Positions 1 through 64,000 of a stretch of 64,000 nt of DNA are shown piece after piece. The notes beneath the pieces were generated by a model, which saw only the letters and a program-made list of their open reading frames with translations, did no database searches and had not been told where the DNA came from. Numbering within the stretch: position 1 is the stretch's first letter; the number at the start of each line of letters is the position of its first letter. The stretch is from assembly GCF_039655875.1 (NCBI RefSeq), contig NZ_JBBYXK010000003.1, positions 310,001-374,000 of the forward strand. Reading direction: 5' to 3'. Made by a program: the position numbers and the translations under genes. This DNA comes from Emcibacter sp. SYSU 3D8. GTDB lineage: Bacteria > Pseudomonadota > Alphaproteobacteria > SMXS01.

Positions 1-774
1 GTTGACGGCCAGCGCGAGGTTGGACGGCAGGGTCCACGGCGTCGTCGTCCAGGCCAGCAGCCGCGTCGGCACCGTCTCGCCGTCGACCGGCTCCAGCAGG
101 AAGCCCACGGTCAGCGCCGGGTCCTGCCGCTCGCGATAGGAATTGTCCAGCCGGGTCTCGAAATTGGACAGCGGCGTCTGTACCGCCCAGGAATAGGGCA
201 CGACCCTGTGGCCCTCATAGACGAGGCCCTTGTCGTAAAGCTGCTTGAACGCCCAGATCACGCTCTCCATGAACGGCAGGTTCATGGTCTTGTAGTCATT
301 CTGGAAGTCGACCCAGCGGCCCTGGCGGGTGACGTAGTCCTCCCATTCCTGGGTGAACCGCATCACCGAGGTGCGGCAGTGCTCGTTGAATTTTTCGACA
401 CCGAATTTCAGGATTTCCTGACGGCCCGAGATCCCGAGCTCCTTCTCGGAGGTCAGCTCGGCCGGCAGGCCGTGGCAGTCCCAGCCGAACCGGCGCTCGA
501 CCTTGCGGCCTTTCATGGTCTGGTAGCGCGGCACGATGTCCTTGACGAACCCGGTTGCCAGATGGCCGTAGTGCGGCAGGCCGTTGGCGAAGGGCGGGCC
601 GTCATAGAAGACGTATTCGTTGCTGGCGCCGTCCTTGATGGCGGGCCGTTCGTCTACCGAGCGCTCGAAAATGCCCTCGTTCTGCCAGAATGCCAGGATC
701 TCGCGCTCGATGGCGGGAAAGCTGGGATTTGGCTCAACGTCAGGATACGGGCGTTTGGTGTCGTCCTGTCCCAT
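1..774 (-). CDS. ileS: Isoleucyl-tRNA synthetase, N-terminal part (runs off left edge)
   Basis: Charges tRNA-Ile with isoleucine in the cytoplasm. The 258 visible codons begin at an ATG on the minus strand (772-774) and leave the window in frame. The class I signature appears as [14 protein letters not shown], where HYGH is the HIGH box, about 50-65 residues from the start. It is followed by [13 protein letters not shown] and, near the left edge, [11 protein letters not shown] of the CP1 editing domain. The PHYGH context and the WDxHGLP motif are those of the eukaryote-like type 2 enzyme (also found in mycobacteria), not the bacterial type 1 enzyme, which usually reads NGxIHIGHA. Type 2 enzymes are known for low sensitivity to mupirocin; resistance here is inference. 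The KMSKS loop and C-terminus lie outside the window. Confidence 0.96.
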
Positions 775-947
775 GGCGGGTCTGTTTCTCGGTTGGGGTT
801 TAACAACGGATCGCCGATCATCCGGCGGGCACAGGAGATAAAGCGTAGATCGAACCGCGTCCAGAGTAAGTCGCAGGACGCCGCATCGGCCCTCGCACCG
901 TAACGGGCCGGAACAATGTCCCGTATGAGCGGCCGAAACGATCGGCT

Positions 948-3900
948 ATGCTCAATTGTACGACGCGTGTTCAGGCAGCATTTGGGGCAAGATTTCGGCC
1001 GATGGGCTTGGCGGATAGCAAATATGTCGATCCCGGTGCGCTTGAACGGCTGATCTCGGGCGATGCAGGCGACGACTTCGTGCGGCTATTGTTCGAGTAT
1101 GCGCCGTCGGCCATCGCCGTGTTCGACCGCGACATGCGCTATCTGGCCGCCAGCCGGCGCTGGTACGAGGATTACGAACTGGGCGACCAGCAGATCCTCG
1201 GGCAGTGCCACTATGACGTGTTTCCCGACGTGCCCGACCGCTGGCGGGACGAGCATGCGAAGTGCCTGGCGGGCGAGGCGCGGCGGTGCGAGCAGGATCG
1301 GTTCGATCGCTCGGATGGCACGACCGTCTATATCCGCTGGGAACTGGTGCCGATGGGGGACGGGTCGGCCCCGCCGCGGGGCATGGTGATGATGACCGAG
1401 GTGATCACCCGGCGCGTCGAGGCCGAGGCGGCGAAGCAGGCGACGGAAAAGACCCGCGAGATCGCCGAACAGATCGCCCATGTGGGAACCTGGGACTGGG
1501 ATCTGTTGACCGACAAGGTTCATTGCTCGCCGGAAATGTGCCGGCTGCTCGGCATGGGCGACAATGCGATCACCATCGGGATCGACGATCTGATCGCGCC
1601 GGTACATCCGGCCGATGTCGCCGACATGACCGCGCGCATTGCCCGCGTCCGGTCGGGGCTCGATCCGCGCCCGGAATTGACGACCCGCGTGATCCGGCCA
1701 GATGGCACCACGGTGTGGCTGCGCCTTGCCGTTCGCGCCAGTCGCGATAGCGGCGGCAAGCCGGTGCTGGTGCACGGCACGATTCAGGACATCACCGACC
1801 AGCGTATGGCGCAACGCGAACTCGCGATCCGCGACCGGGCATTCGAAACGGCCGCCAGCCCGCTGACCCTGTCGACCCTGGACGCCCGGTATACCTACGG
1901 GAACAAGGCTTTTGTCGCGCTGCTGGGATACAGCTCGTTCGATGATATCGACGGACGGCCGTTCCGCGACTTCATCACCGATCCCGACAAGGTTGCCGGT
2001 TCCATCGAGACCCTGCGCGAAACCGGCCGCTGGGCCGGCGAGTTGCGCATGGTCCGGGCCGACGGCACCGAATTCGACGTGGCGGTGCTGGCCGGCGTGG
2101 TGCTCGACGACGAAGGCGAGCCGTTCCGCGTCATTGTGTCCTATCTCGACATCACCGAACGCAACAAGGCGCTGGCCGTGCTGTCGCGCCGCGAAGGCCA
2201 GCTGCGTCAGGCCCAGAAACTCGCGCGGGTCGGGGCCTGGCGCCTGGACATTGCCGGCGGTATTTACCAGATGCCCGCCGAAACCCGGAATATCCTCGGC
2301 CTGGACGGTGGTTACGCCGCCTATGACCAGGCGCTGGCTGAGCGCCAAATTCATCCCGACGACTTTCCGCAATTCGAGGCTGCCATACAGGAGCTGGAGT
2401 CCGGAGCAATCGACAGCGCCCGAGTGCAGTACCGCTTCCTGACCCCACACGGCGAGACAATCCATCTTCAGGTCATTCTTGAAGCCGAACGGGATGCTTC
2501 GGGAACGTTGACCGGCCTTTCGGGGGTGCTTCAGGATGTCACCGGGTTCAGGCAGCTCGAGCAGGCCCATCGCGAGACCGAACGGGCCATGACGGCGCTG
2601 ATGCGCAACCTGTCGGGCATGGTCTACCGCTGTGAGAACGACGAGCGCTGGACAATGCGCTTTGTCAGCGACGCGTGCCGGCAGGTGCTTGGCTACGAGG
2701 GGCACGAACTGATCGACAATCAGTTGATCTCCTATATGGAGGTTCTCGACCCGCGCGACCGGCAACGGGTATGGGACGGGATCCAGAGCGCCATCAAGAA
2801 CCGACATGCCTTCCAGATGTCCTATCGCATTACCACCAAGCAGGGTGAATTGCGCTGGGTGCTGGAACAGGGCAGCGCCATCCGCGATGAGCATGACAAT
2901 GTGGTCGCGCTCGAAGGCTACGTGGCCGACATCACGGCCGAGCAGCGGGTTGTCGAACAGCTCCAGGAGAGCGAGGCGCGCAACCGGGCGATCATGGAAT
3001 CCGCCTCGGTGGCACTGATCACCGCCAATGATCAGGGCATGATTGAATCCGCCAATCCCGAGGCCGAGCGTTTGTTCGGATACCCGGCGGCCGAAATTGC
3101 GGGCCGCGACCTGGCTGTTCTGATGCCGGCGTTTCACGCAGCGCCGGCCGAGGGTGGCGCACCGCGGGAGGTTACCGGCGTGCGGCGCGGCGGCGAGGAA
3201 TTTCCGGTCGATCTGGCGGTCAGCGACATGCGCCTGGGCGACCGCCGCCTGATCATCGCCAGCGCGCGCGACCTGACCGAGCGAAAGCGGGCAGAGGCGC
3301 GTCTCAACCAGGCACAGAAAATGGAGACCGTGGGCCAGCTCGTCGGCGGTGTCGCTCACGACTTCAACAATCTGCTGATGGCGATGCAGCTGAACCTGGA
3401 ACTGGCGACCATGCTGGTCGACGACCGTCCGGAGGTTGCGGAGTCGATCAATGTGGCGCTGAGCGCGGTCGATCGCGGCGCCGAATTGACCAGGCGCCTG
3501 CTCGCCTTCTCGCGCCAGCAGCCGCTGGAGCCGCGCGTCATCAACGCCAACGAACTGATCGGCAACATGATGAAGCTCCTGCACCGGCTGCTGCAGGAAA
3601 ACATCGACACCCAAACGCATCTCGATCCTGCGATCTGGCCGATGGAGGTGGATCCGGGCCAACTCGAGGCGGCGCTGCTCAACCTGATCGTCAATGCGCG
3701 CGACGCCATGCCCGACGGCGGCAGCTTGCGTATCGAGACTGCCAACGTGGTGCTTGAGCCGGCCGATGCCGAACATCCCGACGATGTCGCGCAGGGCGAG
3801 CATGTCCGGATTACCGTCAGCGACACCGGTACCGGCATGCCGCCTGATGTTCAGGAGCGTGCCTTCGACCCGTTTTTCACCACCAAGGATGTGGGCAAGG

Positions 3901-4442
3901 GCAGCGGCCTGGGCTTGTCCATGGTCTATGGTTTCGTCAAGCAGTCGGGCGGTCATATCGCCATCGATAGCAGCGTGGGCGTGGGGACACGCATCGTGCT
4001 GCATTTCCGCCGCGCCCATGCAGCGCCAGTGTCGTCGATGGCGCGCAAGCCTGAGCAGGAGACCATTCGTCCCGGCCACGAAACCATCCTGCTGGTCGAG
4101 GATGACGCTGATGTGCGCCAGACCATCGACCGGCTGCTGAAATCGCTGGGCTACCAGGTGACCGCCGCGGCGGACGGTCCGGCTGCGGTGGAACTGATCG
4201 TGGGCGGCCTGCGGCCGGATCTGCTGCTCGCCGATGTGGTGCTGCCCAAGGGCATGGGTGGCATGGACGTCGCCGAGGCTGTGGCCGCGCGCGTGCCGAC
4301 CTGCCGCATCCTGTTCATGTCCGGCTACACCGAGGATGCGGTAACCCATCATGGCCGGCTGGATGAGGGCGTGGTGCTGCTGTCCAAGCCGTTCCCGCGC
4401 GACTTGCTTGCCAGCAAGGTCCGAGAGTTGCTGGATGACTAG
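948..4442 (+). CDS. Multi-PAS hybrid sensor histidine kinase with receiver domain
   Basis: A 1,164-residue cytoplasmic hybrid kinase without a transmembrane segment. About six PAS/PAC-like sensor blocks fill residues ~45-790. They are followed by the phosphoacceptor helix (GGVAHDFNN, His at ~804), a HATPase domain with a NARDAMP N-box and the DTGTGMP and GKGSGLGLS motifs (~900-1020), and a C-terminal receiver domain (LLVEDDADVR; phosphoacceptor Asp in LLADVVLP at ~1096). The HDFNN-type H-box places it with bacterial PAS hybrid kinases that pass phosphate to their own receiver. No response regulator or DNA-binding domain lies next to it, so it is an orphan kinase. An in-frame ATG at 1002 (MGLADSKYV) is a plausible alternative start, as the first 18 residues look non-conserved. 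Signal and output are unknown. Confidence 0.93.
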   Translation: MLNCTTRVQAAFGARFRPMGLADSKYVDPGALERLISGDAGDDFVRLLFEYAPSAIAVFDRDMRYLAASRRWYEDYELGDQQILGQCHYDVFPDVPDRWRDEHAKCLAGEARRCEQDRFDRSDGTTVYIRWELVPMGDGSAPPRGMVMMTEVITRRVEAEAAKQATEKTREIAEQIAHVGTWDWDLLTDKVHCSPEMCRLLGMGDNAITIGIDDLIAPVHPADVADMTARIARVRSGLDPRPELTTRVIRPDGTTVWLRLAVRASRDSGGKPVLVHGTIQDITDQRMAQRELAIRDRAFETAASPLTLSTLDARYTYGNKAFVALLGYSSFDDIDGRPFRDFITDPDKVAGSIETLRETGRWAGELRMVRADGTEFDVAVLAGVVLDDEGEPFRVIVSYLDITERNKALAVLSRREGQLRQAQKLARVGAWRLDIAGGIYQMPAETRNILGLDGGYAAYDQALAERQIHPDDFPQFEAAIQELESGAIDSARVQYRFLTPHGETIHLQVILEAERDASGTLTGLSGVLQDVTGFRQLEQAHRETERAMTALMRNLSGMVYRCENDERWTMRFVSDACRQVLGYEGHELIDNQLISYMEVLDPRDRQRVWDGIQSAIKNRHAFQMSYRITTKQGELRWVLEQGSAIRDEHDNVVALEGYVADITAEQRVVEQLQESEARNRAIMESASVALITANDQGMIESANPEAERLFGYPAAEIAGRDLAVLMPAFHAAPAEGGAPREVTGVRRGGEEFPVDLAVSDMRLGDRRLIIASARDLTERKRAEARLNQAQKMETVGQLVGGVAHDFNNLLMAMQLNLELATMLVDDRPEVAESINVALSAVDRGAELTRRLLAFSRQQPLEPRVINANELIGNMMKLLHRLLQENIDTQTHLDPAIWPMEVDPGQLEAALLNLIVNARDAMPDGGSLRIETANVVLEPADAEHPDDVAQGEHVRITVSDTGTGMPPDVQERAFDPFFTTKDVGKGSGLGLSMVYGFVKQSGGHIAIDSSVGVGTRIVLHFRRAHAAPVSSMARKPEQETIRPGHETILLVEDDADVRQTIDRLLKSLGYQVTAAADGPAAVELIVGGLRPDLLLADVVLPKGMGGMDVAEAVAARVPTCRILFMSGYTEDAVTHHGRLDEGVVLLSKPFPRDLLASKVRELLDD

Positions 4443-4915
4443 TGTTCCCGGCGCCTCGCGCCCGCTCGACCGGGCAGTGTGTGACCAGCCTGCCGCCGTG
4501 GCCCACGGGCAAAAAATGAGCACCACCGGCGGGGACCAGTGGTGCTCAGTTCCCTCAGGGAGGAGGGTAAGGGACACTTGGCGGATGCCGTGCCTTGTGT
4601 CCCCCTCCGATGCGGCACGCGGCCGCATCCGGAAGTTCGTCCGTCGCTCGGGGAAACCCGCGACCTGAACGTTGCGCACGCCTGCTCCCACACACTTATG
4701 TTACCGGTTGGCAACGCTTTCGGTGTATAGCTATGGCTACGCTGGTTTTTAGGTTGTGCAGGCAGTCTCCCCGGAACCGTCTTTGGCGGTCTGTAACTGT
4801 GTGACAATCGTTACCCAAGTTTCTACGACCGTCAAGATCAATCAAATCCGACTGTTATGTCAAAAAGCGGCTGGCGTTGTATAACGGGTGTGCAGAGGCG
4901 GAGGTGCAGACAACG
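4443..4915. other. Intergenic region with two inverted repeats
   Basis: About 470 bases without a convincing gene between the sensor kinase and the TetR gene. The first half holds two inverted repeats: GGGACAC (4571-4577) with GTGTCCC (4597-4603), flanked by GGAGG and CCTCC, and a perfect 8-bp stem GATGCGGC/GCCGCATC (4609-4629, 5-base loop). Neither is followed by a T-run, so they are not clear rho-independent terminators. The second half (from ~4690) is lower in GC and probably carries the promoter of the TetR gene. Confidence 0.5.
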
Positions 4916-5629
4916 ATGGATGGCGAAATGACGGAACTGGTCAAGGGCAGGGCACGTGGGCAGACAGGCCGGGAAACCTGGCAGTCGCGCAAGAGCGCGG
5001 AAACCCGCACGGAAATCCTCGACGCCGTCATCCGGTCCTATATCGATGTCGGCTATGGCCGCACCACGCTGCAGCAGATCGCCGACCGTACCGGCCTGTC
5101 GCGCGGCGCCATCATCTATCATTTTCCCTCCATGGTGGACGTCACCAAGGCGGCGATCTCCTACCTGCAACAGAAGCGGCTGGTCATCTACCGCGACACC
5201 CTGGAGCGGATCGAGGGTGAGGAGGACTTTGTCGGCCACGCGCTCGAGACCCTTTGGCAGCAGATTTCCGACCCGCTGTTCATGGCCTACAACGAACTCA
5301 CCGTTGCCGCCCGCACCGACCCGGAGCTGGAAAGCATCATGCGTCCGGCACAGGAGGAATATGAACGGGAATGGGATCGGATCGGCCGAGATCATTCCCA
5401 CGCCCAATCCGATCAGGACGACCGCTTCGGCCTGACCGCCGATCTCGTGCAATATGCCATGATCGGCATGGCCGTCAGCTTCATGTGGACCGACGCAGAC
5501 TACCGCAAGCGCCGGCTGCTCGAGGACCTGAAGGACCACGTCCGCGCCCTGCTGCGCGATGGCATTCCGGGCCCCGTCATGGACGCCATCGCCGCTTACG
5601 GCGTAAAGCGCGGCATTCCCGGCGAATAG
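4916..5629 (+). CDS. TetR/AcrR family transcriptional regulator
   Basis: A dimeric DNA-binding repressor-type protein of 237 residues. The helix-turn-helix lies near the N-terminus (ILDAVIRSYIDVGYGRTTL, then IADRTGLSRGAIIYHFPS), which is the classical TetR pattern. The ligand-binding half (residues ~85-230) is helical and not assignable to a ligand. The ATG at 4916 was chosen over a TTG at 4877; an ATG at 4928 is also possible. It precedes a SnoaL-like gene and a TonB-dependent receptor on the same strand and may control them, which is inference. Lipid- or steroid-responsive TetR proteins often keep such company in catabolic alphaproteobacteria. Confidence 0.92.
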   Translation: MDGEMTELVKGRARGQTGRETWQSRKSAETRTEILDAVIRSYIDVGYGRTTLQQIADRTGLSRGAIIYHFPSMVDVTKAAISYLQQKRLVIYRDTLERIEGEEDFVGHALETLWQQISDPLFMAYNELTVAARTDPELESIMRPAQEEYEREWDRIGRDHSHAQSDQDDRFGLTADLVQYAMIGMAVSFMWTDADYRKRRLLEDLKDHVRALLRDGIPGPVMDAIAAYGVKRGIPGE

Positions 5630-5684
5630 GTTTTCGGCCGCCCGGATTGTGCTAGGGTTCCCCGGAAACTGGGGGAGACCGGAC

Positions 5685-6158
5685 ATGAGTGAATCGCTTG
5701 AAGCACGAATCCAGCGGCTCGAGGACATCGAGGCGATCAAGCAACTGAAGGCCCGCTACTGCCAGGCCTGCGATGACGACCACAACCCCGACAGGGTGGC
5801 CGCGTGCTTCATCGAAGACGGGTTGTGGAAAGGCAAGAACATCAATGTTCACGCCAAGGGTCATGCGGCGATCAAGGACTATATTGGCGGAGTCCGCAAC
5901 AGCGGCCGCATCCGCAACTGCGCCCACATGGTGTTCAACCCGATCATCACCCCGGTCGGCGACCGCGCCACCGGCCACTGGCGCTTTGTCATGCAATTCA
6001 CCGGCAAGGTGCCGGACGGTTCGCTGCAGTATCACCGCATCATCGGCTTCTACGAGGAAGAATATGTGCGGGTAGATGGCCAGTGGCTGTTCGAGGCGCT
6101 GCACGTCACCGTCGAGGAATCCGGGCCCTATAGCGTCGAGCCCAGCCGCCTGGCATAG
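5685..6158 (+). CDS. SnoaL-like / NTF2-fold protein
   Basis: A 157-residue cytoplasmic protein of the NTF2/SnoaL superfamily. The opening helix (IQRLEDIEAIKQLKARY) followed by CDDDHNPDRVAACFIEDGLW is the hallmark of SnoaL_4-type polyketide-cyclase-like or ring-hydroxylating-beta-like folds, and the alternating strands to WLFEALHVTVEE fit. An ATG at 5685 preceded by GGGGGAG is the obvious start. Members of this group include dehydratases, isomerases and small binding proteins in aromatic and terpenoid pathways, so no reaction can be assigned. It sits 56 bases behind the TetR gene and is probably co-transcribed. A distant relative is encoded at 9606-10115. Confidence 0.88.
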   Translation: MSESLEARIQRLEDIEAIKQLKARYCQACDDDHNPDRVAACFIEDGLWKGKNINVHAKGHAAIKDYIGGVRNSGRIRNCAHMVFNPIITPVGDRATGHWRFVMQFTGKVPDGSLQYHRIIGFYEEEYVRVDGQWLFEALHVTVEESGPYSVEPSRLA

Positions 6159-6243
6159 GCGGGCTTTCCACAATCTGATTTTGCCTGCGTGTCTGGTGGG
6201 GGCCGGACGGCGCGGCTTTGCCTGTGCCATTTATGACACACTC

Positions 6244-6260
6244 TCCAATATTCTTAATAT
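6244..6260. promoter_or_regulatory. Palindrome, candidate operator upstream of TonB-dependent receptor
   Basis: CAATATT-CTT-AATATTG is a perfect 7-bp inverted repeat with a 3-base centre in the 300-base gap (6159-6458) before the receptor gene. A second short dyad, CGCCC/GGGCG, lies at 6307-6323. The AT-rich palindrome in GC-rich DNA suggests a regulator binding site, possibly for the nearby TetR protein. The rest of the gap holds no convincing gene. Confidence 0.4.
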
Positions 6261-6458
6261 TGAACAGCGATCCACTTTTAATCTCGCTTGCCTGTAATTT
6301 GATACGCGCCCTAGAATTGGGCGGTAGAAGATCGCAAGGGGAAGTTTCGAACTTCGCATATGACCGGCCGGGCGGCGCCATGGCGTTTCCGGGGACGGCG
6401 GTGCTTTGCCCAAGCGAGGGAGGCAATCGCGCACAAAGCGCTTATGGGGAGGCAAGTC

Positions 6459-8909
6459 ATGACAATCAAGGGATTACGCCTGACAACCGGGCAATGGGCG
6501 GCCATGGGAGTGGCGGCGCTGTGGATGTGGCATCCGGCAGGCGCCGCGGCGCAGGACGCACCGCCGCGTCCGGCGGCCGAGGCCGTCCGGCCGCATTTCG
6601 ACACGGTCGTGGTGTCGGCCCGAAAACGCGAGGAAACCGTGCAGGACGTGCCGGTGGCGATCACCGCCGTCAGCAAGGCCGAGCTCGAACGCTATGCCAT
6701 CGCCGACCTCAACCAGGTGTCGACGATCACGCCCAACCTGACCATCAGTCCCAGCTCCAGCGGCGCGGGTGCGCTACTGTATATCCGCGGCATCGGCACG
6801 TCGTCCGTCGACGCCGGCTTTGACCAGTCGGTCGGCCTGGTCATCGACGATGTGTTCTACAATCGCGGCCAGTGGATCGCCCAGGGCTTCATGGACATGC
6901 AGCAGGTCGAGGTGCTGAAAGGCCCGCAGACCCTGTATTTCGGCAAGAATACGCCGGCCGGCCTTGTCAGCATCAGGACCGCCGATCCGACGGGCGAGTT
7001 CGAAGGCTATGTCCGCGCTGGCTACGAGGTCGAGGCGCGGGAGAAAATGGGCGAGTTCGCCTTCTCGGTGCCCGTCTCCGACACATTCGGCCTGCGCGTC
7101 GCGTTTCGCGCCACCGATTCCAGCGGCTGGATGCGCAACATCGCTCAGCCGCACACCGGCATCGACCCGCTCGGCTTCACTCTACCCGGCGCCAGCGATT
7201 ACCGGGTGAACGGCAAGGAGGAATATCTCGGCCGCGTCACCGCCAAGTGGACGCCCAACGACGACCTGACCATGACCCTGAAGGTCCAGGGCGCATCCAT
7301 GGACAATGACGGCTATTCGGGCGTGGTGCAGAAGTTCGGTTGCCAGGGCCCGAACAACACCCCCCAGCCGATCTTCGGCGTGCCCGACCTCGACGGCGAG
7401 TGCAACGTGGACTTCCGCCAGTCGCGGGGTATGGCGCCGCCCGAACTCGGCGCCAACTTCCCCGAGATGAAGGACGGCTCTACCTATGGCGATTACAAGA
7501 GCCTCGCGATCTCGTTCAAGGCCGAATACGACCTCGAGGACATCAACGTCACCTCGGTGACCGGCTACCATTCCCTGCGCAGCAAGCTGTTCGACAATTA
7601 CGACTTCTCGAACGCGTCGCAGGTGTTCGCCCACGAAGACACCAAGTTCAACGCGTTCAGCCAGGAAATCCGCGCGCTGTCCAGCTTCGACTTTCCGCTC
7701 AACTTCATGGTCGGCGCCTACTACCAGGACACCAACCTGACGTTCCGCAACACGTCGCGCGTTGCCGCCCTGCCGGCCGACGCGGCTACCGGCCGATATT
7801 TCAGCTGGGACCGCACCTCCATGCAGGACGGCCGCACCTGGTCGTTGTTCGGCGAGGCGATCTGGAACATCGTCGACACGCTCGAGCTGTCAGGCGGCCT
7901 GCGCTACACCAAGGAACGCAAGGTCTCGCACCTGCAGAACACCTATGTGCACGCGCTGCTGAACGGCGTGTTCTCCAGCGATCCGTTCGACAGCACCATC
8001 AGCAACGACAATCTGTCGCCCCAGGTCACCCTGAGCTGGCATGCGACAGACGAGCTGATGCTCTACGGCGCCTACAAGCAGGGCTTCAAGTCGGGCGGCT
8101 TCTCGCACAGCACGGCGCCCCGCAGGAGCACGCTGCCGATGGTGGACCAGATCGCGCTGCTCGAATTCGGTCCCGAGAAGGTGAAGGGGTTCGAACTGGG
8201 CGCCAAGGCATCGCTGCTGGGCGATACGCTGCGCGCCAACCTGGTGTTCTACCGCTACCAGTACAGCGACCTGCAGGTGAACATCTTCGACAGCTCCATC
8301 GCGGCGTTCCATGTGGCCAATGCGGCGGCGGCTCGCACCACCGGCGTCGAGTTCGACGTGGACTTCGCGGCCACCGACGAGCTGACGCTGCGCGGCTCGG
8401 TCGCCTATAACGACGCCAAGTACACCGACTATGTCGGCGGTTGCTGGGCGGGCCAGACGCCGGCCCAGGGCTGTAACCTTCAGCCGAATGGCGCGGGCGT
8501 GTTTCAGACCCAGAACCTGTCGGGTACCCGGCTGCAGCTTGCACCCGAATGGGCGCTGACCGCCGGTTTCAGCTACAGCCTGCCGATCTCCAACGGGCTC
8601 GCGCTCGACTGGAACGTGGATGGCCGCTATTCCAGCGCCTACCCGCTCTATCCGCAGCAGCGTCCGGATGCGGTCCAGGGCGGCTTTTTCACCATCGATG
8701 CGGGCCTGACCCTGCACAGCGACGATGACCGCTGGGCCGTCTCCTTCATCGGTCGCAACCTGACCAACGAGGTGGTGCTGCTCAGCGCTGTGGATTCGCC
8801 GCTGACCGGTTCCGGGACCGGTACGCCGAACGGCAAATGGGCCGATCTCGCGGGCACCACCCAGCGCGGTCGCACCCTGATGTTCCAGGTGACTTACCGC
8901 TTCCAATAG
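6459..8909 (+). CDS. TonB-dependent outer-membrane receptor
   Basis: A TonB/ExbBD-energised importer of 816 residues in the outer membrane. It has a signal peptide (residues ~1-31, ending near AGAAAQ), a TonB-box-like DTVVVSARKREE (from ~48), a plug domain (VPVAITAVSKAELE; LLYIRGIGTSS; VEVLKGPQTLYFGKN; TADPTGEFEG) and a 22-strand-type barrel of aromatic-rich strands ending in VTYRFQ. The family covers siderophores, but FGKNTPAG plus the VQDVPVAITAV start is typical of the large group of catabolism-associated receptors in alphaproteobacteria. The ATG at 6459, behind GGGGAGG, was chosen because a signal peptide follows at once; an upstream in-frame ATG at 6360 would add 33 unlikely residues. 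Substrate unknown, perhaps the hydrophobic compound handled by the neighbouring oxygenases. Confidence 0.95.
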   Translation: MTIKGLRLTTGQWAAMGVAALWMWHPAGAAAQDAPPRPAAEAVRPHFDTVVVSARKREETVQDVPVAITAVSKAELERYAIADLNQVSTITPNLTISPSSSGAGALLYIRGIGTSSVDAGFDQSVGLVIDDVFYNRGQWIAQGFMDMQQVEVLKGPQTLYFGKNTPAGLVSIRTADPTGEFEGYVRAGYEVEAREKMGEFAFSVPVSDTFGLRVAFRATDSSGWMRNIAQPHTGIDPLGFTLPGASDYRVNGKEEYLGRVTAKWTPNDDLTMTLKVQGASMDNDGYSGVVQKFGCQGPNNTPQPIFGVPDLDGECNVDFRQSRGMAPPELGANFPEMKDGSTYGDYKSLAISFKAEYDLEDINVTSVTGYHSLRSKLFDNYDFSNASQVFAHEDTKFNAFSQEIRALSSFDFPLNFMVGAYYQDTNLTFRNTSRVAALPADAATGRYFSWDRTSMQDGRTWSLFGEAIWNIVDTLELSGGLRYTKERKVSHLQNTYVHALLNGVFSSDPFDSTISNDNLSPQVTLSWHATDELMLYGAYKQGFKSGGFSHSTAPRRSTLPMVDQIALLEFGPEKVKGFELGAKASLLGDTLRANLVFYRYQYSDLQVNIFDSSIAAFHVANAAAARTTGVEFDVDFAATDELTLRGSVAYNDAKYTDYVGGCWAGQTPAQGCNLQPNGAGVFQTQNLSGTRLQLAPEWALTAGFSYSLPISNGLALDWNVDGRYSSAYPLYPQQRPDAVQGGFFTIDAGLTLHSDDDRWAVSFIGRNLTNEVVLLSAVDSPLTGSGTGTPNGKWADLAGTTQRGRTLMFQVTYRFQ

Positions 8910-8971
8910 GACGACAAACCGGGCGCCCGCGAAGGCGTCCGGCTCTTGGGGATGCCACTCCCCGGACTTCA

Positions 8972-9018
8972 GGCTCCGCCCCGCCGTGCTTCCCTGCGGC
9001 AGGGCGGAGCCATTCTTT
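8972..9018 (+). terminator. Rho-independent terminator-like hairpin after the receptor gene
   Basis: GGCTCCGCCC (8972-8981) pairs perfectly with GGGCGGAGCC (9002-9011) and is followed by ATTCTTT. It lies 60 bases behind the stop of the TonB-dependent receptor, as expected for its terminator. The 20-base loop is rather long. Confidence 0.65.
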
Positions 9019-9049
9019 ATCGGAGATCGGGCTTTATCGGAGATCGGGC
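9016..9049. repeat. 17-bp direct tandem duplication
   Basis: TTTATCGGAGATCGGGC occurs twice in immediate succession (9016-9032 and 9033-9049), directly behind the terminator hairpin. It looks like a simple replication-slippage duplication in non-coding DNA. Confidence 0.9.
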
Positions 9050-9090
9050 TTGGGTCCGGACGCGCCGGGGCCTGCCGGGCAGAGCAGGGA

Positions 9091-9513
9091 TTATTCGGGT
9101 TGATAGGTGATGACGGCGCCGGCGGCCTCGGTTTCGGCCTTGTAGATCTCGGCGGTCGGGTCGTGGCTCACGGTCAACGCCGAGGGACCGGTCCAGACGA
9201 TCGCGGCCCGGGGGCCGCCCCATGCCGCCCTGACATCGCCTCCATTAGAGACGAAGGCGTTGCCGCTCTTGTTGGCCAGCGGCTCGCCGGCCTCGACGAC
9301 CGAAACCTGCGATCCCACTGACCTCGTGCTGGCGCATTCGCGCGTGAACAGCACCGCTTCCAGCCTGCCGTTGGGCGAGGCGGCGCGCGACACCTCCGTG
9401 TTCTTGCACGGCAGCAGCGGCAGGTCGGGCCAGGTGAAATACATCCAGACATTGAAGCCGATGACGGCGGCGGCGACGCTGATCAGGACGACGCGAAGGC
9501 GTTCAGGCTTCAT
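9091..9513 (-). CDS. Hypothetical membrane-anchored protein
   Basis: A 140-residue protein with one N-terminal hydrophobic segment (LRVVLISVAAAVIGFNVWMYF, residues ~6-26), which is either an uncleaved anchor or a signal peptide. The following domain is small and probably periplasmic, with two cysteines (~36 and ~60) that could form a disulfide. No family is recognised. It begins with ATG at 9511-9513 and has normal high-GC codon use. It points the same way as the downstream catabolic genes but is separated from the SnoaL-like gene upstream by 92 bases. Its function is unknown. Confidence 0.65.
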   Translation of the reverse strand: MKPERLRVVLISVAAAVIGFNVWMYFTWPDLPLLPCKNTEVSRAASPNGRLEAVLFTRECASTRSVGSQVSVVEAGEPLANKSGNAFVSNGGDVRAAWGGPRAAIVWTGPSALTVSHDPTAEIYKAETEAAGAVITYQPE

Positions 9514-9605
9514 TGTCTCTGGTTCTCCCGGCTGGCGGACATGGTCCGTGATCGGACAACCGGGACTTTGCCCTGCCTGCGCCGCGCCGTCACCGGGTTT
9601 CTGGA

Positions 9606-10115
9606 TTACCTGGCCTTCTTGCCCTTGGCTTTTTTGGCGTTGCGCTCGGCGACCCGCTGGCGCGCCAGCTCGTAGACGTGCCGGTTGCCGCGGCTCCAGG
9701 TTACGGTCAGCTTGGTGGCATGGATCTTCCAGCCGGACTTGCCGCGCTTGATCTTGTGCGTGTAGTAGCCGCCCAGCGTGTGGCTGGAATCGCCCTGGCT
9801 GTTGGGCAGGAAGTGCTCGGCCTGCATGTAGACGGTGACCACCGCATCGTCGCCCCTGATGTCGAACACCATGTTCGCCAGCAGGTGCTGGGTGGCGTCG
9901 AAGCCGGGCAGCATCATCTGCACCCCGGCAGCCCAGTCGTCGCCCTTCATGCGTGTGCCGGGCTGGCCGCTGTAGGAAGAGAAGTCGATGTCGACCTCGT
10001 CGGCGAAGATCGAGCGGTAGAGCTTCCAGTCGCGCGTGTCGATGCCGGTGGCGTATTTGTTGATAAGGTCGGTCAGGTCGGCGCGGTCACGCAGATATTT
10101 CAGGTCGTCGCTCAT
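9606..10115 (-). CDS. SnoaL-like / NTF2-fold protein
   Basis: A 169-residue NTF2-fold protein. It has the SnoaL_4 pattern: an N-terminal helix (LKYLRDRADLTDLINKYATGID), then DWKLYRSIFADEVDIDF, and a C-terminal sheet ending in WKIHATKLTVTWSRGN. The tail RNAKKAKGKKAR is strongly basic. It follows the flavin oxidoreductase gene by 11 bases on the minus strand and belongs to the same probable operon (P450, LLM oxidoreductase, OYE-like enzyme, SnoaL). Relatives act as isomerases or dehydratases on small cyclic substrates; a role in shaping an intermediate of this pathway is inference. Confidence 0.88.
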   Translation of the reverse strand: MSDDLKYLRDRADLTDLINKYATGIDTRDWKLYRSIFADEVDIDFSSYSGQPGTRMKGDDWAAGVQMMLPGFDATQHLLANMVFDIRGDDAVVTVYMQAEHFLPNSQGDSSHTLGGYYTHKIKRGKSGWKIHATKLTVTWSRGNRHVYELARQRVAERNAKKAKGKKAR

Positions 10116-10126
10116 CGTCTCACCCC

Positions 10127-12088
10127 TCAGATGGCCTTGGCCGCGAGATGGCCTTCGCGGATGGCAGTTTGCAGGAAGCGGGGCGAATTTGCATCGCCCA
10201 CCACATGAACCTCGGCAATGGCGCCCCGCAGCTCGTTGAACAGGTCGCGGTTCGGCCGGTTGGCCGACACGAACACCACGGTCTCGGCCGGCACCGCCAA
10301 CGGCGCGCCCTCATAGGTCGGCTGGATGGTGGCTTCCTCGTCGCCGATATCGGTCATGCGGTAGCGGGTGAACACCTGGAACTTGCCCTTGTTCAGACGC
10401 TCCAGCGCCGGCTCGGTCATCAGGGCGCTTTCCACCTTGGTGCCGAACATGGCCTGGGTGGTCACGTAGCTCACCGCCGCGCCGGCCTCCATCAGATATT
10501 CGGCGACGCCGATGGCCTCGTAGTGGCCCACGTCGTCCACCACCACGGCGCTCTTGCCGATGCGGTTGCGGCCATGGGTCAGCAGGTCCAGGCTCGACAA
10601 CACGTTGGGCCGGTCGAAATGGCCGATCGGCTCGCCCGGATTGGTCGACTGGATGCCGTCCATGCGCGGCATCGAGCCGGTCGCAATGACGACGGCGTCC
10701 GGATTCTCGGCGAGGACGTCTTCCTTCTCCATATAGGTGCCGAGGCGGACCTCGACGCCCAGGCGGAAGATCTCCGCCTCCTGCCATTTGGTGATGTCGG
10801 CGATACCGTGGCGCTTTGGCAGCTTGGCGGCAAAATTCATCATGCCGCCCAGTTCATCGGTCGCCTCGGCCAGCACCACCTTGTGGCCGCGCAGGGCGGC
10901 GACGCGGGCAGCTTCCAGACCCGCCGGTCCGCCGCCGATCACCAGCACCTTCTTCTGCGCCCCGGCGGTGCCGATGCGGTCGTCACCGATGGACCGCTCG
11001 AAGCCGACACCCGGATTGACCGCGCAGCCCATGCGCCGCGCCGGACCCAGCAGGTTGCCGACGCAGCCCTGGTTGCAGGCGATGCAGGGCCGGATTTCCT
11101 CGACCCGGCCCTCGATGGTCTTTCGCACCAGGTCCGGGTCGGCGATGTTGGCGCGGGTCATGCCCACCATGTCGGCCTCGCCCTGGCGGATGATCTGGTC
11201 CGCCTCCTCCAGTGTCCGCACCCGGCCAATGACGATGGTCGGGACCATCGCGATCCTGGCGATGGGCACGCTGGTCGGCAGTTCGTAGCCCATGGGCTCG
11301 TGCATGCCGCCGATCATCTTGGGAAAGCTGTTGTAGTTGCCCATGGAGACGTTAACGAAGTCCACCAGGTCTTCCTGCTGCACCCGCTCGACCGCCATCT
11401 GGTTCATCTCGACGCCGACGCCGGCCGCCACCATGTCGGGGGCGACGCGGATGCCGACGGCGAAGCCGGGGCGGACCGCGGCGCGAATGGCGCGCAGCGT
11501 TTCCACCATGAACCGGACGCGGTTCTCGAACGGCCCGCCGTAATCGTCGGTCCGCTTGTTGATATTGGGCGACAGGAATTGCTGCACCAGATAGCCGTGC
11601 GCGCAGTGAAGCTCGACCCCGTCGATGCCCGCCTTGTCGCAGCGCGCGGCCGTGGCCGCATAGGCGCCGATGATCTCGTCGATCATGTCCCGGGTCATCG
11701 GGATCGGCACCGCGCCGCCCAGCGGATTGGGGATGTCGGACGCCGACCAGGGCGGGCTGCCATCGAGCGGCGTGCCATTGTGCCCGGCATGCCAGATCTG
11801 CTGGAACACGGTCATGCCATGGGGCCTGACGGCATCCATCAGCCTGCCGTAACCCTCGTCCAGCGTCGGATCGAACATGTTGAGCGGCGCCGGGCTGGTC
11901 GGATGCACCGACAGGATTTCCAGGATCGACAGGCCGACGCCGCCGCGCGCCCTGGCCGCGTGATATTCGATCAGGTCGTCCGACATGACGCCGCCGCCGA
12001 TGCCGGTGGCGTGGGCGGTGCGGACGACCCGGTTCTTGATCGTCTTCCCCGCGATCTGGATCGGCTGCAATATGTGCGTGAGCGCCAT
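10127..12088 (-). CDS. FAD/FMN- and Fe-S-containing NADH:flavin oxidoreductase (old yellow enzyme / 2,4-dienoyl-CoA reductase-like)
   Basis: A 653-residue multi-cofactor reductase. The N-terminal TIM barrel of the old yellow enzyme family covers residues ~1-340 (HILQPIQIAGKTIKNRVV; GVELHCAHGYLVQQFLSP; DMVGMTRANIADPDL). It is followed by a [4Fe-4S] motif CIACNQGC with a fourth Cys 13 residues on, and a GGGPAGLEAAR dinucleotide-binding domain with a second NAD(P)H module. This layout matches FadH and the BaiCD/BaiH enoate reductases, which reduce alpha,beta-unsaturated or dienoyl substrates through Fe-S-mediated electron transfer. Next to P450s and an LLM oxidoreductase, it probably saturates a ring or side-chain enone. 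The exact substrate is unknown. Confidence 0.93.
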   Translation of the reverse strand: MALTHILQPIQIAGKTIKNRVVRTAHATGIGGGVMSDDLIEYHAARARGGVGLSILEILSVHPTSPAPLNMFDPTLDEGYGRLMDAVRPHGMTVFQQIWHAGHNGTPLDGSPPWSASDIPNPLGGAVPIPMTRDMIDEIIGAYAATAARCDKAGIDGVELHCAHGYLVQQFLSPNINKRTDDYGGPFENRVRFMVETLRAIRAAVRPGFAVGIRVAPDMVAAGVGVEMNQMAVERVQQEDLVDFVNVSMGNYNSFPKMIGGMHEPMGYELPTSVPIARIAMVPTIVIGRVRTLEEADQIIRQGEADMVGMTRANIADPDLVRKTIEGRVEEIRPCIACNQGCVGNLLGPARRMGCAVNPGVGFERSIGDDRIGTAGAQKKVLVIGGGPAGLEAARVAALRGHKVVLAEATDELGGMMNFAAKLPKRHGIADITKWQEAEIFRLGVEVRLGTYMEKEDVLAENPDAVVIATGSMPRMDGIQSTNPGEPIGHFDRPNVLSSLDLLTHGRNRIGKSAVVVDDVGHYEAIGVAEYLMEAGAAVSYVTTQAMFGTKVESALMTEPALERLNKGKFQVFTRYRMTDIGDEEATIQPTYEGAPLAVPAETVVFVSANRPNRDLFNELRGAIAEVHVVGDANSPRFLQTAIREGHLAAKAI

Positions 12089-12124
12089 GTGTCTCCCCTT
12101 CAGCCAGGCGTTCGGACGATAGGT

Positions 12125-13012
12125 CTAGCGCGCCAGGTGCGGCGCCAGATTGGTATAGCTTCCCGGCACCAGTTCGGTCAGCTGGACGCGGCCCAGACCC
12201 CAGGATTCCATCTGGGCGATCTTGGCCGCCACCTTCTCCGGATGGCCTACCAGGCCGCTGGCGAAATTGTTGCCCAGCGTCGCCTCCAGGCCCTTGACTG
12301 CGTCGCTCTCGCCGGCCGCCATCAGCGTGAAGTAGCCGATCGGGATGTCCGCCTTGATCTCGCGAACCCTGGCGATCATCTCGCGCACGTCGTCGTCGGT
12401 CACGGTGGCGAGGGCGGCCAGGTCGATCGAGCCGCCGCGGATGAACTCGCCGGCGAACACCTCCACCCGGTCGACCAGCGGCGTGATCTCGCGCCGTGTG
12501 CGCGGTCCGCCGGCCGAGCCGACCAGCAGCGGCCGCGTGCCGTCATAGGGGCCGATCACCGGCACGTTGATCCGGTAATAGTCGCCGCCGAACGTGCACT
12601 TGCCGGTGTCGAATATCTCGCGCACCACGCTCATGGCCTCGCGGTAGCGTCCGGCGCGCTCGGGCGCTGGCGGATAATGCTGGCCCAGCCCGCCCGACAC
12701 CTCGTTCTCCGACCAGCCGGCGCCCAGGCCCGCCTCGAACCGGCCCTTTGCCACCTGGTGCAGGGTCAGGCTCGCCTGGGCGAACTCCACCGGCGAGCGG
12801 AACAGATTGTTGCAGAACGACGACCCGAACCGCAGGTCCTTCGTCGCGCAGGCGATACGGGTCAAGGTCACCCATACATGCGGGTAGGGCTTGTCGCCGA
12901 CCCAGAAATGATCGCTGACGACCACGCCCGTATAGCCTTCGGCCTCGCGCGCCAGCGCCCAGTCCGCCGGGTCGAGGTCGATCCCGGTGTTGTAGTTGGC
13001 GAAGTATTCCAT
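12125..13012 (-). CDS. LLM-class flavin-dependent oxidoreductase
   Basis: A 295-residue luciferase-like monooxygenase-fold protein using FMN or F420. The pattern fits: GYTGVVVSDHFWVG near residue 30, LGAGWSENEVSGG near 100, a helical middle and a C-terminal GHPEKVAAKIAQM followed by GLGRVQLTEL. ATG at 13010-13012 was chosen because it lies 5 bases behind the P450 stop codon; longer in-frame openings would overlap that gene deeply. It is tightly coupled to the P450, suggesting both act on the same substrate. Whether it is a monooxygenase or an F420-dependent dehydrogenase cannot be told from sequence. Confidence 0.9.
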   Translation of the reverse strand: MEYFANYNTGIDLDPADWALAREAEGYTGVVVSDHFWVGDKPYPHVWVTLTRIACATKDLRFGSSFCNNLFRSPVEFAQASLTLHQVAKGRFEAGLGAGWSENEVSGGLGQHYPPAPERAGRYREAMSVVREIFDTGKCTFGGDYYRINVPVIGPYDGTRPLLVGSAGGPRTRREITPLVDRVEVFAGEFIRGGSIDLAALATVTDDDVREMIARVREIKADIPIGYFTLMAAGESDAVKGLEATLGNNFASGLVGHPEKVAAKIAQMESWGLGRVQLTELVPGSYTNLAPHLAR

Positions 13013-13017
13013 CGGCG

Positions 13018-14214
13018 TTACTCCACGTCCCAGGCAACCGGCAGACGGTCGAAACCATACAGCACAGATGGGGCGGTCTGCACCGCCGGTCCGTCGGCGC
13101 GCAGGTTCGGCAGCCGGGTCAGCACCTCGGTCAGCGCGATCCTGGCTTCCATCCGGGCGAGCGGCGCGCCGGTGCAGATGTGGGTGCCCCAGCCGAAGCC
13201 CAGCTGCTTGCGCAACTCGCTGGCATCGCGCTCCACGTCGAACCTGTCGGGGTCCGAGAACTGCGCCTGGTCCAGATTGGCCGCGGCGAACATGCACATC
13301 ACCTTGGAATCCTTGGGAATATGCACGCCGTGCAGGGTGACGTCCTCGTTGTTGGTGCGGAACAGGCCGTGCACCGGCGCGGTGAACCGCATGGATTCCT
13401 CGGCCGCTGCCGGGATCAGCTGGGCGGGATCGGCCAGTACCTTGGCCATCTGGTCAGGGTTGTTCAGCAGATGGTGGATGGTGTTGCACACCAGCATGGT
13501 CGTGGTGCCGCTGCCGGCGATCAGCAGGAACGAGATGAAGCCCAGCACGCGGGCCGGCTCCAGCGTCTTGCCGTCCACTTCGGCGGTCAGCAGGCGGGTG
13601 ATCAGATCGTCCGCCAGATCGCCGCCCTGTTCCAGCACCTTGTGACGCTTCTGCACCTCGTTGGTGAAATAGGCGCCGAACTCGCCCTGGACGCGCTGGA
13701 TCACCGCCGGATCGGCGTCGCCGAACACGCCCATGGTCAGCTCTTCCACCCAGCCCCGGAACATCAGGCGGTCGTCCGGATTGACGCCCAGCATGCGGGC
13801 AATGACGAACAGCGGAATGTGCATGGCGAAGTCGCGCATCAAATCGGCGCGGCCGTTCGGCTGCAACGTGTCGATCAGTTCCTTCACGTAGCCGGCGATG
13901 TCCGGCTCCAGCGCGTTGATCGACTGGCGGGTGAACGCCTTGTTGACCAGCTTGAGCTGGAAGTCGTGCTCGGGCGGATCCACGTTGACCAATGCGTTGG
14001 GTGCGTTGGGGTCGGCATAGGCGGTGCCCGGACCGAACTTGCTCGACCACATGGCGGTGTCGCGCAGAATTTCCTTCACGTCCTGATAGCGGCTGACCGA
14101 ATAGAAGCCGTATCGTTCGGACTTGTGCACCGGGCACTCGGCGATCAGCCGCTTGTAGACGGGATGGGGATTTTCCTGAAAGTCCCGGTCCTTGATGTCG
14201 AAGAAGTCGTCCAT
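13018..14214 (-). CDS. Cytochrome P450
   Basis: A soluble bacterial class I P450 of 398 residues that hydroxylates a hydrophobic substrate with electrons from a ferredoxin. Visible motifs are the I-helix AGSGTTT (~240), the K-helix EESMR (ExxR, ~282) and the heme-binding loop FGWGTHICTGAPLARME with the proximal Cys (~350). The start is ATG at 14212-14214. No ferredoxin or ferredoxin reductase gene is in the window. It is first in a minus-strand series with an LLM oxidoreductase, an OYE-like reductase and a SnoaL-like protein, and divergent from a TetR gene that may regulate it. The CYP family cannot be assigned without alignment. Confidence 0.95.
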   Translation of the reverse strand: MDDFFDIKDRDFQENPHPVYKRLIAECPVHKSERYGFYSVSRYQDVKEILRDTAMWSSKFGPGTAYADPNAPNALVNVDPPEHDFQLKLVNKAFTRQSINALEPDIAGYVKELIDTLQPNGRADLMRDFAMHIPLFVIARMLGVNPDDRLMFRGWVEELTMGVFGDADPAVIQRVQGEFGAYFTNEVQKRHKVLEQGGDLADDLITRLLTAEVDGKTLEPARVLGFISFLLIAGSGTTTMLVCNTIHHLLNNPDQMAKVLADPAQLIPAAAEESMRFTAPVHGLFRTNNEDVTLHGVHIPKDSKVMCMFAAANLDQAQFSDPDRFDVERDASELRKQLGFGWGTHICTGAPLARMEARIALTEVLTRLPNLRADGPAVQTAPSVLYGFDRLPVAWDVE

Positions 14215-14344
14215 GAAATTTCCCCGTCGTGGCGCGGCGATCCGCGATATCTTATGACTTGCGGCATGGCCGCCGTTTCAAATCCCCAAGGCCCGACCAT
14301 TCCGGGTTCGACGCAGATGGTCAAACCGATAAAATGGAACGATG

Positions 14345-14354
14345 TAAAATTTTA
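14345..14354. promoter_or_regulatory. AT-rich palindrome in P450/TetR divergent promoter region
   Basis: TAAAATTTTA is a perfect 10-bp palindrome in the 267-base gap between the divergent P450 and TetR genes. A second dyad, GCGGC-ATG-GCCGC, lies near 14263-14275. Either could be a binding site of the TetR regulator. No test is possible from one sequence. Confidence 0.25.
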
Positions 14355-14481
14355 GGGATGCCGGACGCGTCGGTCAAGTGGCCTGCGATCTTGAATCGTG
14401 CCGGTACGACCGCTAAAAGCGACAATGAAGGTTGGAAGTGCGGATCACGCAGACCTTTGCGCCCGAAACAGTGACGGACAG

Positions 14482-15162
14482 ATGATGACCAAGGTGAGCG
14501 CGGCAAGTCAGAAGCGTTCTTCGTATTCCAGCGAGTCCATGGCGCGCCGCCGCACCCGGGTGCTCGAGGAAGCGCGCAAGCTCATCGCCGAATCGGGATA
14601 TGACGGCGTCACCATGCGGCTGCTTGCCGAGCGGTCGGAAGTTGCGTCGGCCACGCTGTACAACATCTACGGCAACAAGGAGACGGTGATCGCCACGGCG
14701 GTTTCCGAGTTGTTCGAAGAACAGATGGCGCACGACACCGCCGAGCGCGGCGCGGGCCTTGACGGCACCATTGCGCGCATGCGCTGGATCGCCGAGGAAA
14801 TCCGGCGCATGCCCGAATATTCCCGCGCCATGGTCACGGTCTATTTCTCGGCCAGCGCCGAGAACCTGGTCCGCGACCTGCTGCGCCGCATCACCATGCA
14901 GGCTCACCGGCGGTTGTTTGCAAGCCTGCGCGAGCAGGGCGGCCTGCTGCCCTGGGTCGATATCGACCTGTTGGCGTCGCAGACCGCCAATCACCAGTAC
15001 GCGGCCGTGCACGACTGGGCCATCGGCAAGGTCGCCATGGACCGGCTGGCCGACAGGCAGATTTACGAACTGCTCCTCGCGCTGGCGGCTGTCACCACCG
15101 GCGACATCGCCGACGACGTCCGCACCCGTCTGCGTCAGGTCCAGGAGACGCTGGTTTCCTGA
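14482..15162 (+). CDS. TetR family transcriptional regulator
   Basis: A 226-residue TetR-type regulator. The N-terminal helix-turn-helix is clear (VLEEARKLIAESGYDGVTM, LAERSEVASATLYNIYGNKE). The C-terminal part is helical and similar to regulators of fatty-acid or steroid catabolism only in general form. The ATG at 14482 was taken; an ATG at once behind it (14485) and a GTG far upstream (14398) are alternatives, and the N-terminus of the longer form looks untranslated. It is divergent from the first P450 gene and tail-to-tail with the second, so it may control one or both. Confidence 0.9.
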   Translation: MMTKVSAASQKRSSYSSESMARRRTRVLEEARKLIAESGYDGVTMRLLAERSEVASATLYNIYGNKETVIATAVSELFEEQMAHDTAERGAGLDGTIARMRWIAEEIRRMPEYSRAMVTVYFSASAENLVRDLLRRITMQAHRRLFASLREQGGLLPWVDIDLLASQTANHQYAAVHDWAIGKVAMDRLADRQIYELLLALAAVTTGDIADDVRTRLRQVQETLVS

Positions 15163-15331
15163 TGGGCGGCAGGCGCGGTCGCCAATCGCGCGTCGGCTTC
15201 CAGCTTCAGCCCGTCGGCGATGGCGGCCTCGTCCGAACCTGACGGAAACGGCGTCTGGACAGCCTCCAGGCCAACCTTCATCGCCGTGCCGCCGGCTTCC
15301 CAGCCACAGACGAAGGGGATGGTTGTTTTCC

Positions 15332-16582
15332 TCAGCGGGCGCGGTAGCTGACATGCAGGCCGGTCAGGCCCCGGTGCAGGATGCTGACGATGTGGCGCAA
15401 CTCGTTCCTGTTCGGCGTCAGGCGCCAGTCGGTCAGGCGGGTGAACAGGCGCTCAAAGGCGATGTTCATCTCCTTTCGGGCGAGCATGGCGCCGACGCAG
15501 AAATGGGTGCCCATGCCGAACGACAGGTGCGCCTCGGCATTCGGCCGGTCGGGATTGAACGCGTCGCCATCCTCGAACTTGCCCTCGTCCCGGTTGGCGG
15601 CGTCATAGCTCAACAGCAGGATGGCGCCTTCCGGCAAGGTCACGCCGGCCAGTTCGGTCTCATGCGTGACGATGCGCCACATATGCTTGGTCGGCGCCTC
15701 CAGCCGCAGGACTTCCTCGACCACGTTGGGGATCAGCGAGATATCGTCCCCCAGTTTCCCGGCCAGGCCCGGCGTCCCGAGGATATAAGCCATGCCGCCC
15801 GCCAGCGCGTTGGTGGTGGTCTCGTTGCCGGCCACCAGCAGCTGCTGGATGATCGACAGCGCCTCGGACATGGTCAGCAGGCGGCCGTCATAGACAGTGG
15901 CGTTGGCCACGTCGCTGATGATGTCGTCCTTCGGCTCGGCCCGGCGGCTTTCCACCACCCTGGCGAAATATTGGTGCATCTCGACCACCGACCGGGCGCC
16001 CTGCAGCTGGGCGTCCTTGCCGCCCATCTGGCTCAGGCTGGCAATCACGTCGTCGGACCAGCGCTTGAAACGGGGCAGGTCCTCGCGCGGCACGCCCAGC
16101 TGGTCCGCGATGACGAAGACGGGCAGGGGGATGGCGAAGCGCTCGAAGAAGTCGCACTCGGTCGACTTCGCCATCTCGTCGATCAGCTCGTCGCAGATTT
16201 GCGTGATATAGGTTTCCATGGAATTGACGCGCGACGCGCTGAACGCCTTGTTGACCAGGGTGCGGTACTCGCGCTGGGCGGGCGGATCCTGGGTCAGCAT
16301 GGTCTCGACCTGCGGAAAGCCCTCGGCCATGATCGCCTCCACGTCGGGATCGCGCTGGCCGCGGGCGCTCATCAGGCTGGCGAATTTGTTGGAGAACCGC
16401 TTCCAGTCGCGCAGCACCTCCTGCACCAGCTTGTAGGGTGTGACCAGCCACACGTCGCGGCCGGGTATGGGGCTGTTGGGCAGTTTGTAGACCGGGGCCT
16501 CGGCCCGTGCCGCCGCATAGAACGCGAACGGGCACTCGACCGTCTCCGGGTCGAAGAAGTTCATCGTGTCCAGTCTGGTCAT
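15332..16582 (-). CDS. Cytochrome P450
   Basis: A second soluble class I P450, 416 residues. Motifs: I-helix AGNETTT (~258), K-helix EEVLR (ExxR, ~294) and the heme loop FGMGTHFCVGAMLARKE with the proximal Cys (~363). The I-helix acid-alcohol pair is E-T, in the region used for oxygen activation. It differs clearly from the P450 at 13018-14214, so the pair is not a recent tandem duplication. It is divergent from a glyoxalase-fold gene with a 144-base gap. No redox partner is encoded nearby. The ATG at 16582 follows a GGGGAAAGG-like ribosome site; an ATG six codons in is also possible. Confidence 0.95.
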   Translation of the reverse strand: MTRLDTMNFFDPETVECPFAFYAAARAEAPVYKLPNSPIPGRDVWLVTPYKLVQEVLRDWKRFSNKFASLMSARGQRDPDVEAIMAEGFPQVETMLTQDPPAQREYRTLVNKAFSASRVNSMETYITQICDELIDEMAKSTECDFFERFAIPLPVFVIADQLGVPREDLPRFKRWSDDVIASLSQMGGKDAQLQGARSVVEMHQYFARVVESRRAEPKDDIISDVANATVYDGRLLTMSEALSIIQQLLVAGNETTTNALAGGMAYILGTPGLAGKLGDDISLIPNVVEEVLRLEAPTKHMWRIVTHETELAGVTLPEGAILLLSYDAANRDEGKFEDGDAFNPDRPNAEAHLSFGMGTHFCVGAMLARKEMNIAFERLFTRLTDWRLTPNRNELRHIVSILHRGLTGLHVSYRAR

Positions 16583-16726
16583 GGCGCAGCCTTTCCCCGC
16601 TTCCCGGGAGAGTTATCCGAACCGGATCATGCTGCAAGCCCGGCGCTGGTGCCACCTGTCAGGGGTGACAGTGGCGCTGCTGTCCGGCTATTGGTTGCAC
16701 AGGGGAGAAAACGAAAGGACCGTCCC

Positions 16727-17245
16727 ATGGAAATGCCTTATGGCGCCATCGTGCAGCAGGCCTATGTGGTGAACGACATCCGCGCCGCGGCGGAGAAGTG
16801 GAATCGCACGTTCGGCATCGGCCCGTTCGTCCACCTGCCGCATATCACGCTGCCCAACGTGCTCTACCACGGCCAGCCGGCCGAGATGGAGCTGTCGGCG
16901 GCGCTGTGCCAGGCCGGCCCGATCCAGGTCGAGCTGATCCAGCAGCACTATGACGGCCCGTCCTGCTACCGCGACACCTGGCCGAAAGGTCAGGAAGGAT
17001 TCCATCATGTCGCCGTGCTGTGCGCGGACTTCGAGAAGGAACGCGCCCGCTACGAGGCCATGGGCTGCCCGACGGCGATGATCTTCGGCGGCACGGAAAA
17101 CCGCACCTGCTACATGGACGCCCGCCACCTGACCGGCGGCATGGTCGAGCTGTACACCGACTATCCGGGCATCCGGCACCTGTACCGCACGGTATCGGAA
17201 CGCGCGGCAAACTGGGATGGGAAGGATATTCTGGTCGGGATGTAG
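16727..17245 (+). CDS. VOC (glyoxalase/dioxygenase fold) family protein
   Basis: A 172-residue protein of the vicinal-oxygen-chelate superfamily. It has the paired beta-alpha-beta-beta-beta modules: IVQQAYVVNDIRAAAEKWNRTFG at the start and GFHHVAVLCADFEKERARYEAMG in the second half. Possible metal ligands are the His of GFHHVAV, a Glu in the QVELIQQH strand and the Glu of GGMVELYTD. Relatives include methylmalonyl-CoA epimerase, extradiol dioxygenases and lactoylglutathione lyases, and the exact activity is open. ATG at 16727 follows AGGGGAG at a long spacing. It lies divergent from a P450. Confidence 0.9.
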   Translation: MEMPYGAIVQQAYVVNDIRAAAEKWNRTFGIGPFVHLPHITLPNVLYHGQPAEMELSAALCQAGPIQVELIQQHYDGPSCYRDTWPKGQEGFHHVAVLCADFEKERARYEAMGCPTAMIFGGTENRTCYMDARHLTGGMVELYTDYPGIRHLYRTVSERAANWDGKDILVGM

Positions 17246-17287
17246 CTACCGCGTTCATAGAGGAGCGTTTTCGCTCCAATTCGGAAG

Positions 17288-17704
17288 CTAGCGAGAGCGG
17301 AACAGTCTTTCTAGCCCCCTGCACAATACGACCTTTAGCGGTAGCGCAATCAGAAGCGTATCCGACCCAACCCGCGATGCATCCGCGCCCGTCTCATCGC
17401 ACATGATCTTGGTGAATGTGGACCAGAGGTTTTCTTGGTCCCTCCCGTCCGGCGGCAGTGCTTTAAGGAGGGCGTCGAAAACGTCACCAGCAGTCTGCCA
17501 GGTTGCTGCATCTGCATAGTTGAACGACACACCAAAGTGCCTTTCAACCTCCAAGACGGCATCCACTTCATCCCCATCGCCGCCGAAGCCGATGGTTTCC
17601 AGATGCTGGTTCTGTGCTGCTTGCATACTTCTCAGAGCACCGGTCCAAGGTTTTCGCGCAACGTCCCATCCTCCTCCACATCGTACGTTCAACGCGCGGC
17701 TCAT
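17288..17704 (-). CDS. Small hypothetical protein, acyl-carrier-protein-like
   Basis: A 138-residue protein. The middle part (DAVLEVERHFGVSF, then TAGDVFDALLKAL) resembles the helix II-III region of acyl carrier proteins and their DUF1493-like relatives. There is no clear DSL phosphopantetheine motif, so a carrier function is doubtful. The ATG at 17702-17704 lies only 14 bases behind a strong terminator of the upstream Rieske gene, leaving little room for its own promoter. A shorter form starting at 17626 is possible. The function is unknown. Confidence 0.6.
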   Translation of the reverse strand: MSRALNVRCGGGWDVARKPWTGALRSMQAAQNQHLETIGFGGDGDEVDAVLEVERHFGVSFNYADAATWQTAGDVFDALLKALPPDGRDQENLWSTFTKIMCDETGADASRVGSDTLLIALPLKVVLCRGLERLFRSR

Positions 17705-17717
17705 CAATCGCCAAAAC

Positions 17718-17743
17718 AAAAGGGGCGCCGAAGCGCCCCTTTT
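17718..17743 (-). terminator. Rho-independent terminator (UUCG loop) of first Rieske gene
   Basis: AAAAGGGGCGC and GCGCCCCTTTT pair perfectly. Read on the minus strand, the loop is TTCG closed by C-G, the very stable cUUCGg tetraloop, and the stem ends in TTTT. It lies 21 bases behind the stop codon of the Rieske gene at 17765. A near-identical element follows the second Rieske gene (19588-19614). Confidence 0.9.
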
Positions 17744-17764
17744 CCGAACCCCCTGAAGTCAGGC

Positions 17765-19150
17765 TTATTCGGCGGCCACGGCCGTATGCGGATTGCTCGG
17801 CACGGCGCGCTTGCCCTTGCCTTCGATGTATTCGTCGATGACCTCGTGGTAGCGGCGAATGCGCGCTTCCTGGCCCGACAGGTACACGCCCTTGAAGGCG
17901 CGGCTGCGGAAGCCAAGCTGCTGGCCGGTGGTCACGCCCATGTCCTGGTCGATCAGCAGGCCCAGGCTCTGCTCGCCGTAATTGAACACTTCGTGTTCCA
18001 CATCCTCGCCGGCCTTGAACACGCCGTTGGGCGTGTAGATCGGCGTGTCGAGATCCTTCGGCACCGGCGAGTACCACCAGTGGTCGAACACGCTCTGGGT
18101 CGGGTCGGTCGGGTGCGGCCGGGCGCGCAGGAAGTGGAAGCCCGTCGCCCACAGCGACACCGCGAAGTTGGGGAACAGGAAGTAGTGATAGACGTCGGTG
18201 AGCTGATGGTCGCGCAGGTTCTGGAAGTGGTTGTAGCCGCGTGACGGGCCCAGCTTGCGCATGGCCTGCTGGATGGCTTCGCGGGTCTCGTATTCGCGGC
18301 CGCCGCGGAACTCGTCGGGATCCAGCTCCCACAGGCGAAGCTGGCGCTCCAGCACCGGCTCGATCTTCACCTGGCCGCCGTTCCACTCCATCTGCTTCGA
18401 CGGCTTGCCCGACTGCATCCACATGCGGGCATGGCCCTCGGGCGCCATGTCGTACTGGGTCGACAGATAGCTTTCCTCGGTCTTGCCGGCCGCCTGCGGG
18501 TGAACCGTGGGCAGGTGATAGGATTCGTTGAAGTTGTCGATGATCACCTTCCAGTTGATCGGCGCGGTGCAGGTCTGCGCCAGATAGCGCTTCCAGTGAT
18601 CCATCTCGTAGGCCGACCATTCGTCCCACAGCGGGCCGAGATATTCCTGCAGCGACACGCAATCCGGGTCCATGTTGACCCAGATGAAGCCGGCGAACAC
18701 CTCGCAGCGGATCTCGTTCAGGGTCAGCTTGCCGCAGGGATCGCCCTCGGGGAAATCCTCGGGGTCCAGCGCGAAGGTCAGCTGGCCGTCGATTTCCCAG
18801 CGCCAGCCGTGATAGGGGCAGGTGAAGGCGTCGACCGTGCCAACATCGTTGAAGATCAGGCGGGCACCGCGGTGCTGGCACACATTGTAGAACGCGCGGA
18901 TGCCGCCGTCCTCCTGGCGCACCATCAGGATCGATTCCGGGCCGACCTCTTCCTGCTGGTAATCGCCGGTCTCGGGAATTTCGTCGGCGCGGCCGAGCAG
19001 CAGCCACACCTTGGTCCACATGTGTTCCCACTCCTCCTCGAAGAACTCCTTCGAGTGATAGCGGAAGCCCTCGATCTTGCTGCCCTTGAAGGTTGGCGCC
19101 GGATAGCGGGGCGCGGGCTCCTTGGCCCAGGCGGGATTCGGTGTGGTCAT
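17765..19150 (-). CDS. Rieske [2Fe-2S] ring-hydroxylating oxygenase, alpha subunit type
   Basis: A non-heme iron oxygenase component of about 461 residues. The Rieske cluster motif is CQHRGARL followed 16 residues later by CPYHGW (about 90-118). The mononuclear iron site is in NFNESYHLPTVHP (~205-217), with the two His ligands. No beta subunit, ferredoxin or reductase gene adjoins, which fits the alpha-only (homotrimeric) type of Rieske oxygenase. The ATG at 19150 was preferred because GGGGAG lies 8 bases ahead of it; an ATG six bases further upstream (19156) sits only 2 bases from that site. It is closely similar to the protein at 19633-21009 and ends in the same type of terminator. Substrate unknown. 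Confidence 0.95.
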   Translation of the reverse strand: MTTPNPAWAKEPAPRYPAPTFKGSKIEGFRYHSKEFFEEEWEHMWTKVWLLLGRADEIPETGDYQQEEVGPESILMVRQEDGGIRAFYNVCQHRGARLIFNDVGTVDAFTCPYHGWRWEIDGQLTFALDPEDFPEGDPCGKLTLNEIRCEVFAGFIWVNMDPDCVSLQEYLGPLWDEWSAYEMDHWKRYLAQTCTAPINWKVIIDNFNESYHLPTVHPQAAGKTEESYLSTQYDMAPEGHARMWMQSGKPSKQMEWNGGQVKIEPVLERQLRLWELDPDEFRGGREYETREAIQQAMRKLGPSRGYNHFQNLRDHQLTDVYHYFLFPNFAVSLWATGFHFLRARPHPTDPTQSVFDHWWYSPVPKDLDTPIYTPNGVFKAGEDVEHEVFNYGEQSLGLLIDQDMGVTTGQQLGFRSRAFKGVYLSGQEARIRRYHEVIDEYIEGKGKRAVPSNPHTAVAAE

Positions 19151-19273
19151 GGACATAACTCCCCGTGAATTGGTGCGCCATTATCGGTCCGGCGGCGCAT
19201 TTCTGTCACCTGTTGAGTCTGATAGTGCCTGCCGGCGGGTGAAACCGCCGGGCCCGCCGCTCGTTAACGTCAC

Positions 19274-19585
19274 ATGAAGACCCCCTCGGAAGGCGCCGGC
19301 TCGCCGCTGCTGTATCTCGTCTGGTTTGACGGGCTTCCGCCGGACGAGCGTCCGGCGCTTGCCTGGGCGGGCGATGCTCATCCGCTCGCCGACCATCTCT
19401 GGCTCGTGCGAAGTTCTCTGACCCGGTCGCGGCTCTATCACGCCACGAAGCGGCAGCTGCCGGCCGGGGCGGCGCTGCTGGTGGCGCCGCTCGACGATCG
19501 TCCCGAGGGCTGGCCCAAGTTCAAGGGGATGACCGCCGGCGCTCTGGCATGGCTCCGCAGGTCGGGCCGCCGGGCGCTTGCGTGA
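19274..19585 (+). CDS. Small hypothetical protein
   Basis: A 103-residue protein with no family that I recognise. It starts with ATG at 19274 and has a protein-like, hydrophobic-rich sequence (LLYLVWFDGLPPDERPAL; HLWLVRSSLTRSRLYHATKRQLP; ALLVAPLDDRPEGWPKFKGM). The alternating strands and helices suggest a small alpha/beta domain, without a signal peptide or membrane segment. It is wedged between the two Rieske genes on the opposite strand, and converges on the second one with the shared terminator at 19588-19614 between them. Confidence 0.65.
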   Translation: MKTPSEGAGSPLLYLVWFDGLPPDERPALAWAGDAHPLADHLWLVRSSLTRSRLYHATKRQLPAGAALLVAPLDDRPEGWPKFKGMTAGALAWLRRSGRRALA

Positions 19586-19587
19586 AC

Positions 19588-19614
19588 AAAAAAGGGGCGC
19601 CGAAGCGCCCCTTT
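19588..19614 (-). terminator. Rho-independent terminator (UUCG loop) of second Rieske gene
   Basis: AAAAAAGGGGCGC-CGAA-GCGCCCCTTT. On the minus strand this is a GGGGCGC/GCGCCCC stem with a cUUCGg loop followed by six T. It lies 18 bases behind the Rieske stop codon at 19633 and can also serve the convergent small gene ending at 19585. Its core is the same as that of the terminator at 17718-17743. Confidence 0.9.
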
Positions 19615-19632
19615 CCGGCCCGTTGTGTCGGT

Positions 19633-21009
19633 TTATTCCGCCGCGATGGCGCTCGAGCGCTTCGGCGCGGGGCGCTTGCCCTCGATATATTCGTCGATCA
19701 CCTCGTGATAGCGCCGGATGCGGTGCTCCTGCTTCGCCAGGTACACGCCCTTGTAGGCGCGGCTGCGGAAGCCCAGCTGCTGTCCGGTGGTGATGCCCAT
19801 GTCCTGGTCGATCAGGGTCGACAGGCTGCGGTCCAGATAGTTGAACACCTCGTGCTCGACCTCGGCGTCACGCTCGACCGGGCCGTTGATGGTCATCACC
19901 GGCGTGGTCAGGCCCTCGGGCGCCGGCGCGTACCACCAATTGTCGAACAGGCACTGGCCCGGATCGGTCGGGTGCGGCCGGGCGCGCAGGAAGTGGAAGC
20001 CGTCCGCCCACACCGACACCGCGAAGTTCGGGAAGATCGTGTAGTGGTAGGTATCGGTAAGCTGATGGTCCTTGAGGTTGTCGAACTGGGTGTAGCCCAT
20101 CTCCTTGCCCTTTTCCCGCATGGCCTTCTGCAGCGCCTCGCGGGTCTCGAACTCGCGGCCGCCCCGGAAATCGTCGGGATCAAGACCCCACTGTTCCAGC
20201 AGGAACGCCAGGCCGGGCTTCAGCAATTCGTCGTCGCCGCGCTTGGCCAGCGAATGCGACGGCGTGCCCGACTGCATCCACATGCGGTTGTGACCCTCTT
20301 CCGACATGTCGAACTGGGTCCACTGGTAGTTTTCCTCGACCACGCCGTCGACCTGCGGATGCACGGTCGGCAGGTGATAGGATTCGTTGAAATTGTCGAG
20401 CACCACTTTCCAGTTGCACGGCACCGTCGCGGTCAGCGCCAGGTAGCGCTTCCAGGTGTGGATCTCGTAGGCGTTCCAGTCGTCCCAGATCGGGCCGAGA
20501 TAGTCCTTCAGCGGCACGCAGTCCGGATCCATGTTGACCCAGATGAAACCGGCGAAGGTGTCGCAGGGGATCTCGTTCAGGGTCAGCTTGCCGCACGGGT
20601 CGCCCTCGGGGAAATCCTCGGGGTCGAGCGCGAAGGTCAAGGTGCCGTCGATCTCCCAGCGCCAGCCGTGATACGGGCAGGTAAAGGCGTCGACCGTGCC
20701 CAGCTCGTTGAACACCAGGCGGGCGCCGCGATGCTGGCACACATTGTAGAAGGCGCGGATGCCGCCATCGGCCTGGCGCACCATCAGGATGGATTCGGGG
20801 CCGACCTCTTCCTGCTGGTAGTCGCCGACTTCCGGGATCTCGTCCTCGCGGCCCAGCAGCAGCCATACCTTGGTCCACATGTTCTCCCACTCGTCATGGA
20901 AGAATTCCTTGGAATGATAGCGGTAGCCCGGGATGGTCTGACCCTTGAGATGCGGCTCTGACCACTTCTCGGCGGGCTGTGCGTACCAGGCGGCGTTATG
21001 GACGGTCAT
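19633..21009 (-). CDS. Rieske [2Fe-2S] ring-hydroxylating oxygenase, alpha subunit type
   Basis: A 458-residue paralogue of the protein at 17765-19150. The Rieske motif CQHRGARL...CPYHGW and the catalytic iron motif NFNESYHLPTVHP are identical in both, and long stretches such as the DPEDFPEGDPCGKLTLNEI block are shared. This suggests a tandem duplication followed by divergence, mostly in the C-terminal substrate domain. The ATG at 21009 has GGGGAG nine bases upstream. It is divergent from a LuxR-type gene (205-base gap) that may regulate it. Electron-transfer partners must be encoded elsewhere. Confidence 0.95.
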   Translation of the reverse strand: MTVHNAAWYAQPAEKWSEPHLKGQTIPGYRYHSKEFFHDEWENMWTKVWLLLGREDEIPEVGDYQQEEVGPESILMVRQADGGIRAFYNVCQHRGARLVFNELGTVDAFTCPYHGWRWEIDGTLTFALDPEDFPEGDPCGKLTLNEIPCDTFAGFIWVNMDPDCVPLKDYLGPIWDDWNAYEIHTWKRYLALTATVPCNWKVVLDNFNESYHLPTVHPQVDGVVEENYQWTQFDMSEEGHNRMWMQSGTPSHSLAKRGDDELLKPGLAFLLEQWGLDPDDFRGGREFETREALQKAMREKGKEMGYTQFDNLKDHQLTDTYHYTIFPNFAVSVWADGFHFLRARPHPTDPGQCLFDNWWYAPAPEGLTTPVMTINGPVERDAEVEHEVFNYLDRSLSTLIDQDMGITTGQQLGFRSRAYKGVYLAKQEHRIRRYHEVIDEYIEGKRPAPKRSSAIAAE

Positions 21010-21214
21010 GCGGTCGGTCTCCCCGTTCGGTCTTGCGTGGCGCCAATATGCCACAGGTTGACGCGGTCAGGCGAGACCATCGCTGCACATACGTTTAATT
21101 TGCCGCTGCATCCGTGCAATCAAAGCCATCCGGTGACCGGTCGTGGTTCGTGACGCACGGCAGGCGCTTCGCTATCATCAGGCCCAGCGCGTTGACTTCA
21201 AAGGGGAGACAGAC

Positions 21215-22003
21215 ATGGCGGCCGGCGAGTCCGATCCACTGGCTTCGTTGTTGCGTACGCTGGAGCGGACCCGCGATACCGAACAGGCCGTGGAGATCGC
21301 CAAGGACATCGGCGCGGTGATCGGCCTGCCCTATCCCTCCTGCATCGCCGATTATTCCGACCCGATGCTGACCCGCGCGCCCGACGGGCGCACCTATGCG
21401 GAGCTGTTCGGCTGGGGCGCCGATTTCCGCGAGGACTGGGAGCGCAACCGGCTGAACCTGATCAGCCCCATCGCCAATGTATGCCGCTATTCCACCCGGC
21501 CGTTCGTGTGGCGCTCGAAGGACATCGTCACCATGTCGCCGCTGACATCCGATACCCGCGGCAAGCACTGGCACCTGACGCCCGAGCGGCAGATCGCCGG
21601 CGGCCTCACCATTCCGGTGCATCTGCCGCTGGGGCGCGTCGCCTCGATGAGCTGGGTGGCGCGGACCGAGGCGCGGCCATTCGAGCAGGTGCTGGAGGAC
21701 TATTCCACCCAGCTCCGGCTCGCCGCGATCCTGTTCCTCGACATCGTCGCCCAGCAGGACATGGACGCGCCCACCGTCACCGCCGGCACGGGCGACACCG
21801 GCCTGTCCGCGCGCGAGGTCGAGTGCCTGTCCTGGGTGGCGCTGGGCAAGACCGACGGCGAGATCGCCACCATCATCAACCGGTCCGTGCCCACGGTGCG
21901 CTTCCACCTGGAAAACGCCATGAAGAAGCTCAACGTGCATAACCGCACCCAGGCGGCGGCACTGGCGGCGCAGGCCGGCATCCTCGGCTCGCTGCTGCAG
22001 TGA
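21215..22003 (+). CDS. LuxR family transcriptional regulator (autoinducer-binding type)
   Basis: A 262-residue two-domain activator. The N-terminal half (residues ~15-165) fits the LuxR autoinducer-binding fold (YPSCIADYSDPM; ISPIANVCRYSTRPFVW; GGLTIPVHLPLGRVASMSW). The C-terminal GerE-type HTH is clear (LSAREVECLSWVALGKTDGEIA, INRSVPTVRFHLENAMKKLNVHNRTQAAA). ATG at 21215 is preceded by AAGGGGAG. No luxI synthase gene is in the window, so it is a LuxR solo here. It lies between a divergent Rieske gene and a co-directional acyl-CoA dehydrogenase. It may sense an acyl-homoserine lactone or another acyl compound; this is inference. Confidence 0.92.
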   Translation: MAAGESDPLASLLRTLERTRDTEQAVEIAKDIGAVIGLPYPSCIADYSDPMLTRAPDGRTYAELFGWGADFREDWERNRLNLISPIANVCRYSTRPFVWRSKDIVTMSPLTSDTRGKHWHLTPERQIAGGLTIPVHLPLGRVASMSWVARTEARPFEQVLEDYSTQLRLAAILFLDIVAQQDMDAPTVTAGTGDTGLSAREVECLSWVALGKTDGEIATIINRSVPTVRFHLENAMKKLNVHNRTQAAALAAQAGILGSLLQ

Positions 22004-22096
22004 CCGCTCGCCTGCACACGTAACTTATCCTTGTTTCCCCCGGCCAAACGGCCGATGAATACGGCCGCGAAAGAGCCAGTTTGAAGGGAGACACCG

Positions 22097-23314
<1,218 letters not shown>

Positions 23315-23335
23315 CGGCCGGTACACGGACGACGG

Positions 23336-23363
23336 AAAAGGGCGCGGCCTACGCGCCCTTTTT
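23336..23363. terminator. Bidirectional rho-independent terminator
   Basis: AAAAGGGCGCG-GCCTA-CGCGCCCTTTTT is an 11-bp perfect stem with a 5-base loop and T-runs on both strands. It lies between the convergent acyl-CoA dehydrogenase (stop 23314) and the metallo-beta-lactamase/rhodanese gene (stop 23407), and can end both transcripts. Confidence 0.92.
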
Positions 23364-23406
23364 CATGCCGTCCGCCTGGCAGAGGCAGCGTCCTTGAAAT
23401 GGAAAT

Positions 23407-24759
23407 TCAGCCTTGTGCGGCCTTCCAGGCGCCCATCGAGCCAAGATAGATATCGAGATTGGCGAAACCCTGGCTGGCAAGCCAGCCTGCCGCGACCGTC
23501 GCGCGCATCCCGCTGGCGCACATCAGCGTATAGGACATGCTCTTGTCGAGGTCGCGGTAGCGCTCGTTGAGTGTGCCGACATAGATATGCTCCGACCCGG
23601 CAATCGCGTCCGAGGCCCGCTCGTCGGCGTCCCGTACATCGAGCAACGTCCAGGTGTTCCTGTCCTCGCGTAACCGCCGGGCCACTTCGGGCGTCCCGAT
23701 CATGGGAACAGCGTCCATTTTCTCGCCCTTCGCCGCCGCGCCTACCACCCCGACATAGCCGCCGATCACCTTGTCCAGCGCGATCCGGCTGAGGTGCTCC
23801 ATGGCCGCGCAAAGCTGGCTCGCATCGGACGCAATGAGGACGACCGTGTCATTTTCCCGGATAAACCAGCCGGCGAAGGCGGAAATCATGTCCACGGGGA
23901 GGCTCATGCTTCCCGGCAGATGGCCCGAGGCGTACGCCATCGGATCGCGAATATCGACCAGATGGTCGGCGCCCGCCGCCTTGAGTTCATCAAGCGAAAG
24001 GCTGCGCGGTCTCATCACTCGCGGTGCTTGCTTGCCCCCTTCCAGGTTCAAGCGCCCCATCAGCCGGAAGTAGGGCGGCTGATAGTGGTTCTCGTTCACC
24101 TTGAGGCGAATGAACTCATCCCGGTCCGTGATCCGCAGGCGGGGGTTGTTGCGGCGCTCGTGGCCCAGCGTGGAAAATTCCCGCTCCGCCATGCCGGAGC
24201 CGCAGACGGAGCCCGCTCCGTGCGCCGGATACAGGATCGTCTGATCGCCCAGGCGAAGAATCTTTTGCAGCGAGTCGAACAGGAGGCCCGCGACTTCTTC
24301 TTTGCGATCCGGGTAGAAGTCGGCCCTTCCCACGTCGCCCACAAACAGTGCATCTCCCGTGAACACACCCACGGGGCCATCGGGATAGTCCTTGTCATGA
24401 AGCACGAAGGCGAGATGGTCGTAGGTGTGGCCGGGCGTCTCGAGCACTTCGACGATGAGTTGCCCGATCTGGAAGCGGTCACCGTCCCTGGCGGTGTCCG
24501 CATAAACGACATCGCCATCGGCATTGGGGCCGTGCAGCACCTGCGCCCCGGTCATGCGCGCAAGCACCGGAGCGCCCGAGACCAGATCCTCGTTGCGGTG
24601 GGTTTCGACTATGTAGGTGATCTCAAGGCCCTCGGCACGTGCCTTTTCGACGTATATTTCGCAGTCGCGCCGGGGGTCGACCACCATCGCCTTGCCCCCG
24701 GACCCGACCAGGTAGGAAAGGTGCGAGAGTCCGGGCGTCTTGATTTTCTCGAGCAGCAT
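23407..24759 (-). CDS. Metallo-beta-lactamase fold protein fused to two rhodanese domains
   Basis: A 450-residue cytoplasmic fusion. The N-terminal metallo-beta-lactamase domain (~1-245) resembles persulfide dioxygenases and CstB-type proteins, with TPGHTYDH, FTGDALFVGDVGR and YPAHGAGS. The usual HxHxDH metal motif reads HRNEDL, so two of its three His are missing. Two rhodanese domains follow (~262-345 and ~355-450). The first has no Cys at its loop (ASDASQL); the second keeps the catalytic Cys (MCASGMRA). The expected role is oxidation or transfer of sulfane sulfur. ATG at 24759 was chosen because GAAGGAG lies seven bases ahead of it. Confidence 0.9.
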   Translation of the reverse strand: MLLEKIKTPGLSHLSYLVGSGGKAMVVDPRRDCEIYVEKARAEGLEITYIVETHRNEDLVSGAPVLARMTGAQVLHGPNADGDVVYADTARDGDRFQIGQLIVEVLETPGHTYDHLAFVLHDKDYPDGPVGVFTGDALFVGDVGRADFYPDRKEEVAGLLFDSLQKILRLGDQTILYPAHGAGSVCGSGMAEREFSTLGHERRNNPRLRITDRDEFIRLKVNENHYQPPYFRLMGRLNLEGGKQAPRVMRPRSLSLDELKAAGADHLVDIRDPMAYASGHLPGSMSLPVDMISAFAGWFIRENDTVVLIASDASQLCAAMEHLSRIALDKVIGGYVGVVGAAAKGEKMDAVPMIGTPEVARRLREDRNTWTLLDVRDADERASDAIAGSEHIYVGTLNERYRDLDKSMSYTLMCASGMRATVAAGWLASQGFANLDIYLGSMGAWKAAQG

Positions 24760-24913
24760 TGCGTCTCCTTCCGGTTGCACATTAATGCTCACGTTTCAGG
24801 TGATGTTCCGGTTTCACCGGTCGTTGAACTCAAGTGACGGCAGATTTCCGGGAACGCAGGCCATGACGGTCCTGGGCAAGGTGCACGCCCGTGCCCCTTG
24901 GACAGCCGGTGCC

Positions 24914-25915
24914 CTAGAAGCGCATGGGCAGAGACATGCCGATTGTCACGTCGGGACTGTCCGGCGTCACGCCGAACGCTCCGCTGACAGTTAGGAAGAC
25001 GTTCCGGCTCAGCACGACGCCGACTCCCAGTTCAACCGCTCCTTGGGTTTCCCGGGTGCCGGGAAGTTTGGTGCCGCCAACGGCAGCCCGGCCTTCAAAT
25101 GAAAAATTGAACCCGGTGTTCAACGAGATGTCAGGCGTTACCGCCAGGCTGACGCCAACATTGAGGCCGAAGATCCCGCTGCGGTCCAGGTCGATGCCCC
25201 GGATCGTCTCCCCGATGAAGTCGGAATAGCTGGCAGTGCCATAGAAAGCGATCGGCGCGATGCTCCTGGTAACGGATAACTGGCCGGTCAGCACGTGAAA
25301 GCCGTTGCCCAGGGGCACGGGCGTGGACCCGAAATCTGCGCCCGTCGGCGCCGTATAGCGGACGCTCGCCACCACCGAGGGACGGTTTTCGGTCTGGCTC
25401 AAGAGCGACTTCCAGACCGTGAACGACACGTCTCCCAGGCCGGTGTTGTTCCCGCCGGCGGGCGCCTCACGGTGCAGTAGCGGAACACTGGCTCCCACCA
25501 TCCAGCCGCCCTTGAGACCGGCCCGGGCATCAAGGCCCAGGCCATAAATGTTCTGGGCGGGGGCCATGAATCCGCCGCCGGCCCGGCTCCAGACGAGACT
25601 GGGTGCCACCTCGATGATTCCAGGCGGCAGGACGGCGGTGCCACGGCGCACCAGGGTTCTTTCCAGCGCCCTGTCCTGTTCGGGGTCGTCCGCTTCGAAT
25701 CTGGGTGCATCGGCGGACGCCGCCGGTGGTGGAATCTTGCGGCCGCCAAGCTCGGCCTCGAGGGTCTCTATCCGCTGTTTCAACAATCCGTTGATCTGTT
25801 TCTGCGCCGCCAGCTCGGCCTTTACCTGTTCAAGCGTCTCGGCGGCAGCCGGGCCCGCCGCGCAAAGGCACGCGCAGGTCAGCAGCAGAAGCACGATGCG
25901 ATAACACCCTGTCAC
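24914..25915 (-). CDS. Outer-membrane beta-barrel with N-terminal coiled coil (FapF-like)
   Basis: A 333-residue exported protein. It has a signal peptide (residues ~1-25, ending AGPAAAE), then a heptad-like coiled coil (~27-60: LEQVKAELAAQKQINGLLKQ and on), a Pro-rich linker, and from ~95 a run of amphipathic strands typical of a 10-14-stranded barrel, ending in MSLPMRF with the terminal Phe of outer-membrane proteins. This layout, a periplasmic coiled coil plus barrel, is that of FapF, the amyloid-exporting pore of Pseudomonas, and of general 'transporter' barrels. It overlaps the upstream C39 peptidase gene by 4 bases, so the two are translationally coupled. FapF-like is inferred from architecture and neighbour, not from alignment. 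Confidence 0.85.
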   Translation of the reverse strand: MTGCYRIVLLLLTCACLCAAGPAAAETLEQVKAELAAQKQINGLLKQRIETLEAELGGRKIPPPAASADAPRFEADDPEQDRALERTLVRRGTAVLPPGIIEVAPSLVWSRAGGGFMAPAQNIYGLGLDARAGLKGGWMVGASVPLLHREAPAGGNNTGLGDVSFTVWKSLLSQTENRPSVVASVRYTAPTGADFGSTPVPLGNGFHVLTGQLSVTRSIAPIAFYGTASYSDFIGETIRGIDLDRSGIFGLNVGVSLAVTPDISLNTGFNFSFEGRAAVGGTKLPGTRETQGAVELGVGVVLSRNVFLTVSGAFGVTPDSPDVTIGMSLPMRF

Positions 25916-26466
25916 GGATCACCCCTCCGCATGACGAAAGCCATCCCGCCCATCCATGCCTCCTCGAATTTGTCCCGGCTCAAGGTACGATTTCCATAGG
26001 CGGGATCGGCCAGCCTGACCCGGCCCTTTGGTGTCAGGCCAGCGAAAACCACGTAGTGGTTGTAGCCATGCACCTTTATGGGAACGATGGGGCCGTCGAA
26101 ATGCCGGATGTCCTCGATCGTCATGCCTTTGAACCCAATGGCCCGGTATCCGCGCTCTTCGACGTAGCGTTTCATGTCGAGCATGGAGAATCCGCCGCGA
26201 TGACGGACCTTCAGCGGCTCGGTCTGGCGCAGCAGACCCCCCGCCACTTCCTGCTCGGAAACAGGATCGTTGAAATGATAGGTCAGAACCGTGGCGATGG
26301 CAGCGGCGCCGCAGCTGGTGTCCCATTTCTGGATCACCACGCCGGCCTCGCGCATTTCCTTGAGCGACCGGGTTCCTGTCGCCGCAGCGGACGGGATCGT
26401 CCCGGCGATGGCAAAAGCGGCAACGAGGACTATGCCTGCAAGCCTTTTCAGGAAATCATGCACCAC
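25912..26466 (-). CDS. Periplasmic C39-family cysteine peptidase (FapD-like)
   Basis: A 184-residue exported peptidase. A Sec-type signal peptide (residues ~1-29, ending PSAAA) is followed by the complete C39 triad: Cys52 in WDTSCGAAA, His137 in GYNHYVVF and Asp154 in LADPAYGN. C39 peptidases cut behind double-glycine leaders. Most are fused to ABC exporters, but stand-alone periplasmic ones occur in fap amyloid operons (FapD). Here the gene lies between a small exported protein carrying a Gly-Gly motif, its likely substrate, and a FapF-like barrel. It overlaps the latter by 4 bases (ATGA). The enzyme should be active judging from the intact triad. Confidence 0.92.
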   Translation of the reverse strand: MVHDFLKRLAGIVLVAAFAIAGTIPSAAATGTRSLKEMREAGVVIQKWDTSCGAAAIATVLTYHFNDPVSEQEVAGGLLRQTEPLKVRHRGGFSMLDMKRYVEERGYRAIGFKGMTIEDIRHFDGPIVPIKVHGYNHYVVFAGLTPKGRVRLADPAYGNRTLSRDKFEEAWMGGMAFVMRRGDP

Positions 26467-26477
26467 AGACGCAGTTC

Positions 26478-26517
26478 AAAAAGAGAAGGCGGCATCGACG
26501 CGCGCCAATACCGCCTT
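26478..26517 (-). terminator. Candidate intra-operon attenuator
   Basis: On the minus strand AAGGCGG and CCGCCTT form a 7-bp stem with an 18-base loop, followed directly by CTCTTTTT. It lies between the stop of the small Gly-Gly protein gene (26579) and the start of the C39 peptidase gene (26466). A partial terminator here would make the substrate more abundant than its processing and export machinery. Confidence 0.5.
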
Positions 26518-26578
26518 CAAGGCCGAAGCTGCAAACGCACGGGTGCGTCTGCATTGAGCCAGGCCAGGTCTCCGGAGA

Positions 26579-26989
26579 TCACGGAAGGTTCAGGTTAACC
26601 GTAACGAACCTCGCACCGTGGCCCTTGCCGACCAGGGTCGCATCAACGGTAAGCAAGCCTGGCGGAAGAGGGACAGGCAGAGTGACGCCAACGTCAACAT
26701 CCTGAACGGACGTGACGCCTTCATTGTTCGGGCCCTCTCCAGCATACATCTTCCCGCCCTGTGTCGGCTTGTCGATCGTTTTGTAGATCGGGTTCCCGTT
26801 GGTATCCGTGCCAATGACTTTTCCGGTGACGAGGTACCTGGCGATCACTTGGCCACCCACAACGCTGTCCATTTGCGTGTCGGAAAGCATCATGGGACCG
26901 CTAGCGTTCTGCGGCGTCAGGTCGCCTGCCAGCGCGGGTGCGGCAGCAAGGCAAAGGCCCACGGTCAGTAGTGATATCTTGGTTCGCAT
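26579..26989 (-). CDS. Small Sec-exported protein with leader-like Gly-Gly motif (putative secreted substrate)
   Basis: A 136-residue protein with no family that I can name. It has a clear signal peptide (MRTKISLLTVGLCLAAAPALAG, cleavage after residue ~21). Some 15 residues later comes MLSDTQMDSVVGG, which follows the pattern of double-glycine leaders (LS..QMD.V.GG) recognised by C39 peptidases. The remainder (~90 residues) is free of Cys and rich in Gly, Val, Thr, Asn and Pro, with a repeated VDVGVTLPVPLP / LLTVDATLVG strand pattern and end VTVNLNLP. The adjacent C39 peptidase gene makes it the probable substrate: Sec export first, then cleavage behind GG in the periplasm. ATG at 26989 was chosen for its GGGAG site and signal peptide. 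Confidence 0.82.
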   Translation of the reverse strand: MRTKISLLTVGLCLAAAPALAGDLTPQNASGPMMLSDTQMDSVVGGQVIARYLVTGKVIGTDTNGNPIYKTIDKPTQGGKMYAGEGPNNEGVTSVQDVDVGVTLPVPLPPGLLTVDATLVGKGHGARFVTVNLNLP

Positions 26990-27422
26990 ATCGCTCCCTT
27001 TCATGTTGGCGATTTCGTGATCGCAAGAAGCCGCGATCTGCTTCCCCCTCAAACATTCTCGAAAAGCAGATATATAGTTTCGTGTCGATTTCACGGAGTC
27101 CAGCTAAATCAGGTGATCTGGACCATGCGATGATTTGGTATTCGGCGTGCTCAACATTGGTATTCAGCGAACTGAGCAAGGTCCTTCGCATAATAGCTGG
27201 CGATGGCGGCTTGATTTGGGCGAAGGGGACGTATCTGGGGTTGCGGACAGTGGACTGATACCCATCGCCTGCCGCCATGTGCGCCAGCCACTGCGGTGCC
27301 TGCCCGGTCATCGGGGGCAGGCTGCGGCGCCTGACTGCACAAAAGGTCGAACGGAACATGGCCCGAGGTCTCGAGGGCGGCGGCCCTGGCGTCCCAGTGG
27401 CGTCTGACTGTCCGGTGCCGCG
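26990..27422. other. Non-coding region upstream of the Gly-Gly protein gene
   Basis: About 430 bases with no convincing gene between two minus-strand genes. The part nearest the Gly-Gly protein gene is AT-rich. It contains a TATATA stretch near 27069 suited as a -10 element for leftward transcription, though no good -35 box is seen. It also has an inverted repeat GATCGC/GCGATC (27019-27038) in the probable 5' leader. The remainder may be decayed coding sequence but I cannot place it. Confidence 0.4.
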
Positions 27423-28211
27423 CTATTTGTCGCCGTTCTGACTGTCGAACAGCGCGGCGACCATCTTCTTCAGATGGGCGCGCAGCGCGGCGTCGGTGTC
27501 CGCCTCCGACAGGCCAAGGGTTTGCCGCAGGGCCATGCCTTCCAGCACGTAATTGACCAGCGCGCCGCCAACCCGGAATTTCTCCTGGTCCAGCTGCCAT
27601 TCCGGCATCGCCGTCTTGGCGTTCTCGCGGGCTCGCTGGCGGAATCGCCAATATTGGTCGTTGACCAGCGCGCCCAGATGGGGATCGGTGCGCCCGGCCA
27701 TGGCGATCTCCAGGAACGCCACATAGGAGGGATCCTGCACGAAGCCCCACAACGCATCGATGCGCCGGCCGTGGAGCTGATCATCCGTAGGCTCGGTGGG
27801 GCCACGCGCGTAGCTCTGCTGGAGTTCGAGTTGCTGCTGGAAGATGAATTGCAGCGCGGCTTCGATGGCGGCCGATTTCGACTCGAAGTGATGCTGCATG
27901 GCGCCTTTGGACAGGCCCGCCTTGCGGGCGACCTGACCGAGCGTCAGGTTCGAATAGCCGAACTCGGCCAGGCAATCCACGATCGCCCGCAGGATACTGT
28001 CCCGCGTGAATTCGCTCTTTGTCGTCTGCCAGTGTTCCGGATCGCAATTCTCCTTCGCATGCTGCAATGCCAGTTTGCGCCGTTGCCGCGAATCGAGTTC
28101 GGCCGTCCGTCCGGATTCGGACCCTGTATCAGTGTCGCGAAGCGCGACTTTGGGTCCATGTTGTTGAATGTTCGTCAGATCCCCCGTGACCATGAACGCC
28201 ATCCTCCCCAT
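27423..28211 (-). CDS. TetR family transcriptional regulator
   Basis: A 262-residue TetR-type regulator with an unusually long N-terminal extension (~65 residues, charged and low in structure) before the helix-turn-helix (ILRAIVDCLAEFGYSNLTL, VARKAGLSKGAMQHHFESK). The C-terminal domain holds AGRTDPHLGALVNDQYW, similar in kind to the AARTDPEL segment of the TetR protein at 4916. The ATG at 28211 gives the long form; internal Met codons could shorten the extension. It is divergent from a Rieske oxygenase gene across a 336-base AT-rich gap and is its natural candidate regulator. Confidence 0.9.
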   Translation of the reverse strand: MGRMAFMVTGDLTNIQQHGPKVALRDTDTGSESGRTAELDSRQRRKLALQHAKENCDPEHWQTTKSEFTRDSILRAIVDCLAEFGYSNLTLGQVARKAGLSKGAMQHHFESKSAAIEAALQFIFQQQLELQQSYARGPTEPTDDQLHGRRIDALWGFVQDPSYVAFLEIAMAGRTDPHLGALVNDQYWRFRQRARENAKTAMPEWQLDQEKFRVGGALVNYVLEGMALRQTLGLSEADTDAALRAHLKKMVAALFDSQNGDK

Positions 28212-28547
28212 GCGTTATCGATCACATGCTATGCCCCAATCAACAATCCGTCCATAAGAGATGCTATTTTTGACAGGTTGATCGGCATTTTCAATATGGG
28301 CGGGATACCGCTAAAAATGATCTAACCTACTGTAGATAAATATAATATTTTGATCCGTGCATTTTTGCAAAAGCAATCACGTTTGTCTTATTGTTTTTGG
28401 CTGCGAAGGTGGCGGAACGGCCCGGCCGCTCCTGAACCGGCCCGCACCTATGAGATTTGAGAGGTTCGCGACCGGGCAGCGTCGGCTAGGCTCGCGCCGC
28501 ACCAGCGTGCCCCCGCCTGGCGGTGGGATACTACAGGGGATGCAACC
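28212..28547. promoter_or_regulatory. Divergent TetR/Rieske intergenic region with promoter-like elements
   Basis: A 336-base gap, AT-rich from ~28240 to 28400. TTGACA occurs at 28270-28275 with an AT-rich, poorly matching -10 region 17 bases on (near 28293), and a TATAAT hexamer at 28341-28346 lacks a good -35. Either could drive the rightward Rieske gene. I see no clear palindromic operator and no gene. Confidence 0.35.
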
Positions 28548-29924
28548 ATGAATATCCAGAACCCTCAGGCTTTGAAACCCGGCGAGGCGCGTTGCCCCGG
28601 GCCCAGCACCAGGGACCTGATCCTGCGCGATGGCTGGCAGGTGCCGGCGGCGCTGATCGCCGAGGATTATACGTTCCTCGGTGACGACGACATGCCGTAT
28701 GAGCGCTATACCTCCGAGGCGTTCTTCCATGCCGAGATCGACCGGATGTGGAACCGCACCTGGCAATGGGCCTGCAGGGAAGAGCATATTCCCGAAGTGG
28801 GCGACCATTATGTCCACGATGTGGGGCCATATTCGATCCTGGTCGCGCGCGTCGCCCCTGGCGAGGTGAAGGCGTTCGTCAATTCCTGTCTGCACCGGGG
28901 CACCCAGCTGCGCCCATCGGACAGTGTCGGCAGCGTCATGCAGTTTCGCTGCCCGTTCCACGGCTGGACGTGGAACCTGGACGGCAGCCTGAAGGAAATT
29001 CCCTGCCGCTGGGATTTTCCCAAGGTTACCGACGAGGACTACCGCCTGCCCGAGGTGAAGGTGGCGCGCTGGGGCGGGTTCATCTGGATCAACATGGACG
29101 AGAACGCCGGGCCGCTGGCGGACTATCTCGGCCCCCTGGCGGAGCACCTGTCGGGCCGCTGGGACCTGTCGAGGCGCTACGTGGCCGTCCATATCCAGAA
29201 GATTCTGCCGGCCAACTGGAAGGCGTCGCAGGAAGCGTTCCTCGAGGCCTATCACGTCCTCGAAACCCATCCGCAGTCCATGCCCATCACCAGCGACGCC
29301 AATTGCCAGTACGACACGTTCAGCGACAAGGTGACGCGCTTCGTACATACGGTCGGCATCCAGAGTCCCCATTACCCGGTCGAGCAGACCGAGCAGGAGA
29401 TCATCGGCAAGATGCGCTTTGCGCCGCGCGATGTGACCTTGAAGGAGGGCGAGACCGCGCGCGCCGTGGCCGCCCAGTTCCTGCGCGAGACCATGGGCGC
29501 CGAGTTCAGCATCGACCTCAGCGCCTACAGCGACAGCGAGATGCTCGATTCGATCGAATACCACCTGTTCCCGAACATGTTTTTCTTCCCGGGCGTGTCG
29601 TTGCCCATGCTCTACCGCTTCCGGCCCAACGGCATGGATGTGGACAGCGCGATTTTCGACCTGATGCTTCTACGGCCGCTGGCCGACGGCCAGGCATTGC
29701 CCGAGGCGCCCGCGCCGATCAGACTGGACGTCAAGCAATCCTATACCGAGGCAGCGGGGCTCAACCCGTTGCTGGGCGCGGTCTATGACCAGGACACCAT
29801 GAATCTGGACATGCAGCAGAAGGGCTTCAAGGCGTCGCGCAAGCGGGGCCAGACCCTGGGCAACTACCAGGAAATCCGCATTCGGCGCATACACAAGACG
29901 CTGGACGCCTATCTGGCCGAGTAG
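28548..29924 (+). CDS. Rieske [2Fe-2S] ring-hydroxylating oxygenase, alpha subunit type
   Basis: A 458-residue Rieske oxygenase, clearly more distant from the pair at 17765 and 19633 than those are from each other. The Rieske cluster motif is CLHRGTQL followed 17 residues later by CPFHGWTW (~113-143). The mononuclear iron motif is SQEAFLEAYHVLETHPQ with both His (~228-244). The final residues (IRIRRIHKTLDAYL) correspond to the end of alpha-only family members. No reductase or ferredoxin gene adjoins. It is divergent from a TetR gene, which suggests its own substrate-controlled expression, independent of the polysaccharide locus that starts just downstream. Confidence 0.95.
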   Translation: MNIQNPQALKPGEARCPGPSTRDLILRDGWQVPAALIAEDYTFLGDDDMPYERYTSEAFFHAEIDRMWNRTWQWACREEHIPEVGDHYVHDVGPYSILVARVAPGEVKAFVNSCLHRGTQLRPSDSVGSVMQFRCPFHGWTWNLDGSLKEIPCRWDFPKVTDEDYRLPEVKVARWGGFIWINMDENAGPLADYLGPLAEHLSGRWDLSRRYVAVHIQKILPANWKASQEAFLEAYHVLETHPQSMPITSDANCQYDTFSDKVTRFVHTVGIQSPHYPVEQTEQEIIGKMRFAPRDVTLKEGETARAVAAQFLRETMGAEFSIDLSAYSDSEMLDSIEYHLFPNMFFFPGVSLPMLYRFRPNGMDVDSAIFDLMLLRPLADGQALPEAPAPIRLDVKQSYTEAAGLNPLLGAVYDQDTMNLDMQQKGFKASRKRGQTLGNYQEIRIRRIHKTLDAYLAE

Positions 29925-29977
29925 CGACGCAAGCCGGCCGCTGGCAAAGCCCGCGGCCTTGGGCTATAGCCGTCAGC

Positions 29978-31129
29978 ATGCACATTCGTTTTCTGACCGG
30001 CCGCCTGGATTCAGCAACAGGCGAAGACGCCTATGATGGCAGGCTGATCGACGCGCTCGCGGCGCGCGGTCACCGCATCAGCGTCATTGCCCGGACGGAT
30101 CAGGGACGGGATGGCCCGGTCACGGTCTATCCGCTGCCCTTGCCGGCGCCGGCTCAAGGGCTGCTGTTGCGAAAGTTCGAGCTGCCGCTGTCGCTGGCGC
30201 GTGGCCGGCGGGCGATCCGGAACCTGTCGTGTCCGGCGCCTGATATCACCGTCGCGTCGGAGCACCTGTTCATGCGCGGCCATGCCGCCAGGTTCCGGCG
30301 CAGGCCCTGGGTCTACTTCCCGCATCCGTTCACCTATCCCGAGGAAATCGAGCGCTTCACCGAGCCCAAGCTGCATCACCGTCTGTCCATGGGGGCCGCC
30401 CGCCGCCTCCAGAGCTGGGCCGTGGGGCGTGCCGACATCACGGTCAGGCTCTGCCGCACCAGCATGGAGGCGATCATGGAGCAGCTCTCTCTCGATGACA
30501 TGGCCCGCTTCACCCTGATCACGCCGGCAACCTGGACCGAGGCCGCGCCGCGCCAGCGCGACCCGTTGGGCCCGCTCCGGCTGCTGGTGACGGCCGAGGG
30601 ATTGCACACGACCAAGCGCCTCGATTTGGCGATCCGGGCCGTGCTGGCGCTGCCTCCCTGGGCGAAATGGGAGTTGCACATCGTGGGCGACGGCGATGAC
30701 CGGACGATCTACGAAACCCAGGCCGCCGATGACGGCCGCATCCTGCCGATCCATTTTCACGGCGCGCAGGACGACCTGTCGCCGTTCTACCGCCGCTGCG
30801 ACGTGCTGCTGTTTCCGTCGCGGCTCGAGCATATGGGGCTGACGCTGATCGACGCCATGAAGCATGGCCTTCCGGTGCTGGCGCTCGATAGCCGAATCCA
30901 GGGTCTGCATACCGCCAGCAACGAAATCGTCGACAATGGCGAGACCGGCTGGCTGGCCGGCTCGGACGAGGCGTTTGTCGCCGGCGTGCAGCGGCTGGTG
31001 ACCGATCCGGCGCCGGTCGACGCGGCGGGTGCGCGCGCCCATCTGGTGGCCAGCAAGCGTTTTGCATGGGAGAGTCACGTGGATCGCTGGGAGGAAGTGC
31101 TGACCGATATCGTCGCCCGCTCGGGCTAG
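29978..31129 (+). CDS. Glycosyltransferase family 4-like protein
   Basis: A 383-residue GT-B-fold glycosyltransferase acting at the cytoplasmic membrane. The N-terminal Rossmann half opens with IRFLTGRLDSATGEDAYDGRL. The C-terminal half holds the donor-binding pattern LRLLVTAEGLHTTKRLDLAI, ELHIVGDGDD, IHFHGAQDDLSPFYRRCDVLLFPSRLEHMGLTLIDAMKHGLPVLAL, including the E-x7-E-type segment (with one Glu conserved) of GT4 enzymes. It starts 53 bases behind a Rieske gene, and is the first gene of the polysaccharide locus on the plus strand. Donor and acceptor sugars cannot be read from sequence. Confidence 0.9.
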   Translation: MHIRFLTGRLDSATGEDAYDGRLIDALAARGHRISVIARTDQGRDGPVTVYPLPLPAPAQGLLLRKFELPLSLARGRRAIRNLSCPAPDITVASEHLFMRGHAARFRRRPWVYFPHPFTYPEEIERFTEPKLHHRLSMGAARRLQSWAVGRADITVRLCRTSMEAIMEQLSLDDMARFTLITPATWTEAAPRQRDPLGPLRLLVTAEGLHTTKRLDLAIRAVLALPPWAKWELHIVGDGDDRTIYETQAADDGRILPIHFHGAQDDLSPFYRRCDVLLFPSRLEHMGLTLIDAMKHGLPVLALDSRIQGLHTASNEIVDNGETGWLAGSDEAFVAGVQRLVTDPAPVDAAGARAHLVASKRFAWESHVDRWEEVLTDIVARSG

Positions 31130-31138
31130 AGGCCGGTT

Positions 31139-31891
31139 CTAGCCGCCCGTCGAGACGAACCGGCGATCCTCGCCGTCGAGCACCACACAGGTCAAACGGC
31201 CCGAGTGATAGGCCCCGGTATCCACCGCGATGCGGTGCGGCAGGTTGATGGCCTCGGTGACCTGGGAGTGGCCGTGAACCACGCACAGGCCGTCGAATTC
31301 CTCGGCGTTCAGAAATTCGCGCCTGATCCACATCAGGTCCTGCGGGTCCTGGCGGTCGATGGACACCCGCGGCCTGATGCCGGCATGAGCGAACAGATAG
31401 CCGCCCGACCGATGGCTGAGCGCCAGCCCGTCGAGGAACGCCTGATGCGCCGGCGGCATGACCGCGCGAAGACGTGCCGCGATGGCCGGGAAATCCGCCG
31501 ACTGCCCGGCCAGGCCTTCACGGATGCCGTAGCTGACCACGGTCATGACGCCGCCCGTATCGAACCATGCCGGCCCGATTTCGGGTTCGTCGAGGAAGCG
31601 CTTCCACAAATCCTCGTGATTGCCCTTGAGGAAGACCGTGTCGAAGCGGCTGTCGATACCGCTCAGCAGGAACTCGATCACGCCGGCGCTGTCCGGGCCG
31701 CGGTCCACATAATCGCCGAGGAAGACCAGAGTGCAGGGGCCCGCATGGTCCGCGGCATCCTGCTCGATCCGCGCACAGAGTGTGCGCAGCAGGTCGAGGC
31801 GGCCGTGGATATCGCCGATCGCATATATTCGCGCGGCCCCGGCGGGCTGCGGCGTGGCGTGGGTCCTGGATCGGAACAGGCGGCGAAGCAT
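31139..31891 (-). CDS. PPP-family metallophosphoesterase (serine/threonine-type phosphatase)
   Basis: A 250-residue calcineurin-like phosphoesterase. All metal-site motifs are present: GDIHGRLD (~27-34), GDYVDRGPDS (~59-68), GNHEDLW (~93-99) and later His in FAHAGIRPR and VHGHS. This is the PPP layout of bacterial PrpA/B-like phosphatases and of diadenosine tetraphosphatases. It is the only minus-strand gene inside the polysaccharide locus and ends 9 bases from the convergent glycosyltransferase stop. It may dephosphorylate proteins or nucleotides; a link to the tyrosine kinase at 36020 is speculation. Confidence 0.93.
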   Translation of the reverse strand: MLRRLFRSRTHATPQPAGAARIYAIGDIHGRLDLLRTLCARIEQDAADHAGPCTLVFLGDYVDRGPDSAGVIEFLLSGIDSRFDTVFLKGNHEDLWKRFLDEPEIGPAWFDTGGVMTVVSYGIREGLAGQSADFPAIAARLRAVMPPAHQAFLDGLALSHRSGGYLFAHAGIRPRVSIDRQDPQDLMWIRREFLNAEEFDGLCVVHGHSQVTEAINLPHRIAVDTGAYHSGRLTCVVLDGEDRRFVSTGG

Positions 31892-32060
31892 GGCCTACAC
31901 TTGGTCTGCGCCGCCGGGGATGTCCAGTGTGATGTGACGGGCGAAGGGGGCCTCCCTGCTGGCGCGGGTGCCTAACAATTGCCATCATTCCTTGGACTGT
32001 TAGGAGGCAACCCGAAATAGGCCGGCCGGATCTGCCGCCTGGTCCGCGAGTGGATTCGCC

Positions 32061-33455
32061 TTGAGCCTTCATCGACTGCCATTCTACCTCCTGCTCGCCG
32101 CCGTGGCGCTGTCGCCGCTCCCATTCGGCGCGGTGCAGATCGGCGCCTGGAGCCTGCTTGCCCTTGCTGCCGGGCTGGCGATGCTCGGCTGGGCGGCGGC
32201 GGCCGTGCTGGACCGGGCCACACCGGCGCATGTTGGCCGGCTGGCATGGCCGATTGCCGCGTTTGCACTTGCCGTGGCCTGGATCCTTCTCCAACTGAGC
32301 CCGCTGACGCCGGATGCCTGGCACCATCCCATATGGGCCATGGCCGGTGACGCGCTGGGCGAGCCGATACGCGGACGTGTTGCGATCGACGTCGAGGCCG
32401 GATGGTTCGCGCTGATCAGGCTGCTGAGCTATGCCGCCATATTCTGGCTGGCGGCCCAGTATGGCAGTGACCCGAAACTGGCCGAGCGCGCGCTGGGCAT
32501 CTTCACCGTCGCCGGCGCCTTCGCCGCTGGGCTGGGCCTGCTGTTGGGGCTGGCGGGCCTGACGAAACTACTGTGGTTCGACGAGGGGTTCCTGGTGACG
32601 CAGCTACGTTATGGCTCGCGCCTTGCCATCCCGTTCGTCAATCCGAACCACCTGTCCAGCTTTGCAGGCATGGGCCTGATCTGTGCGATCGGGCTGATCG
32701 TCGGGCGAAGCCGCGGGCTCTGGCGCCCCGATACGGCGCCACGCGAAAAACTTCGCCGGTTCATCGAGGCGGTTGTCTCCCGCCAATGGCCGCTGCTGGT
32801 CGCCGCTGTCATATACGCGGCAGCCGTGGCGTTCAGCCAGTCGCGCGGCGGCGCAGTGGCGCTGCTGGCCGGACTGATCGTGCTGTGGGCAGCGCTGATC
32901 CGGCGCAGCCGGCCGCGGATCAGCCGGACCGCCGGCGCCGCGATCCTGCTGGTCGCCGTGGCGGGCTTGCTGTTCGCGCCCACCGTCGCCCGGTTCGCCG
33001 ACCGCGTCGGCAAGGTCGAATCGGAATCGGTCCAGCGCCTGGAAATCTACCGCAACGCAACAAGCGCCATCGAGGCCTCGCCGCTCCTGGGTTATGGCTT
33101 GGGCAGCTTCCCGGCGCTCTATCGGATGTACGACCGGAATGACACCACCGGCGTGGTCGAATTCGCCCATAGCACGGTGCTGGAGACGATCGTGGAACTG
33201 GGTATCCCGGCGGCCCTGCTTCTGTTCGGCGCGATTCTCTGGATCGGCGCCGCCTGCTGGCGCGGTGCGGGCGCGAGACGGCGGGACCAGCATTTCCCGG
33301 CGCTGGCCGCGGGCGTGGCGGCTGCGGCGATAATACACTCTATGGTTGATTTCCCCCTGCAGATACCGGCGATCGCCGCAGCGTTCTCACTGGTTCTCGG
33401 CCTCGGATTTTCTCAAGCATCAAGTTCTCATAAATCTTCTAAGTCATTTAAATAA
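32061..33455 (+). CDS. O-antigen ligase / Wzy-type polymerase family membrane protein
   Basis: A 464-residue polytopic inner-membrane protein with some ten hydrophobic helices and the large periplasmic loop of the WaaL/Wzy family. The loop holds AFSQSRGGAVALLAG (the SRG motif) and SPLLGYGLGSFPALY followed by EFAHSTVLETIVELGIPAALLL, which carries the conserved His. The family polymerises or ligates polysaccharide repeat units at the periplasmic face. A TTG at 32061 is the likely start. The C-terminal tail is Ser/Lys-rich. A second protein of this class lies at 46145-47575, so one may be the polymerase and the other a ligase or a separate polymerase. Confidence 0.9.
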   Translation: MSLHRLPFYLLLAAVALSPLPFGAVQIGAWSLLALAAGLAMLGWAAAAVLDRATPAHVGRLAWPIAAFALAVAWILLQLSPLTPDAWHHPIWAMAGDALGEPIRGRVAIDVEAGWFALIRLLSYAAIFWLAAQYGSDPKLAERALGIFTVAGAFAAGLGLLLGLAGLTKLLWFDEGFLVTQLRYGSRLAIPFVNPNHLSSFAGMGLICAIGLIVGRSRGLWRPDTAPREKLRRFIEAVVSRQWPLLVAAVIYAAAVAFSQSRGGAVALLAGLIVLWAALIRRSRPRISRTAGAAILLVAVAGLLFAPTVARFADRVGKVESESVQRLEIYRNATSAIEASPLLGYGLGSFPALYRMYDRNDTTGVVEFAHSTVLETIVELGIPAALLLFGAILWIGAACWRGAGARRRDQHFPALAAGVAAAAIIHSMVDFPLQIPAIAAAFSLVLGLGFSQASSSHKSSKSFK

Positions 33456-33496
33456 AAATAGAAAAAATCTTCCTGATCCAGATTAAATCTTTGAGG

Positions 33497-33517
33497 GCTT
33501 CCCGCATTGCGAGAAGC
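33497..33517. other. Imperfect hairpin in short AT-rich gap
   Basis: GCTTCCCG and CGAGAAGC form an 8-bp stem with one mismatch and a 5-base loop, in the AT-rich gap behind the O-antigen-ligase-like gene. There is no T-run on the plus strand behind it. It may be a weak terminator or part of the leader of the gene at 33568. Confidence 0.3.
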
Positions 33518-33567
33518 GTGATACAACCATAGGCATTATTGGGCACCTAAAAACTGTGAGGCTCGTT

Positions 33568-34008
33568 ATGGCGACATCCTTTACGAGGCTAATCTATGTT
33601 ATGGGCTTTGGGGCTATCTTGACGGTGGGTGCGGCGCACGCTGACGACAACGCGCTGCCGCCTCCACTTGCGCAACAACTGAGTGCTCTGATCCAGGGCT
33701 CTGTGGGTGGAAACATCGATCCGGGGATTTACGCTCTTGCAGTGCAAAATCCCGGCTACTCTGACGAGATCGCCTGCATTTCGGTGCAGTTTTTCGGTCA
33801 GGGCGACACCATTGAGCAACAGATTCTTCAGGGCATATCGGATCCCGAGCAGCAAGCCGCTGTGAGTACCGCCGTCTCGGCGTGCTCCCAGAAGGATGTT
33901 GCCGGTGGGTATGGCGTGGCAATCGCGTCATTCAATCAGGGAATCATCGGCGGTGACGTGAACACGTTGTCCAACACGCAGGACAACACGTCGCCCGTTT
34001 CGCCGTGA
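33568..34008 (+). CDS. Hypothetical secreted protein of the polysaccharide locus
   Basis: A 146-residue protein with a signal peptide (residues ~1-26, ending VGAAHAD). The mature part holds two cysteines (in IACISV and VSACSQK) that could form a disulfide, a helical PPPLAQQLSALIQG segment and a Gly/Asn/Ser-rich end (GIIGGDVNTLSNTQDNTSPVSP). I recognise no family. An in-frame GTG 12 bases upstream (33556) is an alternative start. It lies 63 bases ahead of the outer-membrane barrel gene and is probably co-transcribed, suggesting an accessory periplasmic or surface role in polysaccharide export. Confidence 0.75.
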   Translation: MATSFTRLIYVMGFGAILTVGAAHADDNALPPPLAQQLSALIQGSVGGNIDPGIYALAVQNPGYSDEIACISVQFFGQGDTIEQQILQGISDPEQQAAVSTAVSACSQKDVAGGYGVAIASFNQGIIGGDVNTLSNTQDNTSPVSP

Positions 34009-34071
34009 TCTGATCAATCACCCACCGTATCGAACTTAAGGGAGCAGGCGGAGTTTTCGCCTGAAGAAAGA

Positions 34072-35334
34072 ATGTTGCGTCGGACACGGAAGTGTTTGGT
34101 GGCTGTCTCGGCATGTGCCGCGGCATCCACTGCAGCCCAGCCTGCCTGGGCACAGCTTGCGAACAATCAGCACGGCAATACGGTGCTGACAACGCCGGGA
34201 CCCTACGATCCCATCGGGTTCAGGGCAGGACCGATCTACTTCTTCCCGTCGGTGTCCGTCCAGGGCATCTACAACGACAACATCTATGCCGAAGAGACGG
34301 GCAAGCGGTCGGACGAGATTCTGGTCGTCCGGCCCGAATTGCAGGTGCAGACCGACTGGTCCCGGCACGAACTGCAGCTCTATGCCATGGGCGAGTTCGG
34401 TCTGTATGAGGATTTCACCGACGAGGATTACCAGGACTACCTGTTCCAGGGCCGGTTCCGTCTCGACGTCAGCCGGGCCACGAACCTGATGTTCGAGGCC
34501 AGCCACGGACGGGACCATCAGCAGCGTGGTGACCCGGAAGAGGTCGAGGGCCTGCATCCGACCGAATACGATGCCACCAATGCCAAGGTTCAAGTCAACC
34601 AGTCGCTCGGCCGGCTCATGTTGTCGGGTGGCGGCAGCTTTCGACGGCTCGACTTCAGCGACGTCGAGGCTGTCGGCGGCGGCTTCATCAACAACGATGA
34701 TCGCGACCGCGACATCTACGTCGCCAATGCCAAGGCCGCGTTCGAGTTCTCCCCGGGATACAGCGTCTATACCGAGTTCTCGTACAACTGGCGCGATTTC
34801 GACGATCTCGTCGACGATCTGGGAATCGACCGTGATTCCGAAGGCTTCGAGATCAATGCCGGTCTGACGTTCGAACTGACCAACCTGATCCAGGGTTCCA
34901 TCTATGGCGGCTACATGCAGCAGAACCCCGACGATCCGTCGCTGAGCAAGCTCAAGGGGCCGGCCTTCGGCGCCAGCCTGGACTGGAACGTCACCCCGCG
35001 CACGACCGTCGGTCTGAAGGGGCAGCGGACGATCGAGGACAGCCAGTTCGTCAACTCGGCAGGCTACTTTGCGGACAGGGGCCGCCTGTCCGTCGACCAC
35101 AAGGTTCGCGAGAACCTGATCCTCAGTGTGTTTGGCGAAATCGGCCAGGACGATTATCGCGGCATCGCCCGCAATGATTTCCGCTATGGCGTGGGCGGCC
35201 GGATCGAGTGGCGGCTCAACCGTCACCTGGCCGCGGATGTGGCCTACAGCTACCAGGGCCGCGACTCCAACTTCGCGTTCGTCGAGGACTTCAACCAGAA
35301 CCGGGTGAGCGTCAGTCTGAAGGCACGTTATTGA
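34072..35334 (+). CDS. Outer-membrane beta-barrel protein (BBP2 / exopolysaccharide-associated type)
   Basis: A 420-residue exported barrel. The signal peptide ends near QPAWAQ (residue ~28). The mature protein opens with PSVSVQGIYNDNIYAEETGKRSDEILVVRPELQVQTDW, the pattern of the BBP2-type putative beta-barrels found in exopolysaccharide loci, followed by amphipathic strands to the end (NRVSVSLKARY, terminal aromatic). Its place directly ahead of the OPX export gene is the usual one for this family, which is thought to aid polysaccharide passage through or anchoring at the outer membrane. The start is ATG at 34072. Confidence 0.9.
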   Translation: MLRRTRKCLVAVSACAAASTAAQPAWAQLANNQHGNTVLTTPGPYDPIGFRAGPIYFFPSVSVQGIYNDNIYAEETGKRSDEILVVRPELQVQTDWSRHELQLYAMGEFGLYEDFTDEDYQDYLFQGRFRLDVSRATNLMFEASHGRDHQQRGDPEEVEGLHPTEYDATNAKVQVNQSLGRLMLSGGGSFRRLDFSDVEAVGGGFINNDDRDRDIYVANAKAAFEFSPGYSVYTEFSYNWRDFDDLVDDLGIDRDSEGFEINAGLTFELTNLIQGSIYGGYMQQNPDDPSLSKLKGPAFGASLDWNVTPRTTVGLKGQRTIEDSQFVNSAGYFADRGRLSVDHKVRENLILSVFGEIGQDDYRGIARNDFRYGVGGRIEWRLNRHLAADVAYSYQGRDSNFAFVEDFNQNRVSVSLKARY

Positions 35335-35395
35335 GCGCGTATCGAAGTGTCGGGGGGATCGACCTGGGCCCATCTCCTTTGCTTCGGAGGTTAAA

Positions 35396-35935
35396 ATGCA
35401 GATATGGGGGCATGACTTGGTGAGAATGCTCGCAGCCATCGCGATGCTGTTTGTTTCTGCCACGGCGGCACTGGCCAATGATCCGTCAGGCTACAGGCTT
35501 GGCGCTGGTGACGAGGTGCGGGTGACCGTGTTCAACCACGCCGACCTGTCCGGCCAGTTCACCGTCAGCGGCGACGGTGTGATCGCCTTGCCGCTGGTGG
35601 GCGACATCAAGGCCGGGGGCATGACGCCGCAGGAAGTCGAGTCAGGCATCAAGGACGCGCTTGAGCCCGATTTCCTCAAGAACGCCTCGGTAAACGTCGA
35701 CGTGCTCAACTACCGGCCGTTCTACATCCTGGGCGAAGTCAACAAGCCGGGCAGCTACCCGTATGTCTCGGGCATGAAGGTGGTGAACGCGGTCGCCCTG
35801 TCGGGCGGCTACACCGTGCGTGCCAGCCAGGGAAAGATATTCATCGAGCGGGGTGGCCAGCAGAAGGTGCCCGCCGATCCCCAGACCCAGGTGTTGCCCG
35901 GCGACATCGTTCACGTTCCAGAACGGTTTTTCTGA
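35396..35935 (+). CDS. Polysaccharide export protein (OPX, Wza-like)
   Basis: A short OPX protein of 179 residues exported to the periplasm (signal peptide ~10-27, LAAIAMLFVSATAALA). The Poly_export domain is clear (YRLGAGDEVRVTVFNHADLSGQFTVSGDGVIALPLVGDIKAGGMT), followed by one SLBB segment (RPFYILGEVNKPGSYPYVSGMKVVNAVALSGGYTVRA). There is no lipobox Cys and no C-terminal membrane helix, so it belongs to the short class that works with a separate outer-membrane barrel, here probably the BBP2 protein at 34072-35334. It precedes the PCP/kinase gene by 84 bases. Confidence 0.95.
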   Translation: MQIWGHDLVRMLAAIAMLFVSATAALANDPSGYRLGAGDEVRVTVFNHADLSGQFTVSGDGVIALPLVGDIKAGGMTPQEVESGIKDALEPDFLKNASVNVDVLNYRPFYILGEVNKPGSYPYVSGMKVVNAVALSGGYTVRASQGKIFIERGGQQKVPADPQTQVLPGDIVHVPERFF

Positions 35936-36019
35936 TTTCGCAGCAAGGCCCGCGCGCTTTCAGGGCGCGGGCCGGTCTTCCGGACTGACCGGCAACCCAA
36001 CAAGCGGATTGCACGCACC

Positions 36020-38275
36020 ATGGATCAACGCACGCCCTACGCGCCCGCACGAGACTGGGCCTTCGAGCCGCAGCAGCCGACTGGACGGGATCGCGGCCTA
36101 GACATTTTCGGCGTTTTTGCCTCGCTGTGGCGCCGCAAGACGGTGGTGCTGGCGGTGGCCGCCATCCTGTTCACCATCTCGCTGATCTATATCTTCCAGC
36201 TAGTTCCGCGCTACGAGGCGGTTGCGACGCTCCGCGTCGGCGCGCCGAGGGCGAACATCGTCGACATGGAGGCCGTGCTCCAGTCCCAGGGGCAGGGCCA
36301 GGGCCTGGTGGTGACGGAGATCGGCGTCATCACGTCGCGCCAGCTGATGGGCCGGGTGGTCGACAAGCTGAAGCTGCTGGAAAATCCCTACTTCAACCCC
36401 GAGCTTGCGCCGGATGCGAACCGGTCCGCCTGGCGGTTCATCAATCCTCTGTTTTACGTGCGCGGTGCATGGAACGGATTGTTCGGCTCCGGTGAGGAGG
36501 CCGGGCAGGGGCTGACCGAGGCGGAGAAGCAGGCGCGCCTGCGCAGCCGCGCGGTAAGCCGCGTCATCGAGATGACGAAGGCGACCAATCAGGTCATGTC
36601 GTCGATCGTCGAGGTCCGCGTCGATTCGCCCGATCCTGCGACGTCGGCGAAGATCGCCAATGCGATCGCCGACGAATATCTGGTGAGCCAGTTCGAGGCC
36701 AAGTTCAGCGCCGCCGAGCGCGCCAGTGCCTGGCTGAACGATCGTCTCGGCACCCTGCGCACCGAGGTCGAGGCCGCCGAGCGTGCGCTCGAGCAGTTCC
36801 GGGCGAAGTCGGGCATCATGTCCAGCGGCAGCGACAGCACGCTGTTGTCGCAGCAGGCATCCGAGGTCAACGCCCAGATGATCATGGCCAAGACCGATGC
36901 CGCGACCGCCAATGCGCGTCTCTCCCGGATCGAGCAATTGTACAAGAGCGGCGGCACCGAGGCGGTGGCCAAGATCCTCGATTCCGAGGCCATCGCGCGG
37001 CTTCGTGCGCAGGAATCCGAGCTTCAGCGGCAGATGGCGGATCAGTCGCAGGAATTCGGCGAGCGCCATCCCAAGATGGTGTCGCTCAAGGCGCAGATCG
37101 CCGACACGCAGGTCCAGATCAAGACCGAAGTCGAAAAGATCATGGCCAACCTGCGCAACGAGGCGGCGGTGGCGCAGACCCGTTACAGCACGCTGGTCGG
37201 CAGCCTGTCGTCGCTGCAGGGGCAGGCCGGCGCGAACAGCAACGATGCCGCACAATTACGGATGCTCGAGCGCGAAGCCGCCGCAAAGCGGACGTTGTTC
37301 GACACCTTCCTCAAGCGCTTCCAGGAAACCTCGGCGGCCGAGGACCTGCAGCAGGCCGACGCCGATATCATCTCGCGCGCCGAGCCGCCGCTGCGGCCCA
37401 GCTTCCCGCCGATCAAGCAATATCTCCTGATCTTCGGCCTGCTGTCGCTGGGTGGTGGCGTGGGCGCGGCCGTGTTCGTCGACCGCATCCTCGACCGCGG
37501 CTTCCGCCGACTCGACCAGCTCGAGGAGTTGACCGGCCTGCACGCGCTCAGCTCGATCCCGGTCGTCAAGGACGGCGACCTGATCCGTACCGTGCTGGAA
37601 AAGCCGAACTCGACGTTCGCCGAGGCGCTGCGAAACCTGCACACCGGCATCAAGCTGTCCGGTGTCGACGACGATCCCAAGGTCATCCTGATGGTCTCGG
37701 CCGTCCCCGGCGAGGGCAAGACCGCGGTGTCTTCCTGCATGGCGGTGATGCTCGCCAAGTCGGGCCACAAGGTCTTGCTGGTCGACAGCGACCTGCGGCG
37801 CGGCCGGACCCACGAGCGGCTGGGCCTGTTGCCTGAGCCGGGTCTGGTGACCCTGCTGCTCGAGCACAAGCCGATCGCCGAGGTGGCGCAGCGGCACGCG
37901 CCCAGCGGTCTTGACGTGATCGTCGGCGGCGGCGCGGTGCGAAGCCCGCAAGACCTTCTGGGTTCCCGGTCCATGCTCGACTTCCTGGCGCATGCGCGAA
38001 CGCTCTACGATTACGTGATCATCGACACACCGCCGTCCAGCATCGTGAGCGAGGCGCGGCTGCTGGCCGCCGCTGGCGACCGGGTGGTGATGATCACCCA
38101 CTGGAACCGCACGCCGCGCAGCATCGTGACCGCGGCGATCCGCCAGCTCAACGAGGCCGGCGCACAATTCGCCGGTGCGGTGCTGTCGCAGGTCGGCGCC
38201 CGCGGCGCGCTGATCTATGGCTACGACAGCTACAGCCCCTATTACGGGAAATACGGTGAATATTATCAGGACTGA
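36020..38275 (+). CDS. Polysaccharide co-polymerase fused to BY-kinase (Wzc/ExoP-like)
   Basis: A 751-residue inner-membrane protein that controls chain length and export. It has a Wzz domain with a first membrane helix (~36-58) and a second (~472-492), and a long periplasmic coiled coil between them (~190-440). The cytoplasmic tyrosine kinase domain has Walker A SAVPGEGKT (~560), Walker A' LLVDSDLRRGR (~587) and Walker B YVIIDTPPSS (~670). The C-terminus is a tyrosine cluster, YGYDSYSPYYGKYGEYYQD, the autophosphorylation tail. All parts of a fused PCP-2a protein are intact. The last codons overlap the start of the next gene. Confidence 0.95.
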   Translation: MDQRTPYAPARDWAFEPQQPTGRDRGLDIFGVFASLWRRKTVVLAVAAILFTISLIYIFQLVPRYEAVATLRVGAPRANIVDMEAVLQSQGQGQGLVVTEIGVITSRQLMGRVVDKLKLLENPYFNPELAPDANRSAWRFINPLFYVRGAWNGLFGSGEEAGQGLTEAEKQARLRSRAVSRVIEMTKATNQVMSSIVEVRVDSPDPATSAKIANAIADEYLVSQFEAKFSAAERASAWLNDRLGTLRTEVEAAERALEQFRAKSGIMSSGSDSTLLSQQASEVNAQMIMAKTDAATANARLSRIEQLYKSGGTEAVAKILDSEAIARLRAQESELQRQMADQSQEFGERHPKMVSLKAQIADTQVQIKTEVEKIMANLRNEAAVAQTRYSTLVGSLSSLQGQAGANSNDAAQLRMLEREAAAKRTLFDTFLKRFQETSAAEDLQQADADIISRAEPPLRPSFPPIKQYLLIFGLLSLGGGVGAAVFVDRILDRGFRRLDQLEELTGLHALSSIPVVKDGDLIRTVLEKPNSTFAEALRNLHTGIKLSGVDDDPKVILMVSAVPGEGKTAVSSCMAVMLAKSGHKVLLVDSDLRRGRTHERLGLLPEPGLVTLLLEHKPIAEVAQRHAPSGLDVIVGGGAVRSPQDLLGSRSMLDFLAHARTLYDYVIIDTPPSSIVSEARLLAAAGDRVVMITHWNRTPRSIVTAAIRQLNEAGAQFAGAVLSQVGARGALIYGYDSYSPYYGKYGEYYQD

Positions 38276-38975
38276 ATCCGACCGGAGCCGGCGCGGACGC
38301 GTCGTGGCCGCGGCCGGCGGCCTGGCAGTGGGATGCTGCCTGCTGTTCCTGGCGGGCCCGATTGCCGCCGGTGCTCTGGCGGCGCTTCCCGGCGACACGA
38401 CCGCCCGCGATCTCCGGCACCGGTCGGCGCTGGACGGCGAGCAGATCGTCACCCTGATCGCCACCCGCAGCCGGGCCATAGATCGCTATGGCGCGCTGGA
38501 CTGGCGCCGCGAACTGGCGACGGCATCGGTCATGCCGCAGGGCGACAGGCCGGTCGAGCAGGCTGCCATCGACCGCGCCACGGCGCAGACCCGCAAGGCG
38601 TTGGAGCAGGCGCCGGCCTCGCCGCATGACTGGCTGCGCCTGTCGATTCTGGCAGCGATGGCGGGCGATCGTCCCGTCGCCGCCGATCACCTGTCGATGG
38701 CGCTGCTGACCGGCGCCGACATGCCCCGGCTGCGCTGTAGCGTGCTGGACGTGGGATTTGCATTGTGGGGTGACCTGCCGGGCGAAACCCGGGCGGCGAC
38801 GTTGACGACGCTGCGCCACGCGTGGCGGACGGGCTCGCGGAATCAGCGCCGCGCGCTGCTCGTGGGCATGCGCGATCGCGGGCTGCTGCCACTGGCACAG
38901 CTGGCGCTGGCCCAGGAGGACCGGCTGCAGGCCGAGTTGGACTGGCTGCGGCGGAACAGGCGACCGGCGGCATGA
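38256..38975 (+). CDS. Hypothetical membrane-anchored protein of the polysaccharide locus
   Basis: A 239-residue protein with a single N-terminal membrane segment (~13-38, VVAAAGGLAVGCCLLFLAGPIAAG) and a helical, Arg/Ala-rich periplasmic part (residues ~60-239) that could form TPR-like helix pairs (TRKALEQAPASPHDWLRLSIL; HLSMALLTGADMPRLR). No family is recognised. GTG at 38256 was chosen; it overlaps the kinase gene by 20 bases, while an ATG at 38217 would place 13 extra residues over the kinase's tyrosine tail. The coupling to the kinase suggests a role in polysaccharide assembly. Confidence 0.75.
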   Translation: MNIIRTESDRSRRGRVVAAAGGLAVGCCLLFLAGPIAAGALAALPGDTTARDLRHRSALDGEQIVTLIATRSRAIDRYGALDWRRELATASVMPQGDRPVEQAAIDRATAQTRKALEQAPASPHDWLRLSILAAMAGDRPVAADHLSMALLTGADMPRLRCSVLDVGFALWGDLPGETRAATLTTLRHAWRTGSRNQRRALLVGMRDRGLLPLAQLALAQEDRLQAELDWLRRNRRPAA

Positions 38976-39015
38976 AGCCGCACCGGCGCGAACATAGCGG
39001 CTAACAGGGTGAACG

Positions 39016-39525
39016 ATGCAGGCAAGTGACGGAAACGAGTGGTACGTGGCCCAGACCCAGCCGCGCAAGGAGTCCGTGGCCACGCAGAATCTCGAGAACC
39101 AGGGTTTCCGCGCCTATTGCCCGCGCGTCCGGCGCACCCGCCGTCACGCCAGAAAGTTCACCACCGTCAGCGAGCCGCTGTTTCCAGGCTACGTCTTTGT
39201 CGGAATCGATGTGGCGGAACAGCCGTGGCGCAGCGTGAACGGCACGCTGGGCGTCTCTCGCATCCTGACGGACGGCGCCCGGCCGGTGCCTCTCGAGGAT
39301 GGATTGGTCGAGCATCTGATGTCGCTGACCGGCGCCGCTGCGGGGCACGGCGTACAGGTCGGCCAGGATGTCAGGTTGCGGACAGGACCGTTCGCCGACT
39401 TCGTGGGCAGCATCGTCGACATGCCGGCCGGCAACCGGGTTCGCATCCTGCTTCGGCTGATGAACCGGGAAATCACCATAGGCGCCCACATGTCCGACCT
39501 GGACCTGCTGGGCCACCCGGTCTGA
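39016..39525 (+). CDS. NusG-family transcription antitermination factor (RfaH/LoaP-like paralogue)
   Basis: A 169-residue specialised NusG paralogue that travels with RNA polymerase. The NGN domain (~8-110) shows WYVAQTQPRKESVATQNLENQGFRAYCP and EPLFPGYVFVGID with VNGTLGVSRILT. The KOW domain (~118-169) shows VQVGQDVRLRTGPFADFVGSI. The YCPR.RR and LFPGYVFV patterns are those of RfaH, UpxY and related antiterminators found in polysaccharide loci, rather than of housekeeping NusG. It lies just ahead of a 242-base leader containing an ops-like element (39670-39681) and the gmd operon, which it probably protects from premature termination. Confidence 0.94.
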   Translation: MQASDGNEWYVAQTQPRKESVATQNLENQGFRAYCPRVRRTRRHARKFTTVSEPLFPGYVFVGIDVAEQPWRSVNGTLGVSRILTDGARPVPLEDGLVEHLMSLTGAAAGHGVQVGQDVRLRTGPFADFVGSIVDMPAGNRVRILLRLMNREITIGAHMSDLDLLGHPV

Positions 39526-39646
39526 GCGGCCGATCCGGCCGGTGCCGCACGGTGACCGGGACTGGAATTTTTTCAGGGCGTATTTGCCCATGAGTCGTAA
39601 CAGTTAAACTTTAGTAGTATAAATAGAACGAAACATAAAAATGATG

Positions 39647-39664
39647 GGGTGGAGTGATTCACCC
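39647..39664 (+). promoter_or_regulatory. Leader RNA hairpin with GNRA loop
   Basis: GGGTGGA-GTGA-TTCACCC: a 7-bp stem (one G-U pair) closed by a GUGA tetraloop, which fits the GNRA rule. It ends 5 bases before the ops-like element, so it would form in the nascent transcript just as polymerase reaches that element. Confidence 0.5.
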
Positions 39665-39669
39665 TTAAG

Positions 39670-39681
39670 TGCGGTAGCGTG
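39670..39681 (+). promoter_or_regulatory. ops-like element (RfaH recruitment site type)
   Basis: TGCGGTAGCGTG matches 11 of 12 positions of the enterobacterial ops element GGCGGTAGCGTG, the polymerase pause and RfaH-recruitment site of JUMPstart leaders. The match sits 87 bases ahead of gmd and 144 bases behind the NusG-paralogue gene. A chance match of this quality at this position is unlikely, but I have not scanned the rest of the genome. Confidence 0.65.
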
Positions 39682-39767
39682 GAAACAATAATGAATTGTA
39701 ATAAACTATGTAATACAAGTTTATTATTTCACCTGACATCAAGATAACTCATCAGAGATGTGGAGAT

Positions 39768-40880
39768 ATGGCGAAAACAGCACTGATTACTGGGGTCACC
39801 GGACAGGATGGCGCCTACCTCACCGAACTCCTGCTCGACAAGGGATATGTGGTGCATGGCGTCAAGCGGCGCTCATCGTCCTTCAACACGGGCAGGATCG
39901 ATCATCTCTATGAGGATCCTCACGAGGGCGATCCGCGGCTTCATCTGCACTATGGCGACATGACCGATGCGACCAATCTGATCCGCATCGTGCAGGAGAC
40001 GCGGCCTGACGAAATATACAACCTGGCGGCCCAGAGCCACGTCCAGGTGAGTTTCGAAACTGCCGAATATACCGCCAACGCGGACGCCATCGGCACCTTG
40101 CGTCTGCTCGAGGCGATCCGCCTGCTCGGCCTGTCGGAAACCACCCGGTTCTATCAGGCGTCGACGTCCGAGCTTTACGGCAAGGTGCAGGAGATTCCGC
40201 AGTCGGAGAAGACGCCGTTCTATCCGCGCTCGCCCTATGCGGCGGCCAAGCTCTACGCCTACTGGATCACGGTGAACTACCGTGAGGCCTATGGCATGCA
40301 TGCCTCGAACGGCATCCTGTTCAACCACGAAAGCCCGATCCGCGGTGAAACCTTTGTCACCCGGAAGATCACCCGCGCGGTGGCGGCGATCCACCACGGG
40401 CTGCAGGAGCGGCTGTATCTGGGCAATCTGGACGCCAAGCGCGACTGGGGCCACGCCCGCGACTATGTCGAAGGCATGTGGCGGATCGTCCAGCACGAGA
40501 CACCCAGCGACTTCGTCCTGGCAACCGGCGAGACGCGCAGCGTCAGGGAATTCGTCGAACTTGCGTTCGCCGAGGTCGATATCGGGATCGCGTGGCGCGG
40601 CGACGGCGTTGGCGAGACCGGTTTCGACCGGAAGACCGGACGCGTGCTGGTCGAGATCGACCCGAAATACTTCCGCCCTACGGAAGTCGAAATCCTCATC
40701 GGCGATGCCGCCAAGGCGAAACGCGAGCTTGGCTGGCAGGCGACGACGCCGTTCTCGACCCTGGTCAGCGAAATGGTCGCCGAGGATCTGCGCACCGTGT
40801 CCGAGGAGGCCAGGCATCGCCGCCTCGACGAAGATCGCGGCCGCCAGCGGCTGGTGGCGGTCAGCGGCGTTGGCCGTTAG
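39768..40880 (+). CDS. gmd: GDP-mannose 4,6-dehydratase
   Basis: Converts GDP-D-mannose to GDP-4-keto-6-deoxy-D-mannose, the first step to GDP-L-fucose and other deoxysugars. A 370-residue short-chain dehydrogenase-type enzyme: the NADP-binding [10 protein letters not shown] at the start, the catalytic Thr/Ser-Glu region STSELYGKV (~133-141), YxxxK in [12 protein letters not shown] (~156-167) and the family block [16 protein letters not shown] (~187-202). ATG at 39768 follows the leader with the ops-like element. The partner fcl gene for GDP-L-fucose lies at the far end of the locus (53916). The C-terminal extension (~345-370) is Arg-rich. Confidence 0.97.
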
Positions 40881-40925
40881 CCTCCAGTCCGGCGCAGACG
40901 GTGCCCAGCGCGGTAAAGGCCGGGC

Positions 40926-42206
40926 GTGAACGCCATCATTCAGGCAATCAGGTCGGACCGCATCGCCCGCGGCGCCCTGACGCTGGTCTCGGGCACGGCC
41001 GCCGGCAGGGCGGTGGGCTTGCTGACCGTGCCGCTGCTGGCGCGCATCTACAGCCCGGCGGATTACGGCCTTGCCGCCGTGGTGATGGCGATCATCGCCG
41101 TCGTGCTGCCTTTTGCCACGCTTCGCTACGTTGTCGCGGTGCCCTTGCCGCGTTCGGATCAGGTCGCGGCGGCGGTCATGCAATTGTGCGCGCTGCTGAT
41201 CATGGGCGTGTGTGGGCTGATTGGTGTTGCGCTGGTGGCGGCGGCGCTGCTGGGGCAGGACAACCTGCTGGGCGTGCCGTCGCACTATTACTGGGCGATC
41301 CCGGTCGGCCTCGCCATTGCCGGCACATACGAACTCGCCATGCTCTGGGGAACCCGGATCAAGGCCTACGCCCGCATTTCCCAGTCGCAGGTCTTCCAGT
41401 CCATTGCGGGCGAGGGCGTGAAGATCGGTCTCGGGGTGCTGGGGTTCAGGCCCATCGGTCTGGTGCTGGGCCAGATTGTCGCCCAGGGCAGTGGCGGATT
41501 GCTGATCCTGTCGCGCGAGCGCGGCCGCATCCTTGCCGCCATCCGGCGTGCACCGCCGCGCCGCATGCTGCGGGTCGCACGCCTTTATATCGGCTTTCCC
41601 GCCTATCGCCTGCCCTCGCACGTGCTGCTGCAACTGAGTGTGCAGGCGCCATTGCTGATCGTCGCCCACTTCTATTCATCGGCGACGGCGGGAAGTTATG
41701 CCATGGCCTTCATGCTGATCGCGCTGCCGGCGGGCATCATCGGCCAGGCGGTGGGATCAGCCTATTACGGCGAAATCGCCTCGATCGGCAGGCGCGACAC
41801 CGGGCGGCTGCGGGCGCTTACTGCCCAGACCCAGAAAAGACTCCTGGTATTCGCCATTCCTGCGGGGATTGCCGCGGGCCTGCTTGGCGGTCACCTGACC
41901 GTGGTGCTGGGCGAGCGCTGGGCGCTGGCGGCGCAGTTCTTCGTGATGCTGGTTCCCATGGCGGTCACCCAGATTCTGTCCGCGCCGGTCATGCAGGTGC
42001 TGAACGTTATCAACCGGCAGGAATTCTACCTGCGGATGAACGTATTCAGGTGCCTGTTGATCGCCGCGCTGTTTGGCGCCGTCTACTGGCAGGAGCTGGA
42101 CGCGCCAAGCTTCGTCTTCGCATATTCCATGATAATGACCGGCTACTATCTGCTGCTGTGCGTGGCGGTGCCGCGGCTGGTTGCGCAGCAAGACCCGTCG
42201 CCGTGA
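40926..42206 (+). CDS. Polysaccharide flippase (Wzx-like, MATE/MOP family)
   Basis: A 426-residue inner-membrane protein with 12 or so hydrophobic segments. The N-terminal GTAAGRAVGLLTVPLLARIYSPADYGLAAVV is the hallmark of Wzx and RfbX flippases, which move undecaprenyl-linked repeat units to the periplasmic face. GTG at 40926 is the likely start. Its stop codon overlaps the start of the acetyltransferase gene by 4 bases (GTGA). It is the only flippase in the locus, fitting a Wzx/Wzy-dependent pathway together with the Wzy-like proteins. Confidence 0.93.
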   Translation: MNAIIQAIRSDRIARGALTLVSGTAAGRAVGLLTVPLLARIYSPADYGLAAVVMAIIAVVLPFATLRYVVAVPLPRSDQVAAAVMQLCALLIMGVCGLIGVALVAAALLGQDNLLGVPSHYYWAIPVGLAIAGTYELAMLWGTRIKAYARISQSQVFQSIAGEGVKIGLGVLGFRPIGLVLGQIVAQGSGGLLILSRERGRILAAIRRAPPRRMLRVARLYIGFPAYRLPSHVLLQLSVQAPLLIVAHFYSSATAGSYAMAFMLIALPAGIIGQAVGSAYYGEIASIGRRDTGRLRALTAQTQKRLLVFAIPAGIAAGLLGGHLTVVLGERWALAAQFFVMLVPMAVTQILSAPVMQVLNVINRQEFYLRMNVFRCLLIAALFGAVYWQELDAPSFVFAYSMIMTGYYLLLCVAVPRLVAQQDPSP

Positions 42207-42676
42207 ATGGCCGTGCGCTCCGATCGCTGCTGTTTCCCGACCCGCCGACGCGGCTTGGCCGCTATATCGGCCTGATGCAGACGTCGCGGGACCGCGGCTA
42301 TCCGCGCTTTGCCATGCTCATGTCGCGACGCATCGCACGGCGCTTTGGCTGCTACATCTCCTGGAAGGCCAGGATTGCCCGCAATGTGCACTTCCCGCAC
42401 CCGACAGGCGTCGTGATCGGCGACGGCGTTGTCGTCGAAGCGGATGCGACGCTCTATCAGCACGTAACCCTGGGCGCTCGTCGATTGGGCGAGGCGCGGA
42501 CAGGCCAGTACCCGGTCGTTCGCAGCGGGGCGGTCCTCTTCGCCGGTGCCGTCGTCGTTGGCGCGATCGAGATCGGCCGCGATGCGGTGGTCGGTGCGAA
42601 TTCAGTCGTTTTCCAGTCGGTCCCGCCGGGCGCCACAGCCGTGGGCGCACCGGCGCGCGTCAAGGTGAGCACATGA
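42203..42676 (+). CDS. Serine-acetyltransferase-like hexapeptide-repeat acyltransferase
   Basis: A 157-residue left-handed beta-helix acyltransferase. After a short helical start (GRYIGLMQTSRDRGYPRFA) come the repeats: NVHFPHPTGVVIGDGVVVEADATLYQHVTLG, where the His of YQHVTLG is the catalytic base in CysE-type enzymes, and GAIEIGRDAVVGANSVVFQSVPPGATAVGAPARV. It lacks the N-terminal helical domain of true CysE (about 270 residues), so it more likely acetylates a polysaccharide sugar. GTG at 42203 gives a 4-base overlap with the flippase gene, and the 3' end overlaps the MurA-like gene by 4 bases. Confidence 0.88.
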   Translation: MNGRALRSLLFPDPPTRLGRYIGLMQTSRDRGYPRFAMLMSRRIARRFGCYISWKARIARNVHFPHPTGVVIGDGVVVEADATLYQHVTLGARRLGEARTGQYPVVRSGAVLFAGAVVVGAIEIGRDAVVGANSVVFQSVPPGATAVGAPARVKVST

Positions 42677-43977
42677 CAGACAGCATCGTGGCATCCGCCA
42701 TCGAGATATCCGGAGGATCTTCGCCGCCGGAGACCCTCATTGTCCGCCGGTCGCGGCTGTACGGAACGGTGCGGATCAGCGGCGCCAAAAACTCGGCGCT
42801 GCGGCTGCTCGCGGCCAGCCTGCTGACAGACGAGCCGGTGACGCTCACGAATTTTCCGACCGATCTGCTGGATGCCCAGGTGCATATCGACATGCTCGAA
42901 GTGCTCGGCAAGTCCGTCAGGACCGAGGCCCGAGACCACATCGTGATTGCGACGGCGGAAAGCGGGATTGACGACCTCGTCTGGAGGGGCCGCTCGATCC
43001 GGAACACGTTGTTGATCCTCGGCGCGTTGACGGCGCGCCATGGCCATGGTCGCGTGCCGCTGCCCGGCGGCTGCAAGCTCGGCGACCGGAAATATGACCT
43101 TCACGTGATGCTGCTCGAGGCGCTCGGCGCCAGGGTCTGGGAAGAGGGGGACAATCTGGTCGCCGCCGCAGAAAACGGTCTGGTCGGTGCAGATATTCAT
43201 CTGCCCATCCGGTCAACGGGCGCGACCGAGAATGCAATCCTGTGTGGCACGCTGGCGCGCGGCAGAACCGTCATCTGGAATCCCCATATCCGTCCGGAAA
43301 TCCTCGACCTGATCGGGTTGCTCAGAAAAATGGGCGCCGATATCGACGTCTATGGCCAGGAGCGCATTGAAATCAACGGCCAGGAGGGCCTCACTGGTGC
43401 CGTCCACCAGGTCATTCCGGACAATATGGAGGCGGTGACGTGGCTTGCCGCCGCGGCAATGACCGGTGGTGAGATCGAGATTCTCGATATGCCGTTTGCA
43501 GATCTCGAGGTTGTCCTCGCCCATTTAAAAGCCGCCGGTGCCCAGATCTATGCGCGTGGGGACGCGGCGGTTATCCGTGGCAGCAATTGTTATCCCATTG
43601 AGATCAGTACCGGTCCTCACCCCGGCATCAATTCTGACGTTCAGCCGATCCTCGCCGCCTGGGGCGCCTGCGCCAAGGGCGAGTCCCGCATCGTCGATCT
43701 TCGGTTTCCCGGGCGGTACGGCTATGCGCTGGAGATGGCCAAGATGGGGGTCGAATACGCAATTGATGGTGACATGCTGAGAATCACGGGTCGCGGCGGC
43801 GCGCTGATCGGCGCCGAGGTTCGCGCGCTCGACCTCCGCGCCGGCGCCGCCCTGACGCTTTGCGGCATGGTGGCCGAGGGCGAGACCCGCATCCTGGATC
43901 CATGGCAAATCTTTCGCGGCTACAGCAATTTTCGCGATAAGCTCGCCGGGCTTGGCGCCGAGATCGAATCCGAATGA
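42673..43977 (+). CDS. UDP-N-acetylglucosamine 1-carboxyvinyltransferase (MurA paralogue)
   Basis: Transfers enolpyruvate from PEP to UDP-GlcNAc. 434 residues, with all catalytic positions of MurA retained: Lys39-Asn40 in GAKN, Cys134 in LPGGCKLG (the PEP- and fosfomycin-binding Cys), Asp322 in PGINSDVQP and Arg389 in DLRAGAA. It should therefore be an active enzyme. It sits between an acetyltransferase and a MurB-like gene within a polysaccharide operon, with 4-base overlap upstream and 10 bases downstream, and is thus probably not the housekeeping copy. Together with MurB it would make UDP-MurNAc for the polysaccharide (inference). Confidence 0.94.
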   Translation: MTDSIVASAIEISGGSSPPETLIVRRSRLYGTVRISGAKNSALRLLAASLLTDEPVTLTNFPTDLLDAQVHIDMLEVLGKSVRTEARDHIVIATAESGIDDLVWRGRSIRNTLLILGALTARHGHGRVPLPGGCKLGDRKYDLHVMLLEALGARVWEEGDNLVAAAENGLVGADIHLPIRSTGATENAILCGTLARGRTVIWNPHIRPEILDLIGLLRKMGADIDVYGQERIEINGQEGLTGAVHQVIPDNMEAVTWLAAAAMTGGEIEILDMPFADLEVVLAHLKAAGAQIYARGDAAVIRGSNCYPIEISTGPHPGINSDVQPILAAWGACAKGESRIVDLRFPGRYGYALEMAKMGVEYAIDGDMLRITGRGGALIGAEVRALDLRAGAALTLCGMVAEGETRILDPWQIFRGYSNFRDKLAGLGAEIESE

Positions 43978-43987
43978 GCGGCATGCA

Positions 43988-44956
43988 ATGTTGAGTGCCG
44001 CTGACATCCGCGCGCTGCGCGGGCTCTGCCCGAACCGGTTGCATGTCGATGTGCCGCTGGGCCGTATCAGCCGCTGGAGGGTGGGCGGCAAGGCGGATGT
44101 GGTCGTGCGGCCTCGCGGCGTGGCGCAGCTCTCCGCGCTGATCCGGCTGTGCCTTGAGCGGCGGCTTCCCTACGTGGTCGTCGGTGCGACCAGCAATTTG
44201 CTGTTCGCCGACGAAGGCCTGCGGGCGCTGTGTATCCAGGTGCAGGGAGACACCTCGGATATTGCCGTTCGCGGCAATGAGATCGATGTTGGCGCGGGTG
44301 TCTGGGGGCCGTATCTCACGCTTTCCGCCATGCATGCGGGCCTGACCGGTATCGAGCACCTTTGCGGCGTGCCGGGCAGCGTTGGCGGGCTGATTTACAT
44401 GAACGCCGGCAGCCAGCGCAAATCCATCGGCAACGCACTGGTGCGCGTCGTGTCGGTCGATGGGAATGGGGCAGTCATGCATCGCGACGCGGCAGATTGC
44501 GGCTTTACCACGCGCCACTCGGTATTTCACGGCAACCGCGAGATCATCTCCGGCGCGACCTTGCGGCTCGCGCCCGGCGCCCGCGATACCATACGCCGCG
44601 AGATGATGAGCATCATGGCCGCGCGGCGGGCGAAATTCCCGCTGCGGTTTCCGAATTGCGGCTCGGTGTTTGTCTCCAATCCTGCGATGTACGAACGCTG
44701 GGGACCGCCTGGCGCGGTGATCGAGCAGGCAGGGCTCAAGGGCTTCCGGATCGGCGGCGCCGTGGTTTCCCGTCTGCATGCCAATTTCATCGTCAACGCT
44801 GGCGGCGCCACCGCTGCCGACATCCTCGCTGTCATGCGGCATGTCCGGTCAGTGGTCCATCAGCGAACGGGTCATTTGCTGCAGCCCGAGGTTCGGTTCG
44901 TCGAGCCGTCAGGCCAGATCGGTTCGGCCCTGGACGCAGATGCTTACGCAGCCTGA
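43988..44956 (+). CDS. UDP-N-acetylenolpyruvoylglucosamine reductase (MurB paralogue)
   Basis: Reduces UDP-GlcNAc-enolpyruvate to UDP-MurNAc with FAD and NADPH. 322 residues. The FAD-binding motifs VVGATSNLLFAD (~59-70) and GVPGSVGGLIYMNAGS are present. So are the catalytic Ser in NCGSVFVSNP, the HANFIVNAGG block of type II MurB and the final catalytic Glu in LQPEVRFVE. The ATG at 43988 was chosen over an upstream TTG. It follows the MurA paralogue by 10 bases and overlaps the next glycosyltransferase gene by 17 bases. A complete MurA-MurB pair inside a glycosyltransferase operon points to polysaccharide rather than peptidoglycan synthesis. Confidence 0.93.
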   Translation: MLSAADIRALRGLCPNRLHVDVPLGRISRWRVGGKADVVVRPRGVAQLSALIRLCLERRLPYVVVGATSNLLFADEGLRALCIQVQGDTSDIAVRGNEIDVGAGVWGPYLTLSAMHAGLTGIEHLCGVPGSVGGLIYMNAGSQRKSIGNALVRVVSVDGNGAVMHRDAADCGFTTRHSVFHGNREIISGATLRLAPGARDTIRREMMSIMAARRAKFPLRFPNCGSVFVSNPAMYERWGPPGAVIEQAGLKGFRIGGAVVSRLHANFIVNAGGATAADILAVMRHVRSVVHQRTGHLLQPEVRFVEPSGQIGSALDADAYAA

Positions 44957-46148
44957 ACCACAGTTCCTGATGCTCGCCGCGTCGACGCCGTCGGGTGTCG
45001 CCGGTCATCACTACTCGGTCCGCGACATCACCGGGGCGCTCGATGCGGCAGGGGTGCGGACAGAGCTTTGTCTCATCCTCAACCGGCCGGGGCAGAGCAG
45101 CCGGGCGCTTGACGGCATGCCGCATGTGCAGGTCGATGCGGGCTTCTGCTTCCTTGAGGCCATCGCATTCGTGCGCCGCCGGCTGTCAGATAATCCGGCT
45201 CTTGTCGTGTTCGGATATGACGAGCTTTCCGTCCGTATCGCGATTGCCTCGACCATCGGACAGCGTCACCGGATCGTTTCGGTCAAGCCTGGCTGGATCA
45301 ACAGCGCCTCGTGGTCAGACGGCGTTGCGAACTTCATCCTGTTCACGCGCGAAAATCTGGATTTCTATGCGCGCCATCCCCGTTATGCCGGCGTGGCGCT
45401 TCATTACCTGCCCAACCGGGTGGCCAGGCCGGATCCGGCGCCCGATGCGGCGGTCCGCCTCGGCAGTCTGCTGCCGGGCTTTGGCAGCGCCGGCCCGTCG
45501 ATCTTCTGCCCGGTGCGGCTGGGCTGGGGCAAGGCGTTCATCGTCGATCAGGCATTCCGCCTGCATGATGCGATGAAATCGAGCGGCCAGCCGGCGGGTC
45601 TGGTCATTGCCGGCACGGCGCACGATCAAAGCTATGTGCAGTCGCTTCGCGACCGTATCGCCGGCATGCCGGATGTCTGGATGACCACCGACCCCGGCAT
45701 CACCGGCAATATCTCCGCCTATATGAATGCGTTCGACATCGTCATCGGCGCCGGACGCACCAGCGGCGAGGCCCTGTGCCTGGGCAAGCGGGTGTTCTGT
45801 CCGGACCCGGACAGCGAACTGCCGGTCGAAATCACGCCGCGCAGTTATGAAGGGCTGGCCTACAGCAACTTCACGGGCCGGGTCGCGGCAGCCGAGGGCG
45901 GGGCCCGTGAGGCGCCTGATTGTGACCTGTCCGTGCTCGTTGCCGAGCGGCTGGGGGTCGAGGCCGGCGTGCCGCTTTACCGGCGGATCGCCGCCGACGC
46001 CTTGCGCGCAAGGCTCGGCCTTGCGCGGGCGCTGCGGACCTGGGTCAGCACCATGGTCCGGCTCGTCGCCATCTATACCAGGACGCATCTGGGCGGGGTC
46101 GCGGGCGCCTCCGGGCGGCGGGCAGCGAAAGAGGGTCAGCCAGGATGA
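44940..46148 (+). CDS. Putative glycosyltransferase (GT-B type)
   Basis: A 402-residue protein with a GT4-like plan: LAASTPSGVAGHHYSVRDITGALDAAGV at the start, a nucleotide-binding second half (VIAGTAHDQSYVQSLRDRI; GITGNISAYMNAFDIVIGAGRTSGEALCLGKRVFCPD) and a basic amphipathic end (~360-400) suited to membrane contact. The GRTSGEAL segment takes the place of the usual E-x7-E motif. Its start overlaps the MurB-like gene and its end overlaps the polymerase gene (ATGA), so it belongs to the same operon. Sugar specificity unknown. Confidence 0.82.
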   Translation: MLTQPEPQFLMLAASTPSGVAGHHYSVRDITGALDAAGVRTELCLILNRPGQSSRALDGMPHVQVDAGFCFLEAIAFVRRRLSDNPALVVFGYDELSVRIAIASTIGQRHRIVSVKPGWINSASWSDGVANFILFTRENLDFYARHPRYAGVALHYLPNRVARPDPAPDAAVRLGSLLPGFGSAGPSIFCPVRLGWGKAFIVDQAFRLHDAMKSSGQPAGLVIAGTAHDQSYVQSLRDRIAGMPDVWMTTDPGITGNISAYMNAFDIVIGAGRTSGEALCLGKRVFCPDPDSELPVEITPRSYEGLAYSNFTGRVAAAEGGAREAPDCDLSVLVAERLGVEAGVPLYRRIAADALRARLGLARALRTWVSTMVRLVAIYTRTHLGGVAGASGRRAAKEGQPG

Positions 46149-47575
46149 CTTCCGGCCACAATCCCTATCCCGGCAGACAAGCAACACCCGCGGTCAGTGC
46201 CGTGAGGCGGTGGGCGAGCCAGCCCTGGGACATAATGTCCAGCTTCAGGGGGCCATGGGCGCCATCGCTGGCGCTGTTCCTGGCCGGGGCACTGCTTCGT
46301 GTCGACATCTATGCGATCGGGCGGATCAGTTTCGGCGAGCTGATCCTCGTTCTCCTGTCGGTCGGGTACTGGGGCAAGCTGCTGGACGAGGCCAGGCACG
46401 TCAGGGCCATCGGCATCTATCTGGTGCTGCTGGGACTGTGGGTGCTGGGCATCGTGCTCAGCGATCTGGTCAACGGTTCAGGCTTCGACCTGTTCTTTCG
46501 CGGTGTGGCCAGGCCGCTGGTCGTCCTGTCGATGTTCGTCGCCTGCTTCGGCCTGCTCAGGAAACACCCCCGCGCCTTCCTGTGGTTCTTCCTCGGACTG
46601 CTCGTTTCCGCGAGCGGCAATCTCATCTTTGAAACCGATTTCCGGGTGTCCGACCACCTGGAAAAGTTGAGCTACGGCTATGCAGCGTTTGTCTATACGC
46701 CCATGGTCTTCGCCGTTACCACCATCGCCGCCTTCTTTCTCGCGCGCTACAATGCAGCCTTGCCGACCTTGCTGTTCGTGGCGGTATTCCTCCTTGTTTC
46801 GGAGCGTTTCTCACGTACGACGGCAGCAAGTTTCCTCGCGGCGGCGGCGATTTTTCATCTCGTCCTGCTGCTTCGCAGTGCCGTCGGAACCAGACGCTTT
46901 GGCCCCGGCTCCGTGATGATGATGGTGTTTATCGCCCTGATCGGCGGTTATCTGGCGCTGCAGGCCTATATCGGCCTGGCCGTCAGCGGTGCTTTCGGCG
47001 ACCGGCTTGCGGGCAAGGTGCTCATGCAGATCAGGGCGCCCACGTCCGATGACGTGATCAACATGTTCCTGTCGGCCCGGTACGCCCTGGTCTCGAACTA
47101 TCTGATGATCGTCGAGAATCCGATATTCGGCTCGGGCTCGTGGCCGGTCGAGGGGCCATATGTCATCAAGGCCCTGCGGTTTCTGGGGATCGAGATTCCG
47201 CCGGTGGTTTATTTGGACATCGTCGCCCGGCGCGGCACCGGCCATTCCATCCTGTTCGGCAATTGGGCGAATTATGGTCCGCTGGTCATCCCCTTCTGGA
47301 TCTACATCTTTTCGAGGACGCTGGCGTTCTTCAAGGATCTGGTCCTCTCCAGATCACGGCTCTACTGGCTGGTTGCGCCGTATCTGATCACGTTTCTGTT
47401 CTCCATCCCCTTCAATAATCTGAGTTCGCTCAACCGGATATTTGCCGCGCTGATCCCGGCGGCGATGATTGTCGCAACGGTCGCCGTCAGGGACGCTCGG
47501 CAGAACGGATCGGCCGTGGCCGACCGGGGCCGTACAGCGCGGCCGCTTCCAGGGTCAGGAATTATCAATGCCTAG
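46145..47575 (+). CDS. Polysaccharide polymerase (Wzy / O-antigen ligase-like membrane protein)
   Basis: A 476-residue polytopic inner-membrane protein with about ten hydrophobic helices. The pattern of a large periplasmic loop near residues 300-390 (IVENPIFGSGSWPVEGPYVIK; GTGHSILFGNWANYGPLVIPF, with a conserved-type His) is that of Wzy polymerases. The opposite end of the locus encodes another such protein (32061). This one lies among the glycosyltransferases and overlaps both neighbours, so it is the better candidate for the repeat-unit polymerase. Confidence 0.85.
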   Translation: MTSGHNPYPGRQATPAVSAVRRWASQPWDIMSSFRGPWAPSLALFLAGALLRVDIYAIGRISFGELILVLLSVGYWGKLLDEARHVRAIGIYLVLLGLWVLGIVLSDLVNGSGFDLFFRGVARPLVVLSMFVACFGLLRKHPRAFLWFFLGLLVSASGNLIFETDFRVSDHLEKLSYGYAAFVYTPMVFAVTTIAAFFLARYNAALPTLLFVAVFLLVSERFSRTTAASFLAAAAIFHLVLLLRSAVGTRRFGPGSVMMMVFIALIGGYLALQAYIGLAVSGAFGDRLAGKVLMQIRAPTSDDVINMFLSARYALVSNYLMIVENPIFGSGSWPVEGPYVIKALRFLGIEIPPVVYLDIVARRGTGHSILFGNWANYGPLVIPFWIYIFSRTLAFFKDLVLSRSRLYWLVAPYLITFLFSIPFNNLSSLNRIFAALIPAAMIVATVAVRDARQNGSAVADRGRTARPLPGSGIINA

Positions 47576-48377
47576 CGCCGTTACCCAACTCATCCGATCC
47601 GCTTTCTCGACCCTGGGCATCGGCGTGACCCGGCAATCGACGCTCGATGAATTGCGCGTGGCCGCGCGGCATGGCCACGACATGCAATTCCTGCTGGCGC
47701 TGCCGCACGAGCACCGCGCCGCGATCCTCGAGGCTCTCCCCATGTCCCGGGGCCAGTTGCGCCAGGACCTGTTCGCGCTCTCCGAACACGGCTTCAAGCG
47801 CGGCGGCTACTTTGTCGAGTTCGGCGCCGCCAGCGGCGTCGAACTGAGCAACACCCATCTGCTGGAAACCCAGTTCGGCTGGACCGGCATTTTGGCCGAG
47901 CCGGGACGCAACTGGCACCAGGCGCTGGCCGCGAACCGATCCTGCCGCATCGAGTTCGACTGTGTCTGGACGACCACTGGCGAAACCTTGACCTTCAACG
48001 AGTCAAAGGCCGGTGAATTCTCGACGCTCGATCGCTTCCGGGGCGAGGGCAAGCACCTGCTCAACCGGCAGTCGGGACAGCGCTACGACGTCTCGACAAT
48101 CAGCCTGAACGACCTTCTGGTTCGTCACGGCGCGCCGGCGAACATCGATTATCTGAGCATCGATACCGAAGGGTCCGAGTACGACATCCTGAGCCATGTG
48201 GACTTTGACCGGTTCATGTTCGGGGTGGTGACCTGCGAGCATAATTTCACCGCCAATCGCCAGCGGATCCATGACCTGCTTTCCGGTCACGGCTATGTCC
48301 GAAAGCTCGAGCATCTTTCCAGGTTCGACGACTGGTATGTTGCCGGCGAGGCATTGAAGCGTGAACGAGGCTGCTGA
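47568..48377 (+). CDS. FkbM family methyltransferase
   Basis: A 269-residue SAM-dependent methyltransferase of the FkbM type. The SAM-binding start GGYFVEFGAASGVELSNTHLLE (~80-101) is followed by GWTGILAEPGRNWHQALAANR and the FkbM-typical STLDRF and SIDTEGSEYDIL (~200) with a CEHNFTANRQRI strand. These enzymes O-methylate sugars or polysaccharides. The ATG at 47568 overlaps the polymerase gene by 8 bases and the 3' end overlaps the next glycosyltransferase by 17. It probably decorates the polysaccharide repeat. Confidence 0.92.
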   Translation: MPSAVTQLIRSAFSTLGIGVTRQSTLDELRVAARHGHDMQFLLALPHEHRAAILEALPMSRGQLRQDLFALSEHGFKRGGYFVEFGAASGVELSNTHLLETQFGWTGILAEPGRNWHQALAANRSCRIEFDCVWTTTGETLTFNESKAGEFSTLDRFRGEGKHLLNRQSGQRYDVSTISLNDLLVRHGAPANIDYLSIDTEGSEYDILSHVDFDRFMFGVVTCEHNFTANRQRIHDLLSGHGYVRKLEHLSRFDDWYVAGEALKRERGC

Positions 48378-49599
48378 CCGAATGTCTCTGGACATGGGCA
48401 TGCTATCGCCAGCCGCACCAGCGGGCGAACCGAATGGTCCGGACTGGCAACAGCCGCGGAACGGGCTCGTCGTTTGGGTCTACAGCTACTGCCGCTCGAC
48501 GCTCGCGACATACGCCGCGCTGCGCAGCCGTGCGCCTTATGACGTCCGCTTCGTATTGTGCGGTCCGCTGACCAATATCGCGCGCGAACGGGCCGGTTTC
48601 AGCGGCGACGAATTTTCGGCCGACATGTTCGATCTGATCGAGCCTGACGCGGATGTCGCCCTCGACTACCTCCTGGCCCATCGTGACCGGACGCATCTTT
48701 TCGGCTTCTATCATCCTGCGAGCCGGCATGCGGCGTTGCCGCGCCGCTGCGCGGATGAAGGTATTCCTTTCGGGATCGTCTCGGAGGCGCCGTGCAACAT
48801 GGAGGGTCGGACGGGCCGTCGTCTGGCCCGGCATTTCTACTATCGCTGGATGCTGCCGCGCCGCGTTGCTGGCGTCGTTGCGTCAGCCAGTCTGTTCGCG
48901 AATATGTCGGGTCAGCCTAACGGATTTGTCGACGCGATCGGCTGGCGGGCCGAGCAGACGCTCACATTCGGCTATTTCCCGCCGGCACTGCCCGGATCGC
49001 GCTTCGTTGCCCGGGCGGATCATCCGCCGGCGGAAATGACCGTGCTGCTGTCCGGCGGGCACACCGACCATCGCGACCCGATGACGTTCATGAGGGCGCT
49101 TGGTATGGCCGCCGCGTCGGGGCCGGGCATCCGCGCCATCGTATGCGGCGAAGGGCCGCTGACCGGCGAGATGCAGGCCTTTGCCGCGCGCCGCGATCTG
49201 GCCGTCGAGTTCCGGGGCATGGTACCGCTCGACGAACTGGTGCGTCTTTATGAAACGGCCGACCTGTTCGTCGCGCCAGGGGCCAACGAGCCTTGGGGGA
49301 TCAGGGTCAACGACGCGCTGAATTGCGGCTGCCCCGTGCTGGTCAGTTCGGGCATGGGCGCCAGCGTGATCGTCGAGCAGTTCGGCAGTGGCGCCGTCTT
49401 TCGCGCGGGTGACGCCGCGGCGCTCGCGGCATTGCTGGTCTCGGCCTCGGCACCGGATCGCTGGTCGGACATGGTCCGCGGTACGGCCGCCGCCGCACGC
49501 CATATAACGCCGGCCGCCGCCGCCGATCGCCTGGGCAGATTCATCGATGATCGGCTGGCGCTTGCCGGGCGGCCAGGCCGCGCGCATCCCGATGCTTGA
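48361..49599 (+). CDS. Glycosyltransferase family 4-like protein
   Basis: A 412-residue GT-B glycosyltransferase. The N-terminal half starts at ~35 (GLVVWVYSYCRSTLATYAALRS). The C-terminal half has the donor-binding plan EMTVLLSGGHTDHRDPMTFMRAL, IRAIVCGEGPL, VEFRGMVPLDELVRLYETADLFVAPGANEPWGIRVNDALNCGCPVLVS, with the E-x7-D/E pattern of GT4. GTG at 48361 is the likely start, with an ATG at 48382 as alternative. It overlaps both neighbours in the operon. Sugar specificity unknown. Confidence 0.88.
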   Translation: MNEAADRMSLDMGMLSPAAPAGEPNGPDWQQPRNGLVVWVYSYCRSTLATYAALRSRAPYDVRFVLCGPLTNIARERAGFSGDEFSADMFDLIEPDADVALDYLLAHRDRTHLFGFYHPASRHAALPRRCADEGIPFGIVSEAPCNMEGRTGRRLARHFYYRWMLPRRVAGVVASASLFANMSGQPNGFVDAIGWRAEQTLTFGYFPPALPGSRFVARADHPPAEMTVLLSGGHTDHRDPMTFMRALGMAAASGPGIRAIVCGEGPLTGEMQAFAARRDLAVEFRGMVPLDELVRLYETADLFVAPGANEPWGIRVNDALNCGCPVLVSSGMGASVIVEQFGSGAVFRAGDAAALAALLVSASAPDRWSDMVRGTAAAARHITPAAAADRLGRFIDDRLALAGRPGRAHPDA

Positions 49600-50815
49600 T
49601 CCAGTGACCAGGTCGGGACCGGTGCAGGCGCGCCCCGCCGATCTGGCGGCGGACCGGGGAATCATGCCGCATACCCGCTCGCTACACACCGTGTCGTCCA
49701 TCGAATCCGAAGCGTCGGGGCCGTCCTATTCCGTGCCGCGGCTGTGCCGGGCGCTTGCCGCGCGGGGGGAGCATGTCGATCTGGTTTCGCTCGGCGCGCC
49801 AGCCGATGCGCTCCGGGATGGCTACCGCGACCGGCGCTGTGCCGGGGATTCCGTCTGGCCCCCTGCGCTGCGCCGGCTCGGGCAATCGCGGGCCATGCGG
49901 CGCGCCGTCTGCGACGCCGACGCCGAACTGTTTCATACGCATGGCCTCTGGATGCTGCCGAACGTCTATCCGGCCTGGGCGGCCCGCGCGAAGGGCAGGC
50001 CCTTCCTGCTCGCGCCGCGCGGCATGCTCGGCGCCGAAGCATTGCGGTTCTCCCGGCTCAAGAAGCAGATGTTCTGGCAGGCCGCCCAGGGCCGCGCGGT
50101 TCGCTCGGTCAGCTGCTTTCACGCGACCGCCGAGCAGGAATACGAGGATATCCGCGCTTTTGGCCTGGCCCAGCCGGTGGCGATCGTCCCCAACGGCATC
50201 GATCTGCCCACAACGGTCCGCATGCCCCGCCAGCCGGAATCCCGCACGGTCCTCTCGCTCGGCCGCATACACCCCAAGAAGGGCCTCGACAGGCTGATCA
50301 AGGCCTGGTCCCTGGTCGAGGCATCGCACCCGGACTGGCGGCTTGAAATTGTCGGTCCCAGCGAAGGCGGCCACGGCGCGGAACTCGAGGCATTGTCCCG
50401 CGAGCTGGGGCTGAATCGGGTCAGTGTTTCAGGGCCGGTCTTCGGCGAGGCGAAAACCGCCCTCATGGCTGATGCCGCGTTGTTCGTGCTGGCGACGCGA
50501 AACGAGAACTTTGCCATGACGGTCGCTGAAAGCCTGGTTTGCGGCACGCCGGTGATTTCCACCAAGGGCGCACCCTGGGCCGGGCTGGAAGAACACCGCT
50601 GCGGATGGTGGATCGATCATGGCGCCGAGGCCATGGCCAAGGCGCTCGGGATCGCCATGGAACTGCCGGCCGAGGAACGGCGGGCGATGGGAGATCGCGG
50701 GCGTGAGTGGATGGAGCGCGATTTCGGCTGGGACGGTATCGCCGCGCGGATGAGCGATGTCTATCGCTGGCTGGTGCATGGCGGCAAACGGCCGGCATGC
50801 GTGAGGATCGACTGA
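49592..50815 (+). CDS. Glycosyltransferase family 4 protein
   Basis: A 407-residue GT4 enzyme. The acceptor half starts with HTVSSIESEASGPSYSVPRLCRAL and LFHTHGLWMLPN. The donor half shows the classical RTVLSLGRIHPKKGLDRLIKAW, LEIVGPSEGGHGAEL, and FVLATRNENFAMTVAESLVCGTPVISTKGAPWAGLE, with the E-x7-E motif. ATG at 49592 was chosen for its 8-base overlap with the upstream gene; an ATG at 49547 or 49664 is possible. The family includes mannosyl-, glucosyl- and fucosyltransferases of exopolysaccharides. Confidence 0.92.
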   Translation: MLDPVTRSGPVQARPADLAADRGIMPHTRSLHTVSSIESEASGPSYSVPRLCRALAARGEHVDLVSLGAPADALRDGYRDRRCAGDSVWPPALRRLGQSRAMRRAVCDADAELFHTHGLWMLPNVYPAWAARAKGRPFLLAPRGMLGAEALRFSRLKKQMFWQAAQGRAVRSVSCFHATAEQEYEDIRAFGLAQPVAIVPNGIDLPTTVRMPRQPESRTVLSLGRIHPKKGLDRLIKAWSLVEASHPDWRLEIVGPSEGGHGAELEALSRELGLNRVSVSGPVFGEAKTALMADAALFVLATRNENFAMTVAESLVCGTPVISTKGAPWAGLEEHRCGWWIDHGAEAMAKALGIAMELPAEERRAMGDRGREWMERDFGWDGIAARMSDVYRWLVHGGKRPACVRID

Positions 50816-51387
50816 TCGTGACCGTACCCACGCTCGATGTCGCCGCCAACCGCCGGGCGCGAAAATGGACGCGCAAGGAATTGCTGGGCCGCGTTCTGTG
50901 GGAACTGGCAGGCCCTTTGTTCGCCTGGAGTCCACGACCCCTTTGGGGCTGGCGGCGGATGCTGCTGCGCGTCTTCGGCGCGCAGGTCGGCCACGGCGTA
51001 CATATCTATCCGTCGGTGCGCATCACCATTCCCTGGAACCTGTCGATCGGCGATGGGAGCGCGATCGGCGACCGCGTGACGCTCTATGCCCTGGGCCCGA
51101 TCACACTCGGCAAGCGGGTGACCGTCTCGCAGGGCGCGCATCTGTGTGCCGGCACCCATGACTGGCGCATGCCGGACATGCCGCTGCTGAAGCCGCCGAT
51201 CTTGATCGCCGATGATGCCTGGATCTGCGCCGATGCCTTTGTCGGGCCGGGCGTGCGCGTCGGTATGGGCGCTATCGCCGGCGCCCGGGCGGTGGTGGTC
51301 AGGGACGTCGCTGCGGCAACGATCGTGGGTGGCAATCCGGCGCGTGTGCTGCGCCGCAGAATTCAGGACGGGCAGCAAACCGCATGA
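50797..51387 (+). CDS. Colanic-acid-type acetyltransferase (WcaF-like, hexapeptide repeat)
   Basis: A 196-residue left-handed beta-helix acetyltransferase. The N-terminal helix RKELLGRVLWELAGPLFAWSPRPLWGWRRMLLRVFGA is the hallmark of the WcaF-like group. The repeats follow, with the catalytic His in GTHDWRMPDMPLLKPPILI and an end AIAGARAVVVRDV...GNPARVLRRR. It O-acetylates a sugar of the repeat unit with acetyl-CoA. ATG at 50797 overlaps the glycosyltransferase upstream by 19 bases. Its 3' end overlaps the methyltransferase gene by 4 bases. Confidence 0.92.
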   Translation: MREDRLIVTVPTLDVAANRRARKWTRKELLGRVLWELAGPLFAWSPRPLWGWRRMLLRVFGAQVGHGVHIYPSVRITIPWNLSIGDGSAIGDRVTLYALGPITLGKRVTVSQGAHLCAGTHDWRMPDMPLLKPPILIADDAWICADAFVGPGVRVGMGAIAGARAVVVRDVAAATIVGGNPARVLRRRIQDGQQTA

Positions 51388-52040
51388 CAGTCCAGCAGTC
51401 CATATCCGGTTACCGATATGCCAACGCGGCGCCGAAGCACACGCATGCCTATCTGATGCCCACGGTCCGGCGCGAACTTGCCGCGTTCTTCGCGACACAG
51501 CCGACTGGCAGCGCCGATCCTGCGATGCGGCGCATTTTCGAGCTGGGCTGCGGCAACGGCAGCATGGCCGCACGCCTCACCGAAGCCGGCTATCACGTCT
51601 GCGGCGTCGATCCGAGCACCGAGGGCATTGCGCAGGCGCGGTCGGCGTATCCCGAGCTGCGGCTGGAAGCCGGCTCGGCCTATGACGACCTCGTCGCCCG
51701 GTTCGGCCGGTTCCCGGCGGTCGTCAGCCTGGAAGTCGTCGAGCATGTCTATGCGCCGCGGGACTATGCCCGAACGCTGTACGACCTTGTGGAGCCGGGC
51801 GGCATGGCGCTGGTGTCGACGCCCTATCACGGCTACCTGAAGAATGTGGCGCTGGCGGTGTCCGGCAGGCTCGACGCCCATTTCACGGCGCTCTGGGACA
51901 ATGGGCACATCAAGTTCTGGTCCATACCGACCCTGACGACGCTGCTCACCGAGGCGGGCTTTCGCGATATCCGTTTCCGGCGCATCGGTCGCATTCCACC
52001 GCTTGCCAAATCCATGATCGCCATCGCCCGAAAGGCCTGA
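51384..52040 (+). CDS. Class I SAM-dependent methyltransferase
   Basis: A 218-residue methyltransferase. The SAM-binding motif I is FELGCGNGSMAARLTEAGYHVCGVDPS (~50-76), with the motif II/III region VVSLEVVEHVYAPRDYARTLYDLVEPGGMALVSTPYHGYLK. This is the plan of UbiG-like small-molecule methyltransferases. Within the operon it probably methylates a sugar or a lipid-linked intermediate. ATG at 51384 (ATGA overlap) makes it translationally coupled to the WcaF-like gene. Confidence 0.93.
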   Translation: MTVQQSISGYRYANAAPKHTHAYLMPTVRRELAAFFATQPTGSADPAMRRIFELGCGNGSMAARLTEAGYHVCGVDPSTEGIAQARSAYPELRLEAGSAYDDLVARFGRFPAVVSLEVVEHVYAPRDYARTLYDLVEPGGMALVSTPYHGYLKNVALAVSGRLDAHFTALWDNGHIKFWSIPTLTTLLTEAGFRDIRFRRIGRIPPLAKSMIAIARKA

Positions 52041-52046
52041 AGAGCC

Positions 52047-52895
52047 ATGCGACAGGAACAGATCCATGTCAGCCGGATTCCGGTCACCGCGGCCGTGCCG
52101 GTGCGGAACGAAGGCGCCAATCTTGCCCGGTGCCTCGAGCGCCTGGGACGGTTTGCCGAGGTGGTCGTGATCGACAGCGGGTCGACCGACGATACCGTCG
52201 CGGTCGCCGAGTCCTTCGGCGCGCGGGTGGTCACCTTCAAGTGGGACGGCGGCTATCCGAAGAAGCGCAACTGGTTCCTGCTGAACGCGCCGCCAACCCA
52301 GCCCTGGGTGTTTTTCGTCGATGCGGACGAGTTCGTCGACGACCGGTTCTGCGACGCCGTCGCCGATGCCGTCTGGCAGAGCGAATGCAACGGCTACTGG
52401 CTCAACTACACCAACCACTTTCTGGGACGCCCCCTCGGTCACGGCGTCCCCCAGCGCAAGCTGGCGCTGTTCCGCACCGGCGGCGCGCTTTATGAGCGGA
52501 TCGAGGAGCAGGCGTGGAGCCCGCTCGACATGGAAATCCACGAGCACCCCATCGTCGACGGCAAGGTCGGCGAGATCGCCGCGCCCATCGACCACCGGGA
52601 CTACAAGGGCATTGGCAAGTTCATCGAGAAACACCGCGACTATGCGCTGTGGGAAGCCCATCGCTACCAGGCGCTTCAGGGCAACGACGCGGCCTGGGCC
52701 GACTTCACCGAGCGTCAGACCTTCAAGTACCGGAACCTGGCCCGGTGGTGGTATCCGTGGCTGTATTTTATCTACACCTACATCGTGAAGCGCGGCTTCC
52801 TCGACGGCGGCGCGGGGCTTCATTATGCGTTCTACAAGGCGTGGTACTTTCAGACGATTCGTCTGATGATCCGCGAAATCAGCCCGTCGCCTTGA
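52047..52895 (+). CDS. Glycosyltransferase family 2 protein (WaaE/KdtX-like)
   Basis: A 282-residue GT-A fold enzyme. VTAAVPVRNEGANLARCLERL opens the nucleotide-binding domain, VVVIDSGSTDDTVAVA follows, and FFVDADEF is the DxD motif (~92). The C-terminal half holds GGALYERIEEQ and HRDYKGIGKFIEKHRDYALWEA, a pattern of the lipopolysaccharide-core beta-glucosyltransferase (WaaE-like) subgroup. It starts 6 bases behind the methyltransferase gene. It is the only GT2 enzyme of the locus. Sugar specificity unknown. Confidence 0.92.
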   Translation: MRQEQIHVSRIPVTAAVPVRNEGANLARCLERLGRFAEVVVIDSGSTDDTVAVAESFGARVVTFKWDGGYPKKRNWFLLNAPPTQPWVFFVDADEFVDDRFCDAVADAVWQSECNGYWLNYTNHFLGRPLGHGVPQRKLALFRTGGALYERIEEQAWSPLDMEIHEHPIVDGKVGEIAAPIDHRDYKGIGKFIEKHRDYALWEAHRYQALQGNDAAWADFTERQTFKYRNLARWWYPWLYFIYTYIVKRGFLDGGAGLHYAFYKAWYFQTIRLMIREISPSP

Positions 52896-52922
52896 TCGCT
52901 CCACTCGCTGAAAGGACTTCAG

Positions 52923-53894
52923 TTGGCACGATTATACGATAGCCGCAAACGTATCCTGGTCACCGGCGGCGCCGGCTTCATCGGCTCGCATCTGATCGAC
53001 CGGCTGCTCGAACTCGGGCATGAAGTGATCTGCGCCGACAATCTGTTCACCGGCACCAAGCGCAATGTGGACCACCTGCACAATCACCCCCGCTTCGAGT
53101 TTCTGCGTCACGACGTGACGTTTCCCCTCTATGTCGAGGCCGACGAGATCTACAACCTGGCCTGTCCGGCCTCCCCGGTGCATTACCAGTACGACCCGGT
53201 GCAGACGACGAAGACATCGGTCCATGGCGCCATCAACATGCTGGGGCTGGCCAAGCGGCTGAAGTGCAAGATCTTCCAGGCCTCGACCAGCGAGGTCTAC
53301 GGTGACCCGGTCGTCCATCCGCAGACCGAGGAATATTGGGGCAACGTCAACCCAATCGGCCCGCGGTCGTGCTACGACGAGGGCAAGCGCTGCGCCGAAA
53401 CCCTGTTCTTCGACTATCACCGGCAGCACGGGCTGCAGATCAAGGTCGCCCGCATTTTCAACACCTACGGCCCGCGCATGCATCCGGCCGACGGGCGCGT
53501 GGTGTCGAACTTCATCATGCAGGCGCTGCAGGGTGAGCCCATCACCATCTATGGCGACGGCAGCCAGACGCGCTCGTTCTGCTTCGTCGAGGACATGGTC
53601 GAGGCCTTCATCCGATTGATGGCAACGGACGACAGCGTCGCCGGTCCGGTCAATCTGGGCAATCCGGGCGAGTTCACCATAAGGGAACTGGCCGAGAAGG
53701 TGGTGCGGGCGACCGGCGCAAAAAGCGAGATCGTCTTTCGCGACATTCCGCAGGACGATCCCAAGCAGCGCTGCCCGGACATCTCCAAGGCAAAGGCCCT
53801 GCTCGACTGGCAGCCGGCGATCGCCCTCGATGAGGGCCTTGGCTGGACAGTGGACTATTTCAGCAACCTGATCGCCGGCGAAAAGCCGGTTTGA
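52923..53894 (+). CDS. UDP-glucuronic acid decarboxylase (UDP-xylose synthase)
   Basis: Converts UDP-glucuronate to UDP-xylose with bound NAD. A 323-residue extended SDR enzyme. Motifs are [10 protein letters not shown] (~13-22), [10 protein letters not shown] (~120), YxxxK in [12 protein letters not shown] (~150) and [45 protein letters not shown] is diagnostic for the UXS group. TTG at 52923 is the likely start. UDP-glucuronate must come from a UDP-glucose dehydrogenase that is not in this window. The polysaccharide should contain xylose or a derivative. Confidence 0.95.
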
Positions 53895-53915
53895 GTCCGA
53901 ACAGGAGCAACATGC

Positions 53916-54914
53916 ATGGCAACTGACGGCAGCCTCGCCGGCAAGCGCATCTTCGTCGCCGGACATGGCGGCATGGTGGGCGCCGCGATCCTCAGGAATC
54001 TGGTGGCGGGCGGCCATCCGCTGTCGCAGATCGTGACCCGCTCCCATGCCGAACTGGACCTGACCGACCAGGCTGCGGTGCGGCGGTTCTTCGACGCGGA
54101 ACAGGTCGACGTGGTGATCCTGGCTGCGGCCAGGGTCGGCGGCATCCACGCCAACAACACCTATCCGGCCGACTTCATCTACGAGAACCTGATGATCGAG
54201 TGCAACGTGGTCCATCAGGCGTTCCTGGCCGGCGTGCGGCGTCTGCTGCTCCTGGGCAGTTCGTGCATCTACCCGAAGCACGCCGAACAGCCCATGCGCG
54301 AGGAGGCCCTGCTTACCGGCACCCTCGAGCCGACCAACGAACCCTATGCGCTGGCCAAGATCGCCGGCATCAAGCTGTGCGAAAGCTACAACCGGCAGCA
54401 CGGCGTGGATTACCGCAGCGTCATGCCCACCAACCTCTATGGTCCCGGCGACAATTTTCATCCGGACAATGCCCATGTGGTGCCGGCACTGATGCGGCGG
54501 CTCCACGAGGCGGCGCAGGACGGCCTGCCCGAGGTGGCGATCTGGGGCAGCGGCAAGCCGTTTCGCGAGTTCCTGCACGTGGATGACATGGCCGAGGCGT
54601 CGCTGTTCGTGCTCGGCCTCGACCCGGCGGTCTACAGGGCGAATACCCAGCCCATGCTGTCGCATATCAATGTCGGCACGGGCGAGGATGTCAGCATCGC
54701 CGATCTGGCGGGGCTGCTGGCCGACATTACCGGTTTCAGGGGGCGGATTTCCTTCGACACGTCAAAGCCCGACGGTACGCCGCGCAAACTGCTCGATGTC
54801 TCGCGCCTGGACCGGATGGGATGGCGGGCCCGCATGCCGCTCGAGCAGGGCCTGCGCTCGACCTACCAATGGTATCTGGCGCAGCGGGGGTCGCTGCGCG
54901 GCGAGGCAGCCTAG
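53916..54914 (+). CDS. fcl: GDP-L-fucose synthase
   Basis: Epimerises and reduces GDP-4-keto-6-deoxymannose to GDP-L-fucose. 332 residues with [10 protein letters not shown] (NADP motif, ~13-22), [14 protein letters not shown] (catalytic Ser-Cys, ~110), YxxxK in [17 protein letters not shown] (~138-154), [26 protein letters not shown] and the end-block [13 protein letters not shown] at 53916 follows AGGAGCAAC. With gmd at 39768 it completes the GDP-L-fucose branch. The gene ends in a CTAG shared with the stop codon of the convergent glycosyltransferase gene. Confidence 0.97.
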
Positions 54915-56137
54915 GCGGGCAGCGACATTACCGACGGGCTGAAGACTCTCTCGAACTGGCCCAGGCTGATGGCCCGGTTGAATTCGGTTTCGTAGGCGCG
55001 CCTCGCGCCGCCGCCCATTTTCGCCAGCAAGGCGCGGTCGCCCTTGTTGGCGACGATCCATGCGGCGGCCGAGGCGGTGTCGGTGCCCATCGCCGGGACG
55101 CCTGCGCCGAAGCTGTCGACGATGCGCTGGATGCTGCCCCCGGCCGAACCCAGGAACAGCGTCGGCCGCCCCGCCGCGAGAATGCCATAGATCTTGCTGG
55201 GCATGATCAGCCCTTCCATCTCCTCGCGCAGGCTCACCAGGTGAACATCCGGAACCGACAGGCTCTCGGACAGGCGTTCGCGCGGCTGATAGGCGCGGAA
55301 CTGTACGTTGGAAAGCCTGACTTCTGCCGCCATGACCTTCAGCCGGTCGAGACCGGCGCCGCCGCCGATGAACAGGAAGGCGATGTCGTCATGGCCGCGC
55401 AGGCGCGACATCAGGTCGAGCAACGCGTCATGGTCGTGCGCCCGTCCCAGATTGCCCGAATAGCCGATCACGAACCGGTCGCCCAGCTCCCATTCCAGGC
55501 GCAACGGATTTGTCTCGCGGCTCACTGGCCGGATGTCGCTGTCGGCCCAGTTGTGGACGATGATCGTGCGTTCGGCCGGCACGCGCTGGGTCAGCAAGTG
55601 GTTCGCCATGTTGTCGCACAGCACCACATTGGCGTGGGCCGCGCGGAACGAGGCATTGCGGGCGGAGAGCAGTGCGCGGGCTACCGCGCCGCGGACCATG
55701 GGCACGTCCAGCCGCTCGGCGATCTCGGGAAACAGGTCCTGGCACCAGTTGATCAGCCGCGCCCGCTTGACCGCAGCCACGGCGCCGGCCAAGACGGACA
55801 GCAACGGCGGATCGGTCAGCGCCAGGATCGTGTCTCCGCGGCGAACCGTGAACAGCAACGTAAACAGGGCTGATGCGTAGAAGCTCAGATAGTCGGCGGC
55901 GCGTCCGGCCATGCTGGTGCGTCCGAAGCGGGTGCTCCATAGCCGGCGGATGGCGACGCCGCCATGGGAGTCGGATGCGGCGAGCGCGGCGTCGGGCTGG
56001 TCGTAGCGTTGCCGGCTGGTAATCGCCAGCGTATCCTGCCCGCCCGCTGCCAGATGCTCCAGCAGGTCGGTCAGCAGCTGGCTGGTGGCGGAATGGTCCG
56101 GCCAGTAATAGCGGTTGACCGCGACGATCCGCCCCAT
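54911..56137 (-). CDS. Glycosyltransferase family 4 protein (WcaI-like)
   Basis: A 408-residue GT4 enzyme of the colanic-acid WcaI type. It starts [27 protein letters not shown] and contains [35 protein letters not shown], the membrane-contact segment of that group. The donor domain holds [35 protein letters not shown] and [32 protein letters not shown]. It lies 6 bases behind the sugar-phosphate transferase gene on the minus strand, and the pair probably performs the first two sugar-transfer steps on the lipid carrier. Confidence 0.92.
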
Positions 56138-56143
56138 CCCGTC

Positions 56144-57217
56144 CTACTCGCGGTTCTGGTAGGGTTTCGGGCTGTGCTTGAAGCTGCCGCCGCCAAAGGC
56201 CGGTTTCTGCGGATCGCCGCGAGCGGGCTGGTGCATTTCCGGCCCGCGGGCCCGGTTGACCGACAGCGTGGCGGCATAGGCCACTACCTGCAGCGCCATC
56301 ACCATCACCAGCGGCGCGTCCAGATAGGCGTGCAGCGCCGGAATGGAGCATAGCGCCAGATAGACCGCGACGGCCCGGTTCGAGCTGCCGGTCCAGTCCT
56401 TCAGATAATGGTGCAAATGGTCGCGTCCGGGCGTGAAGGCGCCGGTGCCGCGCCTGATGCGCACCGCCATCACCCTGCCCATGTCCAGCACGGGAATGAG
56501 AAAGCACGCGCCGAGATAGAGCGCCGGCATGCCGCCGCGGTGACTGGCATAGGCCTCGATCGCGGCGAATCCGATCAGCGACGACATCATGTAGGCGCCG
56601 GAATCGCCAGTGAACAGCCGGCCTTTCAGATTGGCGACCAGCAGTACGGCGAGCGCGCCGGCGGTCGGGAGCAACAGCACGCTGGTTTCCGGCACCATCC
56701 ACGGCGCCAGCAATAGGAGCCAGAGGATGCACATGCCCAGGAACAGGCCGTTGAGGCCATCGGACAGGTTCGATCCGTGCTTCAGGCACAGCACGCAGAA
56801 CACGGTGAAGGGCACGGCGGCCATGCCCAGCGGAATAGTGAATCCCAGGTCGGGAAACCACAGCGCGCCCACCCGCAGGCTGGGCACGGCGATGGCGGCG
56901 GCGCCGGCCCCCACGATGCCGACAGCCAGACGCAGCCACGGGTTGATGTGCCGGCGGTCGTCCATGAATCCGAGCAGGAAAAACACGCCGGAAACCGCAG
57001 CGATGGCAACGCTGGCGGGCGGCGTCGAGCCAAAGACGGCGGCTTGCAGCGCGACGCCTGCACACAGCGCCAGGAAGAGCCCGATGCCGCCAACCAGTGG
57101 GGTCGGCGCGGTGTGCAGCTTGCGGGCGCCGTCAGGCTTGTCCATCACCCCCAGGGCTGTGCCCACCGGGGTTGACCAGACGGCGATCGCGAGCGCAAGG
57201 CAGCACCCTGCAGTCAT
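56144..57217 (-). CDS. Polyprenyl-phosphate sugar-1-phosphate transferase (WecA/MraY family)
   Basis: A 357-residue polytopic inner-membrane enzyme that starts repeat-unit assembly by transferring a HexNAc-1-phosphate to undecaprenyl phosphate. Signature motifs: DKPDGARKLHTAPTPLVGG at the first loop, FMDDRRHINPWLRL (DD pair), KHGSNLSDGLNGLFLG, LFTGDSGAYM and the His-rich loop TPGRDHLHHYL, all as in WecA-type (PNPT) proteins. ATG at 57217 was chosen; no other strong start lies upstream. It leads a two-gene minus-strand operon with the WcaI-like glycosyltransferase, divergent from the rest of the window. Confidence 0.95.
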   Translation of the reverse strand: MTAGCCLALAIAVWSTPVGTALGVMDKPDGARKLHTAPTPLVGGIGLFLALCAGVALQAAVFGSTPPASVAIAAVSGVFFLLGFMDDRRHINPWLRLAVGIVGAGAAAIAVPSLRVGALWFPDLGFTIPLGMAAVPFTVFCVLCLKHGSNLSDGLNGLFLGMCILWLLLLAPWMVPETSVLLLPTAGALAVLLVANLKGRLFTGDSGAYMMSSLIGFAAIEAYASHRGGMPALYLGACFLIPVLDMGRVMAVRIRRGTGAFTPGRDHLHHYLKDWTGSSNRAVAVYLALCSIPALHAYLDAPLVMVMALQVVAYAATLSVNRARGPEMHQPARGDPQKPAFGGGSFKHSPKPYQNRE

Positions 57218-57703
57218 GCCCAATATCGTAACGTCACCGGCGGCGAATCCGCCCTGTGACCCGGCCCAATTCCACAACAAGTTCCGCCTCCGCGAATATC
57301 CGGACAGGACAACATGTTGGCCCTGGCACTATCGCTGCAGCGCCACATGCCGGACGGGTGGCCCACACCCGGTTCGGCATGGCCCCACCTCCAAGGAGGA
57401 TGACCCTGCGTTGTGAAGGATGTATCTCCATGCAACCTTAGGTCAACATCATTTTGCGGGCGCGAAATAGAAATTCAGGGATGACCTAAAGAAGACAAGA
57501 AATCGACACAATCTCCCTATTAGCTGATGCAAAGAAGCGATGCGGAGGCGTCCGCCTCAACATCAATGAATAAGTCATTTTTTTGATTCAAATTGGGTTA
57601 AATTTCGAGGCGATGAGTCTCGGCTCGGTCATGAAGACTGAATATCCATGAAGGATTCCCGGGGCGAGTCGGGATAGAGAATGGACAGGAGCGGAAGAGT
57701 CCG
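57218..57703. other. Divergent intergenic region, AT-rich right half
   Basis: 486 bases between the sugar-phosphate transferase (minus) and a methyltransferase gene (plus). The left part is GC-rich and has chance open frames without protein character. The part from ~57440 to 57660 is AT-rich (TAAGTCATTTTTTTGATTCAAATTGGG-like composition) and probably holds promoters for one or both genes. I see no clear palindrome or known regulatory element. Confidence 0.4.
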
Positions 57704-58387
57704 ATGAATACCTTGGTGCAGCGCGTGTTGGGCACCGGCTATGGCCGGGCCAGCCGGTTCCACGACGGGAACAATCGCTTCATGGGTGTTGGCCAACTCC
57801 GGCATCTTCCTGCGTCCGTGGGCATGAAGGTTGCGAGCCGGCTGATCGGGAGCCACCTGCGGCTCCCTGGATGGCCCTATCCGGCGGTACAGGCGATAGA
57901 GCGGTTGGTGCAGCCCGACTGGAGAGTGCTGGAATTCGGTTCGGGATGGTCGACATTGTGGCTCGCCGATCGCTGTGCCGAGACGGTCAGCATCGAGAGC
58001 AGCCCGGTATGGGCCGCGTTCGTGCAACGCAAGTCCGAATCCTGCCGCGGCAAGGTGCAGGTCATCCAGCGCGAGTTGGAAGATTACCCGGACACCGCCG
58101 GCTTCGCCGACGCAAGTTTCGACCTGTGCGTGGTCGACGGGCTTTGCCGCCATGATTGTATCGAGAACGCCATGCGGGTGATCCGGCCAGGCGGCTATCT
58201 CTACCTGGACAATTCGGAATCGGGCAGCGACGGCCTGGTCTACCAGGATGGCGGCAGGCAGGCCGTACAGCGGATGGTGCGCGACACCGCGCGCGATACC
58301 GGCGGCGAACTCAGGGAATATCGGGGTCTGATCATTGGCGAGGTGTTCGCCGGCGGCGGTCTGCTGATGCGCAAGGGCGGCAACTGA
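57704..58387 (+). CDS. SAM-dependent methyltransferase-like protein
   Basis: A 227-residue class I methyltransferase-like protein. The SAM-binding motif is WRVLEFGSGWSTLWLADRCAETVSIES (~73-99), followed by FDLCVVDGLCRHDCIENAMRVIRPGGYLYLDNSE. The end (GLIIGEVFAGGGLLMRKGG) fits a closing beta hairpin. The strong GSGWSTLW motif resembles proteins that often accompany polysaccharide loci, so it may be an outlying member of the neighbouring cluster, though the gap to it is large. It converges with the sigma-factor operon (17-base gap). The substrate is unknown. Confidence 0.88.
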   Translation: MNTLVQRVLGTGYGRASRFHDGNNRFMGVGQLRHLPASVGMKVASRLIGSHLRLPGWPYPAVQAIERLVQPDWRVLEFGSGWSTLWLADRCAETVSIESSPVWAAFVQRKSESCRGKVQVIQRELEDYPDTAGFADASFDLCVVDGLCRHDCIENAMRVIRPGGYLYLDNSESGSDGLVYQDGGRQAVQRMVRDTARDTGGELREYRGLIIGEVFAGGGLLMRKGGN

Positions 58388-58404
58388 ACTCTTGTCCCGG
58401 CTCG

Positions 58405-59283
58405 TCAGGCCAGATGCCGCAGCTTGTCGGGATTGCGCACGATATAGATCGCGCTGATCGCGCCGTCCGCGATCTGGAAGGCGACCGTCTGGACCTCGCC
58501 GTCGGGATCGGTCATCACCAGCCCCGGCATGCCGTTGACCGACTCCGGCCGGATTCGCCAGGAGGGCCAGTGTCCCTTGCGGGTGATGCCAATAAAGAAA
58601 CGCGCCACCCGGTCGCGGCCGTTGATGACATTGAGCGCCGCAAGACGCTTGCCGCCGCCGTCCGAATGCAGCGCGGCATCCGCCGTCAGAAGCCGCGCGA
58701 AGGCGTCCGTGTCGCCATTGCCCGCCGCGACGAGAAAGGCCCGTACCAGCCGTTCGCCTTCTTCCTGCGGCACGGCAAAGCGGGTGCGGGCCGACTTCAG
58801 GTGCGTCCGGGCGCGCGAGGCCAGCTGGCGGCAGGCGGGCTCTTCGCGATCGAGCGTCCGCGCCACGTCGGCGAAATCCATCTCGAACACGTCGTGCAGC
58901 AGGAACGCGGCGCGCTCCAGTGGCGACAGCCGCTCGAGCGCCAGCAGGAACGCAACGGAAATGTCCTCGGCCCGTTCGCTGGCGGCGTCGGGCGCGAGCG
59001 CGGCTTCGCCCAGTACCGGCTCGGGCAGCCAGGGGCCCACATAGGTCTCGCGCCGCGCCCGCGCCGACTTCATCTGGTCCAGGCAAAGCCGGGTGACGAC
59101 CCGGGACAACCACGCCGCCGGCTCGCGCAGCGCCGCCCGGTCGGTGCCGTGCCAGCGCAGCCAAGCCTCCTGCACGATATCCTCGGCCTCGGATAGCGAG
59201 CCGAGCATGCGGTAGGCAAGGCCGGTCAGCCGGCGCCTGTGGGACTCGAAATCGGCGGTGGATTCGTCGAGCCGGGCCGTCAT
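58405..59283 (-). CDS. ECF41-type RNA polymerase sigma factor with C-terminal SnoaL-like domain
   Basis: An alternative sigma factor of 292 residues. Region 2 (FESHRRRLTGLAYRMLGSLSEAEDIVQEAWLRW) and region 4 (LERLSPLERAAFLLHDVFEMDFADVARTLDR) are separated by the ECF41 motif WLPEP. The C-terminal SnoaL-like extension carries the group's DGGGK (HSDGGGKR) and NPDKL (NPDKLRHLA) motifs. ECF41 factors have no separate anti-sigma factor; the extension itself modulates activity. The gene overlaps the carboxymuconolactone-decarboxylase-like gene by 4 bases, its typical target and neighbour. Confidence 0.96.
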   Translation of the reverse strand: MTARLDESTADFESHRRRLTGLAYRMLGSLSEAEDIVQEAWLRWHGTDRAALREPAAWLSRVVTRLCLDQMKSARARRETYVGPWLPEPVLGEAALAPDAASERAEDISVAFLLALERLSPLERAAFLLHDVFEMDFADVARTLDREEPACRQLASRARTHLKSARTRFAVPQEEGERLVRAFLVAAGNGDTDAFARLLTADAALHSDGGGKRLAALNVINGRDRVARFFIGITRKGHWPSWRIRPESVNGMPGLVMTDPDGEVQTVAFQIADGAISAIYIVRNPDKLRHLA

Positions 59284-59825
59284 GCCGCCCTCCGCGCAAC
59301 GGGCACCGCATCGCCCGCGACGGTGATGCGCACGCAGGCCTGGCCATGGCCCAAGGCATATTTCAGTGTCGGGAACAGCCGGGCGCCGGTGATGGCAAAG
59401 GCAATGGAGACCAGGGATCGCGGGCCCCAGCGGCCGAGGATCAAGCCGCGCAGCGCCGCTGCCTCGGCATCGTGGGCGATCACGCCGCGCGCGTAGCGCC
59501 ACGCCAGCATGACATCTTCCGGCATGCGGCTTTCTTCACCTGCCAGCAGGGCGCGCAGCACGCCGGGATCCACCCCGTCCCGCTCGGCCATGGTCACGGC
59601 GATTTGCGTGCAGGGGCCGCAATCTTCCTGCATGACGGCGGTGATCTTGGCCGCATGCCACGCCGCTGCCGGAATGTCCTTGTGATATTGCGCCATCGCC
59701 AGGGTTCGGGACATTGCCATGAACGCGGCCCTGTCCGCGTTCAGGATGTCCCGCATATAGGACGCATCGTAGCCGAAGTCCCGCTCGAGCGCTCCGATTC
59801 GCCGGCGCATCAGCCATTTCAGCAT
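59280..59825 (-). CDS. Carboxymuconolactone decarboxylase/AhpD-like protein
   Basis: A 181-residue all-helical protein of the AhpD/CMD superfamily. The redox motif EDCGPCTQIAV supplies a CxxC pair (~72-75), with the helix framework AAAWHAAKITAVMQ before it and EDVMLAWRYARGVIAHD behind it. Such proteins are the commonest partner (the C in 'COE' proteins) of ECF41 sigma factors and may act as thiol peroxidases or decarboxylases. Its stop overlaps the sigma-factor start, and its start overlaps the stop of the membrane protein (TGATG), so all three are translationally coupled. Confidence 0.88.
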   Translation of the reverse strand: MLKWLMRRRIGALERDFGYDASYMRDILNADRAAFMAMSRTLAMAQYHKDIPAAAWHAAKITAVMQEDCGPCTQIAVTMAERDGVDPGVLRALLAGEESRMPEDVMLAWRYARGVIAHDAEAAALRGLILGRWGPRSLVSIAFAITGARLFPTLKYALGHGQACVRITVAGDAVPVARRAA

Positions 59826-60220
59826 CAGCGGCCTCCCGTTCCCGCCAATCGCGGCGGCCAGGCAATCCAGAGCGCCAGTGCCGCGCCCAGCAGAAACGGC
59901 GGCAGTTCCAGAAGCGCGAGGCCGTGTCCCACATGGCCAGTGGCCGCCTCGACAAGGTGGACACCGGTATGCGCGCACAGAAACAGCGCGCCGGCCATCG
60001 CCGCGGGCCATGCCGGCGGCTGGCGGATGGTCCAGACCATGGCCGCGCCCGCGATGATGAAGACGATGCCGATGTCGCGGATGAAGTGGCCGTTGTAGGG
60101 GCCGCGCTCGATGACCCCGGGAACCCCCTGGTACCAGCCGTCTGGCCAGGCCAGCATGATTGCGCCATTGATCGCCAGCAGCCCGCCCAGCCCCAGTCCC
60201 GTGATTGCTTTTGCCGTCAT
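59825..60220 (-). CDS. Small four-helix membrane protein
   Basis: A 131-residue integral membrane protein with four hydrophobic helices (~5-22, ~45-65, ~72-92, ~100-122). GWYQGVPGVIERGPYNGHFIRDIGI between helices 1 and 2 is a recurring motif in small uncharacterised membrane proteins. ATG at 60220 follows GAAGGAG and is preferred to longer in-frame options. It leads the operon with the CMD-like protein and the ECF41 sigma factor, so it may be a sensor or a regulated product of that system; the function is unknown. Confidence 0.85.
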   Translation of the reverse strand: MTAKAITGLGLGGLLAINGAIMLAWPDGWYQGVPGVIERGPYNGHFIRDIGIVFIIAGAAMVWTIRQPPAWPAAMAGALFLCAHTGVHLVEAATGHVGHGLALLELPPFLLGAALALWIAWPPRLAGTGGR

Positions 60221-60915
60221 CGCCAATCTCCTTCGCCACTGTGACGAGGCAGCGCCCCGATGCGTGACATGGCTGCCGCACTTCACATCTGCGTGTTCGG
60301 TTTCATGCCTCTTCCGGCTGCCAGGGATGTTGCGTGCAAGTAACCATGTCATTACGGCCTGGAATCGACCGGTTAAAAACGCTAGTGGTTCGGTTGGAAC
60401 GGGCGCCTTGGGGCACCATATCTATTAAAATAGCGGATGCGTCCTACCATTGGTGCCCGATTCTCGACAGTCAGCAGCCCGATGCGCAAGATTGAGCCGT
60501 GCGACAGCGCGGTTTGGATGCGCTCGTGCCGCAAGAGCGGGAAATTGACCTTTAATGACAAGAAATCACGCGTTCGTGATATTTAATCACGTAGATTTCC
60601 CATGTATGTTACTTCCTAATAATGAAGAAATTATAGACACTTAGCTCCATCGGCGAGGTCTGGAGCCGTTCCAGAAGACGCCGGTGACGAGCACTACCAA
60701 GGTTTTGGCGAGGGAAAGAGGGGCCTATGCCAGCCGCGGGATATTTTGCGCTGGGATCTCCATAACATCCGTTTCTGGTCTGCTGTCCGGCGTTAGGTCC
60801 GGGACTGGTCGACCGGGGATTATTGTTGCGCGGGCGGCATGCCCGCACTTTTCGCCGTCACCGACCAGGTGTTCTGCACCGGCTCTCGTCCGCACGTTGG
60901 GCAAGGAGTCGAGTC
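60221..60915. promoter_or_regulatory. Long AT-rich leader of the giant surface-protein gene
   Basis: A 695-base gap with no convincing gene. The middle (60,540-60,650) is AT-rich and contains a palindrome ATCACG-CGTT-CGTGAT (60565-60580) followed by a third ATCACG half-site (60586-60591), resembling a multi-site operator. Behind it lie GC-rich leader sequences with a hairpin GCGGGC/GCCCGC (60830-60846), about 70 bases ahead of the start codon. The layout suggests promoter, operator and a long untranslated leader controlling the surface protein. Confidence 0.45.
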
Positions 60916-63900
60916 ATGTTTCGTCGCATTGGTCGCATCAGCCAGAAGAACCGCCAGCTCATCCGCAACCGCTTTGCCGAACGTGACCTGGCAAAGCAGC
61001 TGAGCAAGGCCTATCCCGGCATTGCCGAGCGTCCGCTGACCTACGTGGTCGGCCTGTCGCTGGCCCTGGTCTTGCTGCCGTCGCCCCAGGTGCGTGCGGA
61101 ATGCGTGGCCAGCGGCATCAACATCACGTGCGATACCAACGTCAGTAATCCCGATACCGACCCCCAGCCCATCAGCACCAATTCCGTGGTTATCATCAAC
61201 TCCAACGCGCAGCTCATCGTGGCCGGTGACGACGCGCTGGGTGAAGGCGGCACCGACGCGGTCAACGTCAATATCACCGTCAATTCAGGCGGCGTGGTGC
61301 AGAGCGACGAGAATGCCATCGACGCGGGCGGCCAGTTGACCGTGCTCAACATGGGCACCATCGAGTCGACGGGCGATACGGCGATCCGGATCGACGGCTC
61401 CAACGTCAAGCAGACGAACATCACCAACCAGGGGACGATCAAGGGCGATGCCAACGGCATCGAAATGTCGGTCGACAACAGCAGCCACGACATCACCGGC
61501 TCCAATTTGAGCACCATCAGTGGCGGTGACCACGGCATCGCCTTGTTCGACAACGACATCACGGTCAAGTACAGCGGCGCGGGCATCATCACAGGCGACG
61601 ATGCCGCGCTGTACATGCGCAGCGACGCGGACGATTCCACCTTCATCGTCAAGGGCACCAGCAAGGGCAGCATCACCCTGCTCGGCCAGGACGGTGTGGA
61701 ACTCGATTTCGGTGTGGAAGGCGGCACCGTCGATCTCGACGGGGCGGATCTGGGCAAATCGGACGCGCGCCTCGCGGAAGAAGGCGTCGACGCCTACACA
61801 AATTCCGGCACCACGGTCAACTTTGACAAGGGCACGATCTATTCCACCGGCGACGGCATCATCACTGGCGAAAAATCCTCGGTAACCGTCGGCGCCGACG
61901 GTCTCATCGACACGTCCGAAGGCGACGGCATCGACCTGGGGCTGAATTCCGTCTTCGACATGAACGGCCAGATCACGGCCGCCGACGGCGCCGGCATGCG
62001 TCTGCATGCGGGTTCCGAAGGCGTGATCGGCGCCAGCGGATATGTGGAGGGATCGGGCACCGGTGGTCTCGTCATCGACAACGACGGCGCGACTCTGGGG
62101 AACAATACCGTATTCGTCCTGAACCTTGGTACCATCACCGCCAACAGCCCCGGCATCGTGATCGATCCGGGCATGAATCTGTACCTGGCCGGCGATGGCG
62201 GCGAGGTGATCGGCACCAACGGCGATGACGGCATCGTGCTCGGCGAAGGCTCCGGCGTCGTAGTCACCGAGGGACAGGACGTCAGGGCTTTCGGCGGTGA
62301 TGACGCGGACGGCATCAGCACGATCGGCAACGGTAATTTCGTGGCGGTCGAAGGGTTCGCCACCGTCATCGGCGAGGACGACGGCATCGATGCCGATAGC
62401 GGCCAGGACAACGAGATTTATATCGGCTGGAGCATCCAGGGCCCGGGCTGGGTCGAAGGCGGCGATGATGGTGTTGACCTGGGCGACGGCAATGCCCTGT
62501 ATATCGGCGAAGGCTCGGTTGTCATCGGCAATTCCGGCGACGGCATCAATGCGGGCAGCAACAACAAGATATTCATCTTCGCCGCGACTGTAGAAGGCGG
62601 CGACGACGGCATCGACCTGAACGGCGATCACAACTTTGTCGAGGGCCTGACGTTCGTCGAGGGGCAGGAGAACGGCCTCGAGATCGAGGGCGATTTCAAT
62701 GAGGTTACGCTGGGCGGCGTCGAGGGCGGCAAGCACGGCGTCTTTATCAGCAAGGAAGGCGAACTCAACAAGGTCGTCATCCTCAACGATGCCGTCGGCG
62801 AGGAAGGGGACGGCGTCAGGATTGCGGGGGATCAGAACGAAGTCGACGTCGCCGGGACGATTTCGGGCGATCCGGGCGTATTCCTGTCCGGGGACCAGAA
62901 CAACGTGTCTGGGGGACTGATCACCGCCAAGAAGGACGGCGTGCATATTGACGGTAACCAGAACACCGTCACCTCGGCGACCGACATCATTGGCGACAAC
63001 GACAAGAACGGGTCGGGCGCGGCCGTAGACATCAATGGCGACAGCAATTTCGTGAGCGCCGTCGACAACATCCTCGGCGGCAACAAGGGCGTCGATATCG
63101 ACGGCGACCAGAACACTGTCGTGACGGAAACCGGCGACATCCGCGGCAAGAGCAGCGGCGTCATTCTGGCTGGTGACAACAACCTTGTCTCCGTCGTCAA
63201 CGGCAACATCAACGGCGACCGGGACGACGATGGTGCGGGCGTGGGCGTGATCATCTCGGGTGACAGCAACGACATTGTCGATGTCGGCGATAACACCCAG
63301 GCGGGCGTCAAGGAGATCCGCGGCGGCAGCGGTGGTCTGCTGATTTCCGGCGACACCAATACGGTGCTGGCCTCCGGCGACATCGACGGCGACCGGGACG
63401 ACGACGGCACGGGCTTTGGCGTGCATATCGATGGCGGCGACGGCAACGTTGTTGCCGGCGAAAATCTCTACGGCGGCGGCGACGGCCTGAAGATCGACAA
63501 CGATGCCGACGGCAACGAGGTCACCGTGGCCGGAGACATTCTCGGCGGCCAAAACGGCGGCGTCGGCGACGGCATCGAGATCGGCACCCTGAGTGACGGA
63601 AACACCATCGACGTCGGTGGCCGTGTCGAGGGCAGCGAGGATGGCGTTACCATTGGCGATCGCGCCGACGACAACAAGATCGATGTCGCCGGAGACATTC
63701 TCGGCCTCGATGGTGACGGCGTGCGCATCAGTGGTGACGGCAACGACATCACGGCCGGCGCAGACCAGCTGGGAGACAGCATCCATGGCGCGGACGGCGA
63801 CGGCGTCCAGATCGGCGGTACCGGCAATACCGTGACTGCCGCCGGCAATATCATCGGCAAGGACGATGACGGCGGCGATGGCGACGGCGTCGACATCGCC

Positions 63901-64000
63901 GGTGACGGCAATACCGTCAAGGCGGTTGGCGGGCTCCAGACCCCCGCCAACATCGTGGGCGACGACGACGGCGTCGTGATCAACGGCAACAACAACCTGG
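60916..64000 (+). CDS. Giant repetitive surface protein, N-terminal 1,028 codons (runs off right edge)
   Basis: An exported repeat protein, open to the right edge. It starts with ATG at 60916 behind AAGGAG. The N-terminus is an extended signal peptide: a basic amphipathic stretch (MFRRIGRISQKNRQLIRNRF and on, ~1-40), a hydrophobic core (LTYVVGLSLALVLLPSP) and a cleavage site near VRA-E (residue ~61). The mature start ECVASGINITC, a Cys pair 9 residues apart, is typical of passenger domains of autotransporters and related beta-helix proteins. From ~510 on, imperfect acidic repeats of ~20-25 residues follow the plan GDxN.V...GDI.G..DGV.I.GD. They are rich in Gly, Asp, Asn and Val, suited to a long right-handed beta-helix. 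Whether a C-terminal barrel or a type I secretion signal follows cannot be seen. Confidence 0.9.
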   Translation, partial: MFRRIGRISQKNRQLIRNRFAERDLAKQLSKAYPGIAERPLTYVVGLSLALVLLPSPQVRAECVASGINITCDTNVSNPDTDPQPISTNSVVIINSNAQLIVAGDDALGEGGTDAVNVNITVNSGGVVQSDENAIDAGGQLTVLNMGTIESTGDTAIRIDGSNVKQTNITNQGTIKGDANGIEMSVDNSSHDITGSNLSTISGGDHGIALFDNDITVKYSGAGIITGDDAALYMRSDADDSTFIVKGTSKGSITLLGQDGVELDFGVEGGTVDLDGADLGKSDARLAEEGVDAYTNSGTTVNFDKGTIYSTGDGIITGEKSSVTVGADGLIDTSEGDGIDLGLNSVFDMNGQITAADGAGMRLHAGSEGVIGASGYVEGSGTGGLVIDNDGATLGNNTVFVLNLGTITANSPGIVIDPGMNLYLAGDGGEVIGTNGDDGIVLGEGSGVVVTEGQDVRAFGGDDADGISTIGNGNFVAVEGFATVIGEDDGIDADSGQDNEIYIGWSIQGPGWVEGGDDGVDLGDGNALYIGEGSVVIGNSGDGINAGSNNKIFIFAATVEGGDDGIDLNGDHNFVEGLTFVEGQENGLEIEGDFNEVTLGGVEGGKHGVFISKEGELNKVVILNDAVGEEGDGVRIAGDQNEVDVAGTISGDPGVFLSGDQNNVSGGLITAKKDGVHIDGNQNTVTSATDIIGDNDKNGSGAAVDINGDSNFVSAVDNILGGNKGVDIDGDQNTVVTETGDIRGKSSGVILAGDNNLVSVVNGNINGDRDDDGAGVGVIISGDSNDIVDVGDNTQAGVKEIRGGSGGLLISGDTNTVLASGDIDGDRDDDGTGFGVHIDGGDGNVVAGENLYGGGDGLKIDNDADGNEVTVAGDILGGQNGGVGDGIEIGTLSDGNTIDVGGRVEGSEDGVTIGDRADDNKIDVAGDILGLDGDGVRISGDGNDITAGADQLGDSIHGADGDGVQIGGTGNTVTAAGNIIGKDDDGGDGDGVDIAGDGNTVKAVGGLQTPANIVGDDDGVVINGNNNL
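62460..64000. repeat. Degenerate tandem repeats encoding beta-helix turns
   Basis: The DNA is built of imperfect repeats of about 60-75 bases centred on GGCGAC-GGC and AACGTC-type cores (for example GACGGCGTGCATATTGACGG and related units). They encode the GDxN.V/DGV.I turns of the surface protein. Two units carry an identical GGCGACCGGGACGACGA insertion (63209 and 63389). The bias is strong enough to leave a long open frame on the opposite strand. Confidence 0.75.

Follow-up and report, generated by a model that had tools for sequence, protein, structure and literature searches.

The genome of Emcibacter sp. SYSU 3D8 contains a cassette of three minus-strand genes, encoding a small substrate, a C39 peptidase and an outer-membrane barrel. 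The small protein carries a double-glycine-type leader directly behind a Sec signal peptide, which raises the question of whether the two neighbouring genes provide a route for its processing and export. The cassette occupies positions 24914-26989 of the window, by which we mean the whole 64-kb stretch of DNA analysed (NZ_JBBYXK010000003.1, positions 310,001-374,000). The list of open reading frames and their translations agree with an earlier note on this DNA as to the positions of the three genes, with the C39 and barrel genes sharing 4 bases (GTGA). We consider, with a probability of roughly three in four, that the cassette is a FapD/FapF-type substrate together with its machinery, in which the substrate would cross the inner membrane by Sec, be cut in the periplasm by the C39 peptidase and exit through a FapF-like channel. 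Its features are:

26927..26989, minus strand: Sec signal peptide of the substrate, residues 1-21 (read from the translation; cleavage point by eye)
26852..26926, minus strand: double-glycine-type leader, residues 22-46, ending LSDTQMDSVVGG (from the translation; leader shared with a paralogue, the related genome G004 and 143 ORFs from related loci)
26582..26851, minus strand: putative mature substrate, 90 residues (QVIARYL...NLNLP), with no Pfam or NCBIfam match
26485..26518, minus strand: intrinsic terminator between the substrate and C39 genes (15-pair stem, T-rich tail; folding z-score -4.98)
25912..26466, minus strand: stand-alone exported C39 peptidase of the FapD/FilB type, 184 aa (PF03412 5.1e-15; Q/C/H/D residues present)
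24914..25915, minus strand: predicted FapF-like outer-membrane channel, 333 aa (FapF phmmer 1.6e-9; model pLDDT 86.9; FapF Z 30.7)

The substrate ORF (26579-26989, minus strand, 136 aa) translates as MRTKISLLTVGLCLAAAPALA, followed by GDLTPQNASGPMMLSDTQMDSVVGG and then QVIAR..., and the motif behind the Sec signal, LSDTQMDSVVGG, can be written as L(-12)-x3-Q(-8)-M(-7)-x2-V(-4)-x-G(-2)-G(-1). It follows the pattern L(-12)x3[EQ](-8)[LM](-7)x2[VI](-4)xG[GA] and adjoins a C39 gene. The C39 leader consensus in print is L(-12)x3E(-8)L(-7), V(-4) and GG, and its spacing and binding positions equal those of the window leader (PMC6363468, cited, like the other papers below, from the portion of its text available to us). 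The leaders of the PCAT/AMS ABC transporters (ComA, LahT) have this same spacing (PMC6363468), but in these proteins the C39 domain is fused to the ABC transporter and faces the cytoplasm, whereas the C39 in the window is separate, exported and would act after Sec in the proposed route. Using a home-made rule to detect signal peptides, we found that a strict combination of signal peptide and motif selects a single ORF in the 64-kb window, the substrate itself; a looser leader pattern selects two ORFs each in the window and in the reversed loci. The structure predicted for the substrate from a 3-row alignment was uninformative (mean pLDDT 31.8) and provides no evidence of disorder.

A scan of 84,980 species genomes yielded 78 related C39 loci. 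The strict rule for the AG class of leader, a signal peptide followed by [LM][STDN]x3[ML]Dx[VI]x[GA][GA], retrieved 143 ORFs in 57 of these loci, compared to none in the same loci reversed and 0, 0 and 0 in three codon-shuffled versions. The ORFs cluster around the peptidase gene: 122 are no more than 2 kb away from the C39, 118 share its strand, and a single locus contains at most five. Their density up to 2.5 kb from the C39 is 10.9 times that at greater distances. The earlier description of a Sec-exported 136-residue protein with a leader-like motif right behind its signal was therefore borne out, as these controls rule out chance. The leader ends in Ala-Gly in 127 of the 143 ORFs and in Gly-Gly in six. 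Columns that the rule does not set are also conserved, with Pro at -15 in 98/143 and Gln or Glu at -8 in 120/143, and conservation drops to background directly after the AG. We rejected the idea that the leader is part of a folded domain: its conserved columns, several of which the rule itself sets, hold 1.7-4.6 bits, and every column after the AG holds 0.2-0.7. In the leader alignment of the related loci the GG closes the conserved block, and the concern that it might lie inside a conserved folded domain has thus fallen away. Substrate, C39 and barrel genes follow in this order on one strand in 37/78 loci, many of which are on short contigs, and a two-sequence profile finds the barrel in 70/81 loci, a set that counts one G004 contig twice (L002 = L014). 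No family of Pfam or NCBIfam matches more than one of the 55 substrates that were scanned.

The C39 gene encodes, as first read, a stand-alone exported peptidase with an intact Cys/His/Asp triad. It matches PF03412, and the residues Q46, C52, H137 and D154 are present, as they are in 127 of a comparison set of 129 C39s that includes the window's own. Against the family models it scores 3.6e-31 for FilB (NF050078; 108.5 bits against a cut-off of 475) and 2.3e-30 for FapD (NF058616; 105.5 against 330). Because the FapD equivalog cut-off is missed, these scores identify the protein as a relative of FapD and FilB and not as FapD itself. In the route that we infer, Sec would carry the precursor over the inner membrane and signal peptidase would remove residues 1-21, after which the periplasmic C39 would bind the exposed leader at L(-12), M(-7) and V(-4) and cleave it behind the Gly-Gly. 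The C39 might instead serve as a periplasmic chaperone or tether, which binds the leader and hands the substrate to the barrel with no cut. This would give the same leader pattern, and some C39-like domains of T1SS are non-catalytic (PMC5557850, PMC6363468). We think such a role quite unlikely, since the catalytic Cys is found in 129/129 C39s and His and Asp in 127/129 (with gaps at these places in the other two rows), a small residue occupies -2 in every leader class, and the C38A mutant of FapD abolishes FapC secretion (PMC5557850).

In a phmmer search of PDB sequences the barrel matched FapF at 1.6e-9, with no row for the COG4313 uptake channel 4rl8 up to E 10. Against family models it scored far below the cut-offs for both FapF (41.3 bits; cut-off 700) and FilC (28.2; cut-off 630), and it matched PF13557 at 1.2e-6, above the Pfam cut-off. 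The protein begins with a signal peptide, and its AlphaFold model (mean pLDDT 86.9; 23 sequences in the alignment) predicts a helix at 28-58, a plug-like helix at 78-90 and a beta-barrel at about 100-333. The heptads of helix 28-58, which is predicted in the monomer, appear coiled-coil-like by eye, in keeping with the N-terminal coiled coil that the earlier note had placed ahead of the barrel. The model superposes on FapF with a Z score of 30.7 and an rmsd of 1.9 over 250 residues (model residues 80-333), and because the alignment begins at residue 80 the plug-like helix is included; 4rl8 follows next, at Z 27.0. The comparison with FapF that had been called for thus places the barrel closest to FapF and not with an unrelated porin family, and on the evidence of the model it is a FapF relative that shares the predicted FapF-type fold, including the plug helix.

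The resemblance to 4rl8 suggests another explanation, in which the barrel takes up hydrophobic compounds as a channel of the COG4313/Phenol_MetA_deg type and the small protein is periplasmic and unrelated. The barrel does belong to the same superfamily as these channels, and the PF13557 match, the Z score of 27.0 and the presence of Rieske-type oxygenase frames in the window are all in line with uptake. FapF nevertheless scores higher in both searches, and the model has extra N-terminal and plug-like helices. The barrel gene also overlaps the C39 gene, and a FapF-like barrel lies within 4 kb of 124/129 C39s, whereas the channels of this family act in uptake and, in the available portion of PMC6173800, had not been reported with C39 partners. 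We regard the uptake reading as very improbable. Under the preferred reading, export by the FapF-like channel, the unfolded 90-residue mature chain would leave the periplasm through the barrel, and the coiled coil may gather the chain. The two-step route advanced at the outset remains the best reading and is supported by the relatives, where leaders lie beside C39 genes and the barrels are FapF-like; its steps are deduced from sequence.

The terminator behind the substrate gene, which the earlier note does not mention, recurs in the related loci, 17/33 of which have a strong one between the last substrate and the C39, compared to 0-1 in shuffled gaps; the reverse complement gave 9/33, consistent with near-symmetric hairpins, and the position after the C39 gave 1/33. 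Across the whole region there was no excess of terminator-like sites (4 versus 2.8 in shuffles). A terminator at this position should raise the substrate over the machinery, and so the substrate is probably made in excess. The TetR and MBL-rhodanese neighbours were considered as further parts of the cassette and rejected, as tblastn found no match to them in the available stretches of G004, L015 and L016 (the upstream side of G004 is off the contig). We likewise set aside a role in defence, PADLOC returning no match for four proteins, and an origin of the substrate from phages or plasmids, in which tblastn found no match to it at E 0.1. Rieske-type ring-hydroxylating oxygenase frames lie around the cassette, at 17765-19156 and 19633-21054 (by eye) and 28548-29924 (Pfam).

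A single FapD-type C39 is encoded in the genome from which the window comes. A genome-wide search for further Sec-exported leader proteins, as the earlier note had proposed, turned up an orphan paralogue on contig C1 (492839-493045 matched; L013 1354-1716, minus strand), which scores 45.8 bits against the leader profile and repeats the signal-leader plan of the window substrate, with VVAG as its ending. The surrounding 20 kb yielded neither a C39 nor a barrel, and the paralogue is probably a second client of the cassette. When 96 genomes were searched, 74 matched at E 0.1, most among the matches listed at the signal-peptide end only and a few at the leader end only. Above 40 bits there were three places in two genomes, the window's own twice and G079, each of which has a FapD-type C39; G016 came next at 28 bits, with no motif on inspection. 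A substrate above 40 bits was therefore present in 2/4 genomes with the C39 versus 0/92 of the others (Fisher, P 0.0013). The leader-profile search of 398 genomes, in which at most 18 candidates were scored in each, gave at least three genomes at E 1e-4, the window's own and two weak ones, and was judged uninformative. Close relatives rarely carry the cassette: the C39 occurs in 1/6 same-genus and 0/3 other same-family genomes. The single carrier, G004, has the same three-gene order, with the C39 70% and the barrel 53% identical to those of the window. Its substrate frame, at the contig edge (L002/L171 1-200), lacks a recognisable signal peptide, through either an assembly break or an insertion. 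The order is kept in G004, L015 and L016 amid other flanking genes, so the expected co-occurrence of the three genes holds for more distant genomes but is rare among close relatives (C39 in 1/9 same-family genomes).

The AG leader is one of several forms. Within an even phylum sample of 398 genomes, 43 had a C39 match at E 1e-10, the window's own included. From the 54 C39 matches in this sample we left out the window's own and six weak ones (E values between 2e-13 and 9e-11; frame lengths 408-1036 aa; probably of ABC type), and the remaining 47 fall in 45 fetched regions. In 45/45 loci a match to a FapF-like barrel, at E 1e-5 or lower, was found nearby. The strict AG leader was found in 0/45, which makes it a subclass. 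Many of these loci encode an exported protein that adjoins the C39 and has a leader of the same spacing ending in RGG, RGR, RGK or TGQ. Over the 129 C39s (both samples, the window's own, G004 and G079) the leaders were labelled AG in 60 cases, RG in 26, GQ in 6 and none in 37, with one match in the reversed control. The AG rule used here was slightly wider than that for the 143 ORFs, allowing Ala at -6, and the RG rule set only -7, -4 and -3 to -1; the RG and GQ patterns were devised after part of the data had been viewed. Several of the 37 unlabelled loci are at contig ends, and the 37 include four kept duplicates (L003/L055 and L086/L137, apparently the same contigs). A relaxed pattern, drawn up after viewing the unlabelled loci, recovers about 11 of them, with L079, L068, L161 and the second row of L132 doubtful, and five more were recognised by eye; L054, L082, L091, L152 and others have no leader protein even with the relaxed pattern or by eye.

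Positions outside the RG rule also agree with the leader pattern. In the RG class -12 is L/I/V/M/F in 29/32 rows, or 29/31 without a false row that is the barrel itself (L140 7224-8639), and Glu occupies -8 in 20/32, or 19/31 without that row; a hydrophobic residue is found at -12 in 6/6 GQ rows. On the C39 tree, which omits two rows under 120 aa, the AG, RG and GQ labels alone need three changes, the minimum for three states being two, and with the unlabelled rows 21 changes are needed compared to a shuffled mean of 58.2. Shared descent without recognition can also produce such clustering, and kinship inflates the counts, for example among Methylococcaceae, Shewanella and the fap loci.

The RG class includes FapE. 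At L144, a bona fide fap operon, FapD and FapF score above their cut-offs and flank a protein that the NCBI model identifies as FapE (345.5 bits, with a cut-off of 250). Its FapE N-terminus reads ...GFKPIELKDSEMAELRGRYV, and the leader has the same -12/-8/-7/-4/-2 pattern as that of the window. The FapE model matches 7/18 RG-class proteins scanned, of 33 RG rows. In the TGQ form, the protein at L141 has a Sec signal and a TGQ-type leader, and matches FilA below and DUF6160 above the cut-off. The scan behind the L144 and L141 identifications covered nine proteins, some of them outside the RG class. FilA belongs to the Fil putative pilus system (FilA, FilB, FilC), which has C39 and barrel relatives, although the FilB and FilC matches of the window are well below cut-offs. 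On balance we lean towards the view that FapD/FapF-type pairs form one pathway with a bipartite signal, Sec followed by a C39 leader read in the periplasm, that the leader has at least three forms (xAG, RG[GRK] and TGQ) tracking C39 clades, that FapE is a client and that the unit in the window is a stripped-down version. The window cassette would then be a recognisable form of the signal, with its relatives giving a series down to the RGR form of FapE.

The Fap system of Pseudomonas has an exported C39, a barrel with a plug and N-terminal coiled coil, and a Sec-exported client, all of which the sequence and the predicted fold suggest for the cassette too. The two differ in that the window substrate is unrelated to FapE past the leader, which ends in GG where that of FapE has RGR or RGK, and in that the equivalog models for FapD and FapF have cut-offs far above the scores of the window C39 and barrel. 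A library with a FapE model gave no match to FapE among five neighbouring proteins, and FapA, FapB and FapC were not seen among the window neighbours with this library, whose coverage of FapA-C is uncertain. The target of FapD has been called unclear and the Fap proteins were said to have no canonical C39 sequences (PMC5557850). The same work found that the FapD Cys is required for secretion and that the FapE N-terminus is processed; by mass spectrometry there were no peptides in the first ~70 residues of FapE, with FapC peptides throughout (PMC5557850). This gap is consistent with a cut at the leader block but does not place the cut there. A 2025 review states that FapD 'is thought to' process FapE and FapF (PMC12822426), and a docking paper contends to the contrary that FapD modifies FapC, not FapE (PMC10638192). 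If FapE is a client, the FapD recognition sequence would be [LIV]xxxE[LM]xx[LM]RG[RK] right behind the FapE signal peptide. This is a residue-level and directly testable prediction for the target of FapD, which is essential for Fap amyloid secretion (PMC5557850).

The machinery itself is of a known kind, because hints from FapD and FapF profiles, low in specificity, of larger families (2013; PMC3792158), colocalised fapD/fapF homologues outside Fap in five further phyla (2018; PMC6173800) and an island in Neisseria with a C39, a FapF-like channel and GG peptides (2025; PMC11798529) have been published. The suggestion that the system is undescribed consequently stands only in part: the C39/FapF-like architecture was already in print (PMC6173800, PMC11798529), but we found no description of Sec-plus-leader substrates or of the FapE leader in the available portions of the open-access literature, and the AG leader strings that were tried are in no paper of the open-access literature searched. 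The leader pattern offers a search tool for a class of unannotated exported proteins.

What the product does may also be approached through the nap island of Neisseria (NapP, NapF, NapA-C), compared here by the description of its parts: a C39, a FapF-like channel and small GG-motif proteins, with cleavage proposed to be periplasmic (PMC11798529). It is possible that the same machinery in the window delivers a peptide resembling Naps or microcins, which would act on cells through autolysis, killing or signalling. The shared kinds of parts favour this, as does the resemblance of the leaders to the bacteriocin type, for example ELSDEDLDGVAGG in G059. The Naps, however, are cationic and smaller than 10 kDa (PMC11798529), whereas the mature part in the window would have 90 residues and a net charge of 0. 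Mature parts of the AG class (median 76 residues) are rich in A/G/S/T (47%), and 59% are net negative and 31% net positive, with up to five such proteins in one locus. Inner-membrane crossing is also speculative in the nap system (PMC11798529), while the Sec signal of the window substrate is plain. We therefore consider a peptide of this type rather unlikely, and the product is most likely a structural or surface protein, which may or may not form the fibre that the earlier note suggested.

In G059 itself, the precursor that carries ELSDEDLDGVAGG (contig C4; L108/L168) has no signal peptide, and this leader of the same kind has another C39 domain ~2 kb away, within a frame of 516 residues that is probably an ABC transporter. 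At L123, L124, L127, L129, L128 and L131 the C39 is flanked on both sides by exported proteins with a leader-like block ending RGG, RGR or SGR, and perhaps there are two clients per machine at such loci. Several substrates at L064, L066 and L070 share, by eye, a QxNxSPVxxxQxNxL...SGN-like mature pattern that recalls amyloid-type repeats.
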